DNA of 64,000 nt. It comes from Chitinophagales bacterium. GTDB lineage: Bacteria > Bacteroidota > Bacteroidia > Chitinophagales > LD1. The notes beneath the pieces are model-generated. The model saw nothing but the letters and a program-made list of their open reading frames with translations. It was not told the origin of the DNA and did not search any database. Below are positions 1 to 64,000 of this stretch, one piece after another. The stretch covers positions 62,001-126,000 of the forward strand of contig JAEUUZ010000060.1 in NCBI GenBank assembly GCA_016786765.1, given 5' to 3'. The position numbers and the translations under genes are program-made. Numbering within the stretch: the stretch's first letter is position 1; each line of letters begins with the position of its first letter.

Positions 1-2
1 CT

Positions 3-293
3 TTTGGCGCTTTAACGGATTCACAAAGCGGCTTCTCGCGTTCTATGGTAGTTCGTGGGTACGAGTTTTTGGTATTCACGGGTGAGGTTGAAAAAGCACA
101 AGATAATGAGCAATTACTAAAAGATTTAGAATACACCAAAGGCTTTTTGGAAAGCGTAGAAAAGAAATTGGCGAACGAAAAGTTTGTGGCCAACGCGAAA
201 CCGGATGTATTGGCTAACGAGCAGAAGAAAAGAGACGATGCGATTGCCAAAATAAAAGCGATTTCAGAAAGTTTAGGTAATATTAAAGAATAA
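3..293 (+). CDS. valS: Valine--tRNA ligase, C-terminal fragment
   Basis: This is the 3' end of a gene cut by the window start. The reading frame is open from base 3, so the first Met at 45 is internal. The translation matches the C-terminal tail of class I valyl-tRNA synthetase: a short beta segment followed by a coiled-coil arm with the family pattern YTKGFLESVEKKLANEKFV and then a run rich in Lys, Asp and Ala. In the family this arm contacts the tRNA elbow, and the full enzyme charges tRNA-Val in the cytoplasm. The catalytic and editing domains lie outside the window. The gene ends 32 bases before a WYL-domain gene on the same strand. Confidence 0.87.
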   Translation, partial: FGALTDSQSGFSRSMVVRGYEFLVFTGEVEKAQDNEQLLKDLEYTKGFLESVEKKLANEKFVANAKPDVLANEQKKRDDAIAKIKAISESLGNIKE

Positions 294-325
294 TGTAAAT
301 TCGTCATCCAACCAAAACAGGAAAT

Positions 326-691
326 ATGAGTGATTTTTACCCAAGACATCAACAAGCACAGCGAAAGCAAATGCATTATTCTCCGAATCTATTGACTACC
401 GTGCAGAATGCAATTGATAATTCGTTGTTATCAACCATTGAGTACGATTCGCGTGAAAAAGGAATAACCATTCGTGATGTTGAGCCTTTGGCGGTGGTGT
501 ACAAAGACAGAAGAAGAAATTTAGTAGCGTTTTGTCATTTACGTAACGAGTATAGAGCATTTCGTTTAGATCGTTTGAATATGATTAAAGTGACAAAGCA
601 GGCTTTTGCGCACCGCGATGACTTCAATATCGATGAATTTCAAGATGATCCGAGTATGGGTGGTGGTGAAGTGTTTGAAGAAGAAGATTAA
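326..691 (+). CDS. WYL domain-containing protein, small
   Basis: The 121-residue product has one recognisable domain, at about residues 36-90. It resembles a WYL fold: IEYDSREKG, then an Arg-x-x-Glu-Pro segment, LVAFCHLRNEYRAFRLDRLN, and a hydrophobic strand. WYL domains sense ligands or nucleic acid and usually sit behind an HTH domain in regulators. No HTH is visible here, so this is a stand-alone WYL protein with a basic N-terminus (several Arg, His and Lys in residues 1-20) and an acidic tail ending in EEED. Its role is unknown. A regulatory function is inferred from the family only. It is followed directly by a strong terminator. Confidence 0.75.
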   Translation: MSDFYPRHQQAQRKQMHYSPNLLTTVQNAIDNSLLSTIEYDSREKGITIRDVEPLAVVYKDRRRNLVAFCHLRNEYRAFRLDRLNMIKVTKQAFAHRDDFNIDEFQDDPSMGGGEVFEEED

Positions 692-710
692 TTTCAATAA
701 TTACAAGAAA

Positions 711-744
711 AAGTCCTGCTCCATTTTTGGGCAGGATTTTTTTT
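711..744 (+). terminator. Rho-independent terminator after the WYL gene
   Basis: A TCCTGC/GCAGGA stem (714-719 with 731-736) is followed by an eight-base T run. It begins 20 bases after the WYL gene stop codon and ends the valS-WYL transcription unit. Confidence 0.85.
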
Positions 745-758
745 AATACTAGGATGAC

Positions 759-1046
759 ATGATAAAGCGTTTGGTAAAAATGACGTTCAAGCCTTCTTCG
801 GTTGAATTGTTCAAAGCCGTGTTTGCTTCAAAAAAAGCCTTGATAGGTGCTTTCCCCGGCTGTAAAGGTGTGGAGCTATTGCAATCAACAGCCGATGAAA
901 GAATCTTCTTCACGAGTTCGGTGTGGGAACGCGAAGAAGACTTGGAGCATTATCGTGTATCGCCATTATTCACCGAAACATGGGCAACAGTAAAACCGCA
1001 TTTTGATGATAGGCCGGAGGCGTGGACGTTAACATTGGTGGAGTAA
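759..1046 (+). CDS. Antibiotic biosynthesis monooxygenase (ABM)-like domain protein
   Basis: The 95-residue protein is a single dimeric alpha/beta-barrel domain of the ABM type. It opens with a strand (MIKRLVKMTF), has a helix around FKAVFASKKALIGAFPGC, then GVELLQS, then a strand ending in SVWEREEDLEHYRVSPLF, which is the W-x(2)-x-E-x-L-x-x-Y pattern of the family. Members include heme-degrading IsdG-type enzymes, quinol monooxygenases and many proteins of unknown activity. The catalytic Asn/Trp/His set of IsdG is not clearly present, so I do not assign heme oxygenase activity. There is no signal peptide, so it is likely cytoplasmic. It lies alone between a terminator and a lipoprotein gene. 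Confidence 0.72.
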   Translation: MIKRLVKMTFKPSSVELFKAVFASKKALIGAFPGCKGVELLQSTADERIFFTSSVWEREEDLEHYRVSPLFTETWATVKPHFDDRPEAWTLTLVE

Positions 1047-1089
1047 AAAAACTTTGATATATTACAATAGTTTTTGAATACTATATAAG

Positions 1090-3222
1090 ATGAAAAAGAG
1101 TACAACCCAAATTTTAGCTTTAATCCTCATAGGGATTGTTTTTTTAGTTGGTTGTAAAAAGGATGAAAAAACCGAATGGGATACCGAGTTATTGACACCA
1201 ATCGGAAGAACAACTCTTTCCATCGATAATCTCATCAAAGATAGCTTAGCTAAAGCCAATGGTGATAATACCGTTAACTTAACCTATCGTTCTACTATAT
1301 ACGAGTTAAGTTTGGCTGATCAATTTATTAAAATACCCGATACAAGTATTCAGCAAAACATTAGTGTAAGTTCTTTAGCCCTTTCGCAAACATCTATCGA
1401 TATTAAAAACTCTTTAGGTTCATTAGCCCAAAATTTACAAGCCAGTAGTGATCCTTCACAACAGTTTTTGGGCGGTTTCTTAATTAGTAATAACAATAAA
1501 AATGTGGCCATTCCGGCCTTAAACGGATATAACACACCCCCTTTTGTTTTTGATGGTTCAGCTTATTTTCAAATGATTGAGATTGAGAAAGGGAGCTTAG
1601 ATTTTTGGGTGGTAAATCATATGCCAATTCCCATTACGAATGTTGCTTTCGAAATCAAAAATCACACCACCGGAACTGTTATTTTAACAGATGTTATACC
1701 TTACATCTCCCCCTACGATTCTGTTTATAAAATCTATGATATTTCAGGAAAAACAGTTGATGGAGCTTTAGATTTTAGAATTTCTAATTTCAATTCACCA
1801 GGTAGTGGCGGGGTACCGGTTTTGATTGATACGAACGACTATATCCGAGTATGGGGGAGAATTTTTAATGTTGTCGCTAAACGTGCTATAGCTCGTTTCC
1901 CTTCACAAGATTTAATTTCATCGGATCAAGAAATTACGCAAACCATTGGCGAGCGAAAGTTTACGTATGTTGATTGTAAATCAGGAGAGTTAGGCGTTGA
2001 TATTAGCAGTTCAATTCAAGAGAAATTGCGTATTACGTACCGATTAAAGGGAGCTTACAACAAAAACGGAAAGGTGATTGAAGACATTTCGGATGTTGCT
2101 CCTTCTGTTGGCGGTGTTCCTACAACCATTTCCAAGAACTTCGATTTATCGGGTTTTTCGATTGGCTTAACCGGCAGCAAAGGGAATAATTTCAACACAT
2201 ATACGCAAGTGGTGGTGGCGCACATCGATTCATCGGGTATTTTACGCGAAATCACCAATAGCGATAGTTTGTATTTTACGTATCGACTCAAGAATATCAA
2301 ACCTAATTACATAAAGGGGTATGCAGGTCGCGATACAATTATGTTTCAAGGGAATTCTCCATTTTCTTTCAGTAATCTCTTTGCCGGCAACGCACCTAAT
2401 GCACTCGATTTTCAAGATGTGAGCTTGTCTTTAAATATTGAAAATGGATTAGGAGTTGATGGAATAGTAAAAGTAAACAGCCTCTCCGGCAAAAATGCAA
2501 ACGGCAATGTGGTGAATTTACAAGATAACTCTGCATCTCCGGTAATTGGTCAGCCGCTAACGATAAACCGCGCACAAGATTTTCCGCTTCGTCCGGCTAA
2601 GCACGATTTTCAAATCAATAGCGCCACCAGCAATATCAAAAACTTTTTGACCAATCTTCCAAGTTCTATTGATTACGATGTGCAGATTCGCACGAATCCG
2701 AATGGCAATCAACAAACTTATGACGATTTTGCCTATCTCGATTCCCGCTTAAAAGTGAATTTGGATTTGAATATTCCGCTTTCTGTGAAGGCAAATAATC
2801 TTACATTACGCGATACATTTGGCTTCAAATTAGGCAATAGCCCTAAAGAAATCGACAACATCAATAGTGGTACACTCTATTTGATTACTTACAACAAGTT
2901 TCCGCTCAAAGGTGATATTACCTTGGTGGTATATGATAGTTTGAATAATCCAATTGATACGCTATTGAGTAATTACACACTAGTTCCCGGTGATGTGGAT
3001 GCCAATTGCAGAGTGAATGATGCTAAGAAAAATGTATTCAGTATTCCGGTAAGCAGTACTCGAATTCATAAATTGTTTTCCGGTTATAAGGCCGTGTTAA
3101 CAGCCGTTTTCAATACACAAACCAACAATGGGTCTTGTAATGGACAGTATTACAAAATTTACAGCGACTATAAGTTAGATGCCAAGATTACGGCACAGTT
3201 TAATTATAAGGTGAAGTTGTGA
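1090..3222 (+). CDS. Large lipoprotein of unknown function
   Basis: The 710-residue protein begins with a lipoprotein signal, a hydrophobic stretch ending in the lipobox LVGC at about residues 19-22, followed by KKDE. The rest is rich in beta-strand, Asn, Ser and Thr. I recognise no enzymatic motif. A C-terminal pair of Cys residues around residues 636 and 684 may form a disulphide. It overlaps or abuts an outer-membrane-like protein gene, and the two probably form one envelope unit, as often seen for paired lipoprotein and barrel genes in Bacteroidota. A structural or surface role is inference. The length and lipobox are read directly from the sequence. Confidence 0.7.
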   Translation: MKKSTTQILALILIGIVFLVGCKKDEKTEWDTELLTPIGRTTLSIDNLIKDSLAKANGDNTVNLTYRSTIYELSLADQFIKIPDTSIQQNISVSSLALSQTSIDIKNSLGSLAQNLQASSDPSQQFLGGFLISNNNKNVAIPALNGYNTPPFVFDGSAYFQMIEIEKGSLDFWVVNHMPIPITNVAFEIKNHTTGTVILTDVIPYISPYDSVYKIYDISGKTVDGALDFRISNFNSPGSGGVPVLIDTNDYIRVWGRIFNVVAKRAIARFPSQDLISSDQEITQTIGERKFTYVDCKSGELGVDISSSIQEKLRITYRLKGAYNKNGKVIEDISDVAPSVGGVPTTISKNFDLSGFSIGLTGSKGNNFNTYTQVVVAHIDSSGILREITNSDSLYFTYRLKNIKPNYIKGYAGRDTIMFQGNSPFSFSNLFAGNAPNALDFQDVSLSLNIENGLGVDGIVKVNSLSGKNANGNVVNLQDNSASPVIGQPLTINRAQDFPLRPAKHDFQINSATSNIKNFLTNLPSSIDYDVQIRTNPNGNQQTYDDFAYLDSRLKVNLDLNIPLSVKANNLTLRDTFGFKLGNSPKEIDNINSGTLYLITYNKFPLKGDITLVVYDSLNNPIDTLLSNYTLVPGDVDANCRVNDAKKNVFSIPVSSTRIHKLFSGYKAVLTAVFNTQTNNGSCNGQYYKIYSDYKLDAKITAQFNYKVKL

Positions 3223-3260
3223 TGCATAATGTGGTTATGAATTTTAGAAAAGCTATCGAA

Positions 3261-4586
3261 ATGAGGAAACTTGTCCTAACATTGTTATTGTTTTTTGTAA
3301 TTATTGAATGGTCGTTTTCTCAAAAGACAGATTCTATTTTAGATTCGAACATAGTTGTGATTTCAACAGGAACAGTTCGACCGAGTTTTTTCAACCATGA
3401 ACTTTCATATTTGGCAGACCTTCCAACACTTCTGCCCGAATACCGCAAGAACGGTCTTGCATTCACTGCTTCCTTCCACCAAAACTCTAACAGCCTTCCC
3501 TTAGGTTTTGTAATGAAATTCTTAGCCAAAGGCGAAATCAATACAGCTTACAAAGACCGCATTACTTCATTTCCCGGTAAACGTATTCGCTACGAAGATG
3601 AGTTGAAAGCGGGCTTAAGTTATCAGCATTATTTTTCCAAGAACAAAGTGGTGTTCTATGCTAGTTACTTTCACCGCAATATGCGTTATGCCGACATAAC
3701 AAAAGATGCCCTAAATCTGGTATTATATGGCAATAAGATGTATGAAGACAAAACAGCATCCTTAAGCAACATGAATTTTGAAAACTTGATGTACAATCAG
3801 TTTTCGTTAGGAATAGGTAAGCAAGAAGGGAAGTTGTTTGCAGCCGTTAATCTTTCGTTTTTACAAGGGTTTATGGATAATCAATTACGGACTACCAATG
3901 CCGGAATATACACCGCACCGTATGGCGAATACATTGATGCTAAGTATGGCTTTACCTATAATCAAGCCAATGAGGGCGCTAGTCCGTTTTTTGGATTAAA
4001 AGGAGCCGGTTTTTCCGGTGATGTACATGTTGGCTATCAATTCGAGAAAGGCTTATTGCAATTCGATGTGCAAGACTTAGGGCTCATCATGTGGGGAAAA
4101 GAAAGTATAAATTACGGCAAGGATACTGCCATTCATTTTGAAGGCGTAGTCATCGACAATATTCTTAAAATCAACAGCAGTTCTTTTGGAAGATTAAATG
4201 TGGATTCAATCGTAAAAGATGTGGCAGCCGAGAAAACAAATCGCCAGTATAATACCTATTTACCGGCAACATTAAGTTTGTCTTTTTCTCATCGGTTGAA
4301 GACGAAAACTGTTGGGATTCAAATGAACTATGGTATACAGACACGATGGCTTTCGAATTACTATGTAATGGCTTATGTTAAGTCTAATTTTCTTTTCCAA
4401 AATGGGTTGGTGACTTCGGTTTCTATTTCCGGTGGAGGATACTCCTTATTCAACTTAGGAGCTGAAATAGGTTATACCACAAGGCATATCAACTTTATGT
4501 TTGGAACGCATAATTTACTGGGCTTAGTGGCACCAAACCATTATCCTTCCTCATCGTTGAACCTAAGGTTACAGTATTCCTTCTAA
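3261..4586 (+). CDS. Probable outer-membrane beta-barrel protein (DUF5723-like)
   Basis: The frame is open from a GTG at 3219 that overlaps the upstream gene. The ATG at 3261 gives a clean signal peptide (MRKLVLTLLLFFVIIEWSFSQ), so I choose it. The mature part of about 420 residues has alternating strands, many Tyr and Phe, and a final residue pattern (NLRLQYSF) with a C-terminal Phe, as usual for outer-membrane barrels. It looks like the DUF5723 or PorP-like proteins of Bacteroidota. The family name is uncertain. The gene is co-oriented with the preceding lipoprotein and abuts the next gene directly, so it is probably in the same operon. Confidence 0.6.
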   Translation: MRKLVLTLLLFFVIIEWSFSQKTDSILDSNIVVISTGTVRPSFFNHELSYLADLPTLLPEYRKNGLAFTASFHQNSNSLPLGFVMKFLAKGEINTAYKDRITSFPGKRIRYEDELKAGLSYQHYFSKNKVVFYASYFHRNMRYADITKDALNLVLYGNKMYEDKTASLSNMNFENLMYNQFSLGIGKQEGKLFAAVNLSFLQGFMDNQLRTTNAGIYTAPYGEYIDAKYGFTYNQANEGASPFFGLKGAGFSGDVHVGYQFEKGLLQFDVQDLGLIMWGKESINYGKDTAIHFEGVVIDNILKINSSSFGRLNVDSIVKDVAAEKTNRQYNTYLPATLSLSFSHRLKTKTVGIQMNYGIQTRWLSNYYVMAYVKSNFLFQNGLVTSVSISGGGYSLFNLGAEIGYTTRHINFMFGTHNLLGLVAPNHYPSSSLNLRLQYSF

Positions 4587-5837
4587 ATGAGTACTACAGC
4601 GCCTACTATTCTTATTGTTGGAGCCGGACCGGCAGGATGTACAACGGCATTGCATTTGGCTAAATTGGGCGTGAAGTCTATACTCATCGATAAAGCCGTT
4701 TTCCCGCGCGATAAAATTTGTGGCGATGCCCTTAGTGGAAAAGTGATGGATATTGTGCGCAAGCTCCATCCCGATTGGATTGCTGAATTTCAATCTTCTT
4801 CAAACGCAGTTGGTTCTTATGGCATTCTGTTTGTTTCGCCTTCCGGCTATCGACTGCGATTGCCCTTTAAACCTAGCTATACTGCCGAAGAACCTGCACC
4901 GGGATTTGTATCGAAACGAATTGATTTCGATGACTGGTTAGTGAACAAAGTGAAGCAAGAGCCATTGATCCAATGCATAGAAAACACTGAAGTTCGTCAT
5001 TATACTTTCGATGAAGAAAATCAAACTTGGCAGGCGCAATGTAAGGATGGAGGAACACTAACGGCCGATTTTATTGTGGCCTGCGATGGCGCTTATTCAT
5101 CGTTTACTAAAGAAGTAGCTGGCTTAATCACCGAACCACAGCACAATTGCTTCGGACTTCGCAGCTATTATCGCAATGTGAAGAACATGGATAAGGAGAA
5201 TTTTATTGAACTCCACTTTGTGGATGATTTTCTACCGGGTTATTTCTGGATATTTCCTTTGCCTAACGGGGAAGCCAACGTTGGTGCAGGTATTCGAGCT
5301 GATTATTTACAACAAAAAAACATTAATCTAAAAAAACAGTTCGAGCGTGTGATTGCTGAGCATCCTGAGTTTAAGGAGCGTTTCAAAGATGCAGAAGTGG
5401 TGAATGATATAAAGCTTTTCGGTTTGCCATTAGGCTCTAAAGCGCGTAAACTACATGGCCATCGCTATTTACTAGCCGGTGATGCGGCCATGCTTATCGA
5501 TCCGTTTACCGGTGAAGGGATTGGCAATGCCATGATCAGTGGCTTTGAAGCAGCGAATACAATCGTACACTGTATTGCACAAAATGATTTTACAGAAAAA
5601 ATCACGTTACAATATCAAAGTACCATTGAACGAAAACTCTCTGCAGAGTTGAAATTGAGCGCTAAACTCCAACAATTGGCCAATTATCCACGTTTGTTCA
5701 ATTTTGTGGTAAAACGAACAGTCAAAAGCAAAGCACTTAGTGATACGTTCTCTGCTATGTTTTACGATGTAAATATCCGCGCCAAGCTAAAAAATCCGAT
5801 GTTTTACGTAGAACTGTTATTTTCAACCTTTAAATAA
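4587..5837 (+). CDS. Geranylgeranyl reductase family FAD-dependent oxidoreductase
   Basis: The 416-residue flavoprotein has an N-terminal dinucleotide-binding motif, GAGPAG, at residues 12-17. The geranylgeranyl-reductase signature FPRDKICGDAL is at about 39-49. A second FAD motif, GDAAMLIDPFTGEGIGNA, is near residues 297-314. The group includes geranylgeranyl diphosphate and menaquinone/phospholipid prenyl reductases, and it also overlaps with tryptophan-halogenase-like and aromatic hydroxylases. The substrate here is unknown. Reduction of a polyprenyl or unsaturated lipid chain is the likeliest role. The gene starts at the base after the stop of the upstream barrel gene, so the two are probably translated from one transcript. 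Confidence 0.85.
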   Translation: MSTTAPTILIVGAGPAGCTTALHLAKLGVKSILIDKAVFPRDKICGDALSGKVMDIVRKLHPDWIAEFQSSSNAVGSYGILFVSPSGYRLRLPFKPSYTAEEPAPGFVSKRIDFDDWLVNKVKQEPLIQCIENTEVRHYTFDEENQTWQAQCKDGGTLTADFIVACDGAYSSFTKEVAGLITEPQHNCFGLRSYYRNVKNMDKENFIELHFVDDFLPGYFWIFPLPNGEANVGAGIRADYLQQKNINLKKQFERVIAEHPEFKERFKDAEVVNDIKLFGLPLGSKARKLHGHRYLLAGDAAMLIDPFTGEGIGNAMISGFEAANTIVHCIAQNDFTEKITLQYQSTIERKLSAELKLSAKLQQLANYPRLFNFVVKRTVKSKALSDTFSAMFYDVNIRAKLKNPMFYVELLFSTFK

Positions 5838-5849
5838 ATAAATACTGAA

Positions 5850-6371
5850 ATGAAAAAGATAATTCTATCCATTTGCTTTTTTGCTTTTGCAAGTATGCTT
5901 AATGCGCAGAAAGTAGCTTGCGATCCTTCCAAAGAGAAGAACTATAAATGTTTAACGAAACAAAACGAGAAAGGCGGCTATGGTGCTATTATTACTAAAG
6001 ATGGTGCAATTACATTAGCACAAGCAGAAGCCGATATGAAAGCAAAAGGAGAAACTAAGAAAGAGAATGTGGTTATTTACGGTATAGTAGATGAGGTTTG
6101 CCAGAAAAAAGGATGTTGGATGACTGTAGATAACGGCAATGGGAAAAAGGTGCGTATTCGTTTTAAAGACTACGCGTTTTTTGTGCCTGCGAACATCAGC
6201 GGATGGACTGTTTATGCCAAAGGAACTGTGTTTTTCGATACCACAACTGTTGAGGAGTTAAAACATTATGCCACTGATGCAAAGAAGTCTCAGGCTGAAA
6301 TAGACGCTATCACTGTGCCAGAGATAGATGTGAACTTTACAGCTGAAGGCGTTTTGTTCGAAAAGAAATAA
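5850..6371 (+). CDS. DUF4920 domain-containing secreted protein
   Basis: A signal peptide (residues 1-19, ending LNAQ) precedes a DUF4920 domain. The domain is recognised from GAIITKDGAITLAQAEA, a strand VVIYGIVDEVCQKKGCWM with Cys84 and Cys89, then RIRFKDYAFFVP and the C-terminal FTAEGVLFEKK. The family is widespread in Bacteroidota and has an OB-fold-like look. Its biochemical role is not established. The paired cysteines and the GCWM motif suggest metal or heme binding in the periplasm; this is inference. The gene is 12 bases behind the flavoprotein gene and closes that operon. Confidence 0.85.
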   Translation: MKKIILSICFFAFASMLNAQKVACDPSKEKNYKCLTKQNEKGGYGAIITKDGAITLAQAEADMKAKGETKKENVVIYGIVDEVCQKKGCWMTVDNGNGKKVRIRFKDYAFFVPANISGWTVYAKGTVFFDTTTVEELKHYATDAKKSQAEIDAITVPEIDVNFTAEGVLFEKK

Positions 6372-6386
6372 TTTTTTTGATAATTG

Positions 6387-6416
6387 TTTGCAAAAAGAAA
6401 TCGATTACTATATTTG
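6387..6416 (+). promoter_or_regulatory. Promoter for tRNA-Lys
   Basis: TTTG at 6387-6390 and TATATTTG at 6409-6416 are separated by 18 bases. This is a full match to the Bacteroidota housekeeping sigma consensus (TTTG-N19-TAnnTTTG). Transcription should begin around 6423, shortly before the tRNA. Confidence 0.85.
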
Positions 6417-6440
6417 CAACCGCTTAGTTAAAAAGGCGAT

Positions 6441-6513
6441 GATTCCGTAGCTCAGCTGGTAGAGCAATACACTTTTAATGTATGGGTCTTGGGTTCGAAT
6501 CCCAACGGGATCA
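6441..6513 (+). tRNA. tRNA-Lys (anticodon TTT)
   Basis: The acceptor stem GATTCCG pairs with CGGGATC. The D-arm is AGCTCAGCTGGTAGAGC. The anticodon stem ATACA/TGTAT encloses the loop CTTTTAA, giving anticodon TTT. The T-loop GGTTCGAATCC is canonical. CCA is not encoded. A consensus promoter lies upstream and a hairpin terminator downstream, so this is a single-gene unit. Confidence 0.97.
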
Positions 6514-6516
6514 CAA

Positions 6517-6550
6517 AAAGGTTGTCAGAAATGGCAACCTTTCTTGTTTT
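6517..6550 (+). terminator. Terminator of the tRNA-Lys unit
   Basis: AAAGGTTG (6517-6524) pairs with CAACCTTT (6535-6542), followed by a T-rich stretch. It starts four bases after the tRNA. Confidence 0.8.
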
Positions 6551-6570
6551 AGGGCAAAACGTCTTTAAAT

Positions 6571-6603
6571 AAAAAAAGCGCAAAGGATATCCTTCACGCT
6601 TTA
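6571..6603 (-). terminator. Terminator of the WG-repeat gene
   Basis: On the minus strand, AAAGCG and AAGGATATCCTT arms form an interrupted palindrome (6575-6603), followed by a run of seven T (complement of 6571-6577). It lies just downstream of the WG-repeat gene stop. Confidence 0.75.
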
Positions 6604-6621
6604 TTGCTTCATAGCAGCCTT

Positions 6622-7086
6622 TTAGTCCTTTAAATCGAGTATTACCTCTTTCCCATCTTTTACGGCTCTAATTATTCCGTTTCGTTCGACTCTTATGTCT
6701 TCGTACTTGTTTTCGATCAACACCTTACCTTGCTTGTTAATCATTCCTGCTAAGCCATTCTTTCTTGTAATCGCAAAAGAACCATTAAACGCACTAATAC
6801 TTCCGTAAATGTTAGGAACAATTATTTTTCCTTGCATATTGATTAGGCCAACAAGTCCATCTTTCCAAGTATATGCTATACCGTCTTTTCCAAATCCGGA
6901 AATCTTATCATAAGTTGGCTTAATAATTTCCTTGCCACCTTGGGTGATAAGTCCGCAATGCCCGCTTTTCCAGACAATGGCAATACCTTGGTTGAATCTG
7001 CCAATTTTATCGTATTGGCTTGATAGTTCCTGTGCAAAGGCAGAAAAAAATAGACACGCGAATACAATTGCAATGATATTTTTCAT
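6622..7086 (-). CDS. Secreted WG-repeat protein
   Basis: The 154-residue protein has a signal peptide (residues 1-18, ending SAFA). It then has about four WG-type repeats in which a strand is followed by KxGxxGLI(N/T)xxGKxIIxxxYDxI. Clear examples are GHCGLITQGGKEIIKPTYDKI, DGLVGLINMQGKIIV and NGLAGMINKQGKVLIENKYEDI. WG repeats build small beta-propeller-like or solenoid scaffolds. Their function is mostly unknown, and they are common in Bacteroidota secreted proteins. The mature protein of about 135 residues is short for the family. It stands alone with its own terminator. Confidence 0.8.
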   Translation of the reverse strand: MKNIIAIVFACLFFSAFAQELSSQYDKIGRFNQGIAIVWKSGHCGLITQGGKEIIKPTYDKISGFGKDGIAYTWKDGLVGLINMQGKIIVPNIYGSISAFNGSFAITRKNGLAGMINKQGKVLIENKYEDIRVERNGIIRAVKDGKEVILDLKD

Positions 7087-7234
7087 AGGTATAATTTATT
7101 TTATGCAAATGAATTCTACAGCGAGACTGCTAAATATGACTTAACTCAATGATAAGGGAGGCTTTAACTGATTTTAATCAACGTTTAGTAACGCAGTACT
7201 AGAACATTTGATGCATTGTGCTGTTTAGTTAAGT

Positions 7235-7705
7235 ATGAGTGGTTTGATACTTAAAATTATTATTTGTGTTGTTTTATGTGTTGGATTGGGTTCTTTGAGC
7301 GGGCTAAGTACTATCGATGCCATCCAAACTTGGTATCCTACAATAGAAAAGCCTAGCTGGAATCCGCCAAATTGGCTTTTTGGGCCTGTTTGGACGTTGT
7401 TATACATCTTAATGGGTATTTCCTTCGCCTTGCTATGGAATTCATCTCAGAATGGTCGAAACAGCGCGATGCTCCTTTTTGTTGTTCAGTTCGGTTTAAA
7501 CATTGCTTGGTCCTTTATCTTTTTCAATTTGCATTTATTGGGATGGTCTTTCATTGAATCGCTTTTTATGCTTGCTGCCATAGGCGCAACTATCTACTTG
7601 AGTTATTCAGTGAATACAACAGCGGCCTACCTTCTCGTTCCGTACTTTCTATGGGTGAATTTCGCAAGTATACTGAACGGAACAGTATGGTGGTTGAATA
7701 GATAA
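7235..7705 (+). CDS. tspO: TspO/MBR family membrane protein
   Basis: The 156-residue protein has five hydrophobic helices and the family landmarks WYPTIEKPSWNPPNWLFGPVW, LNIAWSFIFF and LVPYFLWVNFASILN. TspO binds porphyrins, heme intermediates and cholesterol-like ligands and affects tetrapyrrole and stress responses. In several bacteria it is tied to light or oxygen regulation. It sits 11 bases before TIGR03643 and forms the first gene of a four-gene unit with DUF2256 and an SDR. In other Bacteroidota such genes occur near photolyase and cryptochrome genes, so a light or photo-oxidative stress role is likely but inferred. Confidence 0.92.
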   Translation: MSGLILKIIICVVLCVGLGSLSGLSTIDAIQTWYPTIEKPSWNPPNWLFGPVWTLLYILMGISFALLWNSSQNGRNSAMLLFVVQFGLNIAWSFIFFNLHLLGWSFIESLFMLAAIGATIYLSYSVNTTAAYLLVPYFLWVNFASILNGTVWWLNR

Positions 7706-7716
7706 ACTGTTTTTCT

Positions 7717-8001
7717 ATGAAAGGTTCAAACAACACAATAGAAGCAATAGATCGCATCATAGAAATGGCATGGGAAGATCGAACTCCTTTTGAAGCTATT
7801 GAATTCCAATTTGGATTAACGGAAGCTCAGGTGGTAGATATTATGCGCAACACATTAAAGCGCAGTAGTTTTAATCGATGGCGAAAACGGGTGCATAGCG
7901 GCATAAGTCAAAAACACCTAGCCAAACGAAGTGCCGACATTACGCGTTTCAAGTGTAACCGCCAACGCACAATCACCTTCAATAAAATCAGCAAACGCTA
8001 A
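7717..8001 (+). CDS. TIGR03643 family protein
   Basis: The 94-residue basic protein carries the TIGR03643 signature DRIIEMAWEDRTPFEAIEFQFGLTEAQV, followed by MRNTLKRSSFNRWRKRV. The first part resembles a helix-turn-helix, and the C-terminal 40 residues are rich in Arg and Lys. The family is of unknown function and typically lies next to cryptochrome/photolyase-family genes. Nucleic-acid binding is plausible from charge and shape only. The stop codon TAA (7999-8001) is directly followed by the ATG of the DUF2256 gene. Confidence 0.87.
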   Translation: MKGSNNTIEAIDRIIEMAWEDRTPFEAIEFQFGLTEAQVVDIMRNTLKRSSFNRWRKRVHSGISQKHLAKRSADITRFKCNRQRTITFNKISKR

Positions 8002-8151
8002 ATGAGAAAGCAAGACTTGCCACAAAAGATTTGTACCGTTTGTTCGCGAACTTTTACATGGCGAAAGAAGTGGGAGAAAAATTGGAATGAAGTGATTTAT
8101 TGCAGCGATAAATGCAGAATGAATAGAAACAAAACTAAATCAGTAACATGA
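8002..8151 (+). CDS. DUF2256 small zinc-ribbon-like protein
   Basis: This 49-residue frame runs from ATG 8002 to TGA 8151. The translation has two Cys pairs, ICTVC and YCSDKC, with the conserved [14 protein letters not shown] between them, which is the DUF2256 pattern. Four cysteines at these spacings suggest a zinc ribbon. The stop overlaps the start of the SDR gene in an ATGA junction, a sign of translational coupling. DUF2256 is of unknown function and often accompanies photolyase/cryptochrome genes. Confidence 0.87.
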
Positions 8152-8843
8152 AAAACATAGTTGTAGTAGGAGCGGGGCGCGGCATTGGATTGGCCACAGT
8201 GAAAGCCCTTCAAAGCGAAAATTTGTATACCATATCGCGCCAACTCACCAACGATCTGGAGGCTTTGAATACAAAGTTTTACAGCTTAGATGTTGCAAAG
8301 GATGATGTAGCTGTGTTGACAGATTTACCTGAGGTGATTCATGGTGTAGTCTATTGTCCGGGTTCTATAAACCTCCGACCGTTTAACCGACTTACAGCAC
8401 AAGATTTTCTCAACGATTTTCAGCAGAACGTTTTGGGTGCGATTGCAGTGATACAATACCTGTTACCGCGACTCAAAAAAGCCGATGGTGCTTCTATTGT
8501 TTTATTCAGCACAGTAGCTGTAAAAATTGGAATGCCTTTTCATGCCTCAATTGCTGCGGCCAAAGGCGCTATTGAAGGTTTAGCAAAAAGCTTAGCGGCA
8601 GAATTGGCCACTTCAAAAATACGTGTGAACGTGATTGCTCCTTCATTAACCGATACACCATTAGCAAATGCATTGCTGAACTCCGATGAAAAACGCGAAG
8701 CAGCCGCCAAGCGACATCCATTGAATAGTATTGGATCGGCTGATGAAATCGGGCAATTCGTTGCGTTTTTAATGCGCGAAGACAGCCGATGGATAACTGG
8801 GCAAATCATTGGTGTAGATGGTGGAATAGGAAGTTTAAAATAG
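8148..8843 (+). CDS. SDR-family protein with degenerate active site
   Basis: The 231-residue Rossmann protein has a cofactor motif GAGRGIG at residues 8-14, a dipeptide-like NAD(P) site, and a C-terminal [11 protein letters not shown] typical of classical SDRs. The catalytic Ser is probably in FSTVAV. At the catalytic YxxxK position the sequence reads IAAAK, so the Tyr is replaced by Ile. The segment [20 protein letters not shown] and [11 protein letters not shown] resemble the SDR homologues associated with TIGR03643 and DUF2256, so the change may be ancestral in that group. It may bind NAD(P) without normal reductase chemistry. It overlaps DUF2256 by four bases. Confidence 0.88.
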
Positions 8844-8848
8844 AGCTA

Positions 8849-9157
8849 TTATCTTGCGCCTAAGGCAAAGTTGAAGGGAAACAATTTTCCCTCCATAACA
8901 CCTTCTTTAATACAAGGGTCGTTTTCCATAATTAATTTTGCAGCTGCTTCATCTTCTGCTGTGAAGATTGCAATGCCTCTGTTTTCGGGGTTTTCAATAG
9001 GCACTTCGGTTCTGCCCACAACTTTCATAATGTCTTTGGCGTGCAAATCCACTAAGTAATTCCAATGTCGACCAAGGGTGGCACGCGTTTCATCTGTCCA
9101 GCACGCTTCTTGCTCATACGGACTTTTTAATTGCAAAATGTAAATGAAAGTTGCCAC
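8849..9157 (-). CDS. YciI family protein
   Basis: The 102-residue protein fits the YciI fold (dimeric alpha-beta barrel): an opening strand MATFIYILQL, the segment RATLGRHWNYLVDLHAKDIMKVVGRTE, and a closing strand pair with FTAEDEAAAKLIMENDPCIKEGVMEGKLFPF. The last segment matches the family DPFxxxGxxxxxxixPW-like pattern. Function is mostly unknown. Some relatives degrade chlorinated aromatics, and a conserved His-Asp pair is thought to be important. It sits ten bases downstream of rimM on the same strand, where trmD is found in many other genomes. Confidence 0.82.
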   Translation of the reverse strand: MATFIYILQLKSPYEQEACWTDETRATLGRHWNYLVDLHAKDIMKVVGRTEVPIENPENRGIAIFTAEDEAAAKLIMENDPCIKEGVMEGKLFPFNFALGAR

Positions 9158-9167
9158 TGTAATACGA

Positions 9168-9677
9168 TTATAGGTCTAATAAGCCTTCCGGCAAGTCAAA
9201 AACAATCTGTTTCTTCTTTTTGATGATATCTATAACAAAGTCGTCAACAAGCGGAATTAAGTGCTCTTTCTCGCCATTTTCAACAACGGCAAAGGTTTGC
9301 ATGGGCATTTCATCGATAGCGATAATGGTACCGAACTGGGTTTCATTGTCAAATGCAGTGTAACCAATCAGAAATTCTAAATCCGATTCATCTTCTTCGA
9401 AGTATTTCTCTGCATCTTGTTCCGATAGGTAAATGTCTAAATTACTATGTGAAATGGCTTGGTTGCGATCTTTGAATTCCTCGAAATGCACAAAACCTGA
9501 TTCTTCACGATTCATTTCTAATTTCTCAACAAACAAAGGAGTGTACATCCCATTGAGTTGAATAAAAAAGAAATTCGGTACCGCGGCATTGTCTTTCAAG
9601 AACCCGTGAAACACAAATTGTAAAGCCCCATGGATTCCATGAGGCTTTACTAATTTTCCGACAGAAATATATTCCAT
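9168..9677 (-). CDS. rimM: Ribosome maturation factor RimM
   Basis: RimM binds ribosomal protein uS19 and assists maturation of the 30S head. I place the start at ATG 9677, which gives MEYISVGKLVKPHGIHG, the conserved RimM N-terminus. A longer frame reaching 9779 would overlap rpsP and add a low-complexity leader. The product is 169 residues, normal for the family. The PRC-barrel half carries LIGYTAFDN and PLVDDFVIDIIKKKKQIVFDLPEGLLDL, the standard C-terminal signature. The gene follows rpsP by 19 bases in the usual ffh-rpsP-rimM order. Confidence 0.93.
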   Translation of the reverse strand: MEYISVGKLVKPHGIHGALQFVFHGFLKDNAAVPNFFFIQLNGMYTPLFVEKLEMNREESGFVHFEEFKDRNQAISHSNLDIYLSEQDAEKYFEEDESDLEFLIGYTAFDNETQFGTIIAIDEMPMQTFAVVENGEKEHLIPLVDDFVIDIIKKKKQIVFDLPEGLLDL

Positions 9678-9696
9678 TGCGGATGTATAATTTAGA

Positions 9697-10263
9697 TTAT
9701 TCAGCTGGAGCTTCCGTACTTTCAGCAGCAGGTGCTTCTTCAACCACCGGAGCTTCTTCAACTGCAGGAGCTTCTTCAACAGCCGGAGCGTTTGCCGCTT
9801 CAGCAGCCGCTAATGCAGCAGCACGTTTTGCTTCTCTACTTTCTTTAATCTTAGTTTCTTCTTCTAACAATTTAGCAATTTTATCTGCGTTAGATTTGTG
9901 TAGTTTTTTCTGGTGATCCAACACAGAATTTTTGTGTGCATCTAACCACTCTTGCCATTTTTGATCAGCTACTTCTTGCGTTAATGCGCCTTTAGCAACT
10001 CCTCTCAAAAGGTGTTTGTGGAATAATACGCCTTTGTATTTCAAAATTGCGTTTACAGTATTAGTAGGTTCAGCACCTTTTTGCAACCATGCTAAAGCTT
10101 TATCTACATCTAAATTAATAGAAGCAGGAACAGTTAGTGGATTGTAATCACCGATTCTTTCGATGTATTTACCATCTCTTCGTGCACGAGAGTCGGCAAC
10201 TACGATGGTGTAATAAGGTCTTTTTCCTCGACCGTGACGTTGAAGTCTGATTTTTGTAGCCAT
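9697..10263 (-). CDS. rpsP: 30S ribosomal protein bS16 with extended C-terminal tail
   Basis: The first about 80 residues are canonical bS16: [41 protein letters not shown], then the segment [15 protein letters not shown]. The protein is 188 residues, about 100 longer than Escherichia coli bS16. The extra part has a helical section to about residue 150 (with [19 protein letters not shown]) and then a tail of Ala, Glu and Pro built on the motif APAVEE. Long bS16 forms are common in Bacteroidota, so this is lineage-typical. It has its own consensus promoter upstream. Confidence 0.95.
9731..9784 (-). repeat. 18-bp tandem repeat in the rpsP tail
   Basis: On the plus strand, three 18-base units follow one another: GGTGCTTCTTCAACCACC, GGAGCTTCTTCAACTGCA and GGAGCTTCTTCAACAGCC. 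They encode the APAVEE-type tail of bS16. Such units can expand or contract by slippage without shifting the frame. Confidence 0.85.
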
Positions 10264-10308
10264 GTCTTAAATGAATTTAAGGATTGGGTTAATGAATATT
10301 TTGAGGCG

Positions 10309-10339
10309 CGAATATAGTAGTTAATTGCGATTTTGCAAA
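10309..10339 (-). promoter_or_regulatory. Promoter of rpsP-rimM
   Basis: On the minus strand, TTTG (complement of 10336-10339) is followed after 19 bases by TATATTCG (complement of 10309-10316). This matches the Bacteroidota TTTG-N19-TAnnTTTG consensus with one change in the second box. It lies between ffh and rpsP, so rpsP can be transcribed apart from ffh. Confidence 0.8.
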
Positions 10340-10349
10340 TCTTTAGGGT

Positions 10350-11678
10350 TTATTTCCCCATTATACCTTTTAACGACCGACCGGAATCGCTCATTTTTTG
10401 TACCGATTTCATCATTTTCTTCATTTCATCGAATTGTTTAATGAAGGCGTTCACCTCCTGAATGCTGTTACCTGAGCCCTTTGCTAAGCGAGCCCTTCGT
10501 TTGCCGTCCAACAAATCCGGATTTTCGCGCTCTTTCGGGGTCATAGAATAAATAATGGCTTCAATTTTTTTGAACGAATCGTTATTGATGTCTACATCTT
10601 TCACGGCTTTACCCATTCCCGGAATCATGCCCAATAGGTCTTTCATGTTACCCATTTTCTTGATCTGGTTCAATTGATAAAGAAAATCGTTGAAGTTGAA
10701 CTGGTTTTTACGGATTTTCGATTCAATCTCACGCGCCTTTTTTTCATCGTATTGTGCTTGGGCCTTTTCCACAAAGGAAACGATATCTCCCATACCCAAA
10801 ATACGTTGTGCCATACGATCGGGGTGGAACACATCTAATGCCTCTGCCTTTTCGCCCAACGATACAAATTTGATAGGCTTACCAACAGTATAGGTAATCG
10901 TTAAAGCGGCACCACCACGGGTATCTCCATCTAATTTCGTTAATACAACACCATCAAAGTTCAAGCGATCGTTGAAGGCTTTAGCGGTATTCACGGCATC
11001 TTGACCGGTCATGGAATCTACTACAAACAAAATCTCTGTTGGCGAAGTTTTCTCCTTCAACAACGATATCTCATTCATCATGTCTTCATCCACTGCCAAA
11101 CGACCTGCAGTATCTATAATCACCACATCGTTTCCATTGGCTTTGGCTTCTTCAATTCCTTTAAGAGCAATAGCTAGAGGGCTTGTACTTTCTTTATCGG
11201 CATAAACGGGAATATTGATTTTCTCTCCCAACACCATCAACTGATCAATTGCAGCCGGACGGTATACGTCACAAGCCACCATCAACGGTCGTTTAAATTT
11301 CTGCGTTTTGAGGAACAATGCCAGTTTATGGGTGAATGTTGTTTTTCCCGAACCTTGCAAACCGGCTATCAAAATTACAGCAGGCGTGCCTTTCACGTTG
11401 AAATCGGCTGCTGTTCCGCCCATGAGTTCCGTTAATTCATCACTCATGATTTTGGTGATGAGTTGTCCCGGAGAAACTGCGGTGAGTACGTTCTGTCCTA
11501 ATGCTTTCTCTTTTACGCGATCCGTAAATTCTTTGGCAATTTTATAGTTCACATCGGCATCTACCAATGCGCGTCTGATTTCCTTTATTGTTTCCGCGAC
11601 ATTTATCTCGGTAATTTTCCCTTGTCCCTTTAGCGTTTTAAAGGCTCCTTCGAGGCGTTCCTGTAAATTTTCAAACAT
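10350..11678 (-). CDS. ffh: Signal recognition particle protein Ffh
   Basis: The 442-residue GTPase binds the SRP RNA and signal sequences and delivers ribosomes to FtsY at the membrane. The N domain spans residues 1-95. The G domain has the P-loop GLQGSGKTT at 106-114, then DTAGR near 188 and TKLDGD near 247. The M domain from about residue 295 contains the Met-rich MGNMKDLLGMIPGMGKAVK and the RNA-binding segment RRARLAKGSGNSIQEV. Length and motif order are normal. A TTGG-N19-TATATTCG promoter lies upstream at 11701-11731. Confidence 0.97.
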   Translation of the reverse strand: MFENLQERLEGAFKTLKGQGKITEINVAETIKEIRRALVDADVNYKIAKEFTDRVKEKALGQNVLTAVSPGQLITKIMSDELTELMGGTAADFNVKGTPAVILIAGLQGSGKTTFTHKLALFLKTQKFKRPLMVACDVYRPAAIDQLMVLGEKINIPVYADKESTSPLAIALKGIEEAKANGNDVVIIDTAGRLAVDEDMMNEISLLKEKTSPTEILFVVDSMTGQDAVNTAKAFNDRLNFDGVVLTKLDGDTRGGAALTITYTVGKPIKFVSLGEKAEALDVFHPDRMAQRILGMGDIVSFVEKAQAQYDEKKAREIESKIRKNQFNFNDFLYQLNQIKKMGNMKDLLGMIPGMGKAVKDVDINNDSFKKIEAIIYSMTPKERENPDLLDGKRRARLAKGSGNSIQEVNAFIKQFDEMKKMMKSVQKMSDSGRSLKGIMGK

Positions 11679-11700
11679 GATTGCGTTGTTTTTGAGCGTG

Positions 11701-11731
11701 CGAATATAGAAGGCTAATCGTCAAATACCAA
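11701..11731 (-). promoter_or_regulatory. Promoter of ffh
   Basis: On the minus strand, TTGG (complement of 11728-11731), 19 bases, then TATATTCG (complement of 11701-11708). The second box is the same octamer as at the rpsP promoter. It is followed by the ffh ATG about 22 bases downstream. Confidence 0.7.
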
Positions 11732-11750
11732 TAGCCATGCGTTTAATGCT

Positions 11751-13439
11751 TCAAATTTTACTGATTCGAACTGTTTTTACTTTATCATAAGAAGTTAATC
11801 GAACAATAAAGAGTCCGCTATTCCAGTCGGAAGTGTTCAACGTGATTTTTTTTTCATTCGCTAAAAACGCAGAAAATATAGTCTTTCCGTCTATACTCAT
11901 TACTTGAATACTATTCATTGGAAAGTCGGTAGATAAGTTCAAATAGTTGGATACCGGATTCGGATAAGCGCTTACCATTAGGGCATCTTCTTCAATACCA
12001 AGCGTTGTAGAATCGTTGTCGATAATGAAAAACGTAAATTGTCGTATACCTTGATGGCCAATAGCTACGGGCGATAAATCTCCAATGCGCAGATTAATTT
12101 GTTCATTTACTTCATCGATGTTATCATCATTCAGTGTAACGTATACTTCTTGAGTATCCATTGAAAAGGCAGGGAATATGACTACTGTATCAACAAAAGT
12201 GAAATCGGTATTTTGTGTTGCATTACCGTTGTAATATGTTACCGGTACACTTATGGGAACTTTCATTGGTGAAGTGGTAACCAATTTAACCGTGCATTTT
12301 CCTTGGTTTTCCAAAAATGAATAAGCAGCTCCCAAGAATCCGATTTGTACGGTGTCTCTATCCAAAATACTAAGCGTGTAGACTGTATCAGTTGCAGTAT
12401 TAATACTGCCGTATTTGAATCGAACATAGGCTTGTTCTGTATCTTCAACAAATGCATCGTTTTTGACACGAATAAAAACAGTGTCGTGCGAAATTCCCGG
12501 AGGGGCGCTAAACAAAGGGTCGTGGTAAAAAAAGTAGGAGTAGTCGTTTTGCTTAGCAGTGCCGTCAAATCCGGTTGTAATTTGAAACAAATACGTTTTG
12601 TTCCAAGGATTGTTAACTGTAACCAATATGGTTGTTATACCCGCTGTATCTTCAAATACCGTGTCGTTCAATCGGTCAAACGCAATGGAGATGGGTTGTG
12701 GCGACTCATCATCTTTTACAAATAAGGTAAACGCTGAATCCGGACAATAGTTGGCATCAAAATCACTCAGTTTTAAGACGAGGGTTTCCGTTTGTTCTTG
12801 ATTATTATCGTCTGTTAGGTATACATAAGCACTCGCACTGTCTAGTCCGGGTCCGAAATTGAGGAAGGTCCATCCAAAACCAAATTCTGGTCCTCCGGTT
12901 AAGGTATAGTTTCCATCATCGGCTCTTACAAAACAGCGAACGCCTGTTGGGTTCGGATTGTTGCAAACTACAGTAACTTTGTAAGCGGTTTGTGTTTCCC
13001 AAATGGTATCGGTGGGTACTAAAAACGAAAAAGTGGCAGGGCTTTCGTTATCAGTGATAGTAAGTGTGAATGTAGAATCTGAACCTAATGAATCATCAAC
13101 TGTTAAGGCGTGAAGAACGAATACAATTGATTCGAGGTATTCAACTATCGAATCGTCTGTAACGGTAATATAAACCGGTAAGGAATCTGTGAATGCAGGA
13201 ATAGTAATGGAGGTGGAGGTGAAATTGTTGACATCTTTTGCAACTCCGGTTCCGGATTTTATAGCTAAAGAAAAGTTATGGTTTTGCGGAGAGGCCACTG
13301 AGGCTTTCACATATCCTGCCAAAATCATCCCATCAGCTTCGTTAACATTGCTATTGGTGGTTGTAAATTGGAATACCGACTGCGCGGTTGCAGAAACGGT
13401 TATTAAAAACATCGATATTAAAATAATAAAGAAACGCAT
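11751..13439 (-). CDS. Secreted Calx-beta-like repeat protein with T9SS type A sorting domain
   Basis: Signal peptide at residues 1-20 (MRFFIILISMFLITVSATAQ, ATG at 13439). It is followed by about four Calx-beta-type units, each with an ITVTDDxxxExxExxxFxLxxLxxDSxxxFTLTIxDNES pattern, at about residues 20-450. The C-terminal segment of about 75 residues starts at SAYPNPVSNYLNL, the signature of type A T9SS sorting domains. It is exported by the type IX system and probably anchored to the surface or released. Calx-beta domains bind Ca2+ and act in adhesion in many surface proteins. The adhesive role is inference. It is monocistronic between ffh and the divergent YqgE gene. Confidence 0.8.
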   Translation of the reverse strand: MRFFIILISMFLITVSATAQSVFQFTTTNSNVNEADGMILAGYVKASVASPQNHNFSLAIKSGTGVAKDVNNFTSTSITIPAFTDSLPVYITVTDDSIVEYLESIVFVLHALTVDDSLGSDSTFTLTITDNESPATFSFLVPTDTIWETQTAYKVTVVCNNPNPTGVRCFVRADDGNYTLTGGPEFGFGWTFLNFGPGLDSASAYVYLTDDNNQEQTETLVLKLSDFDANYCPDSAFTLFVKDDESPQPISIAFDRLNDTVFEDTAGITTILVTVNNPWNKTYLFQITTGFDGTAKQNDYSYFFYHDPLFSAPPGISHDTVFIRVKNDAFVEDTEQAYVRFKYGSINTATDTVYTLSILDRDTVQIGFLGAAYSFLENQGKCTVKLVTTSPMKVPISVPVTYYNGNATQNTDFTFVDTVVIFPAFSMDTQEVYVTLNDDNIDEVNEQINLRIGDLSPVAIGHQGIRQFTFFIIDNDSTTLGIEEDALMVSAYPNPVSNYLNLSTDFPMNSIQVMSIDGKTIFSAFLANEKKITLNTSDWNSGLFIVRLTSYDKVKTVRISKI

Positions 13440-13533
13440 GAACAATTTTTAGTCCAGCGAAGTTAATGAAACTGTTGAATTGATTTAGTTTAAAACAAAC
13501 GGATTGTTTATTTTTATTGCCAATCAAGAAAGT

Positions 13534-14130
13534 ATGATTTTGCCTGCAACTACATGGAGCTACGAATTTGAAAAAGGGAAACATGTGAAGCCCGGCACGT
13601 TGCTATTGGCTGAACCGTTTATGGATGACGATAATTTCAGAAGAGCTGTGGTGCTTATTTGCAGAAATGATGCCGATGGAACTCACGGTCTATTGCTAAA
13701 CAAGCCTGTTGATTTAAGATTACAAGACGTTATTGAAAACTTCCCGTTGAGCTATGAAGGGAAATTGATGCTAGGAGGACCGGTAGGTACTGATTTGATT
13801 CAAGTAATACATAACCGAGGAACTTTGATTGAAGGTAGCCTGAAAATTGCTGAAGGTGTATATTGGGGAGGTAATTTTGAACAAATTAAAAAACTTATTC
13901 GCCAAGGCACATTAACCACAGCTCATTTACGTTTTTTTATTGGTTATGCCGGTTGGGATGAAGGACAATTGGATGCTGAAATAAAAGATAGTTCTTGGAT
14001 TATATCTACCGGAGCTAATGAAACTTTATTTTATCATCACCCGGAAAATATGTGGCGGTTAAAAATGCAGTCGATGGGAGGTGTTTATAAATCGATGGCG
14101 GGCTATCCTGAAAGTCCAATGCTCAACTAG
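13534..14130 (+). CDS. YqgE/AlgH family protein
   Basis: Start at ATG 13534, giving MILPATTW. The 198-residue product matches the YqgE/AlgH (DUF179) family: KPGTLLLAEPFMDDDNFRRAVVLIC near the N-terminus, then DGTHGLLLNKPVDLRL, MLGGPVGTDLI (family motif GGPV), and FIGYAGWDEGQLDAEI. The biochemical role is not settled. In Pseudomonas AlgH affects alginate regulation, and structures show a split beta-barrel. No signal peptide is present. It converges with the GT39 gene, the stop codons being three bases apart. Confidence 0.92.
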   Translation: MILPATTWSYEFEKGKHVKPGTLLLAEPFMDDDNFRRAVVLICRNDADGTHGLLLNKPVDLRLQDVIENFPLSYEGKLMLGGPVGTDLIQVIHNRGTLIEGSLKIAEGVYWGGNFEQIKKLIRQGTLTTAHLRFFIGYAGWDEGQLDAEIKDSSWIISTGANETLFYHHPENMWRLKMQSMGGVYKSMAGYPESPMLN

Positions 14131-14132
14131 GT

Positions 14133-15752
14133 TTATTTCTTTTGAAAAAAAACAAATCCATTTTTTGTATAAAGCATCGTTAAGTCAGAGGTATCAATCT
14201 TTTCGATAAGATTGATTTTCGAAATGACAAATGTTTTGTTGGATGCAGGAGTAGGACTCATTTGACCATAGTAATAGATGGCATAACTCTTAAAGCCCCT
14301 TGCTTCAAAACGGCAATCTTCAATAGACGCTTTCTTGAGAAAATCGATCATTGCGTTTTGCGAATAGCGCTCAACGCGAGGTGCCATCAGTAAAGCAATT
14401 AATGAAGCGAAAATACCCGAAGCCATAAATAAAATTCCAAAAGCAAGGGCTTTTCGGTTGAAGTGGATAGCGATTATTGATAGGATAATCAGGAATAAGA
14501 AAAGCGAGGGAATAATAAGCTCTTTTACATTCCAATAAACCTTTGCTTTTAGCGCTTCGTTTGCAAATAAATCATTGATGGGTGGCAGCGGGATTTTTTG
14601 AGCAAAAATATACATTGCACCTCCAATGGCAGTGGCCCACAGTAAGGCCAGTAAAAATAATCCAACCGACATCCCCCAATGCCATTTCTTTTTGCCTTCA
14701 TAAACTTTGTGCATATAATAAGCAGCTAAGAAAGTAATGGGCAGGTAGCAAAGGGATGAGTAGTGTACAATTTTCGTTTGCGTAATAGAGAATAAGATAA
14801 GCACAACGCTAAGTAAAGCTAACATCCAGCGCTTCAATAATAGCTGATGGATAGTATCCTCGTTGTTTCGTTTGAAGGCTCCCCAAAGTAAAATACTTGC
14901 TGGAAAACAGCCTAAAAGCAATAATACAAAGTGATAGTAAACGGGACCGGCATGTCCGGCATCTGCAGTAGTAAATAAGCGAACTTGATAATAGAAGAAT
15001 TCTTTCAAAAATTTTACGCCAATGCCTTTCGATTCATAACTCAGCCAAATGGAAATGATGAGCGTTACAATTACAAACCACGTAATAAAACTGGAAAGAT
15101 TGAAGGTGATTCTTCCACGGTTCCATATGCCAACACTGGTAACAACCAAAACAATAATGAGAATAGCTACAGGGCCTTTGGTTAAAACGGCCAAGCCGCA
15201 TGCAATGGCAGAGTAAACGGTAAAACGCATCATTTTTTTGCGCAGTGTTTTGCCGGATTCAAATTCATCTTTGATAGATATTTTGAATAGCCAATACAAA
15301 CTCAGAAAAATAAAATAATTGAAAACAGGATCTATAATGCCTGATTTGAAATAGAAAAACGGAAGAAAAGAACAGGCCATTAATAAAGCCCAAAATACGC
15401 CAAAAGTAACGGAGAAATAGTGTTTGCCTATATTGTAGGTAAGTAACATGGTCAGGATGCCAAAAATTGCATTTGGGAAGCGTGCTGAAAACTCATCTGT
15501 GCCTAGGAAATGCATACATAACGCCTGCATCCACATAAACAAAGGAGGCTTCTCGAAAAAGGGTTGAAAGTTAATTTGAACCTGATGGAAATTTCCACTT
15601 ACTAACATTTCGCGAGCCGATTCGGCAAAGTTGATTTCGTCCCAATCGAATAAATGAACATGCCCAAGAAAGGGAATAAAAAGACCTGCACCGATTACGA
15701 TTACAAACAATCGAGTAGGGAACTGGGCTAATCTCTTAAATATGTCGTTCAT
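14133..15752 (-). CDS. Glycosyltransferase family 39-like membrane protein (PMT_2/ArnT-like)
   Basis: The 539-residue protein has about eleven hydrophobic segments. Its N-terminal loop carries LFDWDEINFAESAREML, which contains the Asp-Glu pair required in C-type glycosyltransferases, and EKPPLFMWMQALCMHFLG with ARFPNAIFGIL. These are PMT_2/ArnT features. Such enzymes use polyprenyl-phosphate sugars to modify lipids or proteins on the periplasmic face. The acceptor is unknown; lipid A or a glycan lipid is likeliest. The next genes in the same orientation encode PAP2 and LptF/G proteins, so an envelope role fits the context. Confidence 0.85.
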   Translation of the reverse strand: MNDIFKRLAQFPTRLFVIVIGAGLFIPFLGHVHLFDWDEINFAESAREMLVSGNFHQVQINFQPFFEKPPLFMWMQALCMHFLGTDEFSARFPNAIFGILTMLLTYNIGKHYFSVTFGVFWALLMACSFLPFFYFKSGIIDPVFNYFIFLSLYWLFKISIKDEFESGKTLRKKMMRFTVYSAIACGLAVLTKGPVAILIIVLVVTSVGIWNRGRITFNLSSFITWFVIVTLIISIWLSYESKGIGVKFLKEFFYYQVRLFTTADAGHAGPVYYHFVLLLLGCFPASILLWGAFKRNNEDTIHQLLLKRWMLALLSVVLILFSITQTKIVHYSSLCYLPITFLAAYYMHKVYEGKKKWHWGMSVGLFLLALLWATAIGGAMYIFAQKIPLPPINDLFANEALKAKVYWNVKELIIPSLFLFLIILSIIAIHFNRKALAFGILFMASGIFASLIALLMAPRVERYSQNAMIDFLKKASIEDCRFEARGFKSYAIYYYGQMSPTPASNKTFVISKINLIEKIDTSDLTMLYTKNGFVFFQKK

Positions 15753-15779
15753 AAAACCAAATATAAAAATTCTAAGCTG

Positions 15780-16412
15780 TCATTGTAAAAGACCACTCAG
15801 ATAACGATTGTAAAGTCTGTTTCCAATCATTCCCATGGATAAGCCAATCAATGCCCCTATACCGGTATCGATAACAAAATGTGCCAGTAAGTATATGCGC
15901 GATAAGCCCACCAAAATACCAATGCATATAAACACGTATGTAAATTTACGTTCGTTAAAGAGCATCACTAAACAATACATTAAACAAAAGGCAAAAGCGG
16001 TATGACCTGAAGGAAAACTATAATGCAATAAATCTGAAGAATTTATCGGTAAAACAATATTTTGTTGTAGGGCCCATGCTCTTGGCCGTTCAGAAGAAGA
16101 AAAGATAAGGTGTTTGAAAATGCTAATGGTTAATGCCGTAAGTAAAGCAATAATGGTGTAATGAAACAGTTGTTTGCGATCTTTCAATAGCACTAGTGCA
16201 ATGAATGCAATTATTCCAGGTAGTTCAGCAATTTGAGTAATATAAGCAAAAATGCAGTGAACAGGTTCTATATAATTTTGTGTTAGGTATTGAACTTCCG
16301 CACCTTTAGGAAAACTAAAGGCAAACCCTAAACAAAGCAAGGCATACAGGAATGTACCAAGCGCAAATTGTTCTTCTTCTTTGGTAAAGTTCAGGTTCAT
16401 CGTTTTCGCCAT
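15780..16412 (-). CDS. PAP2 superfamily membrane phosphatase
   Basis: The 210-residue protein has six predicted membrane helices and the three PAP2 motifs: KHLIFSSSERPRA (K-x6-RP), YSFPSGHTAF (PSGH) and SRIYLLAHFVIDTGIG (SR-x5-H-x3-D). Relatives hydrolyse lipid phosphates, including phosphatidate and undecaprenyl pyrophosphate. The start at ATG 16412 overlaps the 3' end of the upstream LptF/G gene by 16 bases, so the two are probably translationally coupled. An internal Met at residue 5 is another possible start. The role in lipid-carrier or lipid A phosphate metabolism is inferred. Confidence 0.92.
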   Translation of the reverse strand: MAKTMNLNFTKEEEQFALGTFLYALLCLGFAFSFPKGAEVQYLTQNYIEPVHCIFAYITQIAELPGIIAFIALVLLKDRKQLFHYTIIALLTALTISIFKHLIFSSSERPRAWALQQNIVLPINSSDLLHYSFPSGHTAFAFCLMYCLVMLFNERKFTYVFICIGILVGLSRIYLLAHFVIDTGIGALIGLSMGMIGNRLYNRYLSGLLQ

Positions 16413-17890
16413 TTGCTAGGCACAATAATACTATTGAGAAATTGTACATATTTATCTTTACTAAATAGCGCAGAATCGTTGGCGGCTTTATAGGTCAAAA
16501 ATATGCCCAAGGGTAAAAGTACAAAGGTTGATAGCCACATGCCGCTAAATGCTGATAGCGCCATTTTTTCTGCAGATTTCTCACCTATTATGGAAGTGAC
16601 ATGATAGACTATAAAGAAAACTATGGAGTAGGCGAGTGGCCATCCTAATCCCCCTTGTCTAATGATTGAGCCAAGGGGTGCCCCAATAAAGAATAACACT
16701 AAACAGGCAATGGATAAAGTGAATTTTCTATAAATTTCAATTAAGTCGCCAATAATTTCGTTGTTTTTAAACTGGATTTGATTTTTGAGGATATCGCTGT
16801 AATTCTTCATGTTTCGCGATTGATTCATTGCTTTCTCTAATACTGTTTTTCGTTCTCCTTTTGGCAGTAAACTAAGCCAATCGTTAATAGAAGTAAAAGA
16901 ATGGAAAAGAGGCGAAGGTGTATTTAGTTGTTGAATAGAATCTTTAGTGAATTTTGAAAAAGCATAATACGGTTTGCTATACTCTTCCATCGACAGCTCT
17001 AGTTTTGTCTTTTCTGCTTTAACGGTGTCCATTTCAAACATCAGCTGCTTTAGATTCATCATCTGTTTCAAATCTCTAAAGTAGTTATCGTCACTTCTGG
17101 AAAGCTTGAATTTGCTGAGGTCGAATCGTTTTTCCCACGATTTGAATTTGGTGTAATAGAGATCATAATGCTCTTCATCTTCGGGCTTTTTCTTCGTACT
17201 TACATCTTTATATTGCTTTCCGTTTTCCAAAAAAAATGTGAGTGCCATGTTTTTTTCATCTTGAATCAGCTTTCCCTTTTCTGCATATATAACATGGTCA
17301 CTTCCTAGTCCACTGGAATGATCGTAAAGTATGATACCATGAAGTGTGTTTCCATCAGGATCCTTTTTGTCTACTCTAATGTTAAAGCCATCAATATCGT
17401 TGTAGAATATCCCGTCTTTTATCGCTACCGTTGGCTTTTGGTTGCGTATATCGTAGAGTAGAGTTTGGAATTTTAAATTGGAAAAGGGAAGTAGGTAGTT
17501 AGAAAAGATGAAGGCAAAAACACTGATTAAACAAACGACTACGATGAGTGGTCGCATCATGCGCAATACTGAGATTCCGGATGCCTTAAGTGCTGTAAGC
17601 TCAAAATGCTCTCCCAACGAGCCGAACGTCATAATGGATGATAGTAGTACTGCTAATGGAAGTGCTAATGGTACTAAACGAGCCGAAGCATAAAATATCA
17701 ATTCAAATAACACGAATGTGTTTAGGCCTTTTCCCACTAAATCATCAACATATTTCCAAAGAAATTGCATCACTAAAACAAATAATGCAATAAAGAATGT
17801 AAGTATAAAAGGACCTATAAAACTCTTGATTAAGAGCCAGTCCAATTTTTGGAAAATAAACGGAGCGATAATTTTCTTTGCCAATTTCAT
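16397..17890 (-). CDS. LptF/LptG family permease
   Basis: The 497-residue protein has N-terminal membrane helices with VPLALPLAVLLSSIMTFGSLGEHFELTALKASGIS, the LptF/G signature, and a periplasmic jellyroll-like insert from about residue 130 to 370. The C-terminal helices carry FFIGAPLGSIIRQGG. LptF/G form the inner-membrane part of the LPS export ABC transporter with LptB. In Bacteroidota LptF and LptG cannot easily be told apart, so I give no symbol. Charged helical segments at about residues 245-345 make the insert longer than in Escherichia coli. It overlaps PAP2 at its 3' end. Confidence 0.9.
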   Translation of the reverse strand: MKLAKKIIAPFIFQKLDWLLIKSFIGPFILTFFIALFVLVMQFLWKYVDDLVGKGLNTFVLFELIFYASARLVPLALPLAVLLSSIMTFGSLGEHFELTALKASGISVLRMMRPLIVVVCLISVFAFIFSNYLLPFSNLKFQTLLYDIRNQKPTVAIKDGIFYNDIDGFNIRVDKKDPDGNTLHGIILYDHSSGLGSDHVIYAEKGKLIQDEKNMALTFFLENGKQYKDVSTKKKPEDEEHYDLYYTKFKSWEKRFDLSKFKLSRSDDNYFRDLKQMMNLKQLMFEMDTVKAEKTKLELSMEEYSKPYYAFSKFTKDSIQQLNTPSPLFHSFTSINDWLSLLPKGERKTVLEKAMNQSRNMKNYSDILKNQIQFKNNEIIGDLIEIYRKFTLSIACLVLFFIGAPLGSIIRQGGLGWPLAYSIVFFIVYHVTSIIGEKSAEKMALSAFSGMWLSTFVLLPLGIFLTYKAANDSALFSKDKYVQFLNSIIVPSKWRKR

Positions 17891-17935
17891 TTGTGCAAAG
17901 CAGATAAAATGGATGAATTACTTAATGCATAAACA

Positions 17936-18316
17936 TTAAGCGGCACCAAGACAATGTTTGAGTTGGTCAATTTGACTGTCCCAAAGCCGAATTTGATCTT
18001 TAATTTCACGGTCTTCGGCAAAATCAGTTACCTCTAATACAGTTTCGAATGAAATTTCGGATTTATAGATTCTGAAGGAGAAGAATTCGCCCTTTGTACC
18101 GTCTTTCCAATGATATTTTACAAATTCGTCTTCAATATATTCAACAATATCGGCTTCTTCTCTAGAGCCTCCCCACCCAAAAACAATATGCGAATCGTTT
18201 CCATCGCAAGTGTCTGAAAACCATTGAGTTAATTTCGTAGGGTCGGTTACAAATTCAAAAAGAATTGAAGGTGATGATCGAATAATATATTCGTTGGTGT
18301 ATTTTTTTCTAGCCAT
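17936..18316 (-). CDS. START-like domain protein
   Basis: Start at ATG 18316, giving MARKKYTNEYIIRSSPSIL. The 126-residue product has the SRPBCC/START-like pattern of a Bacteroidota family: SPSILFEFVTDPTKLTQWFSD, VFGWGGSREEADIVEY, and FVKYHWKDGTKGEFFSFRI, with a C-terminal helix WDSQIDQLKHCLGA. The fold has a cavity that can hold hydrophobic ligands, and the protein is soluble and cytoplasmic. It is of unknown function. It is co-oriented with LptF/G but separated by 45 bases. Confidence 0.82.
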   Translation of the reverse strand: MARKKYTNEYIIRSSPSILFEFVTDPTKLTQWFSDTCDGNDSHIVFGWGGSREEADIVEYIEDEFVKYHWKDGTKGEFFSFRIYKSEISFETVLEVTDFAEDREIKDQIRLWDSQIDQLKHCLGAA

Positions 18317-18404
18317 AACCTGTTGTTTATTTAACACAACAAAGCAATGATAAACAAATATTTCGTTTTACAAAATTTTTAACCAATAAACTGCAACTAT
18401 TTGC

Positions 18405-19145
18405 CTATTTGTAGAGTTGGCTCTTCATTACCCCTAACTTACAAAAGAGGTGAATAAAGCATACCTTTAAGCATCCAAGTCCATATTCTACACTGCGTTT
18501 GAAGTTAATAGAAGATGCTTCTTCAAAGTATTTTGTTGGACATGTTACTTCTCCAATTTCAAAGCCTTTGTAAAAAATTTGCGAAACCATTTGATTGTCG
18601 AATACAAAATCATCGGAATTGGCTTCAAAATTTACGGCACGAATCACATCGGCAGAAAAAGCTCGATAGCCGGTGTGGTATTCCGATAACTTCTGATTGA
18701 TTAATATGTTTTGCGTTAGCGTAAGCATTCTATTAAAAATATATTTATACACCGGCATACCACCATTTAACGCACCTTTCCCAAGAATTCTTGAACCAAA
18801 AACAACCGGATATACTTCGTTTCCAATAATACTAATCATGGCCAAAAGTAACTTAGGGGTATACTGATAATCGGGGTGGAGCATCACAACTATGTCGGCA
18901 TTTAACGACAATGCTTTATTGTAACACGTTTTCTGGTTGCCTCCATATCCTTTATTTTGGTCGTGGCGAATAACATGTTTTATTCCTAAAGCTTTCGCTA
19001 AATCGGAAGTATTATCCTTACTTGCATCATCTACAAGTACAACTTCATCCACAACATCCATTGGAATTTCTGCATAGGTTTGCGCTAAAGTTTGGGCTGC
19101 ATTATAAGCCGGAAGAACTACTACTACTTTCTTGTTATTATACAT
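18405..19145 (-). CDS. Glycosyltransferase family 2 (dolichyl-phosphate sugar synthase-like)
   Basis: The 246-residue enzyme has the GT-A nucleotide-sugar fold: VVLPAYNAAQTL, EVVLVDDASKDNTSDLAK (first Asp motif), NKGYGGNQKTCYNKAL, and DIVVMLHPDYQYTPKLL, where the usual DxD is replaced by HPDYQY, as in polyprenyl-phosphate glycosyltransferases of the DPM1/GtrB type. No C-terminal membrane domain is present, so it is the soluble catalytic form. It may supply the lipid-linked sugar used by the GT39 enzyme three genes downstream; this is inference. It has its own start after a 39-base gap from the nuclease gene. Confidence 0.9.
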   Translation of the reverse strand: MYNNKKVVVVLPAYNAAQTLAQTYAEIPMDVVDEVVLVDDASKDNTSDLAKALGIKHVIRHDQNKGYGGNQKTCYNKALSLNADIVVMLHPDYQYTPKLLLAMISIIGNEVYPVVFGSRILGKGALNGGMPVYKYIFNRMLTLTQNILINQKLSEYHTGYRAFSADVIRAVNFEANSDDFVFDNQMVSQIFYKGFEIGEVTCPTKYFEEASSINFKRSVEYGLGCLKVCFIHLFCKLGVMKSQLYK

Positions 19146-19184
19146 AGAAAGGCAAATAAATCAGTTTTATGTGGCAAAAGCAAA

Positions 19185-20078
19185 TTAAAGTGTCATTTTC
19201 AAAATCACCGGAAAATGATCCGACAAATCTTTATGTTTCTTGTGCCACTGATGTTGGATTTGTTTTACACTTCGCAGTGTTGATATAGGCTTTACTCCAT
19301 TTGGTTTTACAAAAACATAGTCAATAAGGTGGCGTTTATCCGGGTCGTAGTAGTCCATATCATTCAAAAAATGATCGCTGGTGTATTTAAGCGGGGTGCA
19401 AATTTCGCCATCTTCGCATTGCAATGCATTGATTAGTTTGGGATATAAAATAGTGTCGATTCGCTTGGTATTAAAGTCGCCACAGGCAAATTGGGGAATG
19501 CCTTGCTGTTCGTACTTCTTAAGTAATACTCCTGATTCCATATACTGACTTTCTTTAATTTCTCTTGTGCCGCCTGCCTGTATATGTGTTCCCAATACTT
19601 GAATTTTATTTACCGGATGATCGACTTCAACAAGCATAGCCCCTTTGCTGGCACTGCAATCAATATATCCTTTACACTGGCTGTATTTAATACTTTCCAG
19701 TTCTTTCATCGGGAATTTACTGAACATAATTATTCCTCCTGCACGTTTATAGGAAATAGCTTTACGGTTCTTTGTGCCCATACAAAAAGGATAAATCGCC
19801 TTTATCTTTTTGCGTATAATTCGAATGGAAAGTCCGTCATATGCTTCCTGAAAGATAATTACATCTGGGTTTTCCTCGATTAGTTTTGCAGGAATAAGCT
19901 TTGCTCTTTTAATGGGATGATGGTGCAGAAAAACGGCTCCTCTTGGTAAAAGCTTGACATTCCAAGTCATAATACTGATTGCTTTTTCAGGAATGGAATC
20001 TTGATGCGCAATTACCCATTTAATATTCGAGAATAAAACAACGCCAATAAATAGGAGGCGCAAATTGAGCTTTTTCAT
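19185..20078 (-). CDS. Endonuclease/exonuclease/phosphatase family protein, sphingomyelinase-like
   Basis: Start at ATG 20078, giving a signal-like N-terminus MKKLNLRLLFIGVVLFSNIKWVIA. The mature protein of about 270 residues has EEP-fold motifs: TWNVKLLP with an Asn, VIIFQEAYD with the catalytic Glu, a GTHIQ segment, CGDFNTKR with Asp-Asn, and LSDHFPVI with the Asp-His pair. Secreted EEP proteins in bacteria are often neutral sphingomyelinases or DNases. The GTHIQAGG motif resembles sphingomyelinases, and the gene may act on sphingolipids, which Bacteroidota make. Substrate is not proven by sequence. Confidence 0.85.
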   Translation of the reverse strand: MKKLNLRLLFIGVVLFSNIKWVIAHQDSIPEKAISIMTWNVKLLPRGAVFLHHHPIKRAKLIPAKLIEENPDVIIFQEAYDGLSIRIIRKKIKAIYPFCMGTKNRKAISYKRAGGIIMFSKFPMKELESIKYSQCKGYIDCSASKGAMLVEVDHPVNKIQVLGTHIQAGGTREIKESQYMESGVLLKKYEQQGIPQFACGDFNTKRIDTILYPKLINALQCEDGEICTPLKYTSDHFLNDMDYYDPDKRHLIDYVFVKPNGVKPISTLRSVKQIQHQWHKKHKDLSDHFPVILKMTL

Positions 20079-20166
20079 AATTTGAAAATACATTTTTTCT
20101 TAACACAGTACTTTAAATCCAATTTGCTTTATCCTACATGTGTGTCTTTTTTATAGATTCGCAGTT

Positions 20167-20970
20167 ATGCTTTCGATGCTGTTTATACACTGGAATGTAA
20201 ATCCGAACATTCCCTTACCGTTCGATGTGTTCACTGTGCAGTGGTATGGGATGATGTGGTCGCTTTCGATAATTGCCTGCTTTTACTACGGAAGATGGAT
20301 TCTCAGAAAAGAGCATTTGGATGAAAATCATCTTATTCTTATTGTTCAATACGTTTTTATAGGCGCTATTGTTGGTGCTCGATTGGGTCAGGTCTTTTTC
20401 TATCAATGGGATTATTTTTCGCAGCATCCAATTGAAATTGTGAAAGTGTGGAATGGCGGTTTAGCTAGTCATGGTGGGGTTATTGGAGGCGTAGTAGGAT
20501 TGTTTGTATTTCTTCGAAAATACCCTCAATACCAATGGATTTGGCTTTTAGATGGAACGGCTTTGGTTATTTTTATTCCTGCGGCTTTAATTCGTTTAGG
20601 TAATTTATTTAATAGCGAGCTTTATGGAAAAGTAACAGATGCACCTTGGGCATTCATCTTTGAACGTATAGATCATTTTCCTCGTCACCCGGTAGTGCTA
20701 TATGAAAGTGTTTGTTATGCAGTACTTTCCTTCCTCATCCTAATGGTGTATAAACGGTATGGCCGTCAATATCCAGGCTTATATATTTCATTCTTTTTTG
20801 CTGTATTGTTTTTCATTCGCTTCTTATTAGAGTTTTTCAAAGAACCGGAAGGCGATTTGTGGTTGGGCTATATCAGCAAAACACAGTTGTTGAGTGTTCC
20901 ATTTATTGTATTGGGTTTAGTTTTCTTTTTCCGAGCTATCAACCAACCCGCAACAACCCCAAAAACGTAA
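20167..20970 (+). CDS. lgt: Prolipoprotein diacylglyceryl transferase
   Basis: Lgt transfers diacylglycerol to the lipobox cysteine of prolipoproteins at the inner membrane. The 267-residue product has about seven membrane segments, the signature RLGNLFNSELYG, and HPVVLYESVCYAVL. Start at ATG 20167 (MLSMLFIHW) is preferred over an upstream GTG at 20140, since it puts the first helix close to the start and gives normal length. The window contains many lipobox proteins that would be its substrates. It is followed after three bases by a DnaJ-domain gene. Confidence 0.95.
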   Translation: MLSMLFIHWNVNPNIPLPFDVFTVQWYGMMWSLSIIACFYYGRWILRKEHLDENHLILIVQYVFIGAIVGARLGQVFFYQWDYFSQHPIEIVKVWNGGLASHGGVIGGVVGLFVFLRKYPQYQWIWLLDGTALVIFIPAALIRLGNLFNSELYGKVTDAPWAFIFERIDHFPRHPVVLYESVCYAVLSFLILMVYKRYGRQYPGLYISFFFAVLFFIRFLLEFFKEPEGDLWLGYISKTQLLSVPFIVLGLVFFFRAINQPATTPKT

Positions 20971-20973
20971 TCT

Positions 20974-21678
20974 ATGTTTTATGAGAAATGGTTTGGAGCA
21001 GGTATAGGTTTTATGGTGACAGGTTCACCGACCGGAGCTTTGATGGGTTATGGCGCAGGTAAGCTATTGGAACAAAATGATGCCCAATCAAAATCAACAC
21101 TCACCACATCTGATTTTGAAGTGAATGTATTGCTCTTAGCATCTGAAGTGATTCGTGCGGAAAAAGGAGTAACGTTCAAAGAATTAGATTTTATACGCAA
21201 CTTTTGGAAGACACAGTTTGGTGAAGAAAACTTAGATGAAAAAACGGCCATACTGCATCATTTTCTTCAAAAAAAATACGATGCGAAAAAAGCCTGTATC
21301 GACTTACATCGTGTCTGTACAACCAATACCATTCACCAAATTATGCACTTTCTTTTCGACCTTGCTGCATGCGATAAAGCTGTTTCGGAAAAAGAGCGCA
21401 ACTGTATTTTTGTATTGGGCTGCTGGATGAATGTAAATGATGTAACTTTCCTTAAAATTGAAGCAGATCGATTAAAACCCGATACATCACATTACCTTGT
21501 TTTAGGGGTAAAGGAAACGGATACCATTGAGACCATTCGCACCCATTATCGAAAACTCATTTTACAATTCCACCCCGATAAACATCAGCATTTAACAGAA
21601 GTAGAGCGCAAAAAGTTGGAAGTTAAAGTGCTCCAAATACGTGAAGCCTACGAGAAAATCAAAAAAGAAAAACATTAA
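20974..21678 (+). CDS. DjlA-like TerB/J-domain protein
   Basis: The 234-residue protein opens with a Gly-rich segment (GAGIGFMVTGSPTGALMGYGAG) that resembles the glycine-zipper membrane anchor of DjlA. A TerB-like helical region follows at about residues 45-160. A C-terminal J domain is at about residues 170-234, with HYLVLGVKETDTIETIR, the HPD motif in FHPDKHQHL, and a final helix. J domains stimulate DnaK. The arrangement matches DjlA in size and order, though sequence identity is not judged here. It follows lgt by three bases. Confidence 0.85.
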   Translation: MFYEKWFGAGIGFMVTGSPTGALMGYGAGKLLEQNDAQSKSTLTTSDFEVNVLLLASEVIRAEKGVTFKELDFIRNFWKTQFGEENLDEKTAILHHFLQKKYDAKKACIDLHRVCTTNTIHQIMHFLFDLAACDKAVSEKERNCIFVLGCWMNVNDVTFLKIEADRLKPDTSHYLVLGVKETDTIETIRTHYRKLILQFHPDKHQHLTEVERKKLEVKVLQIREAYEKIKKEKH

Positions 21679-21796
21679 TGCAACCTTTTTCCGTTTCCTG
21701 CATCTAAATTTTAAACTGTTGCTGTATAGAAAAAAAATCTACATTTCTTGTTCATCATAAAAATGATTTGTTTTACCTCACTAAAAATGACTAGTA

Positions 21797-23026
21797 ATGA
21801 TTACTGAAACAGCAATTTCCCGTTCAGCCTATTTAATGGAATTAGAAGAGCAATATGGTGCTCATAATTATCATCCACTTCCTGTTGTATTGGAAAAGGG
21901 GAGAGGGGTTCATGTATGGGATGTAGACGGGAAAGTCTATTTCGATTTTCTGTCTGCCTATTCTGCCGTTAATCAAGGGCATTGTCATCCGCTAATTATT
22001 GATACACTCAAAAAACAAGCAGAAAAACTAACACTTACTTCACGTGCTTTCTATAATTCTGTTTTAGGAGAATATGAAAAGTACATGTCGGAGTATTTTG
22101 GATACGATAAGGTTTTGCCCATGAATACTGGCGTTGAAGCTGTTGAAACGGCTATGAAATTAGCCAGACGATGGGCTTACCAAGTGAAAGGTGTAGAAGA
22201 AGGAAAGGCTGTTTTAATTTTTGCAGATGGCAACTTTCATGGAAGAACTATTGCCGCTATCTCTGCATCGAATGATCCGAGCAGCTATGCTGGATTTGGT
22301 CCGCATTTAGGCGGAATTATTCGTGTTCCTTACAATGATGTATCGGCATTGTCCAAAGCATTAGAAAATAAAAATGTTGCCGGGTTTATTGTTGAACCTA
22401 TTCAGGGTGAGGCAGGCGTGAATGTACCTGATGAAGGGTATTTGATGAAATGCGCACATTTATGCAAAGAAGCAAATGTGTTGTTCATTGCCGATGAAGT
22501 ACAAACCGGATTAGCTCGTACTGGTAAGATGTTGTGTTGTGATCATGAAGATGTACGTCCGGATATAGTTATTCTTGGGAAAGCGCTTTCCGGTGGCGTT
22601 TTACCTGTATCAGCCGTTTTAGCCGATGATGAGATTATGATGACGATTAAACCCGGTGAACATGGTTCAACATATGGAGGCAATCCTTTAGCATGCAAAG
22701 TTGCCATGTCGGCATTACAAGTGATTAAAGACGAAAATTTAGTCGACAATGCATTCTACCTTGGTAAATATTTCCGTAAAGAATTAGAAAAAATCGACCA
22801 TCCTCTCATTAAACAAGTTCGCGGAAAAGGCTTATTGAATGCTATTGTTCTAGATACAGAAGATGAAGAATTGGGTTGGAATTTCTGCTTGCGTTTAGCG
22901 GAAAAAGGCTTGTTAGCTAAACCTACACATCACTATATTATTCGTTTAGCACCACCTTTAATTATCACAAAAACGCAGTTAGACGAGTGTGTGGCCATTA
23001 TTAAAGAAACGATTGAGGAGTTTTAA
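21797..23026 (+). CDS. rocD: Ornithine--oxo-acid transaminase
   Basis: The 409-residue class III aminotransferase converts ornithine and 2-oxoglutarate to glutamate semialdehyde and glutamate. Motifs include [57 protein letters not shown], and [15 protein letters not shown], where the Lys near residue 261 binds [14 protein letters not shown] is the usual ornithine transaminase closing motif. Length is normal. It starts at ATG 21797 after a 118-base gap, so it probably has its own promoter, which I cannot place with confidence. Confidence 0.95.
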
Positions 23027-23049
23027 TCTGTTTTTGTAGTTTTCACTTC

Positions 23050-23664
23050 ATGAACAAAAAAGAACGCGTTCAGTTTATCACCGATAAGCTTGAGTCATTG
23101 TACCCGGAAACTCCAATACCATTGGATCACAGCGATTCATATACTTTGCTGATTGCCGTATTGCTTTCTGCACAATGTACCGATAAACGCGTTAACCTAA
23201 TCACACCTCTCTTATTTAAGAAGGCCAATACGCCCCAAAAAATGGTTAAACTTTCCATCGATGAAATTCGCGATATTATAAAGCCTTGTGGTTTATCGCC
23301 CATGAAATCGAAAGCGATTTTTAACTTGTCGCAAATCATTTTGGATAAACACAAAGGAAAAGTACCCAACACATTTGAAGATTTAGAAGCTTTACCTGGT
23401 GTTGGTCACAAAACAGCATCAGTAGTGATGTCTCAAGCTTTTGGTTTTCCTGCATTTCCTGTAGATACACATATTCATCGGTTAATGACACGTTGGAAAC
23501 TTACGAATGGGAAAAATGTAGAACAAACGGAGAAAGATGCAAAACGTCTTTTCCCTGAATCGAGTTGGAATAAACTTCACTTGCAAATAATATTCTTTGG
23601 AAGAGAATATTGTCCTGCTCGTGGGCATGTTGTGGCGAACTGCCCCATTTGTTCTAAGCTTTAA
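23050..23664 (+). CDS. nth: Endonuclease III, lacking the full iron-sulfur cysteine set
   Basis: The 204-residue enzyme is a base-excision glycosylase/lyase. The helix-hairpin-helix is LPGVGHKTASVV, with catalytic Lys121, and the catalytic Asp139 is in PVDTHIHRL. In Escherichia coli the C-terminus binds a 4Fe-4S cluster with the pattern C-x6-C-x2-C-x5-C. Here Cys188, Cys198 and Cys201 are present with a nine-residue first gap, and the protein ends three residues later, so the fourth Cys is missing. The cluster is probably absent or altered. I think this C-terminus is a Bacteroidota variant. Catalytic residues are intact. Confidence 0.93.
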   Translation: MNKKERVQFITDKLESLYPETPIPLDHSDSYTLLIAVLLSAQCTDKRVNLITPLLFKKANTPQKMVKLSIDEIRDIIKPCGLSPMKSKAIFNLSQIILDKHKGKVPNTFEDLEALPGVGHKTASVVMSQAFGFPAFPVDTHIHRLMTRWKLTNGKNVEQTEKDAKRLFPESSWNKLHLQIIFFGREYCPARGHVVANCPICSKL

Positions 23665-23688
23665 TTATTATTGCTCAAATTTATAGAA

Positions 23689-24243
23689 ATGGAAGTGAGA
23701 AATCCTTGGACAGTCTTGTCTAAAGAACTGAAATATGAAAACCCATGGATGTGTGTGCAGGAAAATAAAGTGCTGAATCCTGCTGGTAAAGAAGGTATTT
23801 ATGGCGTTGTGCACATCAAAGATTATGCAATTGCGATTCTTCCTTTGGATGAGGAGAATAATACTTGGATTGTAGGACAGTATCGTTTTCCGTTTGATAC
23901 TTTTGAATGGGAAATTATTGAAGGTGGCTGTCCGGTTGGTACATCACCCTTAGAAACTGCTAGGCGAGAACTACATGAGGAGGCCGGACTTATTGCTGAT
24001 CATTTTCACCTAATTTTAGAAATGCAATTGTCGAATTCAAAAACAGATGAAGTATCTTACAGCTATATCGCAAAGGGGATAAGCTTTACTGATGCAGAGC
24101 CCGAAGAAACAGAACAATTAGTCATTCGCAAACTTCCGTTTGAAGAATTGTTTAAAATGGTGATGAAAGGCGATATAAAAGATGCTTTGAGTGTAGCCAC
24201 TGTGTTAAAGGCAAAGACATTAATGGAGCAAGGAAAATTGTAG
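23689..24243 (+). CDS. NUDIX hydrolase, ADP-ribose pyrophosphatase-like
   Basis: Start at ATG 23689, giving MEVRNPWTVLSKELKYENPW; an upstream TTG at 23671 would add six residues. The 184-residue protein has a Nudix box GGCPVGTSPLETARRELHEEAGL. The REL and EExG residues that bind metal are intact, but the first Glu of the consensus G-x5-E is Thr. N-terminal residues and WIVGQYRFP resemble ADP-ribose pyrophosphatases. The substrate is most likely a nucleoside diphosphate sugar or ADP-ribose. It follows nth by 24 bases. Confidence 0.9.
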   Translation: MEVRNPWTVLSKELKYENPWMCVQENKVLNPAGKEGIYGVVHIKDYAIAILPLDEENNTWIVGQYRFPFDTFEWEIIEGGCPVGTSPLETARRELHEEAGLIADHFHLILEMQLSNSKTDEVSYSYIAKGISFTDAEPEETEQLVIRKLPFEELFKMVMKGDIKDALSVATVLKAKTLMEQGKL

Positions 24244-24333
24244 TTTTGTACTAAAAAAAGATTGAAAAAAATTTGTGGTTTAGAAAACTGTTACTATTAT
24301 TGGGTATTAATTAACTCCCAAAAAACAAAAAAC

Positions 24334-24525
24334 ATGAAAAAAATGTTATTCGCAGTGGCTGTAGTAGCCGTTTTCGGTCTTGGTTCTTGTAAAGAGTGCG
24401 TAGATTGTTCTGGCGTTGCTGGATCAGCTGGTACTAAAATCTGCAAAAGCGACTATAATGACGCTGGAACAGGAATTAGCTGGGATACTTACAAAGCTGC
24501 TTTAAAAGCTGCTGGTTGCAAATAA
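24334..24525 (+). CDS. Small lipoprotein, Cys-containing
   Basis: Start at ATG 24334, preferred over an upstream in-frame codon at 24262, because it gives a 63-residue protein with a lipoprotein signal MKKMLFAVAVVAVFGLGSC. The lipobox Cys is at residue 19. The mature part of 45 residues contains CVDC, KICKSD and a terminal AAGCK, so four further Cys could form two disulphides. I do not recognise a named family, though similar Cys-containing small lipoproteins occur in Bacteroidota. It is followed by a perfect-stem terminator. Confidence 0.72.
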   Translation: MKKMLFAVAVVAVFGLGSCKECVDCSGVAGSAGTKICKSDYNDAGTGISWDTYKAALKAAGCK

Positions 24526-24546
24526 TTTTTGCTATACCAAAAAAAA

Positions 24547-24577
24547 ATGGCGATCTGAAAAGATCGCCATTTTTTTT
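24547..24577. terminator. Bidirectional terminator between convergent genes
   Basis: ATGGCGATCT (24547-24556) pairs perfectly with AGATCGCCAT (24561-24570) around a GAAA tetraloop. A-runs precede it and T-runs follow it, so it can end transcription of the small lipoprotein gene and of the opposing EGF-like lipoprotein gene. Confidence 0.93.
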
Positions 24578-24592
24578 GTCTCCAATTTAAGT

Positions 24593-25618
24593 TTACTGAA
24601 TCACCGGTTTAATCCCACGAATCCCCATATCTACAACATTTTCGCCTTTAGCCGGTTCCCATTTTCCATCCGGAACAATATCATTCCATTCGAAACTCTT
24701 GTTTGTAGATACTGAAACATTCACTACAACACTTTTTGTTTCATTTCCTGTTACCACCAACTTTCCCGGTTCAAACTTAGCAGTTGCTACACAAGAACCT
24801 GCTGGAATTGGAGAGGTGCTGAAAAGCGGATTAACCACAGTGGTTGAACCTGCTGGTGTTTGTCCTGTATTTACTTGATCAAATGGATAACCGTAAATAG
24901 TGCCATATGATTCTGCGCCCCAATATCCTTGAAGTCGGTTTCCATTCACCGTTACCGATTGGTTATGCAAGGTGTAATTTTTGATATAAGTGTTGAATCC
25001 TACAAAACTAGCCACGTTGCAAGGAAATTCTTGCTTAATAGGGTAGTTGGTTCCTCCAACATTAATGGATGTATCCAACAAGAATTTAACCTCATAATTT
25101 TGATAGGCTAAAGATACTCTTACATATTCATAAGTGCCCGGAGCTACTGATTTTAGAGGGATCTTAAAGAATACTGAATCGTTTTTTACAATTGCGTTTT
25201 GCTCAAAATCAATAGCATTGGCACCGCCAATAGTGGTCTCCGGTGCATGATATAGAATAACTCCTGTTCCGAGTTGTGTATAGGCACTTTGCGCCAATTC
25301 AATATAATGCTGACTCAAACCTTTAAAATCCGGATGTTGGCCGGCATGCCCAGAAGGCATTGAGGTTGGATTACCAAAGTTGTCCAAACGTGTCATTGTT
25401 GAGTCGAAATGAAACTTCATGATAAGATAGGCAACGGTATCCCCATTCACTTCAGAACAGCTTGCTCCGGTGAAATTAGCTGTACATTTACACTGTCCGG
25501 TATTTTCATCGCAAGTGCCACCGTTATAGCAACTCACATTGGTACATTTCGATTTCTTACAACCTGAATGTGAGATGGCAAGTGAGAAAAATGCAAGTGC
25601 AAAAAGTAGTTTTTTCAT
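24593..25618 (-). CDS. Lipoprotein with EGF-like domain
   Basis: The 341-residue lipoprotein has a signal with a lipobox SGC at about residues 18-20, then KKSKCTNVSCYNGGTC and CKCTANFTGASC, a six-Cys EGF-like module with the usual CxxxxCxNGGxC pattern. The remaining 285 residues form a beta-rich part with YNGG- and Asp/Asn-rich segments and no catalytic motif I recognise. EGF modules in Bacteroidota lipoproteins usually sit at the membrane-proximal side of surface proteins. Function is unknown. Confidence 0.75.
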   Translation of the reverse strand: MKKLLFALAFFSLAISHSGCKKSKCTNVSCYNGGTCDENTGQCKCTANFTGASCSEVNGDTVAYLIMKFHFDSTMTRLDNFGNPTSMPSGHAGQHPDFKGLSQHYIELAQSAYTQLGTGVILYHAPETTIGGANAIDFEQNAIVKNDSVFFKIPLKSVAPGTYEYVRVSLAYQNYEVKFLLDTSINVGGTNYPIKQEFPCNVASFVGFNTYIKNYTLHNQSVTVNGNRLQGYWGAESYGTIYGYPFDQVNTGQTPAGSTTVVNPLFSTSPIPAGSCVATAKFEPGKLVVTGNETKSVVVNVSVSTNKSFEWNDIVPDGKWEPAKGENVVDMGIRGIKPVIQ

Positions 25619-25640
25619 AATTGGATTTTGGGTAAAATTA

Positions 25641-25675
25641 AAAAAGGAAGTCTGAAAATAGCATTTCAGACTTCC
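25641..25675 (-). terminator. Terminator downstream of the FtsX-like permease
   Basis: GGAAGTCTGAAA (25646-25657) and TTTCAGACTTCC (25664-25675) form a 12-bp perfect stem with a 6-base loop. On the minus strand it is followed by six T. It lies about 80 bases after the permease stop codon. Confidence 0.85.
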
Positions 25676-25756
25676 CGAACCCAGTAACCCTTTAAAAACA
25701 AACCTATATCATAGACGCAGAAGGGTTGCGAAAAGGTTGCATTGGAATAAAAAAAA

Positions 25757-27067
25757 TTAATTAAAACGAATAGCTTTTATTGGGGTGATGCGTTTTGCTA
25801 AGTGTGTTGGTAGTAATAATGCACTTAAAATCAATAAGATAGTTCCAGTATTAATGGCAAAAATAGCTTTCCAATCTAATACAATTGGCGCATATTTAAG
25901 ATAGTATGATTCTTGTGGAAGTTGAATAAGATGAAACTGTTGTTGTAGCAAACATAATCCAATACCTATAAAGTCGCCCAATAATACGCCAATGATGAGT
26001 ATAGTCAATCCATAAAACAAGAATAGTTTTCGTATCGAGAAATCATTTGCACCAATAGCTTTCAATATACCAATCATAGTGGTACGTTCCATCACTAAGA
26101 TCAGTAAAGTAGTAATCATATTTATACCTGCCACCAATATCATTAGAATAAGAATGATTAACTCGTTCATGGTTTGCAGATTTAACCAATCGAATAGGCC
26201 GGGGTTCAAATCCTTTATGGATATAGCTTCCAACGTTAAGTTATCTATATCGTAACTCATTTGTTTCGATATATTATCTATTGGGTCGATGAGCCATTGG
26301 TTGTAGGTTTCTTCCGAAATAAAACTATTGCCAAATAGCAAGGCATATGCTTTTGCTCTGCTTTTGAAAAGATTTTTTTCGGTCAGAAATACTTCAAATC
26401 CGGTAACTGTGTCTTTTCCCCAATGATTAATATCTTGAAGAATGCCCATATCGGTTATCGCAAAATCTTTATCGAATTCTTCAATGCCTGTTTCATAAAT
26501 ACCCGATACCCGAAAAGCCCTTGCTGTTGTATTGTTGTTCGATGGAAAGTAAATTACAGCTTTGTCGTTCAAATCAATTTTCAAACGCTTTGCGGTGGTA
26601 GTAGATATAATAATTTGTTTGGAACGCGTAGCACTATCACCGCCAATAGGTTGACCTTTCACCAAATAGGTATTGAATACTTTCCAATTGAATTCATCAT
26701 TAATCCCCCGCAATACAATTTTATCGAAGGCGTCTTTAGTTTTGATGAGTCCTCCTTTTACTACCATGGGTTGAATATGGGCTACAGCAGGATCTGTTCG
26801 GAGATTTTCTACAAATGGTTGATAGCGGTAGGTTCCTTCTTCATTATAGGTTCTACTTAAACTGTACGGAAGAATATGAATATGTCCCCAAAACGAAAAA
26901 ACTTTGTTGCGTATCTCGGTTTGAAAGCCATTCACGAAAGAAACAGCAACTATCATAGTGCTTACACTCAGCACTACAGCCACCATAGCAATACGGATAA
27001 TAAAAGCCGAAAAACTCTTTTTTCCGCTGAAGGCAATCTTTTTTACTATAAAAAATTCAAAATCCAA
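25757..27067 (-). CDS. LolC/LolE-like FtsX-family ABC transporter permease
   Basis: The 436-residue protein has one N-terminal membrane helix, a large periplasmic region (about residues 50-270), and three C-terminal helices containing MNELIILILMILVAGINMITTLLILVMERTTMIGILKAIGAND, the hallmark of the FtsX/LolC fold. In Gram-negatives LolC/E with LolD release lipoproteins from the inner membrane. Related exporters serve other substrates. Bacteroidota have such permeases, often without an adjacent ATPase, and none is adjacent here. Assignment to lipoprotein release is inference. The gene is divergent from NamZ. Confidence 0.88.
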   Translation of the reverse strand: MDFEFFIVKKIAFSGKKSFSAFIIRIAMVAVVLSVSTMIVAVSFVNGFQTEIRNKVFSFWGHIHILPYSLSRTYNEEGTYRYQPFVENLRTDPAVAHIQPMVVKGGLIKTKDAFDKIVLRGINDEFNWKVFNTYLVKGQPIGGDSATRSKQIIISTTTAKRLKIDLNDKAVIYFPSNNNTTARAFRVSGIYETGIEEFDKDFAITDMGILQDINHWGKDTVTGFEVFLTEKNLFKSRAKAYALLFGNSFISEETYNQWLIDPIDNISKQMSYDIDNLTLEAISIKDLNPGLFDWLNLQTMNELIILILMILVAGINMITTLLILVMERTTMIGILKAIGANDFSIRKLFLFYGLTILIIGVLLGDFIGIGLCLLQQQFHLIQLPQESYYLKYAPIVLDWKAIFAINTGTILLILSALLLPTHLAKRITPIKAIRFN

Positions 27068-27111
27068 TGCGCTGTAGTTACTTTGGCGAAAGTATTGTTT
27101 TATAAAACAAA

Positions 27112-28269
27112 ATGATGAGCCTGAGAATATTTTTTGTGTTTTTAATGTTTGCCACCACTGTGGATGTTTCCGCTCAAAAGCCGATAGTAGGAGCGGAGCG
27201 CACTTGGGAATATGTACCTAAGCTTCGCAATAAGCGAGTGGGGTTGGTTGTGAACCAAACTTCAGTGATTGGAAAGACACATTTGGTAGACTCTCTGATG
27301 AAATTGAATATTTCAATTCAATCTATTTTTGCGCCTGAACATGGTTTTCGAGGCACTGCTGATGCTGGAGCTCATATCGATAATAGCTTTGATAGTAAAA
27401 CTAAATTGCCCATACTTTCGCTTTATGGTTCAAAACATGCACCTAATGATGCTGATTTGAAGGGAATGGATGTGTTGGTATTTGACATACAAGATGTGGG
27501 TTGTAGGTTCTATACATTCATCTCTACTTTGCATTATGTAATGGAAGCTTGTTCAAAAAATCATGTGGAGTTAATTGTGTTAGATCGTCCAAATCCAAAT
27601 GGTATGTATGTAGATGGGCCAGTGCTACAAAAAGGTTTTGAATCGTTTGTGGGCGTTGATCCTATTCCTGTATTGTATGGAATGACAATAGGCGAATATG
27701 GTTTAATGGTGAAAGGGGAGCAATGGATTGCGAATGCCGACAGTTTGAAAATGACAGTAGTAAAGTGTTCGAATTATACGCACAAAACGAAATATACTTT
27801 ACCCGTGAAACCCTCACCAAATCTACCGAACAGTCAGGCGATTACACTTTATCCATCGCTGTGTTATTTCGAAGGTACTAATGTGAGTGTTGGACGCGGC
27901 ACAAATTTTCCTTTTCAGGTAGTTGGAAGCCCTTATTACGACTCGGTTTCGGCACTTTTTAGTTTTGTCCCTAAACCTAAAGATGGAGCGAAGGAACCTT
28001 TTCTATTGAGCAAAAAGTGTTTCGGTTTCGATTTACGGAAAAACAAAACAGCTGGGGTGAATTTGTTCTTTGTTATTAAGATGTATAAAGGCTTTCGTGA
28101 TAAATCGAAATTCTTTTTAGCCAATAATTTCTTTGATAAACTAATCGGTACTGATGTTGTTCGCAAGATGATTGTAGACGGGAAAACAGAAGCTGAAATT
28201 CGCCAGACTTGGCAAAAAGATTTAGTGGCATTTAAAATCATCCGACAAAAATATTTGATTTATGAGTAA
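27112..28269 (+). CDS. DUF1343 (NamZ-like) exo-beta-N-acetylmuramidase family protein
   Basis: The 385-residue secreted protein has a signal peptide (MSLRIFFVFLMFATTVDVSAQ, from the ATG at 27112 or 27115). Features of DUF1343 are KRVGLVVNQTSVIG, IFAPEHGFRGTADAGAHI, DVLVFDIQDVGCRFYTFIST, LDRPNPNG, and PNLPNSQAITLYPSLC with FEGTNVSVGRGT. Characterised members, including NamZ of Bacillus, remove MurNAc from the non-reducing end of peptidoglycan fragments. A role in cell-wall recycling is likely. It overlaps fmt by eight bases. Confidence 0.9.
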   Translation: MMSLRIFFVFLMFATTVDVSAQKPIVGAERTWEYVPKLRNKRVGLVVNQTSVIGKTHLVDSLMKLNISIQSIFAPEHGFRGTADAGAHIDNSFDSKTKLPILSLYGSKHAPNDADLKGMDVLVFDIQDVGCRFYTFISTLHYVMEACSKNHVELIVLDRPNPNGMYVDGPVLQKGFESFVGVDPIPVLYGMTIGEYGLMVKGEQWIANADSLKMTVVKCSNYTHKTKYTLPVKPSPNLPNSQAITLYPSLCYFEGTNVSVGRGTNFPFQVVGSPYYDSVSALFSFVPKPKDGAKEPFLLSKKCFGFDLRKNKTAGVNLFFVIKMYKGFRDKSKFFLANNFFDKLIGTDVVRKMIVDGKTEAEIRQTWQKDLVAFKIIRQKYLIYE

Positions 28270-29191
28270 GTCGTTGCGCATTGTGTTTATGGGCACTCCA
28301 GAGTTTGCCGTGCCCATGTTGGATACATTAGTTCATTCTCAACATCAAGTAGTTGGTGTAATAACTGCACCCGATAAACCGGCTGGCCGAGGTATGCTGT
28401 TTCAGCAATCGGATGTGAAAAAATATGCTGTTGAAAAAGGATTACATATCCTTCAACCCGAGAAGTTAAAGAATGAAGCTTTCTTAGCGGATTTACTTGC
28501 ATTGCAAGCCGATTTGTTTGTGGTAGTTGCCTTTCGCATGTTGCCTGTTGTGGTTTGGAATATGCCGCCATTAGGAACCATTAACCTACATGCTTCATTA
28601 CTGCCAAATTATAGAGGAGCGGCACCTATCAATTGGGCCGTTATTAATGGTGAAAAAGAAACAGGAGTTTCAACCTTCCGTTTACAACATGAAATCGATA
28701 CCGGCAATATTATTTTCCGAGAAAAGATAACCATAGACGAAAAGGATAATGTAGGCATAGTCTACAAAAAGCTTATGGATATTGGCGCTCCGGTGTTATT
28801 GAAAACAGTAAACGCAATGGCCGATGGTAACTTTCCCCAAGAACCGCAAGCACACATCACTGAAATTAAGCATGCCCCCAAAATCTTCAAAGAGCATTGT
28901 TCGATTGATTGGAGCCAATCGGCTGAAACGGTGTATAATTTGATTCGTGGGCTTAGTCCATACCCGGCTGCATTCACCACATTGAACGGAAAAGGATTGA
29001 AAATATTTACATCCCAAAAAGTGAATGTTGCTGCATCAAAATTGCCCGGAACTCTTGAAACAGACGGTAAAACCTATTTGCGGTTTTATTGTAAAGAAGG
29101 AGCTATCGATTGCCTTGAATTGCAGTTGGAAGGCAAGAAGCGCATGGGGGTTGAGGAGTTCTTGCGTGGGAATAAGATGCTAACTGAATAA
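28262..29191 (+). CDS. fmt: Methionyl-tRNA formyltransferase
   Basis: The 309-residue enzyme formylates initiator Met-tRNA from 10-formyl-THF. Motifs are VFMGTPEFAVPML, VITAPDKPAGRG, LHASLLPNYRGAAPINWAV with the SLLP loop, and HEIDTGNII. The C-terminal domain (from about residue 205) carries IRGLSPYPAAFT. Length is normal. Translation overlaps the upstream NamZ gene by eight bases, so the two are probably coupled even though their roles are unrelated. Confidence 0.96.
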   Translation: MSKSLRIVFMGTPEFAVPMLDTLVHSQHQVVGVITAPDKPAGRGMLFQQSDVKKYAVEKGLHILQPEKLKNEAFLADLLALQADLFVVVAFRMLPVVVWNMPPLGTINLHASLLPNYRGAAPINWAVINGEKETGVSTFRLQHEIDTGNIIFREKITIDEKDNVGIVYKKLMDIGAPVLLKTVNAMADGNFPQEPQAHITEIKHAPKIFKEHCSIDWSQSAETVYNLIRGLSPYPAAFTTLNGKGLKIFTSQKVNVAASKLPGTLETDGKTYLRFYCKEGAIDCLELQLEGKKRMGVEEFLRGNKMLTE

Positions 29192-29223
29192 TTTTTTATA
29201 GCTTTCATCTAAACAAGTTCAGT

Positions 29224-29802
29224 ATGCAACTTCTTTTTGCAACGTCTAATATCAATAAGGTCAAAGAAATTCAATCGCTTTTACCGGAAGGGTTTAGCTT
29301 ATTGGGACTAAACGACATTGGTTATAATGGCGATATTCCTGAAACAGCAGATACAATAGAAGGGAATTCTTTGTTAAAAGCACAGTTTATTGCAGAAAAT
29401 TTTAATCGAATTTGTTTTTCGGAAGACACTGGTTTAGAGGTAGTTGCGTTAAATGGAAGACCAGGAGTTCGCACTGCGCGTTATGCGGGAGAACAGGCAT
29501 GCAACCAAGATAATATTTCACTCGTCTTAAAAGAAATGAACACAATAACCGAACGTAAAGCTAGGTTTAAAACGGTCATTTCGTTCTTTGACGGAAAAGT
29601 GTTCAAACAGTTTGAAGGCGTTTGTAATGGATGTATAGCCACTGAAGCAATTGGAATTGATGGTTTTGGGTACGACCCGATTTTTATTCCGGATGGTGAG
29701 GTGCGAACATTCGCAGAAATGACTTTGACAGAGAAGAACAAATTTAGTCACAGAAAGAAAGCTTTTAATCAATTCTTGGAATATTTAAAAGACAATAAAT
29801 GA
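29224..29802 (+). CDS. rdgB: XTP/dITP diphosphatase (RdgB/HAM1 family)
   Basis: The 192-residue enzyme hydrolyses deaminated purine nucleotides such as dITP and XTP. Motifs include LLFATSNINKVKEIQ with the Ser/Asn/Lys substrate site, ETADTIEGNSLLKAQF, CFSEDTGLEVVALNGRPGVRTARYAG, and GFGYDPIFIPDG, then FAEMTLTEKNKFSHRKKA. Length matches the family. It follows fmt after 32 bases. Confidence 0.96.
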   Translation: MQLLFATSNINKVKEIQSLLPEGFSLLGLNDIGYNGDIPETADTIEGNSLLKAQFIAENFNRICFSEDTGLEVVALNGRPGVRTARYAGEQACNQDNISLVLKEMNTITERKARFKTVISFFDGKVFKQFEGVCNGCIATEAIGIDGFGYDPIFIPDGEVRTFAEMTLTEKNKFSHRKKAFNQFLEYLKDNK

Positions 29803-29833
29803 AACAAGATCTACGTTACTGAGTAAATAAATT

Positions 29834-29839
29834 GGAGGG
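29834..29839 (+). promoter_or_regulatory. Strong Shine-Dalgarno of the ECF sigma gene
   Basis: GGAGGG at 29834-29839 is 2 bases before the ATG at 29842. Genes here mostly lack such a sequence, as is common in Bacteroidota. The short spacing makes its contribution uncertain. Confidence 0.4.
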
Positions 29840-29841
29840 TT

Positions 29842-30426
29842 ATGCAAGCAAAACAAACTACATATTCAGACGAGCAAATTATTGCAGGATGTAGAGCCGG
29901 AGATCGCAAGTATCAGGAGCTTCTTTATCAGCGATTTGCATCAAAAATGTTCACGGTGTGTATGCGTTACGCTGCCGAGTCGAATTCTGCGCAAGATTTG
30001 TTACAAGAAGGTTTTGTGAAAATTTTTAAGAACATCGATAAGTTCAGAGGCGAAGGTTCTTTTGAAGGCTGGATTCGAAGAATATTCGTAAACACGTGTT
30101 TGGAGTTCGTAAGAAAGAAAGCCAACATGTATGTAGTGCAAGATACTGAAACGGTGAAAGTAGAGTATCAAGATGAAAATGCACTTCAAAAATTAATGAA
30201 AGAAGATTTGATGGAAATGATTCAGAGTTTATCTACCGGCTATCGAACCATTTTCAACTTATATGTGATTGAAGGTTATTCGCACAAAGAGATTGCCGAG
30301 TTATTAAATGTAACTGAAGGCACCTCAAAATCACAACTAGCTAGAGCACGATATTTATTACAAAAAAAAGTAGAAACATTAATGGGCATAAAAGCTCCGA
30401 TTGTACAAACTCAAATTGCAGAATAA
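29842..30426 (+). CDS. RNA polymerase sigma factor, ECF type
   Basis: The 194-residue protein has sigma-70 region 2 at about residues 23-95 (DLLQEGFVKIFKNIDKFRGEGSFEGWIRRI) and region 4 at about 130-180 (LSTGYRTIFNLYVIEGYSHKEIAELLNVTEGTSKSQLARAR), with no region 1 or 3. It recruits RNA polymerase to a stress or envelope regulon. The next gene, one base downstream, encodes a single-pass membrane protein that is likely its regulator. Target promoters are unknown. Confidence 0.93.
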   Translation: MQAKQTTYSDEQIIAGCRAGDRKYQELLYQRFASKMFTVCMRYAAESNSAQDLLQEGFVKIFKNIDKFRGEGSFEGWIRRIFVNTCLEFVRKKANMYVVQDTETVKVEYQDENALQKLMKEDLMEMIQSLSTGYRTIFNLYVIEGYSHKEIAELLNVTEGTSKSQLARARYLLQKKVETLMGIKAPIVQTQIAE

Positions 30427-30427
30427 A

Positions 30428-31126
30428 ATGAAAGACATGGAAAAATTCGACAACTTTTTCAAGGATCAACTCGCTGAACACGAGATTACTCCTCCGGCAG
30501 GGTTTTGGCATCAGATATCTGAGCAACTAAATCATGAAGAGCCGTTGGTGGAAACTTCTTCGGTTTTTAAAGAAACTAAATCACCGTTTTATAAATCGGC
30601 ATTAAAGATAGCAGCAGTTGTTGCAATTGCTTTTGGAGTTGGTTCTGTTTTGTATCTACAAAATAGTGATAAACAAGAAGTTGTGGCTTCGAAGGTAGAA
30701 ACAAATGTAACTCCTTCTTCACCGGTGAAAATTGAAGTTAATGCAGAAGTTGAAACGACCCAGTTGGCTGTATCAAGTCCGGCTAAAGTTGTTCCGGTTA
30801 AAAAGCAAGCATTTAAAATCGAACTTCCAAAGCACGAAGATGCTTTACCATTGGTTAAACAAGAAGAGTTGGTTATGCCAATTTTAGCACAAGAGGAAAA
30901 CGTTGTTACTCCAAAAACGAACGATGTAGTAGATATTCAGAATACGAATATCCCTGTTTATTCTTTGAAGTTATTAAACAGCCGTGTTCCTGAGAATGAC
31001 GAAATTACAGTGATTGAAAAAAACAAAAATGAAAAAGTATTACCTGATTCCAAGAAGGTAATCATCATCGAAAAGAATATTTCAAAGAAACCGGAAATCT
31101 ATTTCCAAGTTCCTTTACGTTTCTAA
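30428..31126 (+). CDS. Single-pass membrane protein, probable anti-sigma partner
   Basis: Start at ATG 30428, one base after the sigma gene stop; an earlier in-frame codon at 30401 would overlap it. The 232-residue protein has an acidic N-terminal cytoplasmic segment (MKDMEKFDNFFKDQLAEHEITPPAGFWHQIS) with a helical pattern often seen in Bacteroidota anti-sigma proteins, a membrane helix at about residues 58-77, and a long periplasmic tail rich in Val, Lys and Pro. No zinc (HxxxCxxC) motif is visible. Sigma antagonism is inferred from position. Confidence 0.65.
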   Translation: MKDMEKFDNFFKDQLAEHEITPPAGFWHQISEQLNHEEPLVETSSVFKETKSPFYKSALKIAAVVAIAFGVGSVLYLQNSDKQEVVASKVETNVTPSSPVKIEVNAEVETTQLAVSSPAKVVPVKKQAFKIELPKHEDALPLVKQEELVMPILAQEENVVTPKTNDVVDIQNTNIPVYSLKLLNSRVPENDEITVIEKNKNEKVLPDSKKVIIIEKNISKKPEIYFQVPLRF

Positions 31127-31148
31127 CGTTAACCCCAAACAATTCAAG

Positions 31149-31182
31149 GAAGCTGTAACGAAAGTTGCGGCTTCTTTGTTTT
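31149..31182 (+). terminator. Terminator after the sigma/anti-sigma pair
   Basis: GAAGCTGTAAC (31149-31159) pairs with GTTGCGGCTTC (31164-31174), including two G-T pairs, around a GAAA loop. A TTTGTTTT run follows. The run also contains the TTTG box of the next promoter. Confidence 0.85.
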
Positions 31183-31205
31183 AATGGCTGAATTAGTTTC
31201 TTTTG
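31175..31205 (+). promoter_or_regulatory. Promoter of ychF
   Basis: TTTG (31175-31178), 19 bases, then TTCTTTTG (31198-31205), one base off TAnnTTTG. It is followed by GCACC and the ychF ATG at 31224. The first box lies in the T tract of the preceding terminator. Confidence 0.65.
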
Positions 31206-31223
31206 CACCGCTAAAATTTTACT

Positions 31224-32321
31224 ATGAGTTTACAGTGTGGTATCGTTGGATTGCCAAATGTTGGGAAATCTACTTTGTTTAACGCCATCAGTTCGGGAAA
31301 GGCACAAGCGGCTAATTTCCCGTTTTGTACGATTGATCCGAATGTTGGTATTGTTACCGTTCCGGATGAGCGATTAAATAAATTGGCTGAATTGGTAATC
31401 CCAGATCGGATTTTACCTACAACAATTGAGTTTGTTGATATTGCCGGATTAGTGAAGGGCGCAAGTAAAGGAGAAGGCTTAGGTAATCAGTTTTTAGGTA
31501 ATATTAGAGAAGTAGATGCCATAGTACACGTAGTTCGATGTTTTGATGATCCGAACGTCATTCACGTAGATGGTTCAGTAAATCCGGTTCGTGATAAAGA
31601 AATCATAGACACGGAGCTTCAACTGAAGGATTTAGATTCAGTGATTAAAAAATTGCAAAGAAGCCAGAAGTTGATTAAATCTAACGATAAAGAAATTCTG
31701 AAATCGATAGATGTATTGGAAGTGTATAAAAAGCACTTGGAAACAGGTATGTCGGCCCGAACGGCTCCTGTAAGCGATGACGATAAGCGTTTTGTGGAAG
31801 ATATTCAGTTATTGACTATGAAGCCCGTAATCTATGCTTGTAATGTAGATGAAAAATCTGTAACTACTGGAAATGCTTATGTGGAACAATTGAAAGCGGC
31901 TGTAGCTTCAGAAAACGCTCAAGTGATTATTATCTCTGCAGCTATTGAAGCTGATATTGCACAATTAGAAAGTGAAGAAGATAGAGCCGTTTTTTTAGCG
32001 GATATGGGATTAACAGAATCGGGTTTGAATAAACTTACAAGAGCGGCTTACAGTTTGTTAGATTTGTATACCTATTTTACTGCCGGAGTGCAAGAGGTTA
32101 GAGCTTGGACCATCACTAAGGGTATGAAAGCTCCTCAGGCTGCAGGTGTTATTCACTCTGATTTTGAGCGCGGTTTCATTCGTGCCGAGGTTATCGGTTA
32201 CGATGATTATATCAAATACAAAACAGAAGCTGCTTGTCGCGAAGCAGGTAGATTACGTTTGGAAGGAAAAGAATATATCGTGCAAGACGGAGATGTAATG
32301 CATTTCCGTTTCAATGTGTAA
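31224..32321 (+). CDS. ychF: Ribosome-associated ATPase/GTPase YchF (OLA1 family)
   Basis: The 365-residue protein has the TRAFAC P-loop GLPNVGKSTLFNAI, the segment ANFPFCTIDPNVGIVTVPDERL, DIAGLVKGASKGEGLGNQFL (switch II DxxG), and the C-terminal TGS domain with AWTITKGMKAPQAAGVIHSDFERGFIRAEVI. It prefers ATP over GTP in characterised members and interacts with ribosomes. Length is normal. It stands alone with its own promoter. Confidence 0.97.
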   Translation: MSLQCGIVGLPNVGKSTLFNAISSGKAQAANFPFCTIDPNVGIVTVPDERLNKLAELVIPDRILPTTIEFVDIAGLVKGASKGEGLGNQFLGNIREVDAIVHVVRCFDDPNVIHVDGSVNPVRDKEIIDTELQLKDLDSVIKKLQRSQKLIKSNDKEILKSIDVLEVYKKHLETGMSARTAPVSDDDKRFVEDIQLLTMKPVIYACNVDEKSVTTGNAYVEQLKAAVASENAQVIIISAAIEADIAQLESEEDRAVFLADMGLTESGLNKLTRAAYSLLDLYTYFTAGVQEVRAWTITKGMKAPQAAGVIHSDFERGFIRAEVIGYDDYIKYKTEAACREAGRLRLEGKEYIVQDGDVMHFRFNV

Positions 32322-32327
32322 TGCTAG

Positions 32328-33383
32328 TTATTTTGATTGATCAACTTTGTTGATAAAGTTGATTACTCCCGGAAAATAATGTTTCTGGTCGTCCCACATG
32401 CATAAATGACTGCCATCAGGGCAATACAGATATTCACCATTTGGAACTAAAGTGCTCATTAACTTCATGTATTCAGGATCCATCGAATCGTAATGTGCTC
32501 CAATCATAAGTGTTGGAACGTGTATATCTTTGAGGTCTTTTTCTCTATCCCAATTTTTCAGTAAACCGCCCGGAACAAATTCACTTGGTCCTTGAATGAG
32601 CTCGTAAACCGGTTGATTGATATGTTTAAAGCTTCGTTGAATTGGTTCAGGCCATTGCGCTTCAGGCATTCTGCATATATGTTTACAATAAAACTCAGTA
32701 GTAACCAGCTGCTGATATGTTGGATTATGAAAATCTCCTTTTTGTTCGAACGCCACAAGAGAATCGACCAACGATTTGCGTAATGCTTGACGGAGTTTTT
32801 CGTTGTATGCGCTATACTTCGGATAACTAGCCATCATATTTGAAATAATGAGTCCTTTCAAATTTTGCTGATATTTCAGAGCATATTCCATGGCTAAAAT
32901 ACCTCCCCACGATTGCCCAAGTAAGAAGAAATTATCTTTTGTTAATCCTAACGCTTTCCGAACTTGTTCCACTTCATCGGTGAATCGATCCAAGGTCCAC
33001 AATACACTATCTTTGGGCTGATCGCTATAATAACTGCCCAATTGGTCATATTCATAAAACTCAAAGCCGGCACCCGGGAAAAAGCTTTCAAACGATTCAA
33101 GATACTCGTGTGTTAACGCTGGTCCGCCATGTAGAATCAAGATTTTTATTTTTGGATTGTTACCAAATCGTTTTGTCCAAACCTTAAATGTTCCCACTGG
33201 CGTTGTAATTGGAATCATTTTCACCCCACCTGTTTTTATACCATCTTCTTCAAGGTTATAATAATTGGGCGAACCTATATTTGATTGTTGCGTAGTATCC
33301 ACTCTTTTTTTGCACGAAAAAAGAGAAATGGACAATAGACTAATAAAGAGATAAAGTGTTTTCAACGAAAGATGTTTTATCAT
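32328..33383 (-). CDS. Proline iminopeptidase-like alpha/beta hydrolase lipoprotein
   Basis: The 351-residue protein has a lipoprotein signal (lipobox LFSC at residues about 21-24, then KKRVD). The hydrolase region has LILHGGPALTHEYLESF (oxyanion motif HGGPG with the last Gly as Ala), YDQLGSYYSDQP, the nucleophile GQSWGGILAMEYAL, a late Asp in GAHYDSMDPEYM, and His in PDGSHLCMWDD. This matches peptidase S33 prolyl aminopeptidases. It would act in the periplasm or at the surface, removing N-terminal Pro or similar residues. It converges on ychF with a six-base gap. Confidence 0.9.
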   Translation of the reverse strand: MIKHLSLKTLYLFISLLSISLFSCKKRVDTTQQSNIGSPNYYNLEEDGIKTGGVKMIPITTPVGTFKVWTKRFGNNPKIKILILHGGPALTHEYLESFESFFPGAGFEFYEYDQLGSYYSDQPKDSVLWTLDRFTDEVEQVRKALGLTKDNFFLLGQSWGGILAMEYALKYQQNLKGLIISNMMASYPKYSAYNEKLRQALRKSLVDSLVAFEQKGDFHNPTYQQLVTTEFYCKHICRMPEAQWPEPIQRSFKHINQPVYELIQGPSEFVPGGLLKNWDREKDLKDIHVPTLMIGAHYDSMDPEYMKLMSTLVPNGEYLYCPDGSHLCMWDDQKHYFPGVINFINKVDQSK

Positions 33384-33581
33384 TTTAATGTAAAGTGTTG
33401 TTTTTAAGTATTAAACAAATCTGCTTTTATGTTTATTTATTATGAATCTAAATATAACGATATTGCTGATATAATTCTCCACATTCAAGTTATGAAATTG
33501 TTTAGAATAAAAGCGCTTTAAACTTTAATCTGTGCCTGTTTTATATTAATTTTCAAGGTCAAAATTAGATTAAAACAGCAT

Positions 33582-35138
33582 ATGGCAAACAAAGAAAAAT
33601 TCAAGGAAGTAATTGAGCAAGGCTATACATTCGGAGGCGATTCCATTGTGATGGGTGCAGCCATGATCGATGGGGAAGCGATTGATGGACTTCAAGTTAA
33701 AGCTCCACTAAAAACATTTAATCGACACGGATTAATTGCCGGTGCAACGGGTACAGGGAAAACGAAAACATTACAGATGATTTCTGAAAACCTTTCTGCT
33801 AAAGGAGTTTCAGTTTTATTAATGGATATAAAAGGCGATTTAAGCGGCATTGCTCAAGCCGGAACCTTGAACGATAAGATTAAAGACCGCGTTGCTAAAA
33901 TAGGGGTTGATTTTTCTGTTCATGGTAATCCTGTAGAATTTCTTACCCTCTCAAAAGAAAAAGGGGCTAAGCTACGGGCTACTGTTTCTGAATTTGGTCC
34001 GGTATTGTTTTCTAAAATATTAGAGTTAAATGATGTGCAAGAAGGAGTGGTTGCCATTATCTTTAAATATTGCGATGATCATCAAATGCCTCTTTTGGAT
34101 TTGAAAGATTTCAAAAAAGTATTGAATTATTCTATTGCAGAAGGAGAAGGTGAATTTGAGAAGGAATATGGAAAAGTGGCTTCAACAACAGCTTCTACCA
34201 TCCTTCGAAAAATCATTGAGTTGGAACAACAAGGTGCAGATACGTTTTTTGGCGAAAAATCATTTGAAGTAGATGATTTGGTTCGAATGAACGACAAAGG
34301 GGAAGGGTTAATTTCTATTTTGCGATTAACCGACATCCAAGATCGACCTAAATTGTTCTCCACTTTTATGCTTTGTTTGTTGGCTGAAATCTATGCATCA
34401 TTTCCGGAAGAAGGCGATACTGATGCTCCCAAACTTGTTATTTTTATTGATGAGGCGCATTTGATTTTTGATGAAGCATCAAAGGCCCTTTTAAATCAAA
34501 TTGAAACCATTATTAAGTTGATTCGTTCAAAAGGCGTTGGTGTTTTCTTCTGTACGCAAAACCCGGCAGATATCCCTGATTCTGTTTTAGCGCAATTAGG
34601 AATGAAAGTACAACACGCACTTCGCGCATTTACCGCAAAAGATAGAAAAGCAATCAAGTTAGCTGCTGAGAACTACCCGGAGACAGAATTTTACGATACC
34701 GAAAATTCATTGACCAGTTTAGGTATTGGAGAGGCCTTCATTTCAGTTTTAAATGAAAAGGGAATCCCTTCTCCGTTAGCAGCAACATTAATGAGCCCCC
34801 CCGCTTCACGAATGGACGTTTTAACCACTTCTGAAATTGATGCCATTGTGAATCATTCGAGATTAGTTGAAAAATATAACGAAGAAATTGATCGAGAAAG
34901 CGCCTATGAAATGCTCAATCGAAAACTAAGTGCGCAAACAGAAACTGAAATAACGACTACCAATAAGGAAATACAAGACAACCCAAGTGATGATAAATCA
35001 GTCATAGAAAAGGCGGGCGGTTTTATAAGCGATGTAGCCAATAGCTCTGCCGGGAAAATTATTATTAGAGAAGTGACAAGAGGCTTATTGGGTGTATTTG
35101 GATTTAAAGGAACAACCAGACGGACTAGAAGATATTAA
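33582..35138 (+). CDS. HerA-like ATPase of the DUF853 family
   Basis: The 518-residue protein has a Walker A motif GATGTGKTKTLQ near residues 52-63, DIKGDLSGIAQ, a Walker B motif LVIFIDEAHLIFDEA near residues 285-299, and an arginine-finger region GVFFCTQNPADIPDSVLAQLG. It fits the DUF853/YjgR family of HerA-like helicases or translocases. The biological role is unclear. No nuclease gene (NurA), SIR2 or other defence partner is adjacent. The C-terminal tail is Lys- and Arg-rich. Confidence 0.92.
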   Translation: MANKEKFKEVIEQGYTFGGDSIVMGAAMIDGEAIDGLQVKAPLKTFNRHGLIAGATGTGKTKTLQMISENLSAKGVSVLLMDIKGDLSGIAQAGTLNDKIKDRVAKIGVDFSVHGNPVEFLTLSKEKGAKLRATVSEFGPVLFSKILELNDVQEGVVAIIFKYCDDHQMPLLDLKDFKKVLNYSIAEGEGEFEKEYGKVASTTASTILRKIIELEQQGADTFFGEKSFEVDDLVRMNDKGEGLISILRLTDIQDRPKLFSTFMLCLLAEIYASFPEEGDTDAPKLVIFIDEAHLIFDEASKALLNQIETIIKLIRSKGVGVFFCTQNPADIPDSVLAQLGMKVQHALRAFTAKDRKAIKLAAENYPETEFYDTENSLTSLGIGEAFISVLNEKGIPSPLAATLMSPPASRMDVLTTSEIDAIVNHSRLVEKYNEEIDRESAYEMLNRKLSAQTETEITTTNKEIQDNPSDDKSVIEKAGGFISDVANSSAGKIIIREVTRGLLGVFGFKGTTRRTRRY

Positions 35139-35164
35139 TACCACTTATAACTAATTACTTAACC

Positions 35165-38100
35165 ATGAGAAAACTTTTACCCCTTTTGTTCCTTTTATTC
35201 GCTTTGCTACCCAACTCTTTGAAGGCTAGCCACGTAATGGGAATGGATTTAACGTATGAATGCCTTGGGCCCAACAGGTATTTGGTGACACTTAAGTTGT
35301 ACCGTGACTGTAACGGTATAACTCCGTCTTCTTCATATACATTAAACTATTCTTCAGCACAATGTGGTGTTTCAACCTCTATAAGCTTGGCGCAATTGGG
35401 TCAACCTGTAGATATTACACCACTATGTCCATCTGTACAATCGCAGTGTAATGGATCCAACCAATATGGCGTTCAAAAATATACCTATCAGGGAATACTC
35501 AATTTGCCTGCCGGTTGTGGTAGTGACTGGTTACTAACCGTAACAGAATGCTGCAGAAACGCAGCAATCACTTCACTTACCAACCCCTCTAGCGAAAATA
35601 TTTTAGTAGAAGCAACGCTAAATAATACGCTAGCCTCATGCGATAATTCACCTCAGTTCCTTAACGATCCGGTTCCTTTTTATTGTGCAAACCAACTCTC
35701 TAATTATAATCACGGAGCAACCGATTCGGATGGTGATTCACTCGTTTTTAGTCTTGTTCCTTGCGAAAATGGACCAGGAACATTTGTTAGCTATAAAGGG
35801 GGATACAGTGCTACAAGTCCACTGGCCACTACAGGTCCTTTTAGTTTAAATTCATCAAATGGTCAGCTCAGTTTTACTCCCAACAGCACACAGGTTTCAG
35901 TAGTGAAAGTGCAGGTTGATGAATACAGAAATGGGGTGAAGATTGGAACTGTAGTTCGCGATATGCAATTTATTGTTGTAAACTGTTCCAACAATTTGCC
36001 TACAGCAAGTGGAGTGAACGGTTCAGCCAGCAATACTTTTACTATGACTGCATGTTCTAATTCTTGTTTCACTATCAATTCAGCTGATGGTGATGCTACA
36101 GATGTGGTGACCATGATTTCTAACAATGCCATTCCTGGTGCAACATTTACAACAACCACCGGAAGTCGTCCGGTGGGTACTTTTTGTTGGGCACCAACGC
36201 AGAGCGATGTAGGAACGTATACTTTCACTGTTCAAGTAAAAGATAACCACTGCCAGATTTATGGCACCAACACATATCCATATACAGTAATTGTCAATCC
36301 TTCTTCTGATCCTGTAGTAAACGCAGGACCAGATGTTAAGCTTTGTCCCGGTCAAACAACTACGCTAACTGCTACAGCAGGAGCTGGGGCAATTTATACT
36401 TGGTCAGATGGTACCAATACACATAGTGGAGCTACTTGGTCGGTTAACCCTTCTGTTACTACATTGTATACTGTAACAGCGAACTATCCAAGTGGTTGTC
36501 AGCGCACCGATGATGTTTTGGTCACTCGAAATCCAATGCCTACCATAAGCGCATATCCACCGGTTATTACGATTTGTTCTCCAACAGATTCTACTCAATT
36601 GAATGCGAGCAGTTCAACTGGTGTAACCTATCAGTGGTCGCCAACAACCGGAATGCCTTGTCCAACATGTCAGAATCCTCAAGTAGCACCGGGTGCAACA
36701 ACAACGTATTCTGTAACAGCCTATGATGCCAATAATTGTCCGAGTGCTCCTGCAACAGTACAAGTTATTTTGAATAATCCACCACCATCACAAAGTTGTA
36801 CGGTTATATATGGTACCGTGACTGGCACTGGGAATGGAACAAAAGCCAACCCGGCAAGTTTAGCCGGAGCATTAGCATTAGCGCAATGTAATAATGCCCA
36901 TGTAAAATTAGGAATCGGTAGCTATACTATAGATTATCCAATTACCAATATTGGAAGTAACACAACGATCGAAGGGGGATTTGACCCTGCTTCCAACTGG
37001 CAAAAATCGAGTTTAGCCGGTGCTACAACCATTACTCGATCTACTTTAAACATGGAAGGGTCTGGTACAAATAAACGGTTAGTAGCGGTATACTTAAATA
37101 ATGCAAGCTATGTTCGTTTTCAAGATCTTACTTTTCAGAATGCCAACTGCCCGGCCATTTCTGGAGGAGATGTATATGGCTATAGTAATTATGTATTTCA
37201 TATTACAAATTCCAGTAATTATAACTTCGTAAGATGTCAGATTTTAGGAGGTAATGCTTCTGCCGGACAATCGGGTGTGCCCGGAAATGCCGGTATTGCC
37301 GGAGCAGCGGGTTTAGGTGGTGGTGGAGGATCTTGTGATGGAGGAACATGTACGTTTAGTTCCGGAAATCCTGGTGGTGCCGGAGGAAACGGTGGAAGCG
37401 GTGGTGGAGGAGCAGTAGGAGGAGGCGGAGGAGCGGCTGTAACGGGTACGGCCAACAATGGTTCACCGGGAACAGCTGCAACCGGATTGAATGGAGGTGC
37501 CGGTGGGGGAGGTGCATCAGGTATGGATGAGTGTAATGCAAGCGTAGCCAGTGGTGCAAGTGGAGGAAGTTCTGCACAAGGAGCCGGAGGAAATGGTGGT
37601 GGTGGTGGATCTAGCGGTAATCCAGGAGGTGCTGGAGCAAATGGAGCAGCTGGTTTAGCTGGAGCAAATGGGGCAAATGGTACTCCCGGATCTGCTGGTG
37701 CAATTGTTGCAGGATACTATAATGCAGGTGGTCTTGGAACGAATGGAACCAATGGTGTTGGCGCTAGTGGCGGTGGCGGTGGTGGTGGCGGTGGTCGCCA
37801 AACCTGTACGTTTTGTGATAATGGTCCAGGGAATGGCGGAGGCGGAGGCGGAGGTGGAGGTTCTGCCGGTACTTTTGGAACCGGAGGTTACGGTGGAGGA
37901 AGTTCATTTGCTGTATTCCTCAATAACAATGGTGCAAATACTAATTTTATTGATTGCAACATAGTTAGCGGATTATTGGGAAATGGAGGTGCAGGAGGCG
38001 CAGGTGGTATTGGAGGTGCAGGTGGAGCAGGTGGCATTGGAGCCTCGATTTGCACTGGAGAAGTTGGACGTGGCGGAAATGGTGGTGCAGGAGGTAAAGG

Positions 38101-41100
38101 GGGTAATGGAGGTAATGGAGGTAGTGGCGCTGATGGCATTTCAGGCATCGTTTATCTCAACAGCGGTACAACACCGGTTACTTCAATTACAAACTTCAAC
38201 TTAGCGGCTCAGCCGGTAATCAAATGCGATAATATTTCATGTACCTATACAAATGATAATCTAACAGCAACTGCATCGGGCGCTTGGGATGCCGGAGCGG
38301 GAGCAACAGTTCCATCAAGTACCGGAATAACACATACCACTCAATACACTACAATAGGAAGAAAAGACATTCAATATGCGGCAAATACCTATACGGGATT
38401 TGTATATATTGCTATTGATCAAGGCTCTTTTGCACCTAATATACAAACCACAGCTACTCAAATTGGAACAACAGATACATTCTATTTATGTCAATTCGCA
38501 AAAGCCAATTTCAATGCTGTTATTGCCTCTGCAGATACCTTCGATTGGAACTTTGGCGGATCAACAATACCCAATACTTATTTTGGAAGCACTTTCCAAA
38601 ATTTGACAAATTTATCGTTCAATACAACAGGTACTTTCAAAATTAAAGTTCGAATTAAAACAGATTGTTGCGGATGGTCGCCATACGATTCTATTTATTT
38701 AATTGTAGAACCTACACCGGTATTAAGTTATACAGGGAATACTTCATATTGTCCAGGAGATAGTGCACACATCATTTTGAGTGGTGCCAGTACATATATG
38801 TGGTCGCCTATAGCTTATTTAAGCAATCCAACAGGTGCAGATGTTATTGCTAAACCACCGGTAACTTCCGGATATTTAGTAACAGGCTATAGTCCAAAGG
38901 GCTATTGTAAAAAAGATACAGCGATTACAATCACAGTAACTACTCCACCTGCATTAACGTTTACAAAAGTGGATGCTACTTGTGGTCCGAATGGAAGTAT
39001 AACCGTTAATCCAACGCCTTCCGGAACGTATACTTATGCTTGGAATCCTTCAGGTTCAACGCAAACTATCACAGGACTTCAATCCGGAACATATAATGTA
39101 ACAGTGACGGATCAAACTTCGAAATGTACAGCTACTTCTGCAACATCTTTAAGTTCTGGAGGTGGTGTTCAAGCTTATATTGTGAAAAGTGTTAATCCGT
39201 TTTGTTTTGGTCAACTTACAGGTATCATTAAAGTGAAAGCGATAGGAGGTACGGCACCGTATGCTTATCATTGGAATACAGGACCAACTATTGATAGTTT
39301 GAAAAACTTGGGTCCGGGAACTTATACGGTAACTGTTACAGATGCGACAGGATGCAGTACAACAACATCAGGAACTATTTCGCAACCCGATTTATTGCAA
39401 ATTCAATTCTTAGATACAGTGAATATGAAGTGCTTCAATACTTGTGATGGAAGTGCAAGAGTAGATGCAAAAGGTGGTAGCGGTGGTTATCAATTTGTGT
39501 GGAGTACAACACCTGTGCAGGATTCAACTGTAGGGATTAATTTATGCAGTGGCAATTATAGTGTAACTGTAGTAGACGGTAATGGATGTACTGCTACAGG
39601 TACAGTGCCGATTACTGCTCCATTGCCTATTGTTATAGATACTGTGAAAACGGTACCTCCTTCTTGCTTTGGGTCCAATGACGGGCAAATCATATTAAAA
39701 GTGAATGGAGGTGTTTATCCATACACTTATAATTGGCCTGCATTACCATCGGAACTCGATAGTATTGCGCAGGGCTTGTATGCCAATACGTATAATGCGA
39801 TCATTACTGATTTAAATGGCTGTAAAGATACTGCAACATATACTATCCTTCAAGCACCAAGAGTTTCTTTAACTCTCGCATCTATTGATACGGTGTCTTG
39901 TTTTGGCGGAACAGATGGAAAAATTACAGTTACCGGTGGCGGAGGTGCTGCTCCTTATACCTATTCGATTAATGGGGGAGCCGGTCAATCTTCTCCAGTA
40001 TTTTCGAGCCTCACTGCACAAACTTACACTATAGGTTTAGTAGATGCGCATGGTTGTGATACAACAATTAGTGTTACTGTACCTCAACCTTCAGCAATAA
40101 CAATTGCTTTAGTTACTAAACGCGATGTTTCTTGTAACGGGGGCAACAATGGAATGATTAAAGTGGTTGGTTCTGGAGCAAATGGAACATATCAATTTTC
40201 TAAGGATGGAGTTACATTCCAATCAGCTGATTCGTTTTCAAATTTATCAGCAGGGACATACACTATCACAGTGAAAGATCGTAAGAGTTGCACAACTACA
40301 CTTACAGTTACACTTACAGAACCTAGTTTACTCGATTTACTTTTTGTTTCTTCTACACCTCCAAAATGTTTCAAAGGCAATGACGGACAGATTGTAGTTA
40401 ATGCTACGGGCGGAACCTTGGCATATAACTATGCTTTAGATTATGGTGTAAACCAAGCCGGAGGTACGTTTAATGTAGTTAGTTCCGGAGCGCATACTGC
40501 TATTGTTACCGATGGCAATGGTTGTGTAGATTCATTATCAATTAATGTATCGCAGCCAAATGCTGTTCGTGGTGATACGCTTAGAACAAATGCTGTTTCT
40601 TGCTTTGGTGGAAATGATGGTGGTATTGTTTTAGCAGTAAGTGGAGGTATTTACCCTTATTCTTATTCATGGCTTCAAATTCCAACTGAATTGGATAGTA
40701 TTGCTACTAACTTAACTGCGGGAACTTATACTGTTATTGTTTCAGACCAAAATGCGTGTACCGATACCGTGATTACGCACGTGTTACAACCTACCAAATT
40801 AGCGCCATCAATTGTGGTGTTAGATAGTGTATCGTGTTTCGGAGGTAATGATGGAGGTATAACATTAATTGCAACCGGTGGGACAGCTCCGTATACCTAC
40901 TCTATCGATGCTACCAATACGTTTGTAACGAACAATGTGTTTGCTTCTTTAACAGCAGGTAATCACACTGTTACTGTTCGCGATGCACATAACTGCGACT
41001 CTATTGTTTCGTTTTTCATTTACGAACCAACACAACTTTCTGTGTCCGTTGTTAGTTTCAGAAATGTGCGTTGTTTCAACAATTGCGATGGTATGATTCG

Positions 41101-42946
41101 AGTTGCCGGAAGTGGAGGCACATTACCTTATCAGTTCTCAATAGATGGTGTAAATTATCAAAGCATTGATTCTTTTAATGCTCTTTGTAATAATAGCTAC
41201 ACAATTACCATCAAAGACAATAAAGGATGTACATCAACAGTGTCACATACTATCACTCAACCATCTGCATTGACTATAGATACAACAAGTGTAATCGCAC
41301 CAACATGTAACTTAGGTTCTAATGGTAGTGTAACAGTTGTTGCTTCAGGTGGAACACCTGGCTATGCCTATACGTACGACTATTTATTGCCGGTACAATT
41401 TAACGGTAGTTTTTCACCGGTGAGCAGTGGGCTTCATACCTTTATTGCAGCCGATTTAAATGGATGTATCGATAGTATTCGAGTGAATGTTCCTTCTCCT
41501 CCTGCAACATCTACATTAGATACCAACAAAATCGATGTAACCTGTTTTGGAGGAAATAATGGGTCAATTGATTTAACGGTTATTGGAACAGTAACACCAT
41601 ATACTTATCAATGGTCGAGTGCAGAAACAACTGAAGATATCGCCAACAAAATAGCAGGCAAATATATTGTTACAGTAACTGATGGAAATGGTTGCAGAGT
41701 TTGGGGATTGGATACCATTGAGATCACACAACCTACACAAGTACAGTTATCGAACGTTATTACCAATGTGACCTGTAATGGGGGTACCAATGGATGTATT
41801 GATTTAACGGTTACCGGAGGCACTTCGCCTTATTCTTATGTTTGGTCGAATACACTTCCAACTACACAAGACCAATGCGGACTTAGTGCAGGAACATATG
41901 CAGTTACAGTTTATGATACTTGGCAATGTTCTGCAACGTTAACGTCAATTGTTGTTGGAGAGCCAACTGCAATTCAAGTAAACTCTGTTTCAACGCCTGT
42001 TACTTGTCCGGGTAGAACAGATGGTTCAATAAACTTAACTGTGAGTGGAGCAACACCAAATTATTCTTATGCTTGGAGCAATAGTTCAACTGCAGAGGAT
42101 ATTTCAGGTTTAGCCTCAGGAAATTATAATGTTACAATTACAGATGCCAATTCATGTACTGCAACAGCATCAGTAAATGTGGGTCAGATTCCTGAGTTAT
42201 TCATTAATCCAATAACAAAAGATGTTTTGTGTGAACCTTTGAAAAATGGTTCTGTTTATACATTCCCTTCTGGCGGAACACCTCCTTATAATTATGTTTG
42301 GCAGAATGGTACAACGGGAAGTTATATTGGGGGATTGGGAGCCGGAAATTATGCAGTTACAGTAACTGATCAGAACGGATGTGAGAAAGACTCAAGCTTC
42401 GTTATTATTATTGGTAATACGTTTGATGTAAGTGCCTCTCCAAAAGATACATTAGTGGAATTAGGAGAAACTATCCCTATTCATTTAGATGCCGTTGGAG
42501 GAAATATGGCTGATATTGTATGGTCTCCGCCTTATTACTTAACCTGTGGCGATTGTCAAGATCCTATTTCAAATACCGTAAACAATATTGTTTATAAAGT
42601 TGCTGTTGTGAGTGATAGTGGGTGTACTGCCTACGACACCGTTCAAATTCGTGTAAATCCAACGTATCAATTATATGTGCCCAATGCATTTACTCCAAAT
42701 GCCGATGGTATTAACGATTACTTCGAAATTTTTGGAAACAAAAAAGTGTGGTTAGAAATGGAAATGATTGTTTTCAATCGTTGGGGCGAAAAAGTATTTG
42801 AGTCGAAAGACATGAACTTCCAATGGGATGGGAAATTTAGGGGTGTTTTACAAAATCCGCAAGTATATGTTTACGAACTCTATCTCACTTATATCAACGG
42901 ATATAGGATGCCGCTTCAGAAAGGAAGTTTAACTTTGATTAGGTAA
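35165..42946 (+). CDS. Giant secreted adhesin, SprB repeats, T9SS type B sorting domain
   Basis: The 2593-residue protein has a signal peptide (residues 1-22, ending LKAS). The N-terminal region carries SHVMGMDLTYECLG and YLVTLKLYRDCNGI, as in many Bacteroidota surface proteins. Ig- or PKD-like domains follow to about residue 545. A beta-helix-like segment from about 555 is interrupted by a Gly-rich block at about 694-993. About fifteen SprB-type repeats occupy about 1265-2400, with units such as VSCFGGNDG, GGTAPYTYSI and TVTDANGC. The tail (from about 2503) has YVPNAFTPNADGINDYFEI and FNRWGEKVFES, the gliding-associated type B sorting domain. SprB-type proteins mediate gliding or surface adhesion. 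Confidence 0.92.
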   Translation: MRKLLPLLFLLFALLPNSLKASHVMGMDLTYECLGPNRYLVTLKLYRDCNGITPSSSYTLNYSSAQCGVSTSISLAQLGQPVDITPLCPSVQSQCNGSNQYGVQKYTYQGILNLPAGCGSDWLLTVTECCRNAAITSLTNPSSENILVEATLNNTLASCDNSPQFLNDPVPFYCANQLSNYNHGATDSDGDSLVFSLVPCENGPGTFVSYKGGYSATSPLATTGPFSLNSSNGQLSFTPNSTQVSVVKVQVDEYRNGVKIGTVVRDMQFIVVNCSNNLPTASGVNGSASNTFTMTACSNSCFTINSADGDATDVVTMISNNAIPGATFTTTTGSRPVGTFCWAPTQSDVGTYTFTVQVKDNHCQIYGTNTYPYTVIVNPSSDPVVNAGPDVKLCPGQTTTLTATAGAGAIYTWSDGTNTHSGATWSVNPSVTTLYTVTANYPSGCQRTDDVLVTRNPMPTISAYPPVITICSPTDSTQLNASSSTGVTYQWSPTTGMPCPTCQNPQVAPGATTTYSVTAYDANNCPSAPATVQVILNNPPPSQSCTVIYGTVTGTGNGTKANPASLAGALALAQCNNAHVKLGIGSYTIDYPITNIGSNTTIEGGFDPASNWQKSSLAGATTITRSTLNMEGSGTNKRLVAVYLNNASYVRFQDLTFQNANCPAISGGDVYGYSNYVFHITNSSNYNFVRCQILGGNASAGQSGVPGNAGIAGAAGLGGGGGSCDGGTCTFSSGNPGGAGGNGGSGGGGAVGGGGGAAVTGTANNGSPGTAATGLNGGAGGGGASGMDECNASVASGASGGSSAQGAGGNGGGGGSSGNPGGAGANGAAGLAGANGANGTPGSAGAIVAGYYNAGGLGTNGTNGVGASGGGGGGGGGRQTCTFCDNGPGNGGGGGGGGGSAGTFGTGGYGGGSSFAVFLNNNGANTNFIDCNIVSGLLGNGGAGGAGGIGGAGGAGGIGASICTGEVGRGGNGGAGGKGGNGGNGGSGADGISGIVYLNSGTTPVTSITNFNLAAQPVIKCDNISCTYTNDNLTATASGAWDAGAGATVPSSTGITHTTQYTTIGRKDIQYAANTYTGFVYIAIDQGSFAPNIQTTATQIGTTDTFYLCQFAKANFNAVIASADTFDWNFGGSTIPNTYFGSTFQNLTNLSFNTTGTFKIKVRIKTDCCGWSPYDSIYLIVEPTPVLSYTGNTSYCPGDSAHIILSGASTYMWSPIAYLSNPTGADVIAKPPVTSGYLVTGYSPKGYCKKDTAITITVTTPPALTFTKVDATCGPNGSITVNPTPSGTYTYAWNPSGSTQTITGLQSGTYNVTVTDQTSKCTATSATSLSSGGGVQAYIVKSVNPFCFGQLTGIIKVKAIGGTAPYAYHWNTGPTIDSLKNLGPGTYTVTVTDATGCSTTTSGTISQPDLLQIQFLDTVNMKCFNTCDGSARVDAKGGSGGYQFVWSTTPVQDSTVGINLCSGNYSVTVVDGNGCTATGTVPITAPLPIVIDTVKTVPPSCFGSNDGQIILKVNGGVYPYTYNWPALPSELDSIAQGLYANTYNAIITDLNGCKDTATYTILQAPRVSLTLASIDTVSCFGGTDGKITVTGGGGAAPYTYSINGGAGQSSPVFSSLTAQTYTIGLVDAHGCDTTISVTVPQPSAITIALVTKRDVSCNGGNNGMIKVVGSGANGTYQFSKDGVTFQSADSFSNLSAGTYTITVKDRKSCTTTLTVTLTEPSLLDLLFVSSTPPKCFKGNDGQIVVNATGGTLAYNYALDYGVNQAGGTFNVVSSGAHTAIVTDGNGCVDSLSINVSQPNAVRGDTLRTNAVSCFGGNDGGIVLAVSGGIYPYSYSWLQIPTELDSIATNLTAGTYTVIVSDQNACTDTVITHVLQPTKLAPSIVVLDSVSCFGGNDGGITLIATGGTAPYTYSIDATNTFVTNNVFASLTAGNHTVTVRDAHNCDSIVSFFIYEPTQLSVSVVSFRNVRCFNNCDGMIRVAGSGGTLPYQFSIDGVNYQSIDSFNALCNNSYTITIKDNKGCTSTVSHTITQPSALTIDTTSVIAPTCNLGSNGSVTVVASGGTPGYAYTYDYLLPVQFNGSFSPVSSGLHTFIAADLNGCIDSIRVNVPSPPATSTLDTNKIDVTCFGGNNGSIDLTVIGTVTPYTYQWSSAETTEDIANKIAGKYIVTVTDGNGCRVWGLDTIEITQPTQVQLSNVITNVTCNGGTNGCIDLTVTGGTSPYSYVWSNTLPTTQDQCGLSAGTYAVTVYDTWQCSATLTSIVVGEPTAIQVNSVSTPVTCPGRTDGSINLTVSGATPNYSYAWSNSSTAEDISGLASGNYNVTITDANSCTATASVNVGQIPELFINPITKDVLCEPLKNGSVYTFPSGGTPPYNYVWQNGTTGSYIGGLGAGNYAVTVTDQNGCEKDSSFVIIIGNTFDVSASPKDTLVELGETIPIHLDAVGGNMADIVWSPPYYLTCGDCQDPISNTVNNIVYKVAVVSDSGCTAYDTVQIRVNPTYQLYVPNAFTPNADGINDYFEIFGNKKVWLEMEMIVFNRWGEKVFESKDMNFQWDGKFRGVLQNPQVYVYELYLTYINGYRMPLQKGSLTLIR
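37247..38140 (+). repeat. Glycine-rich low-complexity block within the adhesin gene
   Basis: The segment codes for about 300 residues made mainly of Gly, Ala, Asn and Ser, in stretches such as GGAGGNGGSGGGG and GGAGGAGGIG. Codons GGA, GGT and GGC alternate. Two short segments with paired Cys (DGGTCTFSSG and RQTCTFCDNG) interrupt it. It is inserted into a parallel beta-helix-like region. Confidence 0.85.
38960..42400 (+). repeat. Tandem SprB-type repeat array
   Basis: About fifteen divergent units of roughly 70-80 residues (210-240 bases) share the pattern C(F)GG-x-DG-x-I, GG-x-x-PY-x-Y-x-W or S, G-x-Y-x-V-x-V-x-D and GC. First unit about 38970 (VDATCGPNG), last about 42220 (KDVLCEPLKNG). The repeats are protein-level; nucleotide identity between units is modest. 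Confidence 0.85.
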
Positions 42947-42954
42947 AACAAGAA

Positions 42955-42978
42955 AGCGTTTCTGATTTCAGAAACGCT
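42955..42978. terminator. Bidirectional terminator after the adhesin gene
   Basis: AGCGTTTCTGA (42955-42965) pairs perfectly with TCAGAAACGCT (42968-42978) around two bases. It separates the adhesin gene from the convergent DUF4395 gene. Confidence 0.85.
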
Positions 42979-42984
42979 CTCTTG

Positions 42985-43440
42985 TTATTGCGGAATTGAT
43001 TTTTGGAAATAGTCTTTTACGCTAATAAATATAGAATAGAACTGGCAGCCTAAACAATAGGCAAAAACCGATTCTAAAATAGCACAAACAATCAGAATGA
43101 TAGTTACCATTAATGCAATATGGAAATGTTGTAGGAGGAGCAGTGAAAGAATAATGACAGAAAAGATGAATCCGATTTTTGCGGCAAATCGCTTTGGTGC
43201 AGCATCAATCAGCTTTTCTTTAAAGTTAAGCTGATTTGTGATTTGAATTGCAATAAAGCGAAGTAGACTAAACTCTCTTTTGTAAAATCCTCTTACAAAG
43301 AAATCGTAACTAAGCAAAAGAAAAATAAAATATAGTTGAAAATAAATACCTACAGCAGCTAGGATAACAACAATTCCTGCAACAGTTCTAACAGTAGGTT
43401 CGTTAATTTTTTCTCCGTTAACCGGGCAAATGTGCGTCAT
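42985..43440 (-). CDS. DUF4395 family membrane protein
   Basis: The 151-residue protein has four hydrophobic segments. It begins MTHICPVNGEKINEPTVRTVAG and has DFFVRGFYKREFSLLRFIA, DAAPKRFAAKIGFIFS, and a final ESVFAYCLGCQFYSIF with a CxxC-type pair (CLGC). These are the DUF4395 landmarks. The function is unknown; the CLGC motif suggests thiol chemistry or metal handling in the membrane. It lies downstream of the two-component operon on the same strand, separated by 213 bases without a visible gene. Confidence 0.78.
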   Translation of the reverse strand: MTHICPVNGEKINEPTVRTVAGIVVILAAVGIYFQLYFIFLLLSYDFFVRGFYKREFSLLRFIAIQITNQLNFKEKLIDAAPKRFAAKIGFIFSVIILSLLLLQHFHIALMVTIILIVCAILESVFAYCLGCQFYSIFISVKDYFQKSIPQ

Positions 43441-43653
43441 GATTTCTGATTTTTAAAGCTTAGATAATGTGCTTTTTTTAAAGCAAACGCGTGATACGTT
43501 CATTTGAACAAGCCAGAAACGAAAAAAGCAAAAATAAAAATGGCTGTTGTGCTTAATTGCAACAACAACAACACATAAATGTGTTCGATTGAATACTATA
43601 TGTTTTAGAGATAAACATTAATCAAGAATAGTGAAAATTTTTGAGATAGAAAA

Positions 43654-44307
43654 CTATACAACAATAATTCCGCTCTTAATTCCATAAATTGTTAAGCCAA
43701 TGGCATTTTTAACACCAATTTTCTTAATAAGTTCGGTACGGATACCCTCGATGGTTCTAACGCTACAAAACATCTTTTCTGCAATTTCGGCACTGGTTAA
43801 TTCTTCTCCAATATGTTTTAGGAGTTCGATTTCTTTAGCATTCAACACCAAATTACCGGAATCAAATTTTGGAACAATTTTCTTCTTTTTGGCCATGTTT
43901 TTCACCAAAAGTAGATTGACTTTTTCATCGAAATAAAAACCATTACAGATAATCGATTGTATAGCTAAGTGAATTATTTCAGGATCAGAATCTTTCGTGA
44001 GGTAACCGTTGGCTCCGGCTTCAATGGCTTTTAATACAAACTTCTCTTCATTATGCATTGAAATCATTAAACAAGGAGGGGAAACTCTTCGCTCCCTTAA
44101 TTTCATTAAGGCATCGATTCCGTTTAAAACCGGCATATCCATGTCCATTAAAACGATATCAGGATTTAAAGCAGAATATTTTGACAAGAACTCTTTACCG
44201 TTTTCGGCCTCACCAACAATTTTAAGTTCTGGAATATCGGATAGTATGGCTATAAGGCCTTTTCTGAATAGGGTGTGGTCATCAACCACCATTACATTTA
44301 TGGACAT
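43654..44307 (-). CDS. Response regulator, NarL/LuxR type
   Basis: The 217-residue protein has a receiver domain (residues 1-120) with acidic residues in VVDDHTLF, the phospho-acceptor Asp55 in LMDMDMP, and Lys106 in LTKDSD. The C-terminal LuxR HTH spans about 150-210 with LNAKEIELLKHIGEELTSAEIAEKMFCSVRTIEGIRTELIKKIGVKN. It is the last gene of a four-gene operon, 21 bases behind a HisKA_3-type kinase, its likely phosphodonor. Repeated GTAGAAATACG sites in the 46217-46289 intergenic region are candidate targets. Confidence 0.95.
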   Translation of the reverse strand: MSINVMVVDDHTLFRKGLIAILSDIPELKIVGEAENGKEFLSKYSALNPDIVLMDMDMPVLNGIDALMKLRERRVSPPCLMISMHNEEKFVLKAIEAGANGYLTKDSDPEIIHLAIQSIICNGFYFDEKVNLLLVKNMAKKKKIVPKFDSGNLVLNAKEIELLKHIGEELTSAEIAEKMFCSVRTIEGIRTELIKKIGVKNAIGLTIYGIKSGIIVV

Positions 44308-44328
44308 AAGCTGATATTGATCTTCGCT

Positions 44329-45117
44329 TTAAATATACAACTTTTCCATGACTACTTTTGTCCCTTTGTTCAATTCGGAATGGAACTCTATTTTTGCATC
44401 AATAACTTTTGCTCTCGACTGCATGTTTTTTAAGCCAATGCCTTTAGATGTAATGGTTTGAATGTCAAACCCTTTTCCATCATCGGCAATGGTAAGTCGA
44501 CAACAATTTGTTGCATATTCAAGAACGATGTTTATATGCTGAGCTTCTGCATATTTAATAGCATTTTGAACAGATTCTTGCGCAACACGGAAAAACGCTA
44601 ATTCTATGTCTTTGCTTTGTTCCAATACTTCTCCTTCGATAGTAGTAGATGAAGCAATAGTAACCGAGCCGTTAATTTTAGCTGAAACACTCTTTAGTGC
44701 TGCTGCTAAACCATCTTCTTCTAATTTAGAAGGGAGAATATTGTGCGAAAGTTGACGGATATTTTTAATGGAATTATCAATGTCTGATTTTAGCTGATCG
44801 ATTGAATCTAGCGGTAACTCATGTTTTTTGAACTGACTAGAAATATGTGCAGTTCCAAATCGAAGTGTAGCCATTTCTTGTAGAATACCATCGTGAAGTT
44901 CTTTGGCTATGAAATTCTGTGTGTTTTCTTGCGATTCGATAACTGCACGAAGCAACTCCTTTTGTTTCTCTTCTTCTTTTCGAGCTAACTCTTGTTGATG
45001 TAATAAAACCTTGCGTTGGTATTTAAATACAAAAAGCAACATTCCCCCAAAGAAAAGAATGAGACTACTTGTGCCGAAAAATAGGATTAAGAGGATAGAG
45101 TCTTTGGTTTCAAGCAT
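44329..45117 (-). CDS. Sensor histidine kinase, NarX/LiaS (HisKA_3) type
   Basis: The 262-residue kinase has one N-terminal membrane helix (residues 9-31) and almost no periplasmic part. A coiled helix precedes the HisKA_3 motif AKELHDGILQEMA with His75. The ATPase domain has an N-box FRVAQESVQNAIKYAEA and a G-box DDGKGFD, then GIGLKNMQSRA. With no input domain of its own, it probably receives signal from the adjacent membrane protein. It starts 31 bases inside the membrane-protein gene, which implies translational coupling. Confidence 0.95.
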   Translation of the reverse strand: MLETKDSILLILFFGTSSLILFFGGMLLFVFKYQRKVLLHQQELARKEEEKQKELLRAVIESQENTQNFIAKELHDGILQEMATLRFGTAHISSQFKKHELPLDSIDQLKSDIDNSIKNIRQLSHNILPSKLEEDGLAAALKSVSAKINGSVTIASSTTIEGEVLEQSKDIELAFFRVAQESVQNAIKYAEAQHINIVLEYATNCCRLTIADDGKGFDIQTITSKGIGLKNMQSRAKVIDAKIEFHSELNKGTKVVMEKLYI

Positions 45118-45752
45118 AAGATACTTATGGCAAGAAAAATATAAAAAAGAATAGAAAAAATAGAATTAAGCGTGAAGAACGCAACAGATGCAAATGTTTG
45201 ATCAAGACTATAGAGTTTATCAAGTAAAAGAAAGAGAAAAGTTGTGCCAGCATTGTAAAGAAGAAAACCAAGCGAAAACCAAAAAGGGACAGATTTATAG
45301 ATAAGCGATTCATTAGGATTTTCTAGTAAATCGAACAGGGTATATATACTTATTGCAATCTCAAGGAATGAGGCTATATAGTTAGTAAGATAGAAAGATT
45401 TTGATATTCCGGATTGGTAAATTTCAAAAAAAATGATGGAGTAAAAAATAACCGTTAACAGAATATAGATTGTCCTTGATATTTTTTTAATATGAAATTG
45501 ATGGAGTATATATACACAAAATGGCAGTTCCATCATTGCATATAAATTATAGATAAAATTATTGTTTTTTGAAATGAATTTTGGACGTAATAAATCTTCA
45601 CCTATGGTAGCGAATAGAAGCGTTAATACAAAAAAAAAGAAATAGAAATAGTCTCTGCGAATAGTATTAAACTTAATCGCAGAGACAAATATTAGAATCA
45701 AACTTGAATAAACAGCAGTTTGAACAAAAACAAATGAAGTATCAATTTCCAT
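45087..45752 (-). CDS. Multi-span membrane protein upstream of a histidine kinase
   Basis: The 221-residue protein has about six or seven hydrophobic helices, many aromatic residues, and no soluble domain. I recognise no named family. The likeliest role is the membrane sensor or a partner for the kinase whose gene overlaps its 3' end by 31 bases. The upstream end overlaps the small-protein gene by 11 bases. A conserved acidic residue pair in GEDLLRPKF and MMELPFCVY may be functionally relevant. Membrane topology is read from hydrophobicity only. Confidence 0.75.
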   Translation of the reverse strand: MEIDTSFVFVQTAVYSSLILIFVSAIKFNTIRRDYFYFFFFVLTLLFATIGEDLLRPKFISKNNNFIYNLYAMMELPFCVYILHQFHIKKISRTIYILLTVIFYSIIFFEIYQSGISKSFYLTNYIASFLEIAISIYTLFDLLENPNESLIYKSVPFWFSLGFLLYNAGTTFLFLLLDKLYSLDQTFASVAFFTLNSIFSILFYIFLAISILCLKPKTLSS

Positions 45753-46065
45753 TTAATGCATTGCCATTTCCGCAATATGGTGGACAAGGTTTTAATCGTT
45801 CAACAATCAAATCTGTAACATCATCACCAGAGGCTTTAGCACCAACCACAACTAAGTTTGCCACGCCCTCATCGTTCAATCCGAAGTAAATTCTTACACC
45901 TACTACATTTGTTTGATTAAGAAGATCATTTATCTTATTCTTTCCAATAAAAAGACCTTTAATTACGCCATCCATACTCGGAAATTGGTCTCTATATGCG
46001 GCAGTGTATGCAGCGCCTTCACTAAGTGTAACGAAATCTCCGTCATTAACTGTTAGTACATCCAT
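45742..46065 (-). CDS. Small conserved protein with C-terminal CPPYC motif
   Basis: The 107-residue protein has no signal peptide. Its middle part GVRIYFGLNDEGVANLVVVGAKASGDDV resembles a small Bacteroidota family of unknown function, whose members end in a CPPxC motif. Here the end reads LKPCPPYCGNGN, with Cys residues four apart. It is the first gene of the four-gene kinase operon. The stop codon overlaps the start of the membrane protein. It may be a signal or modulatory component for the sensor, or may be exported by an unusual route. This is inference. Confidence 0.72.
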   Translation of the reverse strand: MDVLTVNDGDFVTLSEGAAYTAAYRDQFPSMDGVIKGLFIGKNKINDLLNQTNVVGVRIYFGLNDEGVANLVVVGAKASGDDVTDLIVERLKPCPPYCGNGNALNGN

Positions 46066-46216
46066 GTTTTAAAAATTTTGAGGTTAAATAATAATAATGA
46101 AGTTACGTCAAAGTGCCAAAAAAAGATACATTAATATTATATTATATGTTTTTATCTATATAAAACAATGATAATTAATTAGTTGTTTATTTTTTTTTGT
46201 TATTCTGAAACATACA

Positions 46217-46289
46217 GTAGAAATTTTAGCGTAGAAATACGGGAACAAAAATTCCGTATTTCTACGCATAAAATCGAGTAGAAATACGC
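46217..46289. promoter_or_regulatory. Cluster of four GTAGAAAT(ACG) sites, possible operator
   Basis: GTAGAAAT at 46217-46224; GTAGAAATACG at 46231-46241; the inverted CGTATTTCTAC at 46255-46265; and GTAGAAATACG at 46278-46288. The middle two are the core of a 14-bp perfect inverted repeat, GCGTAGAAATACGG (46229-46242) with CCGTATTTCTACGC (46254-46267), spaced by 11 bases. The last site is just upstream of a possible -33 box. This layout is typical of an activator site for a dimeric regulator. Confidence 0.7.
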
Positions 46290-46320
46290 TTGACTTTTTG
46301 TGTAGGTCCATATTATCTTG
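46290..46320 (+). promoter_or_regulatory. Possible promoter of the 46366 gene
   Basis: TTGACT (46290-46295) and TTATCTTG (46313-46320) lie at Bacteroidota-like spacing, but each deviates from the TTTG/TAnnTTTG consensus. A weak core promoter is consistent with activation from the sites just upstream. The ATG is 46 bases downstream. Confidence 0.35.
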
Positions 46321-46365
46321 CGAACGAAAATTGTTTTATTACATAAAATATAAACAACCCCAAAG

Positions 46366-46818
46366 ATGAGATATTGTTTTTCAATCTTAATTTTTTTGTG
46401 CATTACGCATTCAGCCTTAGCAGGAAGTTCAAAAGTGGTTCAATTTAAAATTAAAGACCATTCCCAAGAGGCCGATAGTCTTAGATTTTTCCTAAATACA
46501 GTACACAATTTCTGTATTCTAGATTCAGTTGCATTAGTGTATTTCAAGGATAATCATTCTGATCAAACAATTGTGGTAAGCGAAGGAGAGAATCGTATGT
46601 TTTATTTGCTGAATGGAAGTACAGGATACTATGTTAAATATACCGCTAATTTTAAAGAGGTACAGTTTATTTTAGATAACTCCGAGACTCGCATTGATGC
46701 ATCCGTTGTAGTAGTGGATCAGATTCTATTTGACTGTGGAGGAAGTGTGTCTAATTGTAAAGCTTCAGATATGTTATGTATTGAAAGTAAACGAAAAGGT
46801 GGTTGTGTTCAGCGGTAA
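46366..46818 (+). CDS. Small secreted Cys-containing protein of unknown function
   Basis: The 150-residue protein has a signal peptide (MRYCFSILIFLCITHSALA). The mature part has beta-strand character and Cys residues, concentrated near the end in DCGGSVSNCKASDMLCIESKRKGGCVQR. No domain is recognised. It is divergent from the kinase operon and has GTAGAAAT repeats upstream, so it may be an output or a ligand of that system. It converges with the epimerase gene after 15 bases. Confidence 0.65.
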   Translation: MRYCFSILIFLCITHSALAGSSKVVQFKIKDHSQEADSLRFFLNTVHNFCILDSVALVYFKDNHSDQTIVVSEGENRMFYLLNGSTGYYVKYTANFKEVQFILDNSETRIDASVVVVDQILFDCGGSVSNCKASDMLCIESKRKGGCVQR

Positions 46819-46833
46819 AACTAAAAAGGTTGT

Positions 46834-47526
46834 TTAGCGGTAGTAGTTATTAAATACTTCTTGAAAATCTTTGTTGAGCATTTGTTTACTAACTATTGAC
46901 TTTACCAATGTGTTGTTTACAAAATAGGTAGATCCGCTTTCAACTACACTTAAATTGGGCTGAATACCGATTGCTTTAGCGAGCATAGAAATAATAGTAT
47001 CAATACGAATCGGTTGATCACCACAAATATTAATGGTTAAATTACCTTCCTTTACCTGTTGTTTGTAGTACTCTACAACATTGTTTACTATTGGGCTTAA
47101 ATCGGCAATATCAATTAGATAACGTCCGGCATGGTTATGAACTTGAATAGTTTGACCTTGTTTAATGGCCTTTAATAAATAACCAAACAGTTGATTCTCG
47201 TTGTTGTTTTTACCTACAACAATGGGAAGTCGAACAATGATACTTTTGGCGAAAAGGGATGTAATGATATTTTCAAAATTCGATTTTGATTGTACATAGT
47301 GAGACTCCTTTTTTTCAGGATCAAACACACTCGTTGTACTGAAGTAAACAAAAATTTTATCGCTATGTATTTGCGAAAATGATTTAATCATATCGAGCTC
47401 TCGCTGATAAGCGGAAACATCATCACATCCGGAATTCGATACACCTCTTGCAAAAACGAATACCGATTCATCGTTTTCAAACGTATCACGTAAAGCATTT
47501 GCTATAAGTCCACTTCCAGTTATCAT
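46834..47526 (-). CDS. NAD-dependent epimerase/dehydratase-like protein
   Basis: The 230-residue protein has an N-terminal GSGLIANALRDTF, a GxGxxA-type Rossmann loop, and a segment FVYFSTTSVFDPEKKESHYVQSKSNFE with Ser-Thr and YxxxK (YVQSK) at the catalytic sites of extended SDRs. It is short for a sugar epimerase (230 against about 310), and it lacks much of the substrate domain. It may act on a nucleotide sugar. The start overlaps the stop of the upstream glycosyltransferase in an ATGA junction. Confidence 0.82.
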   Translation of the reverse strand: MITGSGLIANALRDTFENDESVFVFARGVSNSGCDDVSAYQRELDMIKSFSQIHSDKIFVYFSTTSVFDPEKKESHYVQSKSNFENIITSLFAKSIIVRLPIVVGKNNNENQLFGYLLKAIKQGQTIQVHNHAGRYLIDIADLSPIVNNVVEYYKQQVKEGNLTINICGDQPIRIDTIISMLAKAIGIQPNLSVVESGSTYFVNNTLVKSIVSKQMLNKDFQEVFNNYYR

Positions 47527-48584
47527 AAACTATTTAAAAGTGTTTTTAAACGAGATGCTCTTTTCTCAAATGTAAATCTTGTTTTGATACTCTTGTGTGC
47601 CTCCAGGGATTGATTTTCTTTTGCTGTAGAATTCATGGCAGTTTTAAGAAGTTCAATGGCCTTTACGGTATCTTTTTTGGCTAAAATATACCCTTTGCCA
47701 TCCATGATTCCTGGAATTCCAAAAGCATCCGAGCCAATAGGAATACATCCATATAACATGGATTCTGCTAAAGCATTAGGAAAGCCTTCAGCAATCGATA
47801 ATTGCAGATAAAATTCGTTACTCAAAAAAGCGGTGTATAATTCTTGCTGACTTAAACGTCCAACAATTTTCACATTATCGGGTAGGGGAGTGGAGTAATC
47901 GTAATTATCTCCAACTAAAGTAAACGAAGCATCCGGAAGATGTGGTGCTACTGCAATAATTATATCAATTCCCTTGCGGAAGAAATCAAATCCTGATAAA
48001 TCAAATGAGGCTGATATAAAGCTATTCTTATTTCTTTTTGCCTGTATAACTGCTGATTCCGAAAGTGTATATTCAAAACCACAGTTTAAGGCTTCAATTT
48101 TACCCTTCAGTTTTTTGTTGAAAGGAATAATGCCTTGACGTGGGTAAACTGCATCGATGTATGTGAGATGATAATCAATTAATGTTTCGTCTACAGGCAA
48201 AATTAAATCGGCAAGTTCTAAGCTTCTTCGTGTAAAAAAGGCATAAACCGGTTTTCGGTAATTACCGTAGTTGATTTCAGGAAAAAAATGGCATTCTGTT
48301 CCACCTAATGCGCACACAATCTTTTTCCCTAACAGTTTAGCTAACAAGAAAGGGAATAGCGTATGATAGCCTACAAAAAAGGAATAGACAATGTCCGCTT
48401 TTGGCACATTGATTATTGCGTCTATTGTACTTTTAAACAAATTGAGAACAACTGAACGGTTACCACTATTAAATTCAAAGCACTTCACCAACGAAAAGTC
48501 TTCTTCAAAAATTCGCTTATCTACTCTAACAAACGATGAATTGTGAATGTAGGTATAATAAATTTTCTTTTGCGAAGCACTCAT
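47523..48584 (-). CDS. Glycosyltransferase family 4-like
   Basis: The 353-residue protein has two Rossmann-like halves. The second has the GT4 features SFTLVGDNYDYSTPLPDNVKIVGRL, LYTAFLSNEFYLQLSIAEGFPNALAESMLYGCIPIGSDAFGIPGIM; the EGFPNALAESM segment binds the nucleotide sugar. It transfers a sugar to a lipid-linked or surface glycan. It is coupled by an ATGA overlap to the epimerase-like gene and is 13 bases behind a methyltransferase gene in the same operon. Confidence 0.92.
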   Translation of the reverse strand: MSASQKKIYYTYIHNSSFVRVDKRIFEEDFSLVKCFEFNSGNRSVVLNLFKSTIDAIINVPKADIVYSFFVGYHTLFPFLLAKLLGKKIVCALGGTECHFFPEINYGNYRKPVYAFFTRRSLELADLILPVDETLIDYHLTYIDAVYPRQGIIPFNKKLKGKIEALNCGFEYTLSESAVIQAKRNKNSFISASFDLSGFDFFRKGIDIIIAVAPHLPDASFTLVGDNYDYSTPLPDNVKIVGRLSQQELYTAFLSNEFYLQLSIAEGFPNALAESMLYGCIPIGSDAFGIPGIMDGKGYILAKKDTVKAIELLKTAMNSTAKENQSLEAHKSIKTRFTFEKRASRLKTLLNSL

Positions 48585-48597
48585 TACGAACTAATCG

Positions 48598-49416
48598 TTA
48601 TATTTTTTTTGATGCAACTGTAACATCAAACAACTTAGTTGGCATTACTAAATTGGCATCAGGAGCCATTGTTTTTAGTGGTCGTTTAGTATAGATACCA
48701 CAAAGTGTGTTACTTACTCTGTAGATAAACGGATGTGTCTCTTTCGGTGCGCCCATCAATGCTCCTGCAATTACATCATTTCTCTGTTCTGAGTAATTAT
48801 TGCCGAAGTCATGCCAAATAATAATTGAATTTTCGTCTTTCAACAACTTGAATGCATTCGCTGTGTCTATTTTAACCGCATGTGTCGAATGATCGCCATC
48901 AATAAAAATTAAATCGAATTTTTTGTTCAATGAAGTAAAGTCGAAGGTGAGGGAGTTGTGATAAATTTGGGTCAGCTTCTCATTCGGCTTAACAAGGATA
49001 GATTCAGGCTCCATCAAATATTCCGGTAAATTGATCTCTCGCATTTCTTTCTTTGAAAGGCTTAGGCTTACTGTGGAATTGGTGTTCGGTAAAATGTTCA
49101 CCAAGCTTTCTCCTCTAAAACAACCAATTTCCAAGTAATCGCATTTGTCGAACGATTTCGCAATTGCTTTAATAAATCCAATATCTGTAACACGGGAAGT
49201 GTAGGAAAGAAAAGTAAAGTCATTTACGGTTTCATTGAAACCAGGAACTACCTCCAATAAATCAACATAAGGCAATCCTTTACCATTGGTATAACTGTTC
49301 ACAATATCTTGTGCCATGTTATCCTCTGTAAAGGCCATCAAACTTTTAAATAACTGCTTATAATGTTTTAGTGCAACCGGAATAAAGTTTTTGATTGCTT
49401 CGCTTTTTCTGCTCAT
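48598..49416 (-). CDS. Class I SAM-dependent methyltransferase
   Basis: Start at ATG 49416 (MSRKSEAIKNF); the frame extends to a TTG at 49452. The 272-residue protein has the SAM-binding motif YLEIGCFRGESLVNIL and DLIFIDGDHSTHAV, with NIIIWHDFG-type later motif (SIIIWHDFGNNYSEQR). The IDGDHS pattern recalls Methyltransf_24 and cephalosporin hydroxylase-like methyltransferases in glycan clusters. Substrate is unknown and is probably a sugar residue of the surface glycan. Confidence 0.85.
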   Translation of the reverse strand: MSRKSEAIKNFIPVALKHYKQLFKSLMAFTEDNMAQDIVNSYTNGKGLPYVDLLEVVPGFNETVNDFTFLSYTSRVTDIGFIKAIAKSFDKCDYLEIGCFRGESLVNILPNTNSTVSLSLSKKEMREINLPEYLMEPESILVKPNEKLTQIYHNSLTFDFTSLNKKFDLIFIDGDHSTHAVKIDTANAFKLLKDENSIIIWHDFGNNYSEQRNDVIAGALMGAPKETHPFIYRVSNTLCGIYTKRPLKTMAPDANLVMPTKLFDVTVASKKI

Positions 49417-49438
49417 CTTTTTGAATTGATTTTTTTCA

Positions 49439-50236
49439 TTATTTGTGGGCAATATTAATAATCATGTTGGTGAAAAAATGACTTCTGATACGAAAATTAA
49501 ATTTAAGTTGTAGCCACCAAAAAAATCGAGAGGTAACAATAAAGAATTTGTTGAGTATATTAAGTAGAAATCGCATCCGCACAACTTCTTCCACTTCATT
49601 TAATGGAATGTATAATGAAGGCGTAATAACTAACTGGTTTTCTGCTTTTTTAAACCCCGATACTAATGCAGCTGTAGCTAAATCTTTTGCTGTTAGGGGG
49701 ACGTGGATATCATAAACGGGTTTGTTTAGTAATTTTAACAACTGCCCGTTTATACCTTTCATACTGGGAATGGCAGTGATAAGAATACCTGTATCGTTTA
49801 AGAAAAGCTTTAGTGCGTTAAATGCACCAACAGTATTTTCGAAGTGTTCAATTACTCCATTCGAAAAAACAAAATCAAACTTGCCCATTAAATCTTTTGG
49901 CGGATCAAACATATCTCCATGGATAATCGCACCTTCAACATTAAACTCGTTAAGTATTGTTTCTTCTCTTGAGCATCCATATTCTGAATAATCTAATCCA
50001 TATATCGTTAACCCAAATTCTTTTTTAAAATAAGGAAGAAAAACAGAATTCGCACATCCAACTTCGAGAATACTTAATTGACTTAAGTTCCTTCCTGCGA
50101 AGATTTGTTTGAATACATTGTGATATTCTAAGTTAGGAAAATTGGAGACTCGCTGATCAGAAGGTGAAAACTCTTTCGGTACAGGTAACTCTTTCCAATG
50201 ATTTGTCCAAAAGTCCTCACTCGCCTTATCTTCCAT
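49439..50236 (-). CDS. Class I SAM-dependent methyltransferase
   Basis: The 265-residue protein has LSILEVGCANSVFLPYFKKEF as motif I, the segment FDFVFSNGVIEHFENTVGAFNALKLFLNDTGILITAIPS as motifs III to V, and a Methyltransf_11-type fold. It is the first gene of the minus-strand glycan operon (methyltransferase, methyltransferase, GT4, epimerase-like). A divergent flippase gene begins 90 bases away. Acceptor is unknown. A sugar O-methylation or N-methylation role is inferred from context. Confidence 0.88.
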   Translation of the reverse strand: MEDKASEDFWTNHWKELPVPKEFSPSDQRVSNFPNLEYHNVFKQIFAGRNLSQLSILEVGCANSVFLPYFKKEFGLTIYGLDYSEYGCSREETILNEFNVEGAIIHGDMFDPPKDLMGKFDFVFSNGVIEHFENTVGAFNALKLFLNDTGILITAIPSMKGINGQLLKLLNKPVYDIHVPLTAKDLATAALVSGFKKAENQLVITPSLYIPLNEVEEVVRMRFLLNILNKFFIVTSRFFWWLQLKFNFRIRSHFFTNMIINIAHK

Positions 50237-50326
50237 AAGTTATTGTCTGTTATTAAGAGTAAATAAACAAATATTATTTTTTAAAAAAGTACTTTTAAAG
50301 CGAAATAATTCATTATTGTAGCATCT

Positions 50327-51817
50327 ATGGGGATAATTCAAAGACAGGGTTTGATTAATAGTTTAATTAGTTATACCGGGCTTTTATTGGGGGCAATTAG
50401 TTTGTTATTTATCCAACCTCATTTCTTAACCAAAGAGGAGATAGGACTAACACGTGTACTTTTTTCGTTTTCATCATTAATGGCCACTTTTATGCCTTTA
50501 GGAATGAATGTTATTACATTGAAGTTTTTCCCGCATTTCCGAAATTATGAAAAAGGGCACCATGGTTTTTTTGGATTAATGCTAATTCTTCCCATAATTG
50601 GCTTTGTAGTTTTCGGGTCTTTATTGTTTATACTCAAAAGTTTTTTTATTGCTAAGTATATCGATCAATCTAAATTGTTTACCGATTATTTTTATTATGT
50701 ATTTCCGCTAAGTTTTTTTTTATCCTTTATTAATGTTTTTATAGCCTATACTTATTCAATTTATCGTACATCATTTCCTGCATTGATAAATGATGTGTTA
50801 GTACGTGTTGTATCAATAGTTTTGTTTACAGTATACTTCATTAAATGGATTTCGATTACTCAGTTCATTATTTTGTTTGTTGGGATTTACGGAATCCAGT
50901 TCATTACTTTAGTAGTATATATATATTGGCGCGATAATCCAAAGTTGAGCATTGATCGAGTTTTTCTCCGTTCACAAAATGTTCCAGAAATGTTAACGTA
51001 TGGATTTAGCATGAGCATTGCAGCTGTTTCTTCTTTAGGGTTAAAGTATATAGATGCTGTAATGTTAGGTATGTATAAGCCAATTCAAAATGGGTTAAAT
51101 GCGCTCGATATTATTGGTATTTATTCTATTGCTGCCTTTATTGCCACAATTGTTGAAGCCCCTTTTAATGCCCTTGAAAAAATCATACTGCCACAAATAG
51201 CCAACAGTATTGCGAAAAACGACATGAAAAATGTTGAAGATATCTATTATAAATCAGCAAAATACTTGTTCTTGATTGGAGGGGTTTTATTTCTTCTCGT
51301 GAATTTAAATCTGTCTTCGTTATTCTTGTTAATGCCCGACAAGGACTATTCGCTCGGTAAAAATATCGTTTTCATAATAAGTCTTGGTACACTTATTAAT
51401 ATGGCAACTGGAAGTAATGATGCAATTATATACACATCCTCTAAATATAAGTTTACTACGTATCTACTTGTAGGTCTTTTTATAGTTGCCGTTATTAATT
51501 ATCTCATTTTTATTCCCTATTTTGGGATGGTGGGTGCAGCACTGGCTACAACATTATCGGCTTTTCTTTTTAACCTTTCGAAGTATTTGTTGATATGGAA
51601 ATTCTTTAAGATTCAACCTTTTACCTGGAATACACTAAAAGTAGCAGGTGTGATTCTATTTACTTTTTTTGCTTGTTCCCTTATTCCTGAAGTGTTTCAT
51701 CCTATCGCGAATATCATCATACGTTCAACTGCCGTTCTTACTTGCTTTATAGGCTTAGTATTTACATTAAATATTGTTCCAGAACTGTTTGAGCAAGTAA
51801 AAGCTAAATTGAAATAA
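50327..51817 (+). CDS. Polysaccharide flippase, Wzx-like (MOP superfamily)
   Basis: The 496-residue protein has 12-14 hydrophobic helices. N-terminal LINSLISYTGLLLGAISLLFIQPHFL and TYGFSMSIAAVSSLGLKYIDAVMLG match the MOP/Wzx polysaccharide exporters. It is predicted to flip lipid-linked oligosaccharide across the inner membrane. It is divergent from the glycan operon, so it probably serves the same pathway. It converges with the HmuY-like gene after one base. Confidence 0.9.
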   Translation: MGIIQRQGLINSLISYTGLLLGAISLLFIQPHFLTKEEIGLTRVLFSFSSLMATFMPLGMNVITLKFFPHFRNYEKGHHGFFGLMLILPIIGFVVFGSLLFILKSFFIAKYIDQSKLFTDYFYYVFPLSFFLSFINVFIAYTYSIYRTSFPALINDVLVRVVSIVLFTVYFIKWISITQFIILFVGIYGIQFITLVVYIYWRDNPKLSIDRVFLRSQNVPEMLTYGFSMSIAAVSSLGLKYIDAVMLGMYKPIQNGLNALDIIGIYSIAAFIATIVEAPFNALEKIILPQIANSIAKNDMKNVEDIYYKSAKYLFLIGGVLFLLVNLNLSSLFLLMPDKDYSLGKNIVFIISLGTLINMATGSNDAIIYTSSKYKFTTYLLVGLFIVAVINYLIFIPYFGMVGAALATTLSAFLFNLSKYLLIWKFFKIQPFTWNTLKVAGVILFTFFACSLIPEVFHPIANIIIRSTAVLTCFIGLVFTLNIVPELFEQVKAKLK

Positions 51818-51818
51818 A

Positions 51819-52790
51819 CTATTTCAGTTCTTCGTACTCAAATTTCGGAAACCCTTTATTTCCGTTGCTATCGTAGAAATCAAGCATTCGTAATTTAAAA
51901 TACTTGTTGTCTGATTTGATGATATAGTTATACCCTGTTTTAACCATATAACTTCCAAATTCGTATTGTTTCCACTCGTAACCAATGCCATCGCGCTTTT
52001 GTGTGAATTTTGAATTGTCTACATTCGACAATTGTATCGTGGTAAAATCAGAAGTCGAATCCATTAAATATGCATTCGTTTTGTAGGGATTGGTAAGTAC
52101 ACCGGTAACTTTGTAAGGCAGTTTTTCTTTGTAAAAATAGGTGCTATACTCCGTGAACTGCAAGTCCCATATATCTTTAGACGGCTCAATGTTCTTAATG
52201 CTTTTAGTTGCAAACGAGTAATAAGTGAAATTTACATCACTGTTTTTCGGAATGAAAGCGCTGGATTCTTCACTACCATCTAAGTTTGCAAATGTAATTT
52301 GATAGCCGCTATTAAAATCGCCAACTTGCATTTTCTTATATCCCAAACTATTGCCGGATTCATCAGTTCCTAAATTCAATACATATACTTTCTTGTCGGA
52401 TTGCGGGTAATTGCCCCATTTTCCTATCGCATTTGAGTCGGCAAGACCATAGCCAAATTCAACACGCCATTCTAACGAAAGGGTGTCTGCCGGTTTAACT
52501 TCATTTAAGTTTGTTTTGCCGGTACGTGCCGCTTGCATTAGTTTTGCCCCATTTAACCAGATATTGAATTTACTTGCATCGCAATCAAAGGCAATATCAT
52601 AATCGTATCGCGAGTTAGAATCAATGAATAATCCGTTCTGCACATTGAAGTATAGTTGTTTACTGTAATCTGCACCCATGTTAGCCGTAAATAGTGTCCC
52701 GATATTATTCGTAGGCGCTTTAATCGGCTTTTCTTTAAAGCAACTACTGAGTGCAATTACAAGGAAAAAATATATAATTAGTTTGTTCAT
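51819..52790 (-). CDS. HmuY-like heme-binding lipoprotein
   Basis: Start at ATG 52790 gives a lipoprotein signal MNKLIIYFFLVIALSSC (lipobox Cys17). A start at 52814 would overlap the receptor gene. The 323-residue protein has the HmuY pattern: GADYSKQLYFNVQNG, DYDIAFDCDASKFNIWLNGAK, YKVTGVLTNPYKTNAYL, and the terminal FKLRMLDFYDSNGNKGFPKFEYEEL, with a long strand region between. HmuY captures heme at the surface and passes it to the TonB-dependent receptor, whose gene lies directly upstream. The specific heme ligands (two His in Porphyromonas) are not clear here. Confidence 0.85.
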   Translation of the reverse strand: MNKLIIYFFLVIALSSCFKEKPIKAPTNNIGTLFTANMGADYSKQLYFNVQNGLFIDSNSRYDYDIAFDCDASKFNIWLNGAKLMQAARTGKTNLNEVKPADTLSLEWRVEFGYGLADSNAIGKWGNYPQSDKKVYVLNLGTDESGNSLGYKKMQVGDFNSGYQITFANLDGSEESSAFIPKNSDVNFTYYSFATKSIKNIEPSKDIWDLQFTEYSTYFYKEKLPYKVTGVLTNPYKTNAYLMDSTSDFTTIQLSNVDNSKFTQKRDGIGYEWKQYEFGSYMVKTGYNYIIKSDNKYFKLRMLDFYDSNGNKGFPKFEYEELK

Positions 52791-52797
52791 GTTCTTT

Positions 52798-54870
52798 CTA
52801 TTTACTGAATTCAAAAGCTAGACTGCAAAAGAAGGTTCTTCCCCAATTAACCTGTGTGCTGCTACCACTGAAACTATGTCCAATAGCCGATACATTCTGT
52901 GCATTCACATTCGTAACGCCAAGTAAATTTTTGCCTCCAACAGTAAGTTGAATTCTGTTTTTCCAAAATGATTTTGATGCTGATACATTTAAACTGTGAA
53001 AATCATCTCTGGTACCCGCTTGTATACTGCTATTAATAGCGTAAAGCAATTGTTTTCCATTGTATTTATACCATATATCGATATTCACTTCTGCCTTAGG
53101 TATTTTATAGCCAAGTTTAATGGTAGCATCCGGACTCCACAATTTTATCTCATTGGTTGAATTACCGGTTTGAACTTTTGACAGTAAATACATTACACCA
53201 ACACCTGCATGTAATCGTTTAAAACGATAATTCAGTTCATGTTGGCCACTTACTGTATTATAGCGTTTAATGTTGAAATATTGATAACTTACCGGAAGCG
53301 TGTTAGGGTTGGAAACCGCTAAATCAATTTTGTTGTACATGGTATTGTATGAAAATTGATTCGAAAGAGAAATGTCGTGATTTTTTTTCAACATGCTAAA
53401 ATCCAACCCCATGGAGAAGTTGTGAGAATTTTCCGGTTTTAGATTTGGATTTCCAACAAGATCATGATTACTGTCTCTAAAATCTAAGTAGAGTTCTTTC
53501 AGTGAGGGCGCTCTGTATCCCATTCCGTAAGATGCTCTTAAAGTAACATATTCACCGGCTTTAAGTTTTGCGTTTAATGAAGGCATTACGGAAAGACCAA
53601 ATTGAGAGTTAAACAACAATCTTCCTGCAGGTTGAATGTTGAATCCTTTTATACCAAAGTATTGCAGTGAAGCAAAGAGGGCATAATCGCCCATTTGTTT
53701 ATTGTTTCCCTGTATTCGATTTTGTTCTGTCCAAATATGGCTAATATCCAATCCGGTTTGAATTTGTATTTTCTGTTTTAGAAATTTCTTCATCAAAACA
53801 GGTCTAATATTCATTTGATGATAAATAGTAGTGTCTTGATCTTCGCTCTGACGAACCGTTTCAGATAATGTAACTAAATCTTTTTTATAATTATTGATGA
53901 CGCGATAAAATCCAGAGTAACCTGCTGTAACATCCAATTGCAAATTATCTCTACCTATATACGATGCACCAATAGTGGCCATCGGACGGTAAGTAGTAAA
54001 ATGCTGATCGAATGCATAAGTAGTATACGGACGAAGGTCTCCACGATCAATCATTAATTCGCGGAAGAACGATAACTCTGCCCACACCTTCAAGTGATCC
54101 AAAGCGAAACCAAATTTAGTATTCGCAAAATATTGTTCTTTGGGTCTCCATTCTTTATGTCGTGAAGTATCTTTAACCGAATAGCCATCGAAGAAATTTC
54201 GACCAGCATCGAAACTGATAAAGCCTTTTTTAATATTTGCACCTCCTCCAACACTTACGTTATATTGCCCAACCGATTCATAAAAGCCTTTAGCAAAAAC
54301 ATTCCAAGTGTTTTTTTGATTTTTGGTGATAAGATTAATTACACCCCCTAGGGCATCGGAGCCATATAAAACGGAAAGTGGTCCTTTTACAATCTCAATG
54401 CGCTCCACATTGTTCATATTGATTTGGGAGAGATCGATTTTGCCGTCAATTCTGCCTACCATAGGCACTCCGTTTACTAGAATTTTTATTCCTTCTCCGG
54501 AAATCCCGTTTAAGCTGGCGCTACTGCCAAATACATTGTCTTGCGATAAGTTAATGCCAAGTTTGTTATCTAATGCTTCGCGAAGATTGGTGGCGCCTTT
54601 TGCTTGTAATTCAGATTTAGTGATGGTTGTAACATTATACACTGCACTTTTCGAAGAGATAGGTGCGTATTCACCGGTTACCACAATATCGGATAACTCT
54701 TGTTTCATGCCCGAAATTTGAACCGTATCTGTTGTTGATTTGAGTGTAGTATCCAAGAGGGAATGGTATTCATTTCCTAAGACTGGAATGATAGCCAGCG
54801 AAAATACGGACACAAGAAGACAGAAAATCACTCTCTTTTTCACGGTCGCAAAGGTAAATTTATGCACCAT
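52798..54870 (-). CDS. TonB-dependent receptor, probable heme receptor
   Basis: The 690-residue outer-membrane protein has a plug domain (about residues 55-165: ELSDIVVTGEYAPIS, ATNLREALDNKLGINLS, IEIVKGPLSVLYGSDALGGVINLIT) and a 22-strand barrel ending in FFCSLAFEFSK. No TonB-box is obvious. Co-transcription with a HmuY-like lipoprotein indicates heme or hemoprotein uptake. The start is uncertain: ATG 54870 or GTG 54843, the latter giving a better signal peptide (KKRVIFCLLVSVFSLAIIPVLG). Confidence 0.93.
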   Translation of the reverse strand: MVHKFTFATVKKRVIFCLLVSVFSLAIIPVLGNEYHSLLDTTLKSTTDTVQISGMKQELSDIVVTGEYAPISSKSAVYNVTTITKSELQAKGATNLREALDNKLGINLSQDNVFGSSASLNGISGEGIKILVNGVPMVGRIDGKIDLSQINMNNVERIEIVKGPLSVLYGSDALGGVINLITKNQKNTWNVFAKGFYESVGQYNVSVGGGANIKKGFISFDAGRNFFDGYSVKDTSRHKEWRPKEQYFANTKFGFALDHLKVWAELSFFRELMIDRGDLRPYTTYAFDQHFTTYRPMATIGASYIGRDNLQLDVTAGYSGFYRVINNYKKDLVTLSETVRQSEDQDTTIYHQMNIRPVLMKKFLKQKIQIQTGLDISHIWTEQNRIQGNNKQMGDYALFASLQYFGIKGFNIQPAGRLLFNSQFGLSVMPSLNAKLKAGEYVTLRASYGMGYRAPSLKELYLDFRDSNHDLVGNPNLKPENSHNFSMGLDFSMLKKNHDISLSNQFSYNTMYNKIDLAVSNPNTLPVSYQYFNIKRYNTVSGQHELNYRFKRLHAGVGVMYLLSKVQTGNSTNEIKLWSPDATIKLGYKIPKAEVNIDIWYKYNGKQLLYAINSSIQAGTRDDFHSLNVSASKSFWKNRIQLTVGGKNLLGVTNVNAQNVSAIGHSFSGSSTQVNWGRTFFCSLAFEFSK
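54849..54856 (-). promoter_or_regulatory. Possible -7 box of the TonB receptor gene
   Basis: On the minus strand TACCTTTG is a perfect TAnnTTTG octamer (complement of 54849-54856), followed by CGACC. A matching TTTG 19 bases upstream is not visible. If used, transcription would begin at about the GTG at 54843, giving a leaderless message. Confidence 0.35.
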
Positions 54871-54944
54871 GAAATTGATGATTCAGCGCATTATTTGTGT
54901 CATGGAATTGTCATTTATTTGTTGCATAGAACTTAAAAATGACT

Positions 54945-54989
54945 AAAAATAAAAGACCCAAAAAACTGATTATCAATTTTTTGGGTCTT
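54945..54989 (-). terminator. Terminator of the tRNA-Arg unit
   Basis: AAGACCCAAAAAA (54953-54965) and TTTTTTGGGTCTT (54977-54989) form a 13-bp stem with an 11-base loop; the minus-strand tail is T-rich (TTTATTTTT). It lies five bases after the tRNA-Arg gene. Confidence 0.85.
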
Positions 54990-54993
54990 GAAG

Positions 54994-55067
54994 TGATCTT
55001 GAAGGGAGTCGAACCCCTAACCGCTTGATTCGTAGTCAAGTACTCTATCCAGTTGAGCTACAAGATC
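54994..55067 (-). tRNA. tRNA-Arg (anticodon ACG)
   Basis: On the minus strand the acceptor arm GATCTTG pairs with CAAGATC. The D-arm is AGCTCAACTGGATAGAG. The anticodon stem CTTGA/TCAAG encloses CTACGAA, giving anticodon ACG. The T-loop is GGTTCGACTCC. CCA is not encoded. The first anticodon base is presumably edited to inosine by TadA. Confidence 0.96.
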
Positions 55068-55080
55068 ATCATTACGGGTG

Positions 55081-55110
55081 CGAATATAGAAATTTATTTT
55101 TTATCTCCAA
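55081..55110 (-). promoter_or_regulatory. Promoter of tRNA-Arg
   Basis: On the minus strand, TTGG (complement of 55107-55110), 18 bases, then TATATTCG (complement of 55081-55088), the same octamer as at rpsP and ffh. It overlaps the last codons of floA (stop at 55094). Confidence 0.65.
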
Positions 55111-56065
55111 CACCTCCTTTAGAAATTGCATCACGCATTTGCGTATCCGACTGTATATTTTGCATTTTGTAGTAATCAAAAACACCCAAATTGCCACTTC
55201 TGAACGCTTCTGAAATCGCAATAGGAATTTGTGCTTCAGCCTCTATAACCTTTGCCCGAGCTTCTTGTGCTTTTGCTTTCATTTCTTGTTCTAGTGCAAT
55301 CGCCATAGCTCTTCTTTCTTCAGCTTTAGCCTGTGCAATATTTTTATCGGCATTTGCTTGGTCCATTTGCAAACTCGCACCAATATTTTTTCCGATATCG
55401 ATATCAGCAATGTCAATCGATAAGATTTCAAATGCTGTTCCGGCATCTAATCCTTTGGCTAATACTACTTTCGAAATTGAATCTGGATTTTCCATCACCG
55501 ATTTATGACTTTCCGCAGAACCAATAGACGTTACAATACCTTCTCCAACTCGAGCTAAAACCGTTTCTTCCCCTGCACCACCCACAAACTGACGCATGTT
55601 GGCACGCACAGTAACACGAGCTTTGGTAATCAACTGAATACCATCTTTTGCAACGGCAGTTACAGGTGGAGATTCAATTACCTTTGGATTTACAGATAGT
55701 TGAACCGCTTCAAATACATCTCTTCCTGCCAAATCAATTGCAGTTGCTGCCTTGAAATCCAAATCGATATTGGCTTTATCCGCTGAAATAAGCGCACGAA
55801 TAACACGTGGTACATTTCCACCTGCCAAAAAGTGTGCTTCTAATAAATCGCGTTCGATAATAATTCCGGCCTTCTGCGAGGTCACCATTGCATTTACAAT
55901 TACCGATGGAGGTACACGTCTGAAACGCATAAATACCAATTGAAGTAAACTGATATGGACATTGGCAAATTTAGCCGATAACCATAGCGGTATAGGTAAG
56001 ATCCATAATGTGAACAGAACTATAACAATGATAATTCCTGCAATAAAAGCAAATGGGATATCCAT
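55094..56065 (-). CDS. floA: Flotillin-like protein FloA
   Basis: The 323-residue protein has an N-terminal membrane hairpin (residues 6-30), a band-7-like region with [34 protein letters not shown], and the FloA/UPF0365 signature [29 protein letters not shown]. Its C-terminal coiled coil (residues about 235-285) is rich in Ala, Lys and Glu ([24 protein letters not shown]). FloA organises membrane microdomains in the cytoplasmic membrane. A short Gly/Lys end is present. It stands alone, with a tRNA promoter overlapping its 3' end. Confidence 0.95.
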
Positions 56066-56116
56066 ACAAATTTGTGTTTATGGGGTTAAGTTAATGGTTT
56101 AATTCAATATTTCAAG

Positions 56117-56500
56117 TCAAATGGAAGCAGGTGAATTATTGTTTTGCTTTTTGAGCTTAACAGTCATTTTATTCTTAATGGAAGTTGAAACAAAATGTAA
56201 TTCTGTAGAGTCGCATGTTTCAAAATGAAATTCTTGCTTAGGTTTATGATTGTCAGAGGTTACTAAAGTAATAGTTGCTTCTTCAATCGAATAGGTGCCT
56301 TTTTCTAATTGACTATTCATTTCTAAACTATAGTTACCTTTTTCATCAAAGCTGTAGAATGGCTTTCCAATTTGCTCAAATGGTAGTGTTGCTCCATTAA
56401 TGGAAACCTCTTCCATTTTCCAATACCCAACTATTTTTTTGTTTGTTGAATTACAAGCACAGATGCTCAGGAGTAAAACAAAAACAATAAAAAAGCGCAT
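56117..56500 (-). CDS. Lipocalin-like lipoprotein (second of a tandem pair)
   Basis: The 127-residue protein has a short lipoprotein signal, MRFFIVFVLLLSICAC, with the lipobox Cys at residue 16. The mature part has the start of the lipocalin-like pattern (KIVGYWKMEEVSING), and strands such as FYSFDEKGNYSLEMNSQLEKGTYSIEE. It is about the length of a single lipocalin-like domain. It sits six bases behind a related lipoprotein gene. Function is unknown; binding of a small hydrophobic ligand is a family-level guess. Confidence 0.75.
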   Translation of the reverse strand: MRFFIVFVLLLSICACNSTNKKIVGYWKMEEVSINGATLPFEQIGKPFYSFDEKGNYSLEMNSQLEKGTYSIEEATITLVTSDNHKPKQEFHFETCDSTELHFVSTSIKNKMTVKLKKQNNNSPASI

Positions 56501-56506
56501 TTAAAA

Positions 56507-56998
56507 TTATTTTGAAGCAGCAGAGTCTGTATTTTCTGTAGAAGGTGGCCCCATTTGCGGTTCAGCTTGTGGTGCCGGATCCGGTAATGAATCACCAGGT
56601 ACAAGCGTAAAGGTAACCGGTTGTGAACTATCGTTGGTTACATACTCAAATTTATCTTTCGTTAGGGTAACAATTTTATACTTCATCGGTCTACCGGTTT
56701 CATCCGTTGCCGTCATTTCTTTTTGATCTTTACTGAATTCCCATTTACCAGAAGATGAACGTCCCATGAAGCGCGCAACATATGTGCCGTCTTCTTTGTA
56801 GGTTAAACGCAAATATTGTTTCATTTGAGCCAACATCGATTCAAAAAAAGCTTTCTGTTCTTCAGGAACATCTTTGCTTATTTTTACATCTTCAATTTTC
56901 CAGGTTCTTGCCAATAATTTTGTTTTGTTTTCATTACAGCCGATTAAAACAAAAGCGATAAGCGTTGATAAGAGCAATGGTGTAAATGTTTTTTTCAT
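56507..56998 (-). CDS. Lipocalin-like lipoprotein (first of a tandem pair)
   Basis: Start at ATG 56998 gives MKKTFTPLLLSTLIAFVLIGC, lipobox Cys21. A frame extending to 57019 would add residues before the signal. The mature protein of 142 residues has LLARTWKIEDVKISKDVPEEQKA and a strand series YLRLTYKEDGTYVARFMGRSSSGKWEFS, like the lipocalin-like family. The tail is Pro-, Glu- and Ser-rich. The TW-K-x-E-x-V motif is shared with the following gene, so the two are tandem paralogues. Confidence 0.75.
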   Translation of the reverse strand: MKKTFTPLLLSTLIAFVLIGCNENKTKLLARTWKIEDVKISKDVPEEQKAFFESMLAQMKQYLRLTYKEDGTYVARFMGRSSSGKWEFSKDQKEMTATDETGRPMKYKIVTLTKDKFEYVTNDSSQPVTFTLVPGDSLPDPAPQAEPQMGPPSTENTDSAASK

Positions 56999-57081
56999 TC
57001 GTTTTATTTGTGAAGCCAAATAAACATATTGTTCACGACTTTCAATATTTTATTGTATAGTTTTATCAAAAAAAAACAGAA

Positions 57082-57552
57082 ATGAAGATAAATCTGATTC
57101 TTTTAGGTAAGACAACTGAAAAATCAATTGCCGATTTATCACTATTTTATCAAAATAAACTCAAACATTATGTCAATTTTGAGTTAACTGTAATTGAGAA
57201 TTCTTCGATTCGCTTTGAAAATCCGGATTTAGTGAAAGAGGCAGAAGCGAAACTGATGCTGAAAAAAATATTGCCCTCCGATTGGGTTGTTTTATTAGAT
57301 GAAAACGGAAAAACGTATTCCAGTGTCCCATTCGCTAATCAATTACAAACATGGATGAATATGGGGCGTAAACAAATATGCTTTGTTGTTGGAGGTGCTT
57401 TTGGATTCCATACATCAGTTTATGAGAGGGCTGATGCGAAGTTAAGTTTGTCATCGATGACATTTTCGCATCAATTGGTTCGTCCCGTTTTTTTAGAGCA
57501 ACTTTATCGAGCATTTACTATTCTCAAAAACGAACCCTATCATCATCAATAA
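57082..57552 (+). CDS. rlmH: 23S rRNA (pseudouridine-1915-N3)-methyltransferase RlmH
   Basis: The 156-residue SPOUT enzyme methylates pseudouridine 1915 in helix 69 of 23S rRNA. It has the family core LLDENGKTYSSVPFANQLQTW, CFVVGGAFGFHTSVYERADAKLSLSSMTFSHQLVRPVFLEQLYRAF, with the knot motif GGAFG and LSLSSMTFSHQL, and the C-terminal EPYHHQ. Length matches the family. It is followed by a strong palindromic terminator. Confidence 0.97.
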   Translation: MKINLILLGKTTEKSIADLSLFYQNKLKHYVNFELTVIENSSIRFENPDLVKEAEAKLMLKKILPSDWVVLLDENGKTYSSVPFANQLQTWMNMGRKQICFVVGGAFGFHTSVYERADAKLSLSSMTFSHQLVRPVFLEQLYRAFTILKNEPYHHQ

Positions 57553-57579
57553 AAAAGGGATGCCATGGCATCCCTTTTT
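57552..57579. terminator. Bidirectional terminator after rlmH
   Basis: AAAAAGGGATGCCATGGCATCCCTTTTT is a near-perfect palindrome (57552-57579) with A and T runs at its edges, so it works in both directions, for rlmH and for the converging secreted-protein gene. Confidence 0.9.
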
Positions 57580-57598
57580 ATAAAAATATTCAAAAATA

Positions 57599-58477
57599 CT
57601 ATCGTTGCGATTGTTGAGTATAGGGTAAACCTACAGTGGTTAAAGGCAATTCTACTACTGAACCGTTTGATTCAACTTGAACTTTATAGTAAACTGTTGA
57701 GTGGTTAATGTTTTTATCGGAATATAACATTACAGATTGATTTATGGAATTTGGGATTGAAGCTACCTGCTCATATGTATTACCATCAAAGCTTCTTGTG
57801 ATAATAACGTTATCCAATGTTCTTAGATTATTGTTGTTGATTGATAAAGTAACAGCATTTTCTCGAGAAAAGGTTTCTATAGAGAAATCAGTGCTTGAGG
57901 TTGCATTTGAAGCCGTTTGTGGCTGTTCAGTTTCACCTCCTACAAATACTTTAAGTGTTTTGGCGATGGTAGCATTAGGAGAGTTAATTACAGATTGATT
58001 TGCGAAAAAAGTTCCGTGTTCACCATTTAAAGAACCACCATAGTTCAAAATGTTTGTTCCCGAAAGAACATTTACATTATTATTAAAGTTACCGCTGTTT
58101 TGAATTTCCATCATTGACTCTAAAGAAGAATTATTCTGGATTTCACCTTCATTCATTAGTCTTTTTACATTCACACTTCCGTTGTTCACCAAACGACCAG
58201 ATTTTCCAACAGCTATTGATTTGTTACTTACCAATGTATTTCCTTTCTCAATAATCATTGTTCCCAATATAGAGATGTCTGAACTTACAACAACGTGATT
58301 TTTGACAATAACAACATCTGTAGATTGAATTTCGTTGCCGGGTACTCCGTTTTCCCAAATGGTTGCATCAGACCATTTGCCGTTATTTACAATAGTGTAT
58401 GTATTAGCGAAAGAAGTTGAAGAAACAAGAACTGCTACTAGAGTAGTTGCAAGTAAATTTAGGGTAGAATTTTTCAT
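57599..58477 (-). CDS. Secreted beta-helix/G8-like protein
   Basis: The 292-residue protein has a signal peptide (residues 1-24, ending TSFA). It starts YTIVNNGKWSDATIWENGVPGN, the beginning of G8-type or similar surface domains, followed by short beta-helix-like rungs with NNGSVNVKRLMNEGEIQNNS and NSGNFNNNVNVLSGTNILNYGG. The C-terminal half is a beta sandwich (residues about 195-280), without a clear T9SS sorting tail. It is probably exported. Function is unknown. Confidence 0.72.
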   Translation of the reverse strand: MKNSTLNLLATTLVAVLVSSTSFANTYTIVNNGKWSDATIWENGVPGNEIQSTDVVIVKNHVVVSSDISILGTMIIEKGNTLVSNKSIAVGKSGRLVNNGSVNVKRLMNEGEIQNNSSLESMMEIQNSGNFNNNVNVLSGTNILNYGGSLNGEHGTFFANQSVINSPNATIAKTLKVFVGGETEQPQTASNATSSTDFSIETFSRENAVTLSINNNNLRTLDNVIITRSFDGNTYEQVASIPNSINQSVMLYSDKNINHSTVYYKVQVESNGSVVELPLTTVGLPYTQQSQR

Positions 58478-58569
58478 ATGTTCTCTGTTTTCTAATATTT
58501 ACGACAAGAGAAATAGGAAAGTTTCATTTATCTGAAAAAAAAATCATATACGGTAAATGTGATTGATTT

Positions 58570-59877
58570 TCAGTAGAATATAAATGTTAATAAATACGCA
58601 CACAAAAGAACGCTACTATAAAACAGAAACCAATTCATCGATAAATAGTCTGAAAGTGGAATGTTGTATCCGTATTTAAGCCTAGTAATCAAAACAAGCT
58701 TCTCAACCAGATAAGAAATTACAATGGCAGCTACTAAGCCATGTAATCCAAAGAAATGAAAGCCTATAAATGCGAAGAGGATGAGGACTACAATCTCACA
58801 AAACATAGCAATAGTAAGCCATTGCTGGGCTCCTTTGGCATGTAAAATGGGTTGCGGGAATAAAAGGCGAGGGATGGTAAGAAGCATAGTAAAAGAGAAT
58901 AATTTTCCACTTTCATAAAACGTTTCGGAAAATACGTATTTAAAGAGGAGAGGAGCCGTTAAGGTAAGGACAATAGCTATAGGGAAAAAGATATGCATTT
59001 GTTGTAGCCCTTTTTGTTTGAGCAGGGCAATTCCATTTTTCTTATCAGTAGCAATAACTGAAATCATCGAATTGCTCAAAGCCGCTGCCAATAAGGTGAA
59101 CAATGGCATTTCCTTGGTACCGTATCTAAATGTTGTGAAGGCGGAAGCATCTGCAAAATGTTTTACAAACCAGCCTGTGATATATTCACTTGATCCACTC
59201 AATAGAAATCCAGTAACTAAAATAGAAAGTGTTGACCAATTCGTGTTTTCAATTATGGCGAAATCAGGTGTCGAAAATCGAAACAGAAGAAAAATGCTGT
59301 ATACCCATCGGAATATAGCAACCAACACAAATGCAATTAATGTTATACCGAAACATTTTTCGATGGATTCATTAAAAACTATGACTAGAACACTGATAGC
59401 TCCTAGTGAAAGTACAATTAATACACTCGAAGTCAGAATCCCATAAGCAAGCAACGTTTTTTTTCGGTCGTTTAAGTAAAGAACATATTCGTTCAGTAGA
59501 CTAGGTGTTCCGAACAAAATAAAAATGGCTATTGTTAACGAATAAGCACTATCTGTACCAAAATAAACAGCAATAGATGCTATGCAACTAAATAGCTGGA
59601 ACGTGATAAAATAACGGAAGATAGATTTCTTTTTTTCAAGCTCACTAAAGCCTGCATACTCTGAAAGTAAAAGTTGAATCCCACTATTCACCCAAAAAAA
59701 ACTCACTAAACCGCTAATAAAGATTAAACTTTCAAGAGAAGCAATGCTACTTTTAGGAACGCCTATTTTGGCAAAGCAAATACCCAAAAAAATAAGTGTT
59801 GCATACCGAAGCAATTGAAATAACTGCAATGCGGCAACAGCATCGAATCGTTTAATTAGTTTTTGAAACACTACCAA
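58570..59877 (-). CDS. Second oligosaccharide flippase-like membrane protein
   Basis: The 435-residue protein has about twelve hydrophobic helices with a MOP-superfamily look: RYATLIFLGICFAKIGVPKSSIASLESLIFISGLVSFFWVNSGIQ, TFRYGTKEMPLFTLLAAALSNSMISVIATD, and PRLLFPQPILHAKGAQQWL. There is no ATG near the N-terminus; the start is TTG 59877 or GTG 59871. It probably exports a polyprenyl-linked glycan. It is unrelated in position to the first flippase and may serve another glycan. Its downstream end has an 92-base gap to the secreted-protein gene. Confidence 0.8.
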   Translation of the reverse strand: MVVFQKLIKRFDAVAALQLFQLLRYATLIFLGICFAKIGVPKSSIASLESLIFISGLVSFFWVNSGIQLLLSEYAGFSELEKKKSIFRYFITFQLFSCIASIAVYFGTDSAYSLTIAIFILFGTPSLLNEYVLYLNDRKKTLLAYGILTSSVLIVLSLGAISVLVIVFNESIEKCFGITLIAFVLVAIFRWVYSIFLLFRFSTPDFAIIENTNWSTLSILVTGFLLSGSSEYITGWFVKHFADASAFTTFRYGTKEMPLFTLLAAALSNSMISVIATDKKNGIALLKQKGLQQMHIFFPIAIVLTLTAPLLFKYVFSETFYESGKLFSFTMLLTIPRLLFPQPILHAKGAQQWLTIAMFCEIVVLILFAFIGFHFFGLHGLVAAIVISYLVEKLVLITRLKYGYNIPLSDYLSMNWFLFYSSVLLCAYLLTFIFY

Positions 59878-59910
59878 TATTACAAAATGAATTGGTAATT
59901 TATCAATGCG

Positions 59911-60879
59911 TTATTGATTCAATATATATGCAAATATAAGAGGCGCAACTATTGTAGCATCCGATTCAATAATGAATTTCGGAGTGTGAATATCCAGTTT
60001 ACCCCAAGTAATTTTTTCGTTCGGTACAGCCCCTGAATAAGATCCATAAGATGTAGTTGAATCAGAAATCTGACAGAAGTAACTCCAGAACGGAACATCA
60101 TGCCATTCCAAATCTTGATACATCATTGGCACAACACATATTGGGAAATCACCTGCTATTCCTCCTCCTATTTGGAAAAAGCCCACGCCTTTACCACTTG
60201 AATTATGACGATACCAATCGGCCAACCAAACCATATATTCAATACCTGATTTCATGGTTGTGGCTTTTAATTCGCTTTTAATAACGTATGAAGCGAAGAT
60301 GTTCCCCATCGTTGAGTCTTCCCAACCCGGCACTACAATTGGAATGTTTTTCTGCGCAGCAGCTAACATCCATGAATTTTTCGGATCAATCTCATAATAC
60401 TGTTCCAAAACGCCAGATAGTAGCATTTTATACATGTATTCATGTGGGAAATAACGCTCCCCTTTATCTTCAGCATCTTTCCAAATTTGATGAATATGCT
60501 TTTGTAATCTTCTGAATGCTTCTTCTTCAGGAATACAGGTATCAGTTACCCGGTTGTAATGGTTTTCCAACAAATCCCACTCTTCTTTTGGCGATAACTC
60601 TCTGTAGTTCGGAACGCGTTTGTAGTGCGAGTGCGCTACTAAATTCATGATATCTTCTTCCAAATTGGCTCCAGTACAAGAAATAATTTGCACTTTATCC
60701 TGACGAATCATTTCAGCTAAAGAAATGCCTAATTCTGCTGTAGACATGGCTCCGGCCAATGTAATCATCATTTTTCCTCCTTCTAATAAATGTTGCTCAT
60801 AACCCTTAGATGCATCTACCAATGCAGCTGAATTGAAGTGCAAATAATTTTTATCAATAAAATCGCGAATAGCTCCCAT
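59911..60879 (-). CDS. Deoxyhypusine synthase-like enzyme
   Basis: The 322-residue protein matches the deoxyhypusine synthase fold: MITLAGAMSTAELGISLAEMI, the NAD site with VQIISCTGANLEEDIMN, GGGIAGDF and the C-terminal EKITWGKLDI. The Lys294 of the WGK motif aligns with the essential Lys of deoxyhypusine synthase (human Lys329). Bacteria lack eIF5A, so the natural reaction is probably a spermidine or putrescine-based transfer, as in bacterial homospermidine synthases. It has its own consensus-like promoter. Confidence 0.9.
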   Translation of the reverse strand: MGAIRDFIDKNYLHFNSAALVDASKGYEQHLLEGGKMMITLAGAMSTAELGISLAEMIRQDKVQIISCTGANLEEDIMNLVAHSHYKRVPNYRELSPKEEWDLLENHYNRVTDTCIPEEEAFRRLQKHIHQIWKDAEDKGERYFPHEYMYKMLLSGVLEQYYEIDPKNSWMLAAAQKNIPIVVPGWEDSTMGNIFASYVIKSELKATTMKSGIEYMVWLADWYRHNSSGKGVGFFQIGGGIAGDFPICVVPMMYQDLEWHDVPFWSYFCQISDSTTSYGSYSGAVPNEKITWGKLDIHTPKFIIESDATIVAPLIFAYILNQ

Positions 60880-60898
60880 AGTTTCAATTTTAGTGGTG

Positions 60899-60929
60899 CA
60901 AAAATCTTATTTTTTACTTAGTAAACAAG
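60899..60929 (-). promoter_or_regulatory. Promoter of the deoxyhypusine-synthase-like gene
   Basis: On the minus strand, CTTG (complement of 60926-60929), 19 bases, then GATTTTTG (complement of 60899-60906). Both deviate by one base from consensus. The leader reads CACCACTAAAATTG before the ATG at 60879. Confidence 0.55.
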
Positions 60930-60950
60930 AGAATAATTAAGAATAGCCGA

Positions 60951-61532
60951 TTAGCTTGATTTTCGAACGTATTTCGTCAAAATTACAATTTGTTGTCCTT
61001 CAATTTTTCCTTCAATTTGTTCTGTATTATCAGCTACCAGCTTGATGTTTTTCACTACTGTTCCCATTTTGGCATTCAAGGAAGAACCTTTTACATCCAA
61101 AGATTTGGTCAATACAATTGAATCGCCTGTTTGAAGTATAGCGCCATTGCAATCGCGGTGAAGATCAACATCAGCTGAATTTTCGTGATCCCCCATGGCT
61201 TTGGCCCAGGTAAGCATATCGTCATCTAAAAATAGCATATCTAAAGCTTCCATAGCCCAAGTTTCATTTTTTAACCGATTCAACATTCTCCACGAAACCA
61301 CTTGAACTGCCGGCACCTCGCTCCACATGCTATCATTTAAACACGACCAATGTGCAGGATCCAACTCTTCTTTTTTCTCTAATTGAGCATTGCATTTGTC
61401 GCAAACATATAAAGCATTGCTTTCTTGTTGGTCGGGACTTGGCGGAACTGGATATACTGTTAAACTATTAGTCGATTTACATAATTCGCACTGATTATTG
61501 CTACGTGCTCGCAATTGTTCTTCTATGGTCAT
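60951..61532 (-). CDS. PhnA-family (YjdM-like) zinc-ribbon protein
   Basis: Start at ATG 61532 (MTIEEQLRARSNNQCELC). The 193-residue protein has two Cys pairs, CELC at 15/18 and CDKC at 44/47, then a helical part and the PhnA C-terminal barrel VDLHRDCNGAILQTGDSIVLTKSLDVKGSSLNAKMGTVVKNIKLVADNTEQIEGKI. This matches the PhnA/YjdM family. Although named for phosphonate use, these proteins are not proven phosphonatases, so I give no activity. The N-terminal zinc ribbon is intact. Confidence 0.88.
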   Translation of the reverse strand: MTIEEQLRARSNNQCELCKSTNSLTVYPVPPSPDQQESNALYVCDKCNAQLEKKEELDPAHWSCLNDSMWSEVPAVQVVSWRMLNRLKNETWAMEALDMLFLDDDMLTWAKAMGDHENSADVDLHRDCNGAILQTGDSIVLTKSLDVKGSSLNAKMGTVVKNIKLVADNTEQIEGKIEGQQIVILTKYVRKSS

Positions 61533-61599
61533 TGTTTGGGCATTTGACCGCAATAGTAAGGATAATGAGAAAGAAAACTAAAAAATGTTGAGGCGGTAC

Positions 61600-61806
61600 T
61601 TAAACAATACGAAGATAAAGTTCTTCTACTTTTTTCCTTGCCCAAGGCGTTTTTCGGAGAAAAGTAAGGCTTGATTTAATGCTGGGATTACTGTTGAAGC
61701 AATTGATGTTTATTCGTCTGCCCAATTCATCCCAACCATAATGCGTAACAAGTTCTTCAAGAATGTGTTCAAGCGTTTTGCCGTGCAAGGGGTCTTTTGA
61801 TGTCAT
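61600..61806 (-). CDS. VF530 family (DUF2132) small protein
   Basis: The 68-residue protein matches the VF530 family: [61 protein letters not shown]. The fold is a small helical bundle, structurally known from Vibrio VF530, and possible DNA binding has been proposed. Length is typical. It lies between the PhnA-type gene and the copper-monooxygenase-like gene, each with separate spacing. Confidence 0.9.
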
Positions 61807-61842
61807 GTGTTGCGCTTAAAATGTTTCCGGTTGTAAAAATAA

Positions 61843-61868
61843 AAAAGGACGAGATATCTCGTCCTTTT
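61843..61868. terminator. Terminator at the 3' end of the copper-monooxygenase-like gene
   Basis: AAAAGGACGAGATATCTCGTCCTTTT (61843-61868) is a perfect palindrome with T-rich flanks on the minus strand. It lies nine bases after the gene stop. Confidence 0.9.
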
Positions 61869-61876
61869 CGATAGTA

Positions 61877-63499
61877 TTAATTAACGATAAAGCTTTGCCG
61901 CCTTATTGTTTTTTCGTTTTTCAGTTGTAATATGTACTCTCCTTTAGCATATCCTTTCACATCAACATTAAATTCGTTGAAGCCTCCATTGTAACTTTTT
62001 ACTTTTTCTTCAGCTATAAGTTTTCCGTTTAAATCGAAGATGGCAATCGATACTTGTGAATTTACAGGCAAAAAGAAACGGGCATTAATTACATTCGAAG
62101 TGGGATTAGGATACAACGCATACAATTGTGCTGTGCTCACAATACCTGAAAGATTTATACTTGTTGCAACAGTATCATTCGGACCTTGCATTGTATCCAA
62201 TTTTGCATAATCTGTACTATCAATCACAAAGTTTTCATCACCGGGTTCAGCAATCAAGAAATTAAAATAACAAAGCATCATCTCATCGGTTGTAGCCTCA
62301 CCTACTTTAACCTGCACAGGATTGCTCTTATTCGGATTGCGCGGGTTGTTTGCCGTATTATCATACACTGCCGTAGCATATGCTTTATAACCCGATGGAA
62401 TTCTAATCAAACGCTGGAATGTATAAAATCCTTGCCACTCAAAATTCCAATCTTTAATGTTAATCAATGGAATGGTATCATTCGTTGGTCCCACTGCATA
62501 ACAAATCATTGATTTCCCAATCAAATGCATGTGCGGAGCAATAGAAAGCAATGAAAAATCAACGGGGAAAGTGTTGTTAAACTTCGAAGTAAATGATTTT
62601 ACCGCATTGGCCGGTATAACTAAAGGTCCATTGATCAAACTACCTGGCCCCGAATTGGTGTGGTTTAACAATGGCTGAACCATGATGTTGCGCAACCCCG
62701 TGTTAGTTGATAACTTCAAGTTAATTTTAGTGCTATCCACTTTCCCAAGACTATTTCTAGGATAATGAATTTGTAAAACAATATCTGCGTTTTTGTATAG
62801 CTTAACTCCCATTGTAGAAGGATATGTGTATGGGCGTTGACCGGGAACCCATCCGCCAAGGAGAATCGGATTTGAAACACCAATTCCTCCAAAATTAGTG
62901 TATCCCGGATTAGGGTCGGCTATATCTTTCTGCCGTGCAATTCCGGTTGTATCTTGATACACTAAAACGTGGTGTACAATTTCAGTATTCCCCGGAATAA
63001 TTTCCATTGAGGTAATAAATTCATTAACTGATAGGCCGCTTGGTAAAACAAAACACTGATAGATATCGCTATTGGATGTAACAGCATATGTAGGAATAGT
63101 AGCCGTAAAATCGGGTGATGTAATGAAAGCACTATTCGTATAAACAGGTTTAGCCGGTGCTAAGGTAGTATCACCGGACGGTGCCCCTGCAGTTACCCAA
63201 TCCAATATCGCTTGTTTTTGATAGTTACTCAAAAAGCGCTCATCAGCAAAATGTCTGTAGGTTCTATCCGGTGGCCATGGTGGCATTTGTCCCGATATTA
63301 CTTTATATTCAATGGAACTCGATAATGAAAGTGCATCATCATAGGTAATCAATGAACCGTGTCCTGCACCTCCGGGATGGTGACATGCTGTGCATTTCGA
63401 ATAAAGAATGGGTGCAATATCTTTTGCCCACGTTGGAGTGGTTGCATCTAAAACATTACTTAGCAATAGGAAAAGCAATAGTGAAGTAACTATACGCAT
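61877..63499 (-). CDS. Secreted cytochrome c/copper type II monooxygenase-like protein with T9SS type A domain
   Basis: The 540-residue protein has a signal peptide (residues 1-19). It has a cytochrome c heme motif CTACH (Cys36, Cys39, His40) with HHPGGAGHG just after, and a late Met in GQMPPWPPD. The middle has EIVHHVLVYQDTT and the HMH motif in SIAPHMHLIGKS, as in the copper type II ascorbate-dependent monooxygenase (PHM-like) fold. The tail ALYPNPTSNVINARFFLP is a T9SS type A sorting domain. It is probably a surface or secreted redox enzyme. Its substrate is unknown. Confidence 0.88.
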   Translation of the reverse strand: MRIVTSLLLFLLLSNVLDATTPTWAKDIAPILYSKCTACHHPGGAGHGSLITYDDALSLSSSIEYKVISGQMPPWPPDRTYRHFADERFLSNYQKQAILDWVTAGAPSGDTTLAPAKPVYTNSAFITSPDFTATIPTYAVTSNSDIYQCFVLPSGLSVNEFITSMEIIPGNTEIVHHVLVYQDTTGIARQKDIADPNPGYTNFGGIGVSNPILLGGWVPGQRPYTYPSTMGVKLYKNADIVLQIHYPRNSLGKVDSTKINLKLSTNTGLRNIMVQPLLNHTNSGPGSLINGPLVIPANAVKSFTSKFNNTFPVDFSLLSIAPHMHLIGKSMICYAVGPTNDTIPLINIKDWNFEWQGFYTFQRLIRIPSGYKAYATAVYDNTANNPRNPNKSNPVQVKVGEATTDEMMLCYFNFLIAEPGDENFVIDSTDYAKLDTMQGPNDTVATSINLSGIVSTAQLYALYPNPTSNVINARFFLPVNSQVSIAIFDLNGKLIAEEKVKSYNGGFNEFNVDVKGYAKGEYILQLKNEKTIRRQSFIVN

Positions 63500-63564
63500 A
63501 GTTTAGTTTTTTACTAAAACTATTTAATAAATTGATAATTGTAATGAATTCAATAACAAATTGT

Positions 63565-64000
63565 TTATCGCGCCATTTTATTGAATTCTTCGAAATATTC
63601 AGGATGGTTTGTATTCATGGCCCAATCCCAAAAATTGAAATATAGACCATAGTTGTATTGGGCATATTTATGATGCATATTGTGGTGTACCGAAGTATTT
63701 GACCAACGTGTAATACTATTTTTTACGAACCCTTTCTTAAAGATTTCGAATCCTAAATGTCCAAGTACATTCATAAAGGTCATGAACAGAATCCATGCAA
63801 CAATGGCTAAGGGGTGAAGTGGAATAAGAAATACCATAATAGGCAAAATGCCTACTTCTAATATGGCTTCGGTGGGATGGAAGCTAAACGCTGCCCAAGG
63901 TGTGGGGTTGATGGATTGATGATGCACTTTGTGAACATATTTATAGATTCGTTTATGGTGAATCAATCGGTGCATCCAGTAGAAATAAGTATCGTGAGCC
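63565..64000 (-). CDS. Fatty acid hydroxylase/sterol desaturase family protein, 5' end outside window
   Basis: The gene runs off the window end; the frame continues upstream of Met at 63975 (HDTYFYWMHRLIHHK). The available 145 residues have clustered His motifs, DTYFYWMHRLIHH, KYVHKVHHQSINPTPWAAFSFHP and TSVHHNMHHKYAQYNYGLYF, as in the di-iron membrane hydroxylase family (ERG3, FAH). The enzyme hydroxylates or desaturates lipids in the membrane. Roughly half of the protein is missing, so the substrate cannot be judged. Confidence 0.9.
   Translation of the reverse strand, partial: AHDTYFYWMHRLIHHKRIYKYVHKVHHQSINPTPWAAFSFHPTEAILEVGILPIMVFLIPLHPLAIVAWILFMTFMNVLGHLGFEIFKKGFVKNSITRWSNTSVHHNMHHKYAQYNYGLYFNFWDWAMNTNHPEYFEEFNKMAR

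Follow-up and report, generated by a model that had tools for sequence, protein, structure and literature searches.

The window, by which we mean the whole 64,000-nucleotide stretch of Chitinophagales DNA analyzed here, contains a histidine kinase gene with almost no sensory part of its own, preceded by genes for a membrane protein and a small cysteine-tailed protein. The question raised by this locus is where the kinase obtains its signal and what the small protein does. On balance, the genes probably encode a two-component system whose sensor is divided between a seven-transmembrane (7TM) membrane protein (MP) and a minimal histidine kinase (HK), with a small dedicated partner protein (SMALL). 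The module was previously unnamed, SMALL and MP have no Pfam or NCBIfam family entry, and a search of the literature for the SMALL motif, the operator, and Bacteroidota signaling returned nothing relevant.

A conserved four-gene module

The ORF calls bore out the tight linkage of four minus-strand genes described in the original prediction: SMALL (107 aa; 45742-46065), MP (221 aa; 45087-45752), HK (262 aa; 44329-45117), and a NarL/FixJ-type response regulator, RR (217 aa; 43654-44307). SMALL and MP overlap by 11 bp (45742-45752), MP and HK overlap by 31 bp (45087-45117), and a gap of 21 bp separates HK from RR. The operon comprises only these genes and is flanked by DUF4395 and sugar-related genes. 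An interval beginning at 42985, as originally drawn for a single circuit, was too wide, taking in a DUF4395 gene (42985-43440) that lies 213 bp from RR and outside the conserved module.

A collection scan with a narrow SMALL alignment covered 349 genomes of the order and found the family in 110 of them (about one third), usually with the full circuit. Among 122 evaluable loci, which were selected via SMALL alone, MP and HK were each present at 111, and all four genes occurred in the same SMALL-MP-HK-RR order at 97, so that SMALL and MP co-occur with kinase and regulator genes as had been anticipated rather than being found mostly without them. The view that the four genes form one conserved signaling circuit across Bacteroidota is thus supported at the sequence level. 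At three loci (L038, L043, and L047) the SMALL-MP pair was combined with PAS/HisKA or hybrid kinases, and because it persists with these other kinases the pair looks like the constant input half of the circuit. The pair is duplicated at L034, and additional MPs occur at L043 and L045. SMALL lacking MP adjoins a 990-1027-aa kinase at L257, L258, and L266 and is solitary at L198 and L271. No MP-HK fusion was found among the loci. A SMALL-kinase fusion at L270 was discarded as evidence, being a probable deletion product in which the tail, MP, and HisKA_3 are missing.

The minimal kinase and the membrane protein

HK contains HisKA_3 and HATPase_c domains, both over the Pfam cut-offs, and His75 in an ELHDG motif. 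It has one membrane helix, and neither Pfam nor the ORF translation revealed a sensing or other input domain, in agreement with its initial description as a single-helix kinase with almost no sensing domain. RR possesses Response_reg and GerE/LuxR helix-turn-helix domains, with DD9-10 and Asp55 present. NarL/FixJ plus HisKA_3 systems of the DesKR, LiaSR, and NarXL type share the HisKA_3/HATPase_c kinase and Response_reg/GerE regulator in one operon and, like this module, have palindromic operators. A sensing domain within the kinase is usual, although not universal, in such systems, whereas here the kinase lacks one and is preceded by a separate 7TM protein and SMALL.

The structure model of MP showed seven helices (pLDDT 90.9) in a 7TM bundle with a Z of about 13 to GPCR-like folds, a likeness of shape only that may merely reflect the arrangement common to helical bundles. 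MP is probably a receptor with an N-out/C-in orientation. No credible Pfam, NCBIfam, or PDB sequence relative was detected, nor any transporter or protease family match, and a Pfam comparison of 65 MP members listed 25 families, all of them weak matches, with neither LiaF nor AgrB, the membrane protease of agr quorum sensing, among them. The original prediction had likewise placed MP in no recognized family. MP is evolving fast, with homologues only 12-23% identical to the window protein, and its alignment has no invariant residue. Such rapid divergence is a frequent trait of receptors. Two enzymatic or photosensory identities were set aside: a protease for want of conserved candidate residues, and a rhodopsin because the window protein has no lysine for retinal in helix 7 (residues 185-212). 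The 7TM bundle shared with microbial rhodopsins and GPCRs is a matter of shape.

The minimal HK, the 7TM model, and the fixed operon position support the earlier choice of MP as the likely sensor. MP would take the input and hand the signal to the separate HK, which would then phosphorylate RR. MP offers a specific candidate case of a 7TM receptor that supplies a histidine kinase with its input as a distinct subunit. In LiaFSR and VraTSR of Firmicutes, a dedicated membrane protein likewise stands ahead of a small HisKA_3 kinase and a NarL-type regulator. MP differs in being 7TM with no LiaF among its listed (all weak) Pfam matches, and SMALL has no counterpart in those systems. The position of SMALL as the first operon gene, immediately after the operator, would also suit an output: RR would then control an effector or a secreted product, which MP would transport or protect. 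We regard this assignment as very unlikely, given the receptor-like shape of MP and its lack of a transporter or protease family match, the absence of any other input domain in HK, and the retention of the SMALL-MP pair when the kinase is swapped.

The small protein and its tail

SMALL has a conserved GxRxYYG core and a C-terminal CPxxC...LN tail. The window protein ends in KPCPPYCGNGNALNGN; the tail had been quoted as KPCPPYCGNGN, which is correct as far as it goes but leaves off the last residues. AlphaFold predicted a confident fold (pLDDT 91.5). Comparison with PDB folds by Foldseek and VIA-align gave no confident match (best Z 3.6), a result that does not in itself prove a new fold, and no credible Pfam, NCBIfam, or PDB sequence-profile match was obtained. 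From the gene linkage we infer that SMALL interacts with MP; linkage alone fits a ligand, modulator, chaperone, or output alike. The likeliest role for SMALL is as a ligand or modulator, which would engage MP via its conserved domain and C-terminal tail, and its level may feed back on MP.

The window SMALL has no signal peptide, with an in-frame TAA located two codons 5' of the ATG, and most homologues likewise lack one. This absence, along with the strong conservation of the domain core and the confident fold, is consistent with a cytosolic co-sensor that modulates HK in response to a bound small molecule or to thiol redox state. A precedent is provided by NreA of the Staphylococcus NreABC nitrate/oxygen system, a small accessory sensor that binds its kinase, NreB, and keeps it inhibited when nitrate is absent (PMC8139620). 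Both systems place a small accessory protein alongside kinase and regulator; however, NreA is a GAF protein, whereas none of 71 SMALL members matched GAF in Pfam and no PAS match was obtained for SMALL, and a 7TM protein is part of the present system. Approximately 10 SMALL homologues have lipoprotein or membrane-anchor (signal-anchor) N-termini, which would put the domain outside. The tail cysteines are lost only together, with about five double losses and no clear single-Cys loss seen among LN-type tails, and the cysteines are dispensable in several intact modules, an observation that speaks against a thiol switch being essential. A co-sensor of this type is possible, though doubtful.

The tail could alternatively be cut from SMALL and sensed outside by MP as a pheromone, either as a disulfide-looped CPxxC...LN peptide or as the Trp-rich form that makes up a second tail class, found in one clade and ending in WWS/WWD-like residues. 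The signal-receptor-kinase-regulator order and the autoregulation described below recall peptide quorum systems, and the conservation of the tail through the C-terminus, the paired loss of its cysteines, the second class of ending, and the lipoprotein or signal-anchor N-termini of some homologues agree with such a role. ComQXPA of Bacillus offers a comparable combination, with a ComX precursor that lacks a signal peptide, a multi-helix membrane receptor, a HisKA_3-type kinase, and a NarL-type regulator. ComX is short with no folded domain and is sensed by ComP, which is receptor and kinase in one protein, whereas MP and HK are separate ORFs and SMALL has a folded domain; no ComQ-like enzyme or adjacent isoprenyl transferase was found beside the window operon. 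Weighing against a pheromone, the invariant residues G56, R58, and Y60 sit in the folded domain rather than in the tail, the tails are conserved and not strain-variable, the operons examined contained no recurrent protease, peptide exporter, or modifying enzyme, and the window protein has no signal peptide of its own. We consider this role unlikely.

Palindromic sites upstream of SMALL and elsewhere in the genome

The repeated sites noticed upstream of SMALL proved real: CGTAGAAATACG (46230-46241), CGTATTTCTACG (46255-46266), and AGTAGAAATACG (46277-46288) are GTA-N4-TAC palindromes spaced by 21-26 bp, or about two helical turns, and a degenerate further copy, AGTAGAAATTTT, occupies 46217-46228. 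Across the family, 68 such sites were found 5' of SMALL versus 5.7 (maximum 14) in dinucleotide shuffles, and spacer lengths other than exactly 4 gave at most 13. Paired sites, all located upstream of SMALL in the scanned loci, occurred at 16 loci versus 0.01. A site was present at 50 of 89 loci with a DNA-binding RR (none being found at the other 39) versus 5 of 30 loci without (Fisher p 2e-4), and genomes with tandem CGTAN4TACG carried SMALL in 12 of 16 cases versus 110 of 349 overall (p 3e-4); these p-values are optimistic because the loci are related. The enrichment, the spacer, and the association with RR strongly support, family-wide, the proposal that the repeats are RR sites. Since the palindromes are enriched 5' of SMALL and track the DNA-binding RR, RR appears to control its own module promoter, with RR dimers predicted to bind the tandem sites, so that the module would regulate its own expression plus other promoters in this genome. 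No clear Bacteroidota promoter was recognized in the window between the sites and either flanking gene.

The divergent plus-strand gene at 46366-46818 encodes a protein of 150 aa that probably carries a signal peptide, has a Cys-rich C-terminus, and matches no Pfam or NCBIfam family. The original prediction named it as the RR target, which is plausible locally but does not extend to the family; no copy of the gene turned up at the other loci inspected, and the family-wide target would be the module's own promoter.

The predicted operator allows the RR regulon to be read from the DNA sequence. In this genome GTAGAAATACG occurs 25 times versus 3 for the reversed control, and the operator also precedes SIR2, Pycsar, Pycsar-like, and SIR2-pAgo defense loci, among others, so the switching-on of such genes becomes testable. 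By a far bolder reading, SMALL is a released or exported ligand of the GPCR-like 7TM protein, and the circuit induces SIR2, Pycsar, and SIR2-pAgo defense here; if true, it would act as a community or lysis alarm and boost anti-phage immunity, but we judge this highly improbable. Genome-wide counts of CGTATWWATACG in nine other genomes were near background, with mostly single sites, and a large defense regulon is therefore not a family-wide trait. Downstream of the G407 and G411 clusters, the genes do not have the appearance of defense genes. The GTAGAAATACG clusters in the rest of this genome may instead lie outside the RR regulon, being the sites of another regulator or part of a mobile promoter element that travels with defense cassettes. 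The flanks of L056, L058, L060, L061, and L065 share extra sequence past the sites (GGTTGGTATTGTGG...), as with copied promoters or elements, and the related genomes G402, G405, and G420 carry the module and lack exact GTAGAAATACG clusters. We nevertheless find this alternative rather unlikely: the module's own operator has the same sequence as the clusters, SMALL is present in each of the five genomes that have tandem GTAGAANTACG, and in G571 this pair lies immediately 5' of SMALL.

A conserved four-gene module

The coordinates of the four minus-strand genes agreed exactly with the original prediction: the gene for the 107-aa small protein (SMALL, 45742-46065) overlaps that for the 221-aa membrane protein (MP, 45087-45752) by 11 bp, MP overlaps the minimal histidine kinase gene (44329-45117) by 31 bp, and the gene for the NarL/FixJ-type regulator (43654-44307) follows after 21 bp. 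The kinase possesses HisKA_3 and HATPase_c domains with a single helix, as had been read from the sequence, and the regulator contains Response_reg and GerE domains. The circuit had been drawn from 42985; its four-gene part stood, but the DUF4395 gene within that interval (42985-43440; PF14340, E 1.2e-28) adjoins the module and lies outside it. Neither SMALL nor MP matched a Pfam or NCBIfam family, and searches of their homologues (n = 71 and 65, respectively) against Pfam revealed only weak, scattered matches. The module works in the manner of two-component systems, with a kinase and regulator of known families; no description of a separate 7TM input, the SMALL family, or the fixed four-gene layout was found in the libraries and papers searched.

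SMALL was detected in 21 of 395 genomes of the phylum by a single-sequence search; a profile search within the order recovered it from 110 of 349 genomes. The locus set comprised 80 loci from a collection scan with a SMALL profile, plus further loci picked by SMALL alone. Among 122 evaluable loci, which include a few duplicates between sets, MP was present in 111, the kinase in 111, and all four genes in 97; thus, SMALL and MP homologues mostly occur together with the kinase and regulator, in keeping with the proposed circuit. Four loci scored as MP-negative have a 195-199-aa multi-helix ORF in its place. PAS/HisKA or hybrid kinases accompany SMALL-MP at some loci, one locus (L034) has two SMALL-MP pairs, and two (L043 and L045) have additional MPs. 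The kinase appears to be the half of the module that can be swapped, and SMALL-MP the input half that stays constant. At L105:8973-10316, a neutral ceramidase match (PF04734, E 5.6e-15) follows SMALL-MP in place of the kinase. Four loci with SMALL matches (L091, L119, L127, and L130) come from MAGs labelled Competibacteraceae, Methylotenera, Zixiibacteriota, and Gemmatimonadetes, which could reflect transfer or mis-binned contigs.

Predicted properties of MP and SMALL

MP was predicted to be a seven-helix bundle (pLDDT 90.9) with GPCRs and microbial rhodopsins as its nearest shapes (Z about 13, helical bundles scoring high in general), and charged loops in its sequence suggest an N-out/C-in topology. 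MP lacks a lysine in helix 7 and so differs from ordinary retinal proteins. We infer that MP acts as a receptor feeding the minimal kinase.

The predicted SMALL structure (pLDDT 91.5) has two helices and a small sheet, for which fold searches gave no confident structural match. G56, R58, and Y60 are invariant in 71 members, and the tail residues C94, P95, and C98 are nearly so. CPxxC occurs near the C-terminus in 119 of 142 distinct sequences; both cysteines are lost in about five of the 142, and no clear case of single-cysteine loss was found among LN-tailed sequences. Trp-rich tails replace CPxxC in one clade. Such tails (WWS, WWD, WYNWG) occur with unchanged gene order at L054, L055, L245, L250, L251, L252, and L254. 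About ten homologues carry lipoprotein or membrane-anchor N-termini, which argues that their SMALL domain is probably extracytoplasmic; SMALL in the window has no signal peptide. Two SMALL domains apparently share one polypeptide at L042:5881-6633, L257:3714-4397, and L202:1556-2539.

The favored reading makes SMALL a dedicated ligand or modulator of MP. It could instead be a pheromone precursor like ComX, which, like LiaF, serves here as a background comparison. By analogy, SMALL might also be a co-sensor like NreA (PMC8139620).

Palindromic operator upstream of SMALL

The repeated sites reported upstream proved to be GTA-N4-TAC palindromes that are enriched across SMALL loci, with 68 observed in 87 non-redundant upstream regions, whereas dinucleotide shuffles gave 5.7 (maximum 14). 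Sites with exactly four spacer bases outnumbered those with any other spacer (68 versus at most 13), and the control TAC-N4-GTA was not enriched. Site pairs 20-27 bp apart were found in 16 upstream regions versus 0.01 expected, and all such pairs in the scanned loci sit upstream of SMALL. Among the 89 loci whose regulator bears a DNA-binding domain, 50 had sites, versus 5 of 30 others (regulator receiver-only, atypical, or none adjacent; p 2e-4). SMALL is carried by 12 of the 16 genomes that have tandem CGTAN4TACG (p 3e-4). These p-values are optimistic because the loci are related. Among the five exceptions, two regulators may be truncated where the contig ends, and at L238 the adjacent regulator is on the other strand. 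Computation establishes the operator and its association with DNA-binding regulators, along with the module, its domains, and the 7TM prediction. The simplest reading of these sequences is that the regulator would bind the sites and control its own operon, and such autoregulation would give feedback. The window sites (46230-46288) fall between SMALL and the divergent gene (46366-46818, plus strand) and could serve both.

Operator clusters elsewhere in the genome

GTAGAAATACG occurs 25 times in this genome versus 3 for the control, mostly clustered in two to four copies spaced about 21-26 bp apart. Outside the window, clusters lie upstream of a DUF4365 + SIR2 locus, of a Pycsar cyclase and its effector, of a Pycsar-type cyclase pair, and of genes for an ion channel, a GNAT protein, and a phosphoesterase-like protein. 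One further cluster lacks a clear target, and a single site with a degenerate neighbor precedes a SIR2-pAgo locus. Defense loci are prominent among these candidate targets, a pattern seen in this genome only: clusters in G407 and G411 lie upstream of other genes outside that pattern, and nine other genomes had little operator signal beyond the module. The clusters may be a copied promoter element, since flanking sequence is common to several; the shared sequence downstream of the sites (GGTTGGTATTGTGG...) resembles a copied promoter or element. Loci L056, L058, L060, L061, L064, and L065 have SIR2, Pycsar, ion-channel, cyclase-pair, and SIR2-pAgo genes downstream of the operator. Flavo-1 RNA matches (RF01705) lie near defense loci (L056:5767-5847, L056:3626-3706, and L061:308-387), and the DUF805b RNA motif (RF02914; L060:5679-5714 and L061:5780-5815) occurs at paralogous genes (..RLSITMTAAQITAVKTAIQTIQTNMPFL..), adjoining two operator clusters.
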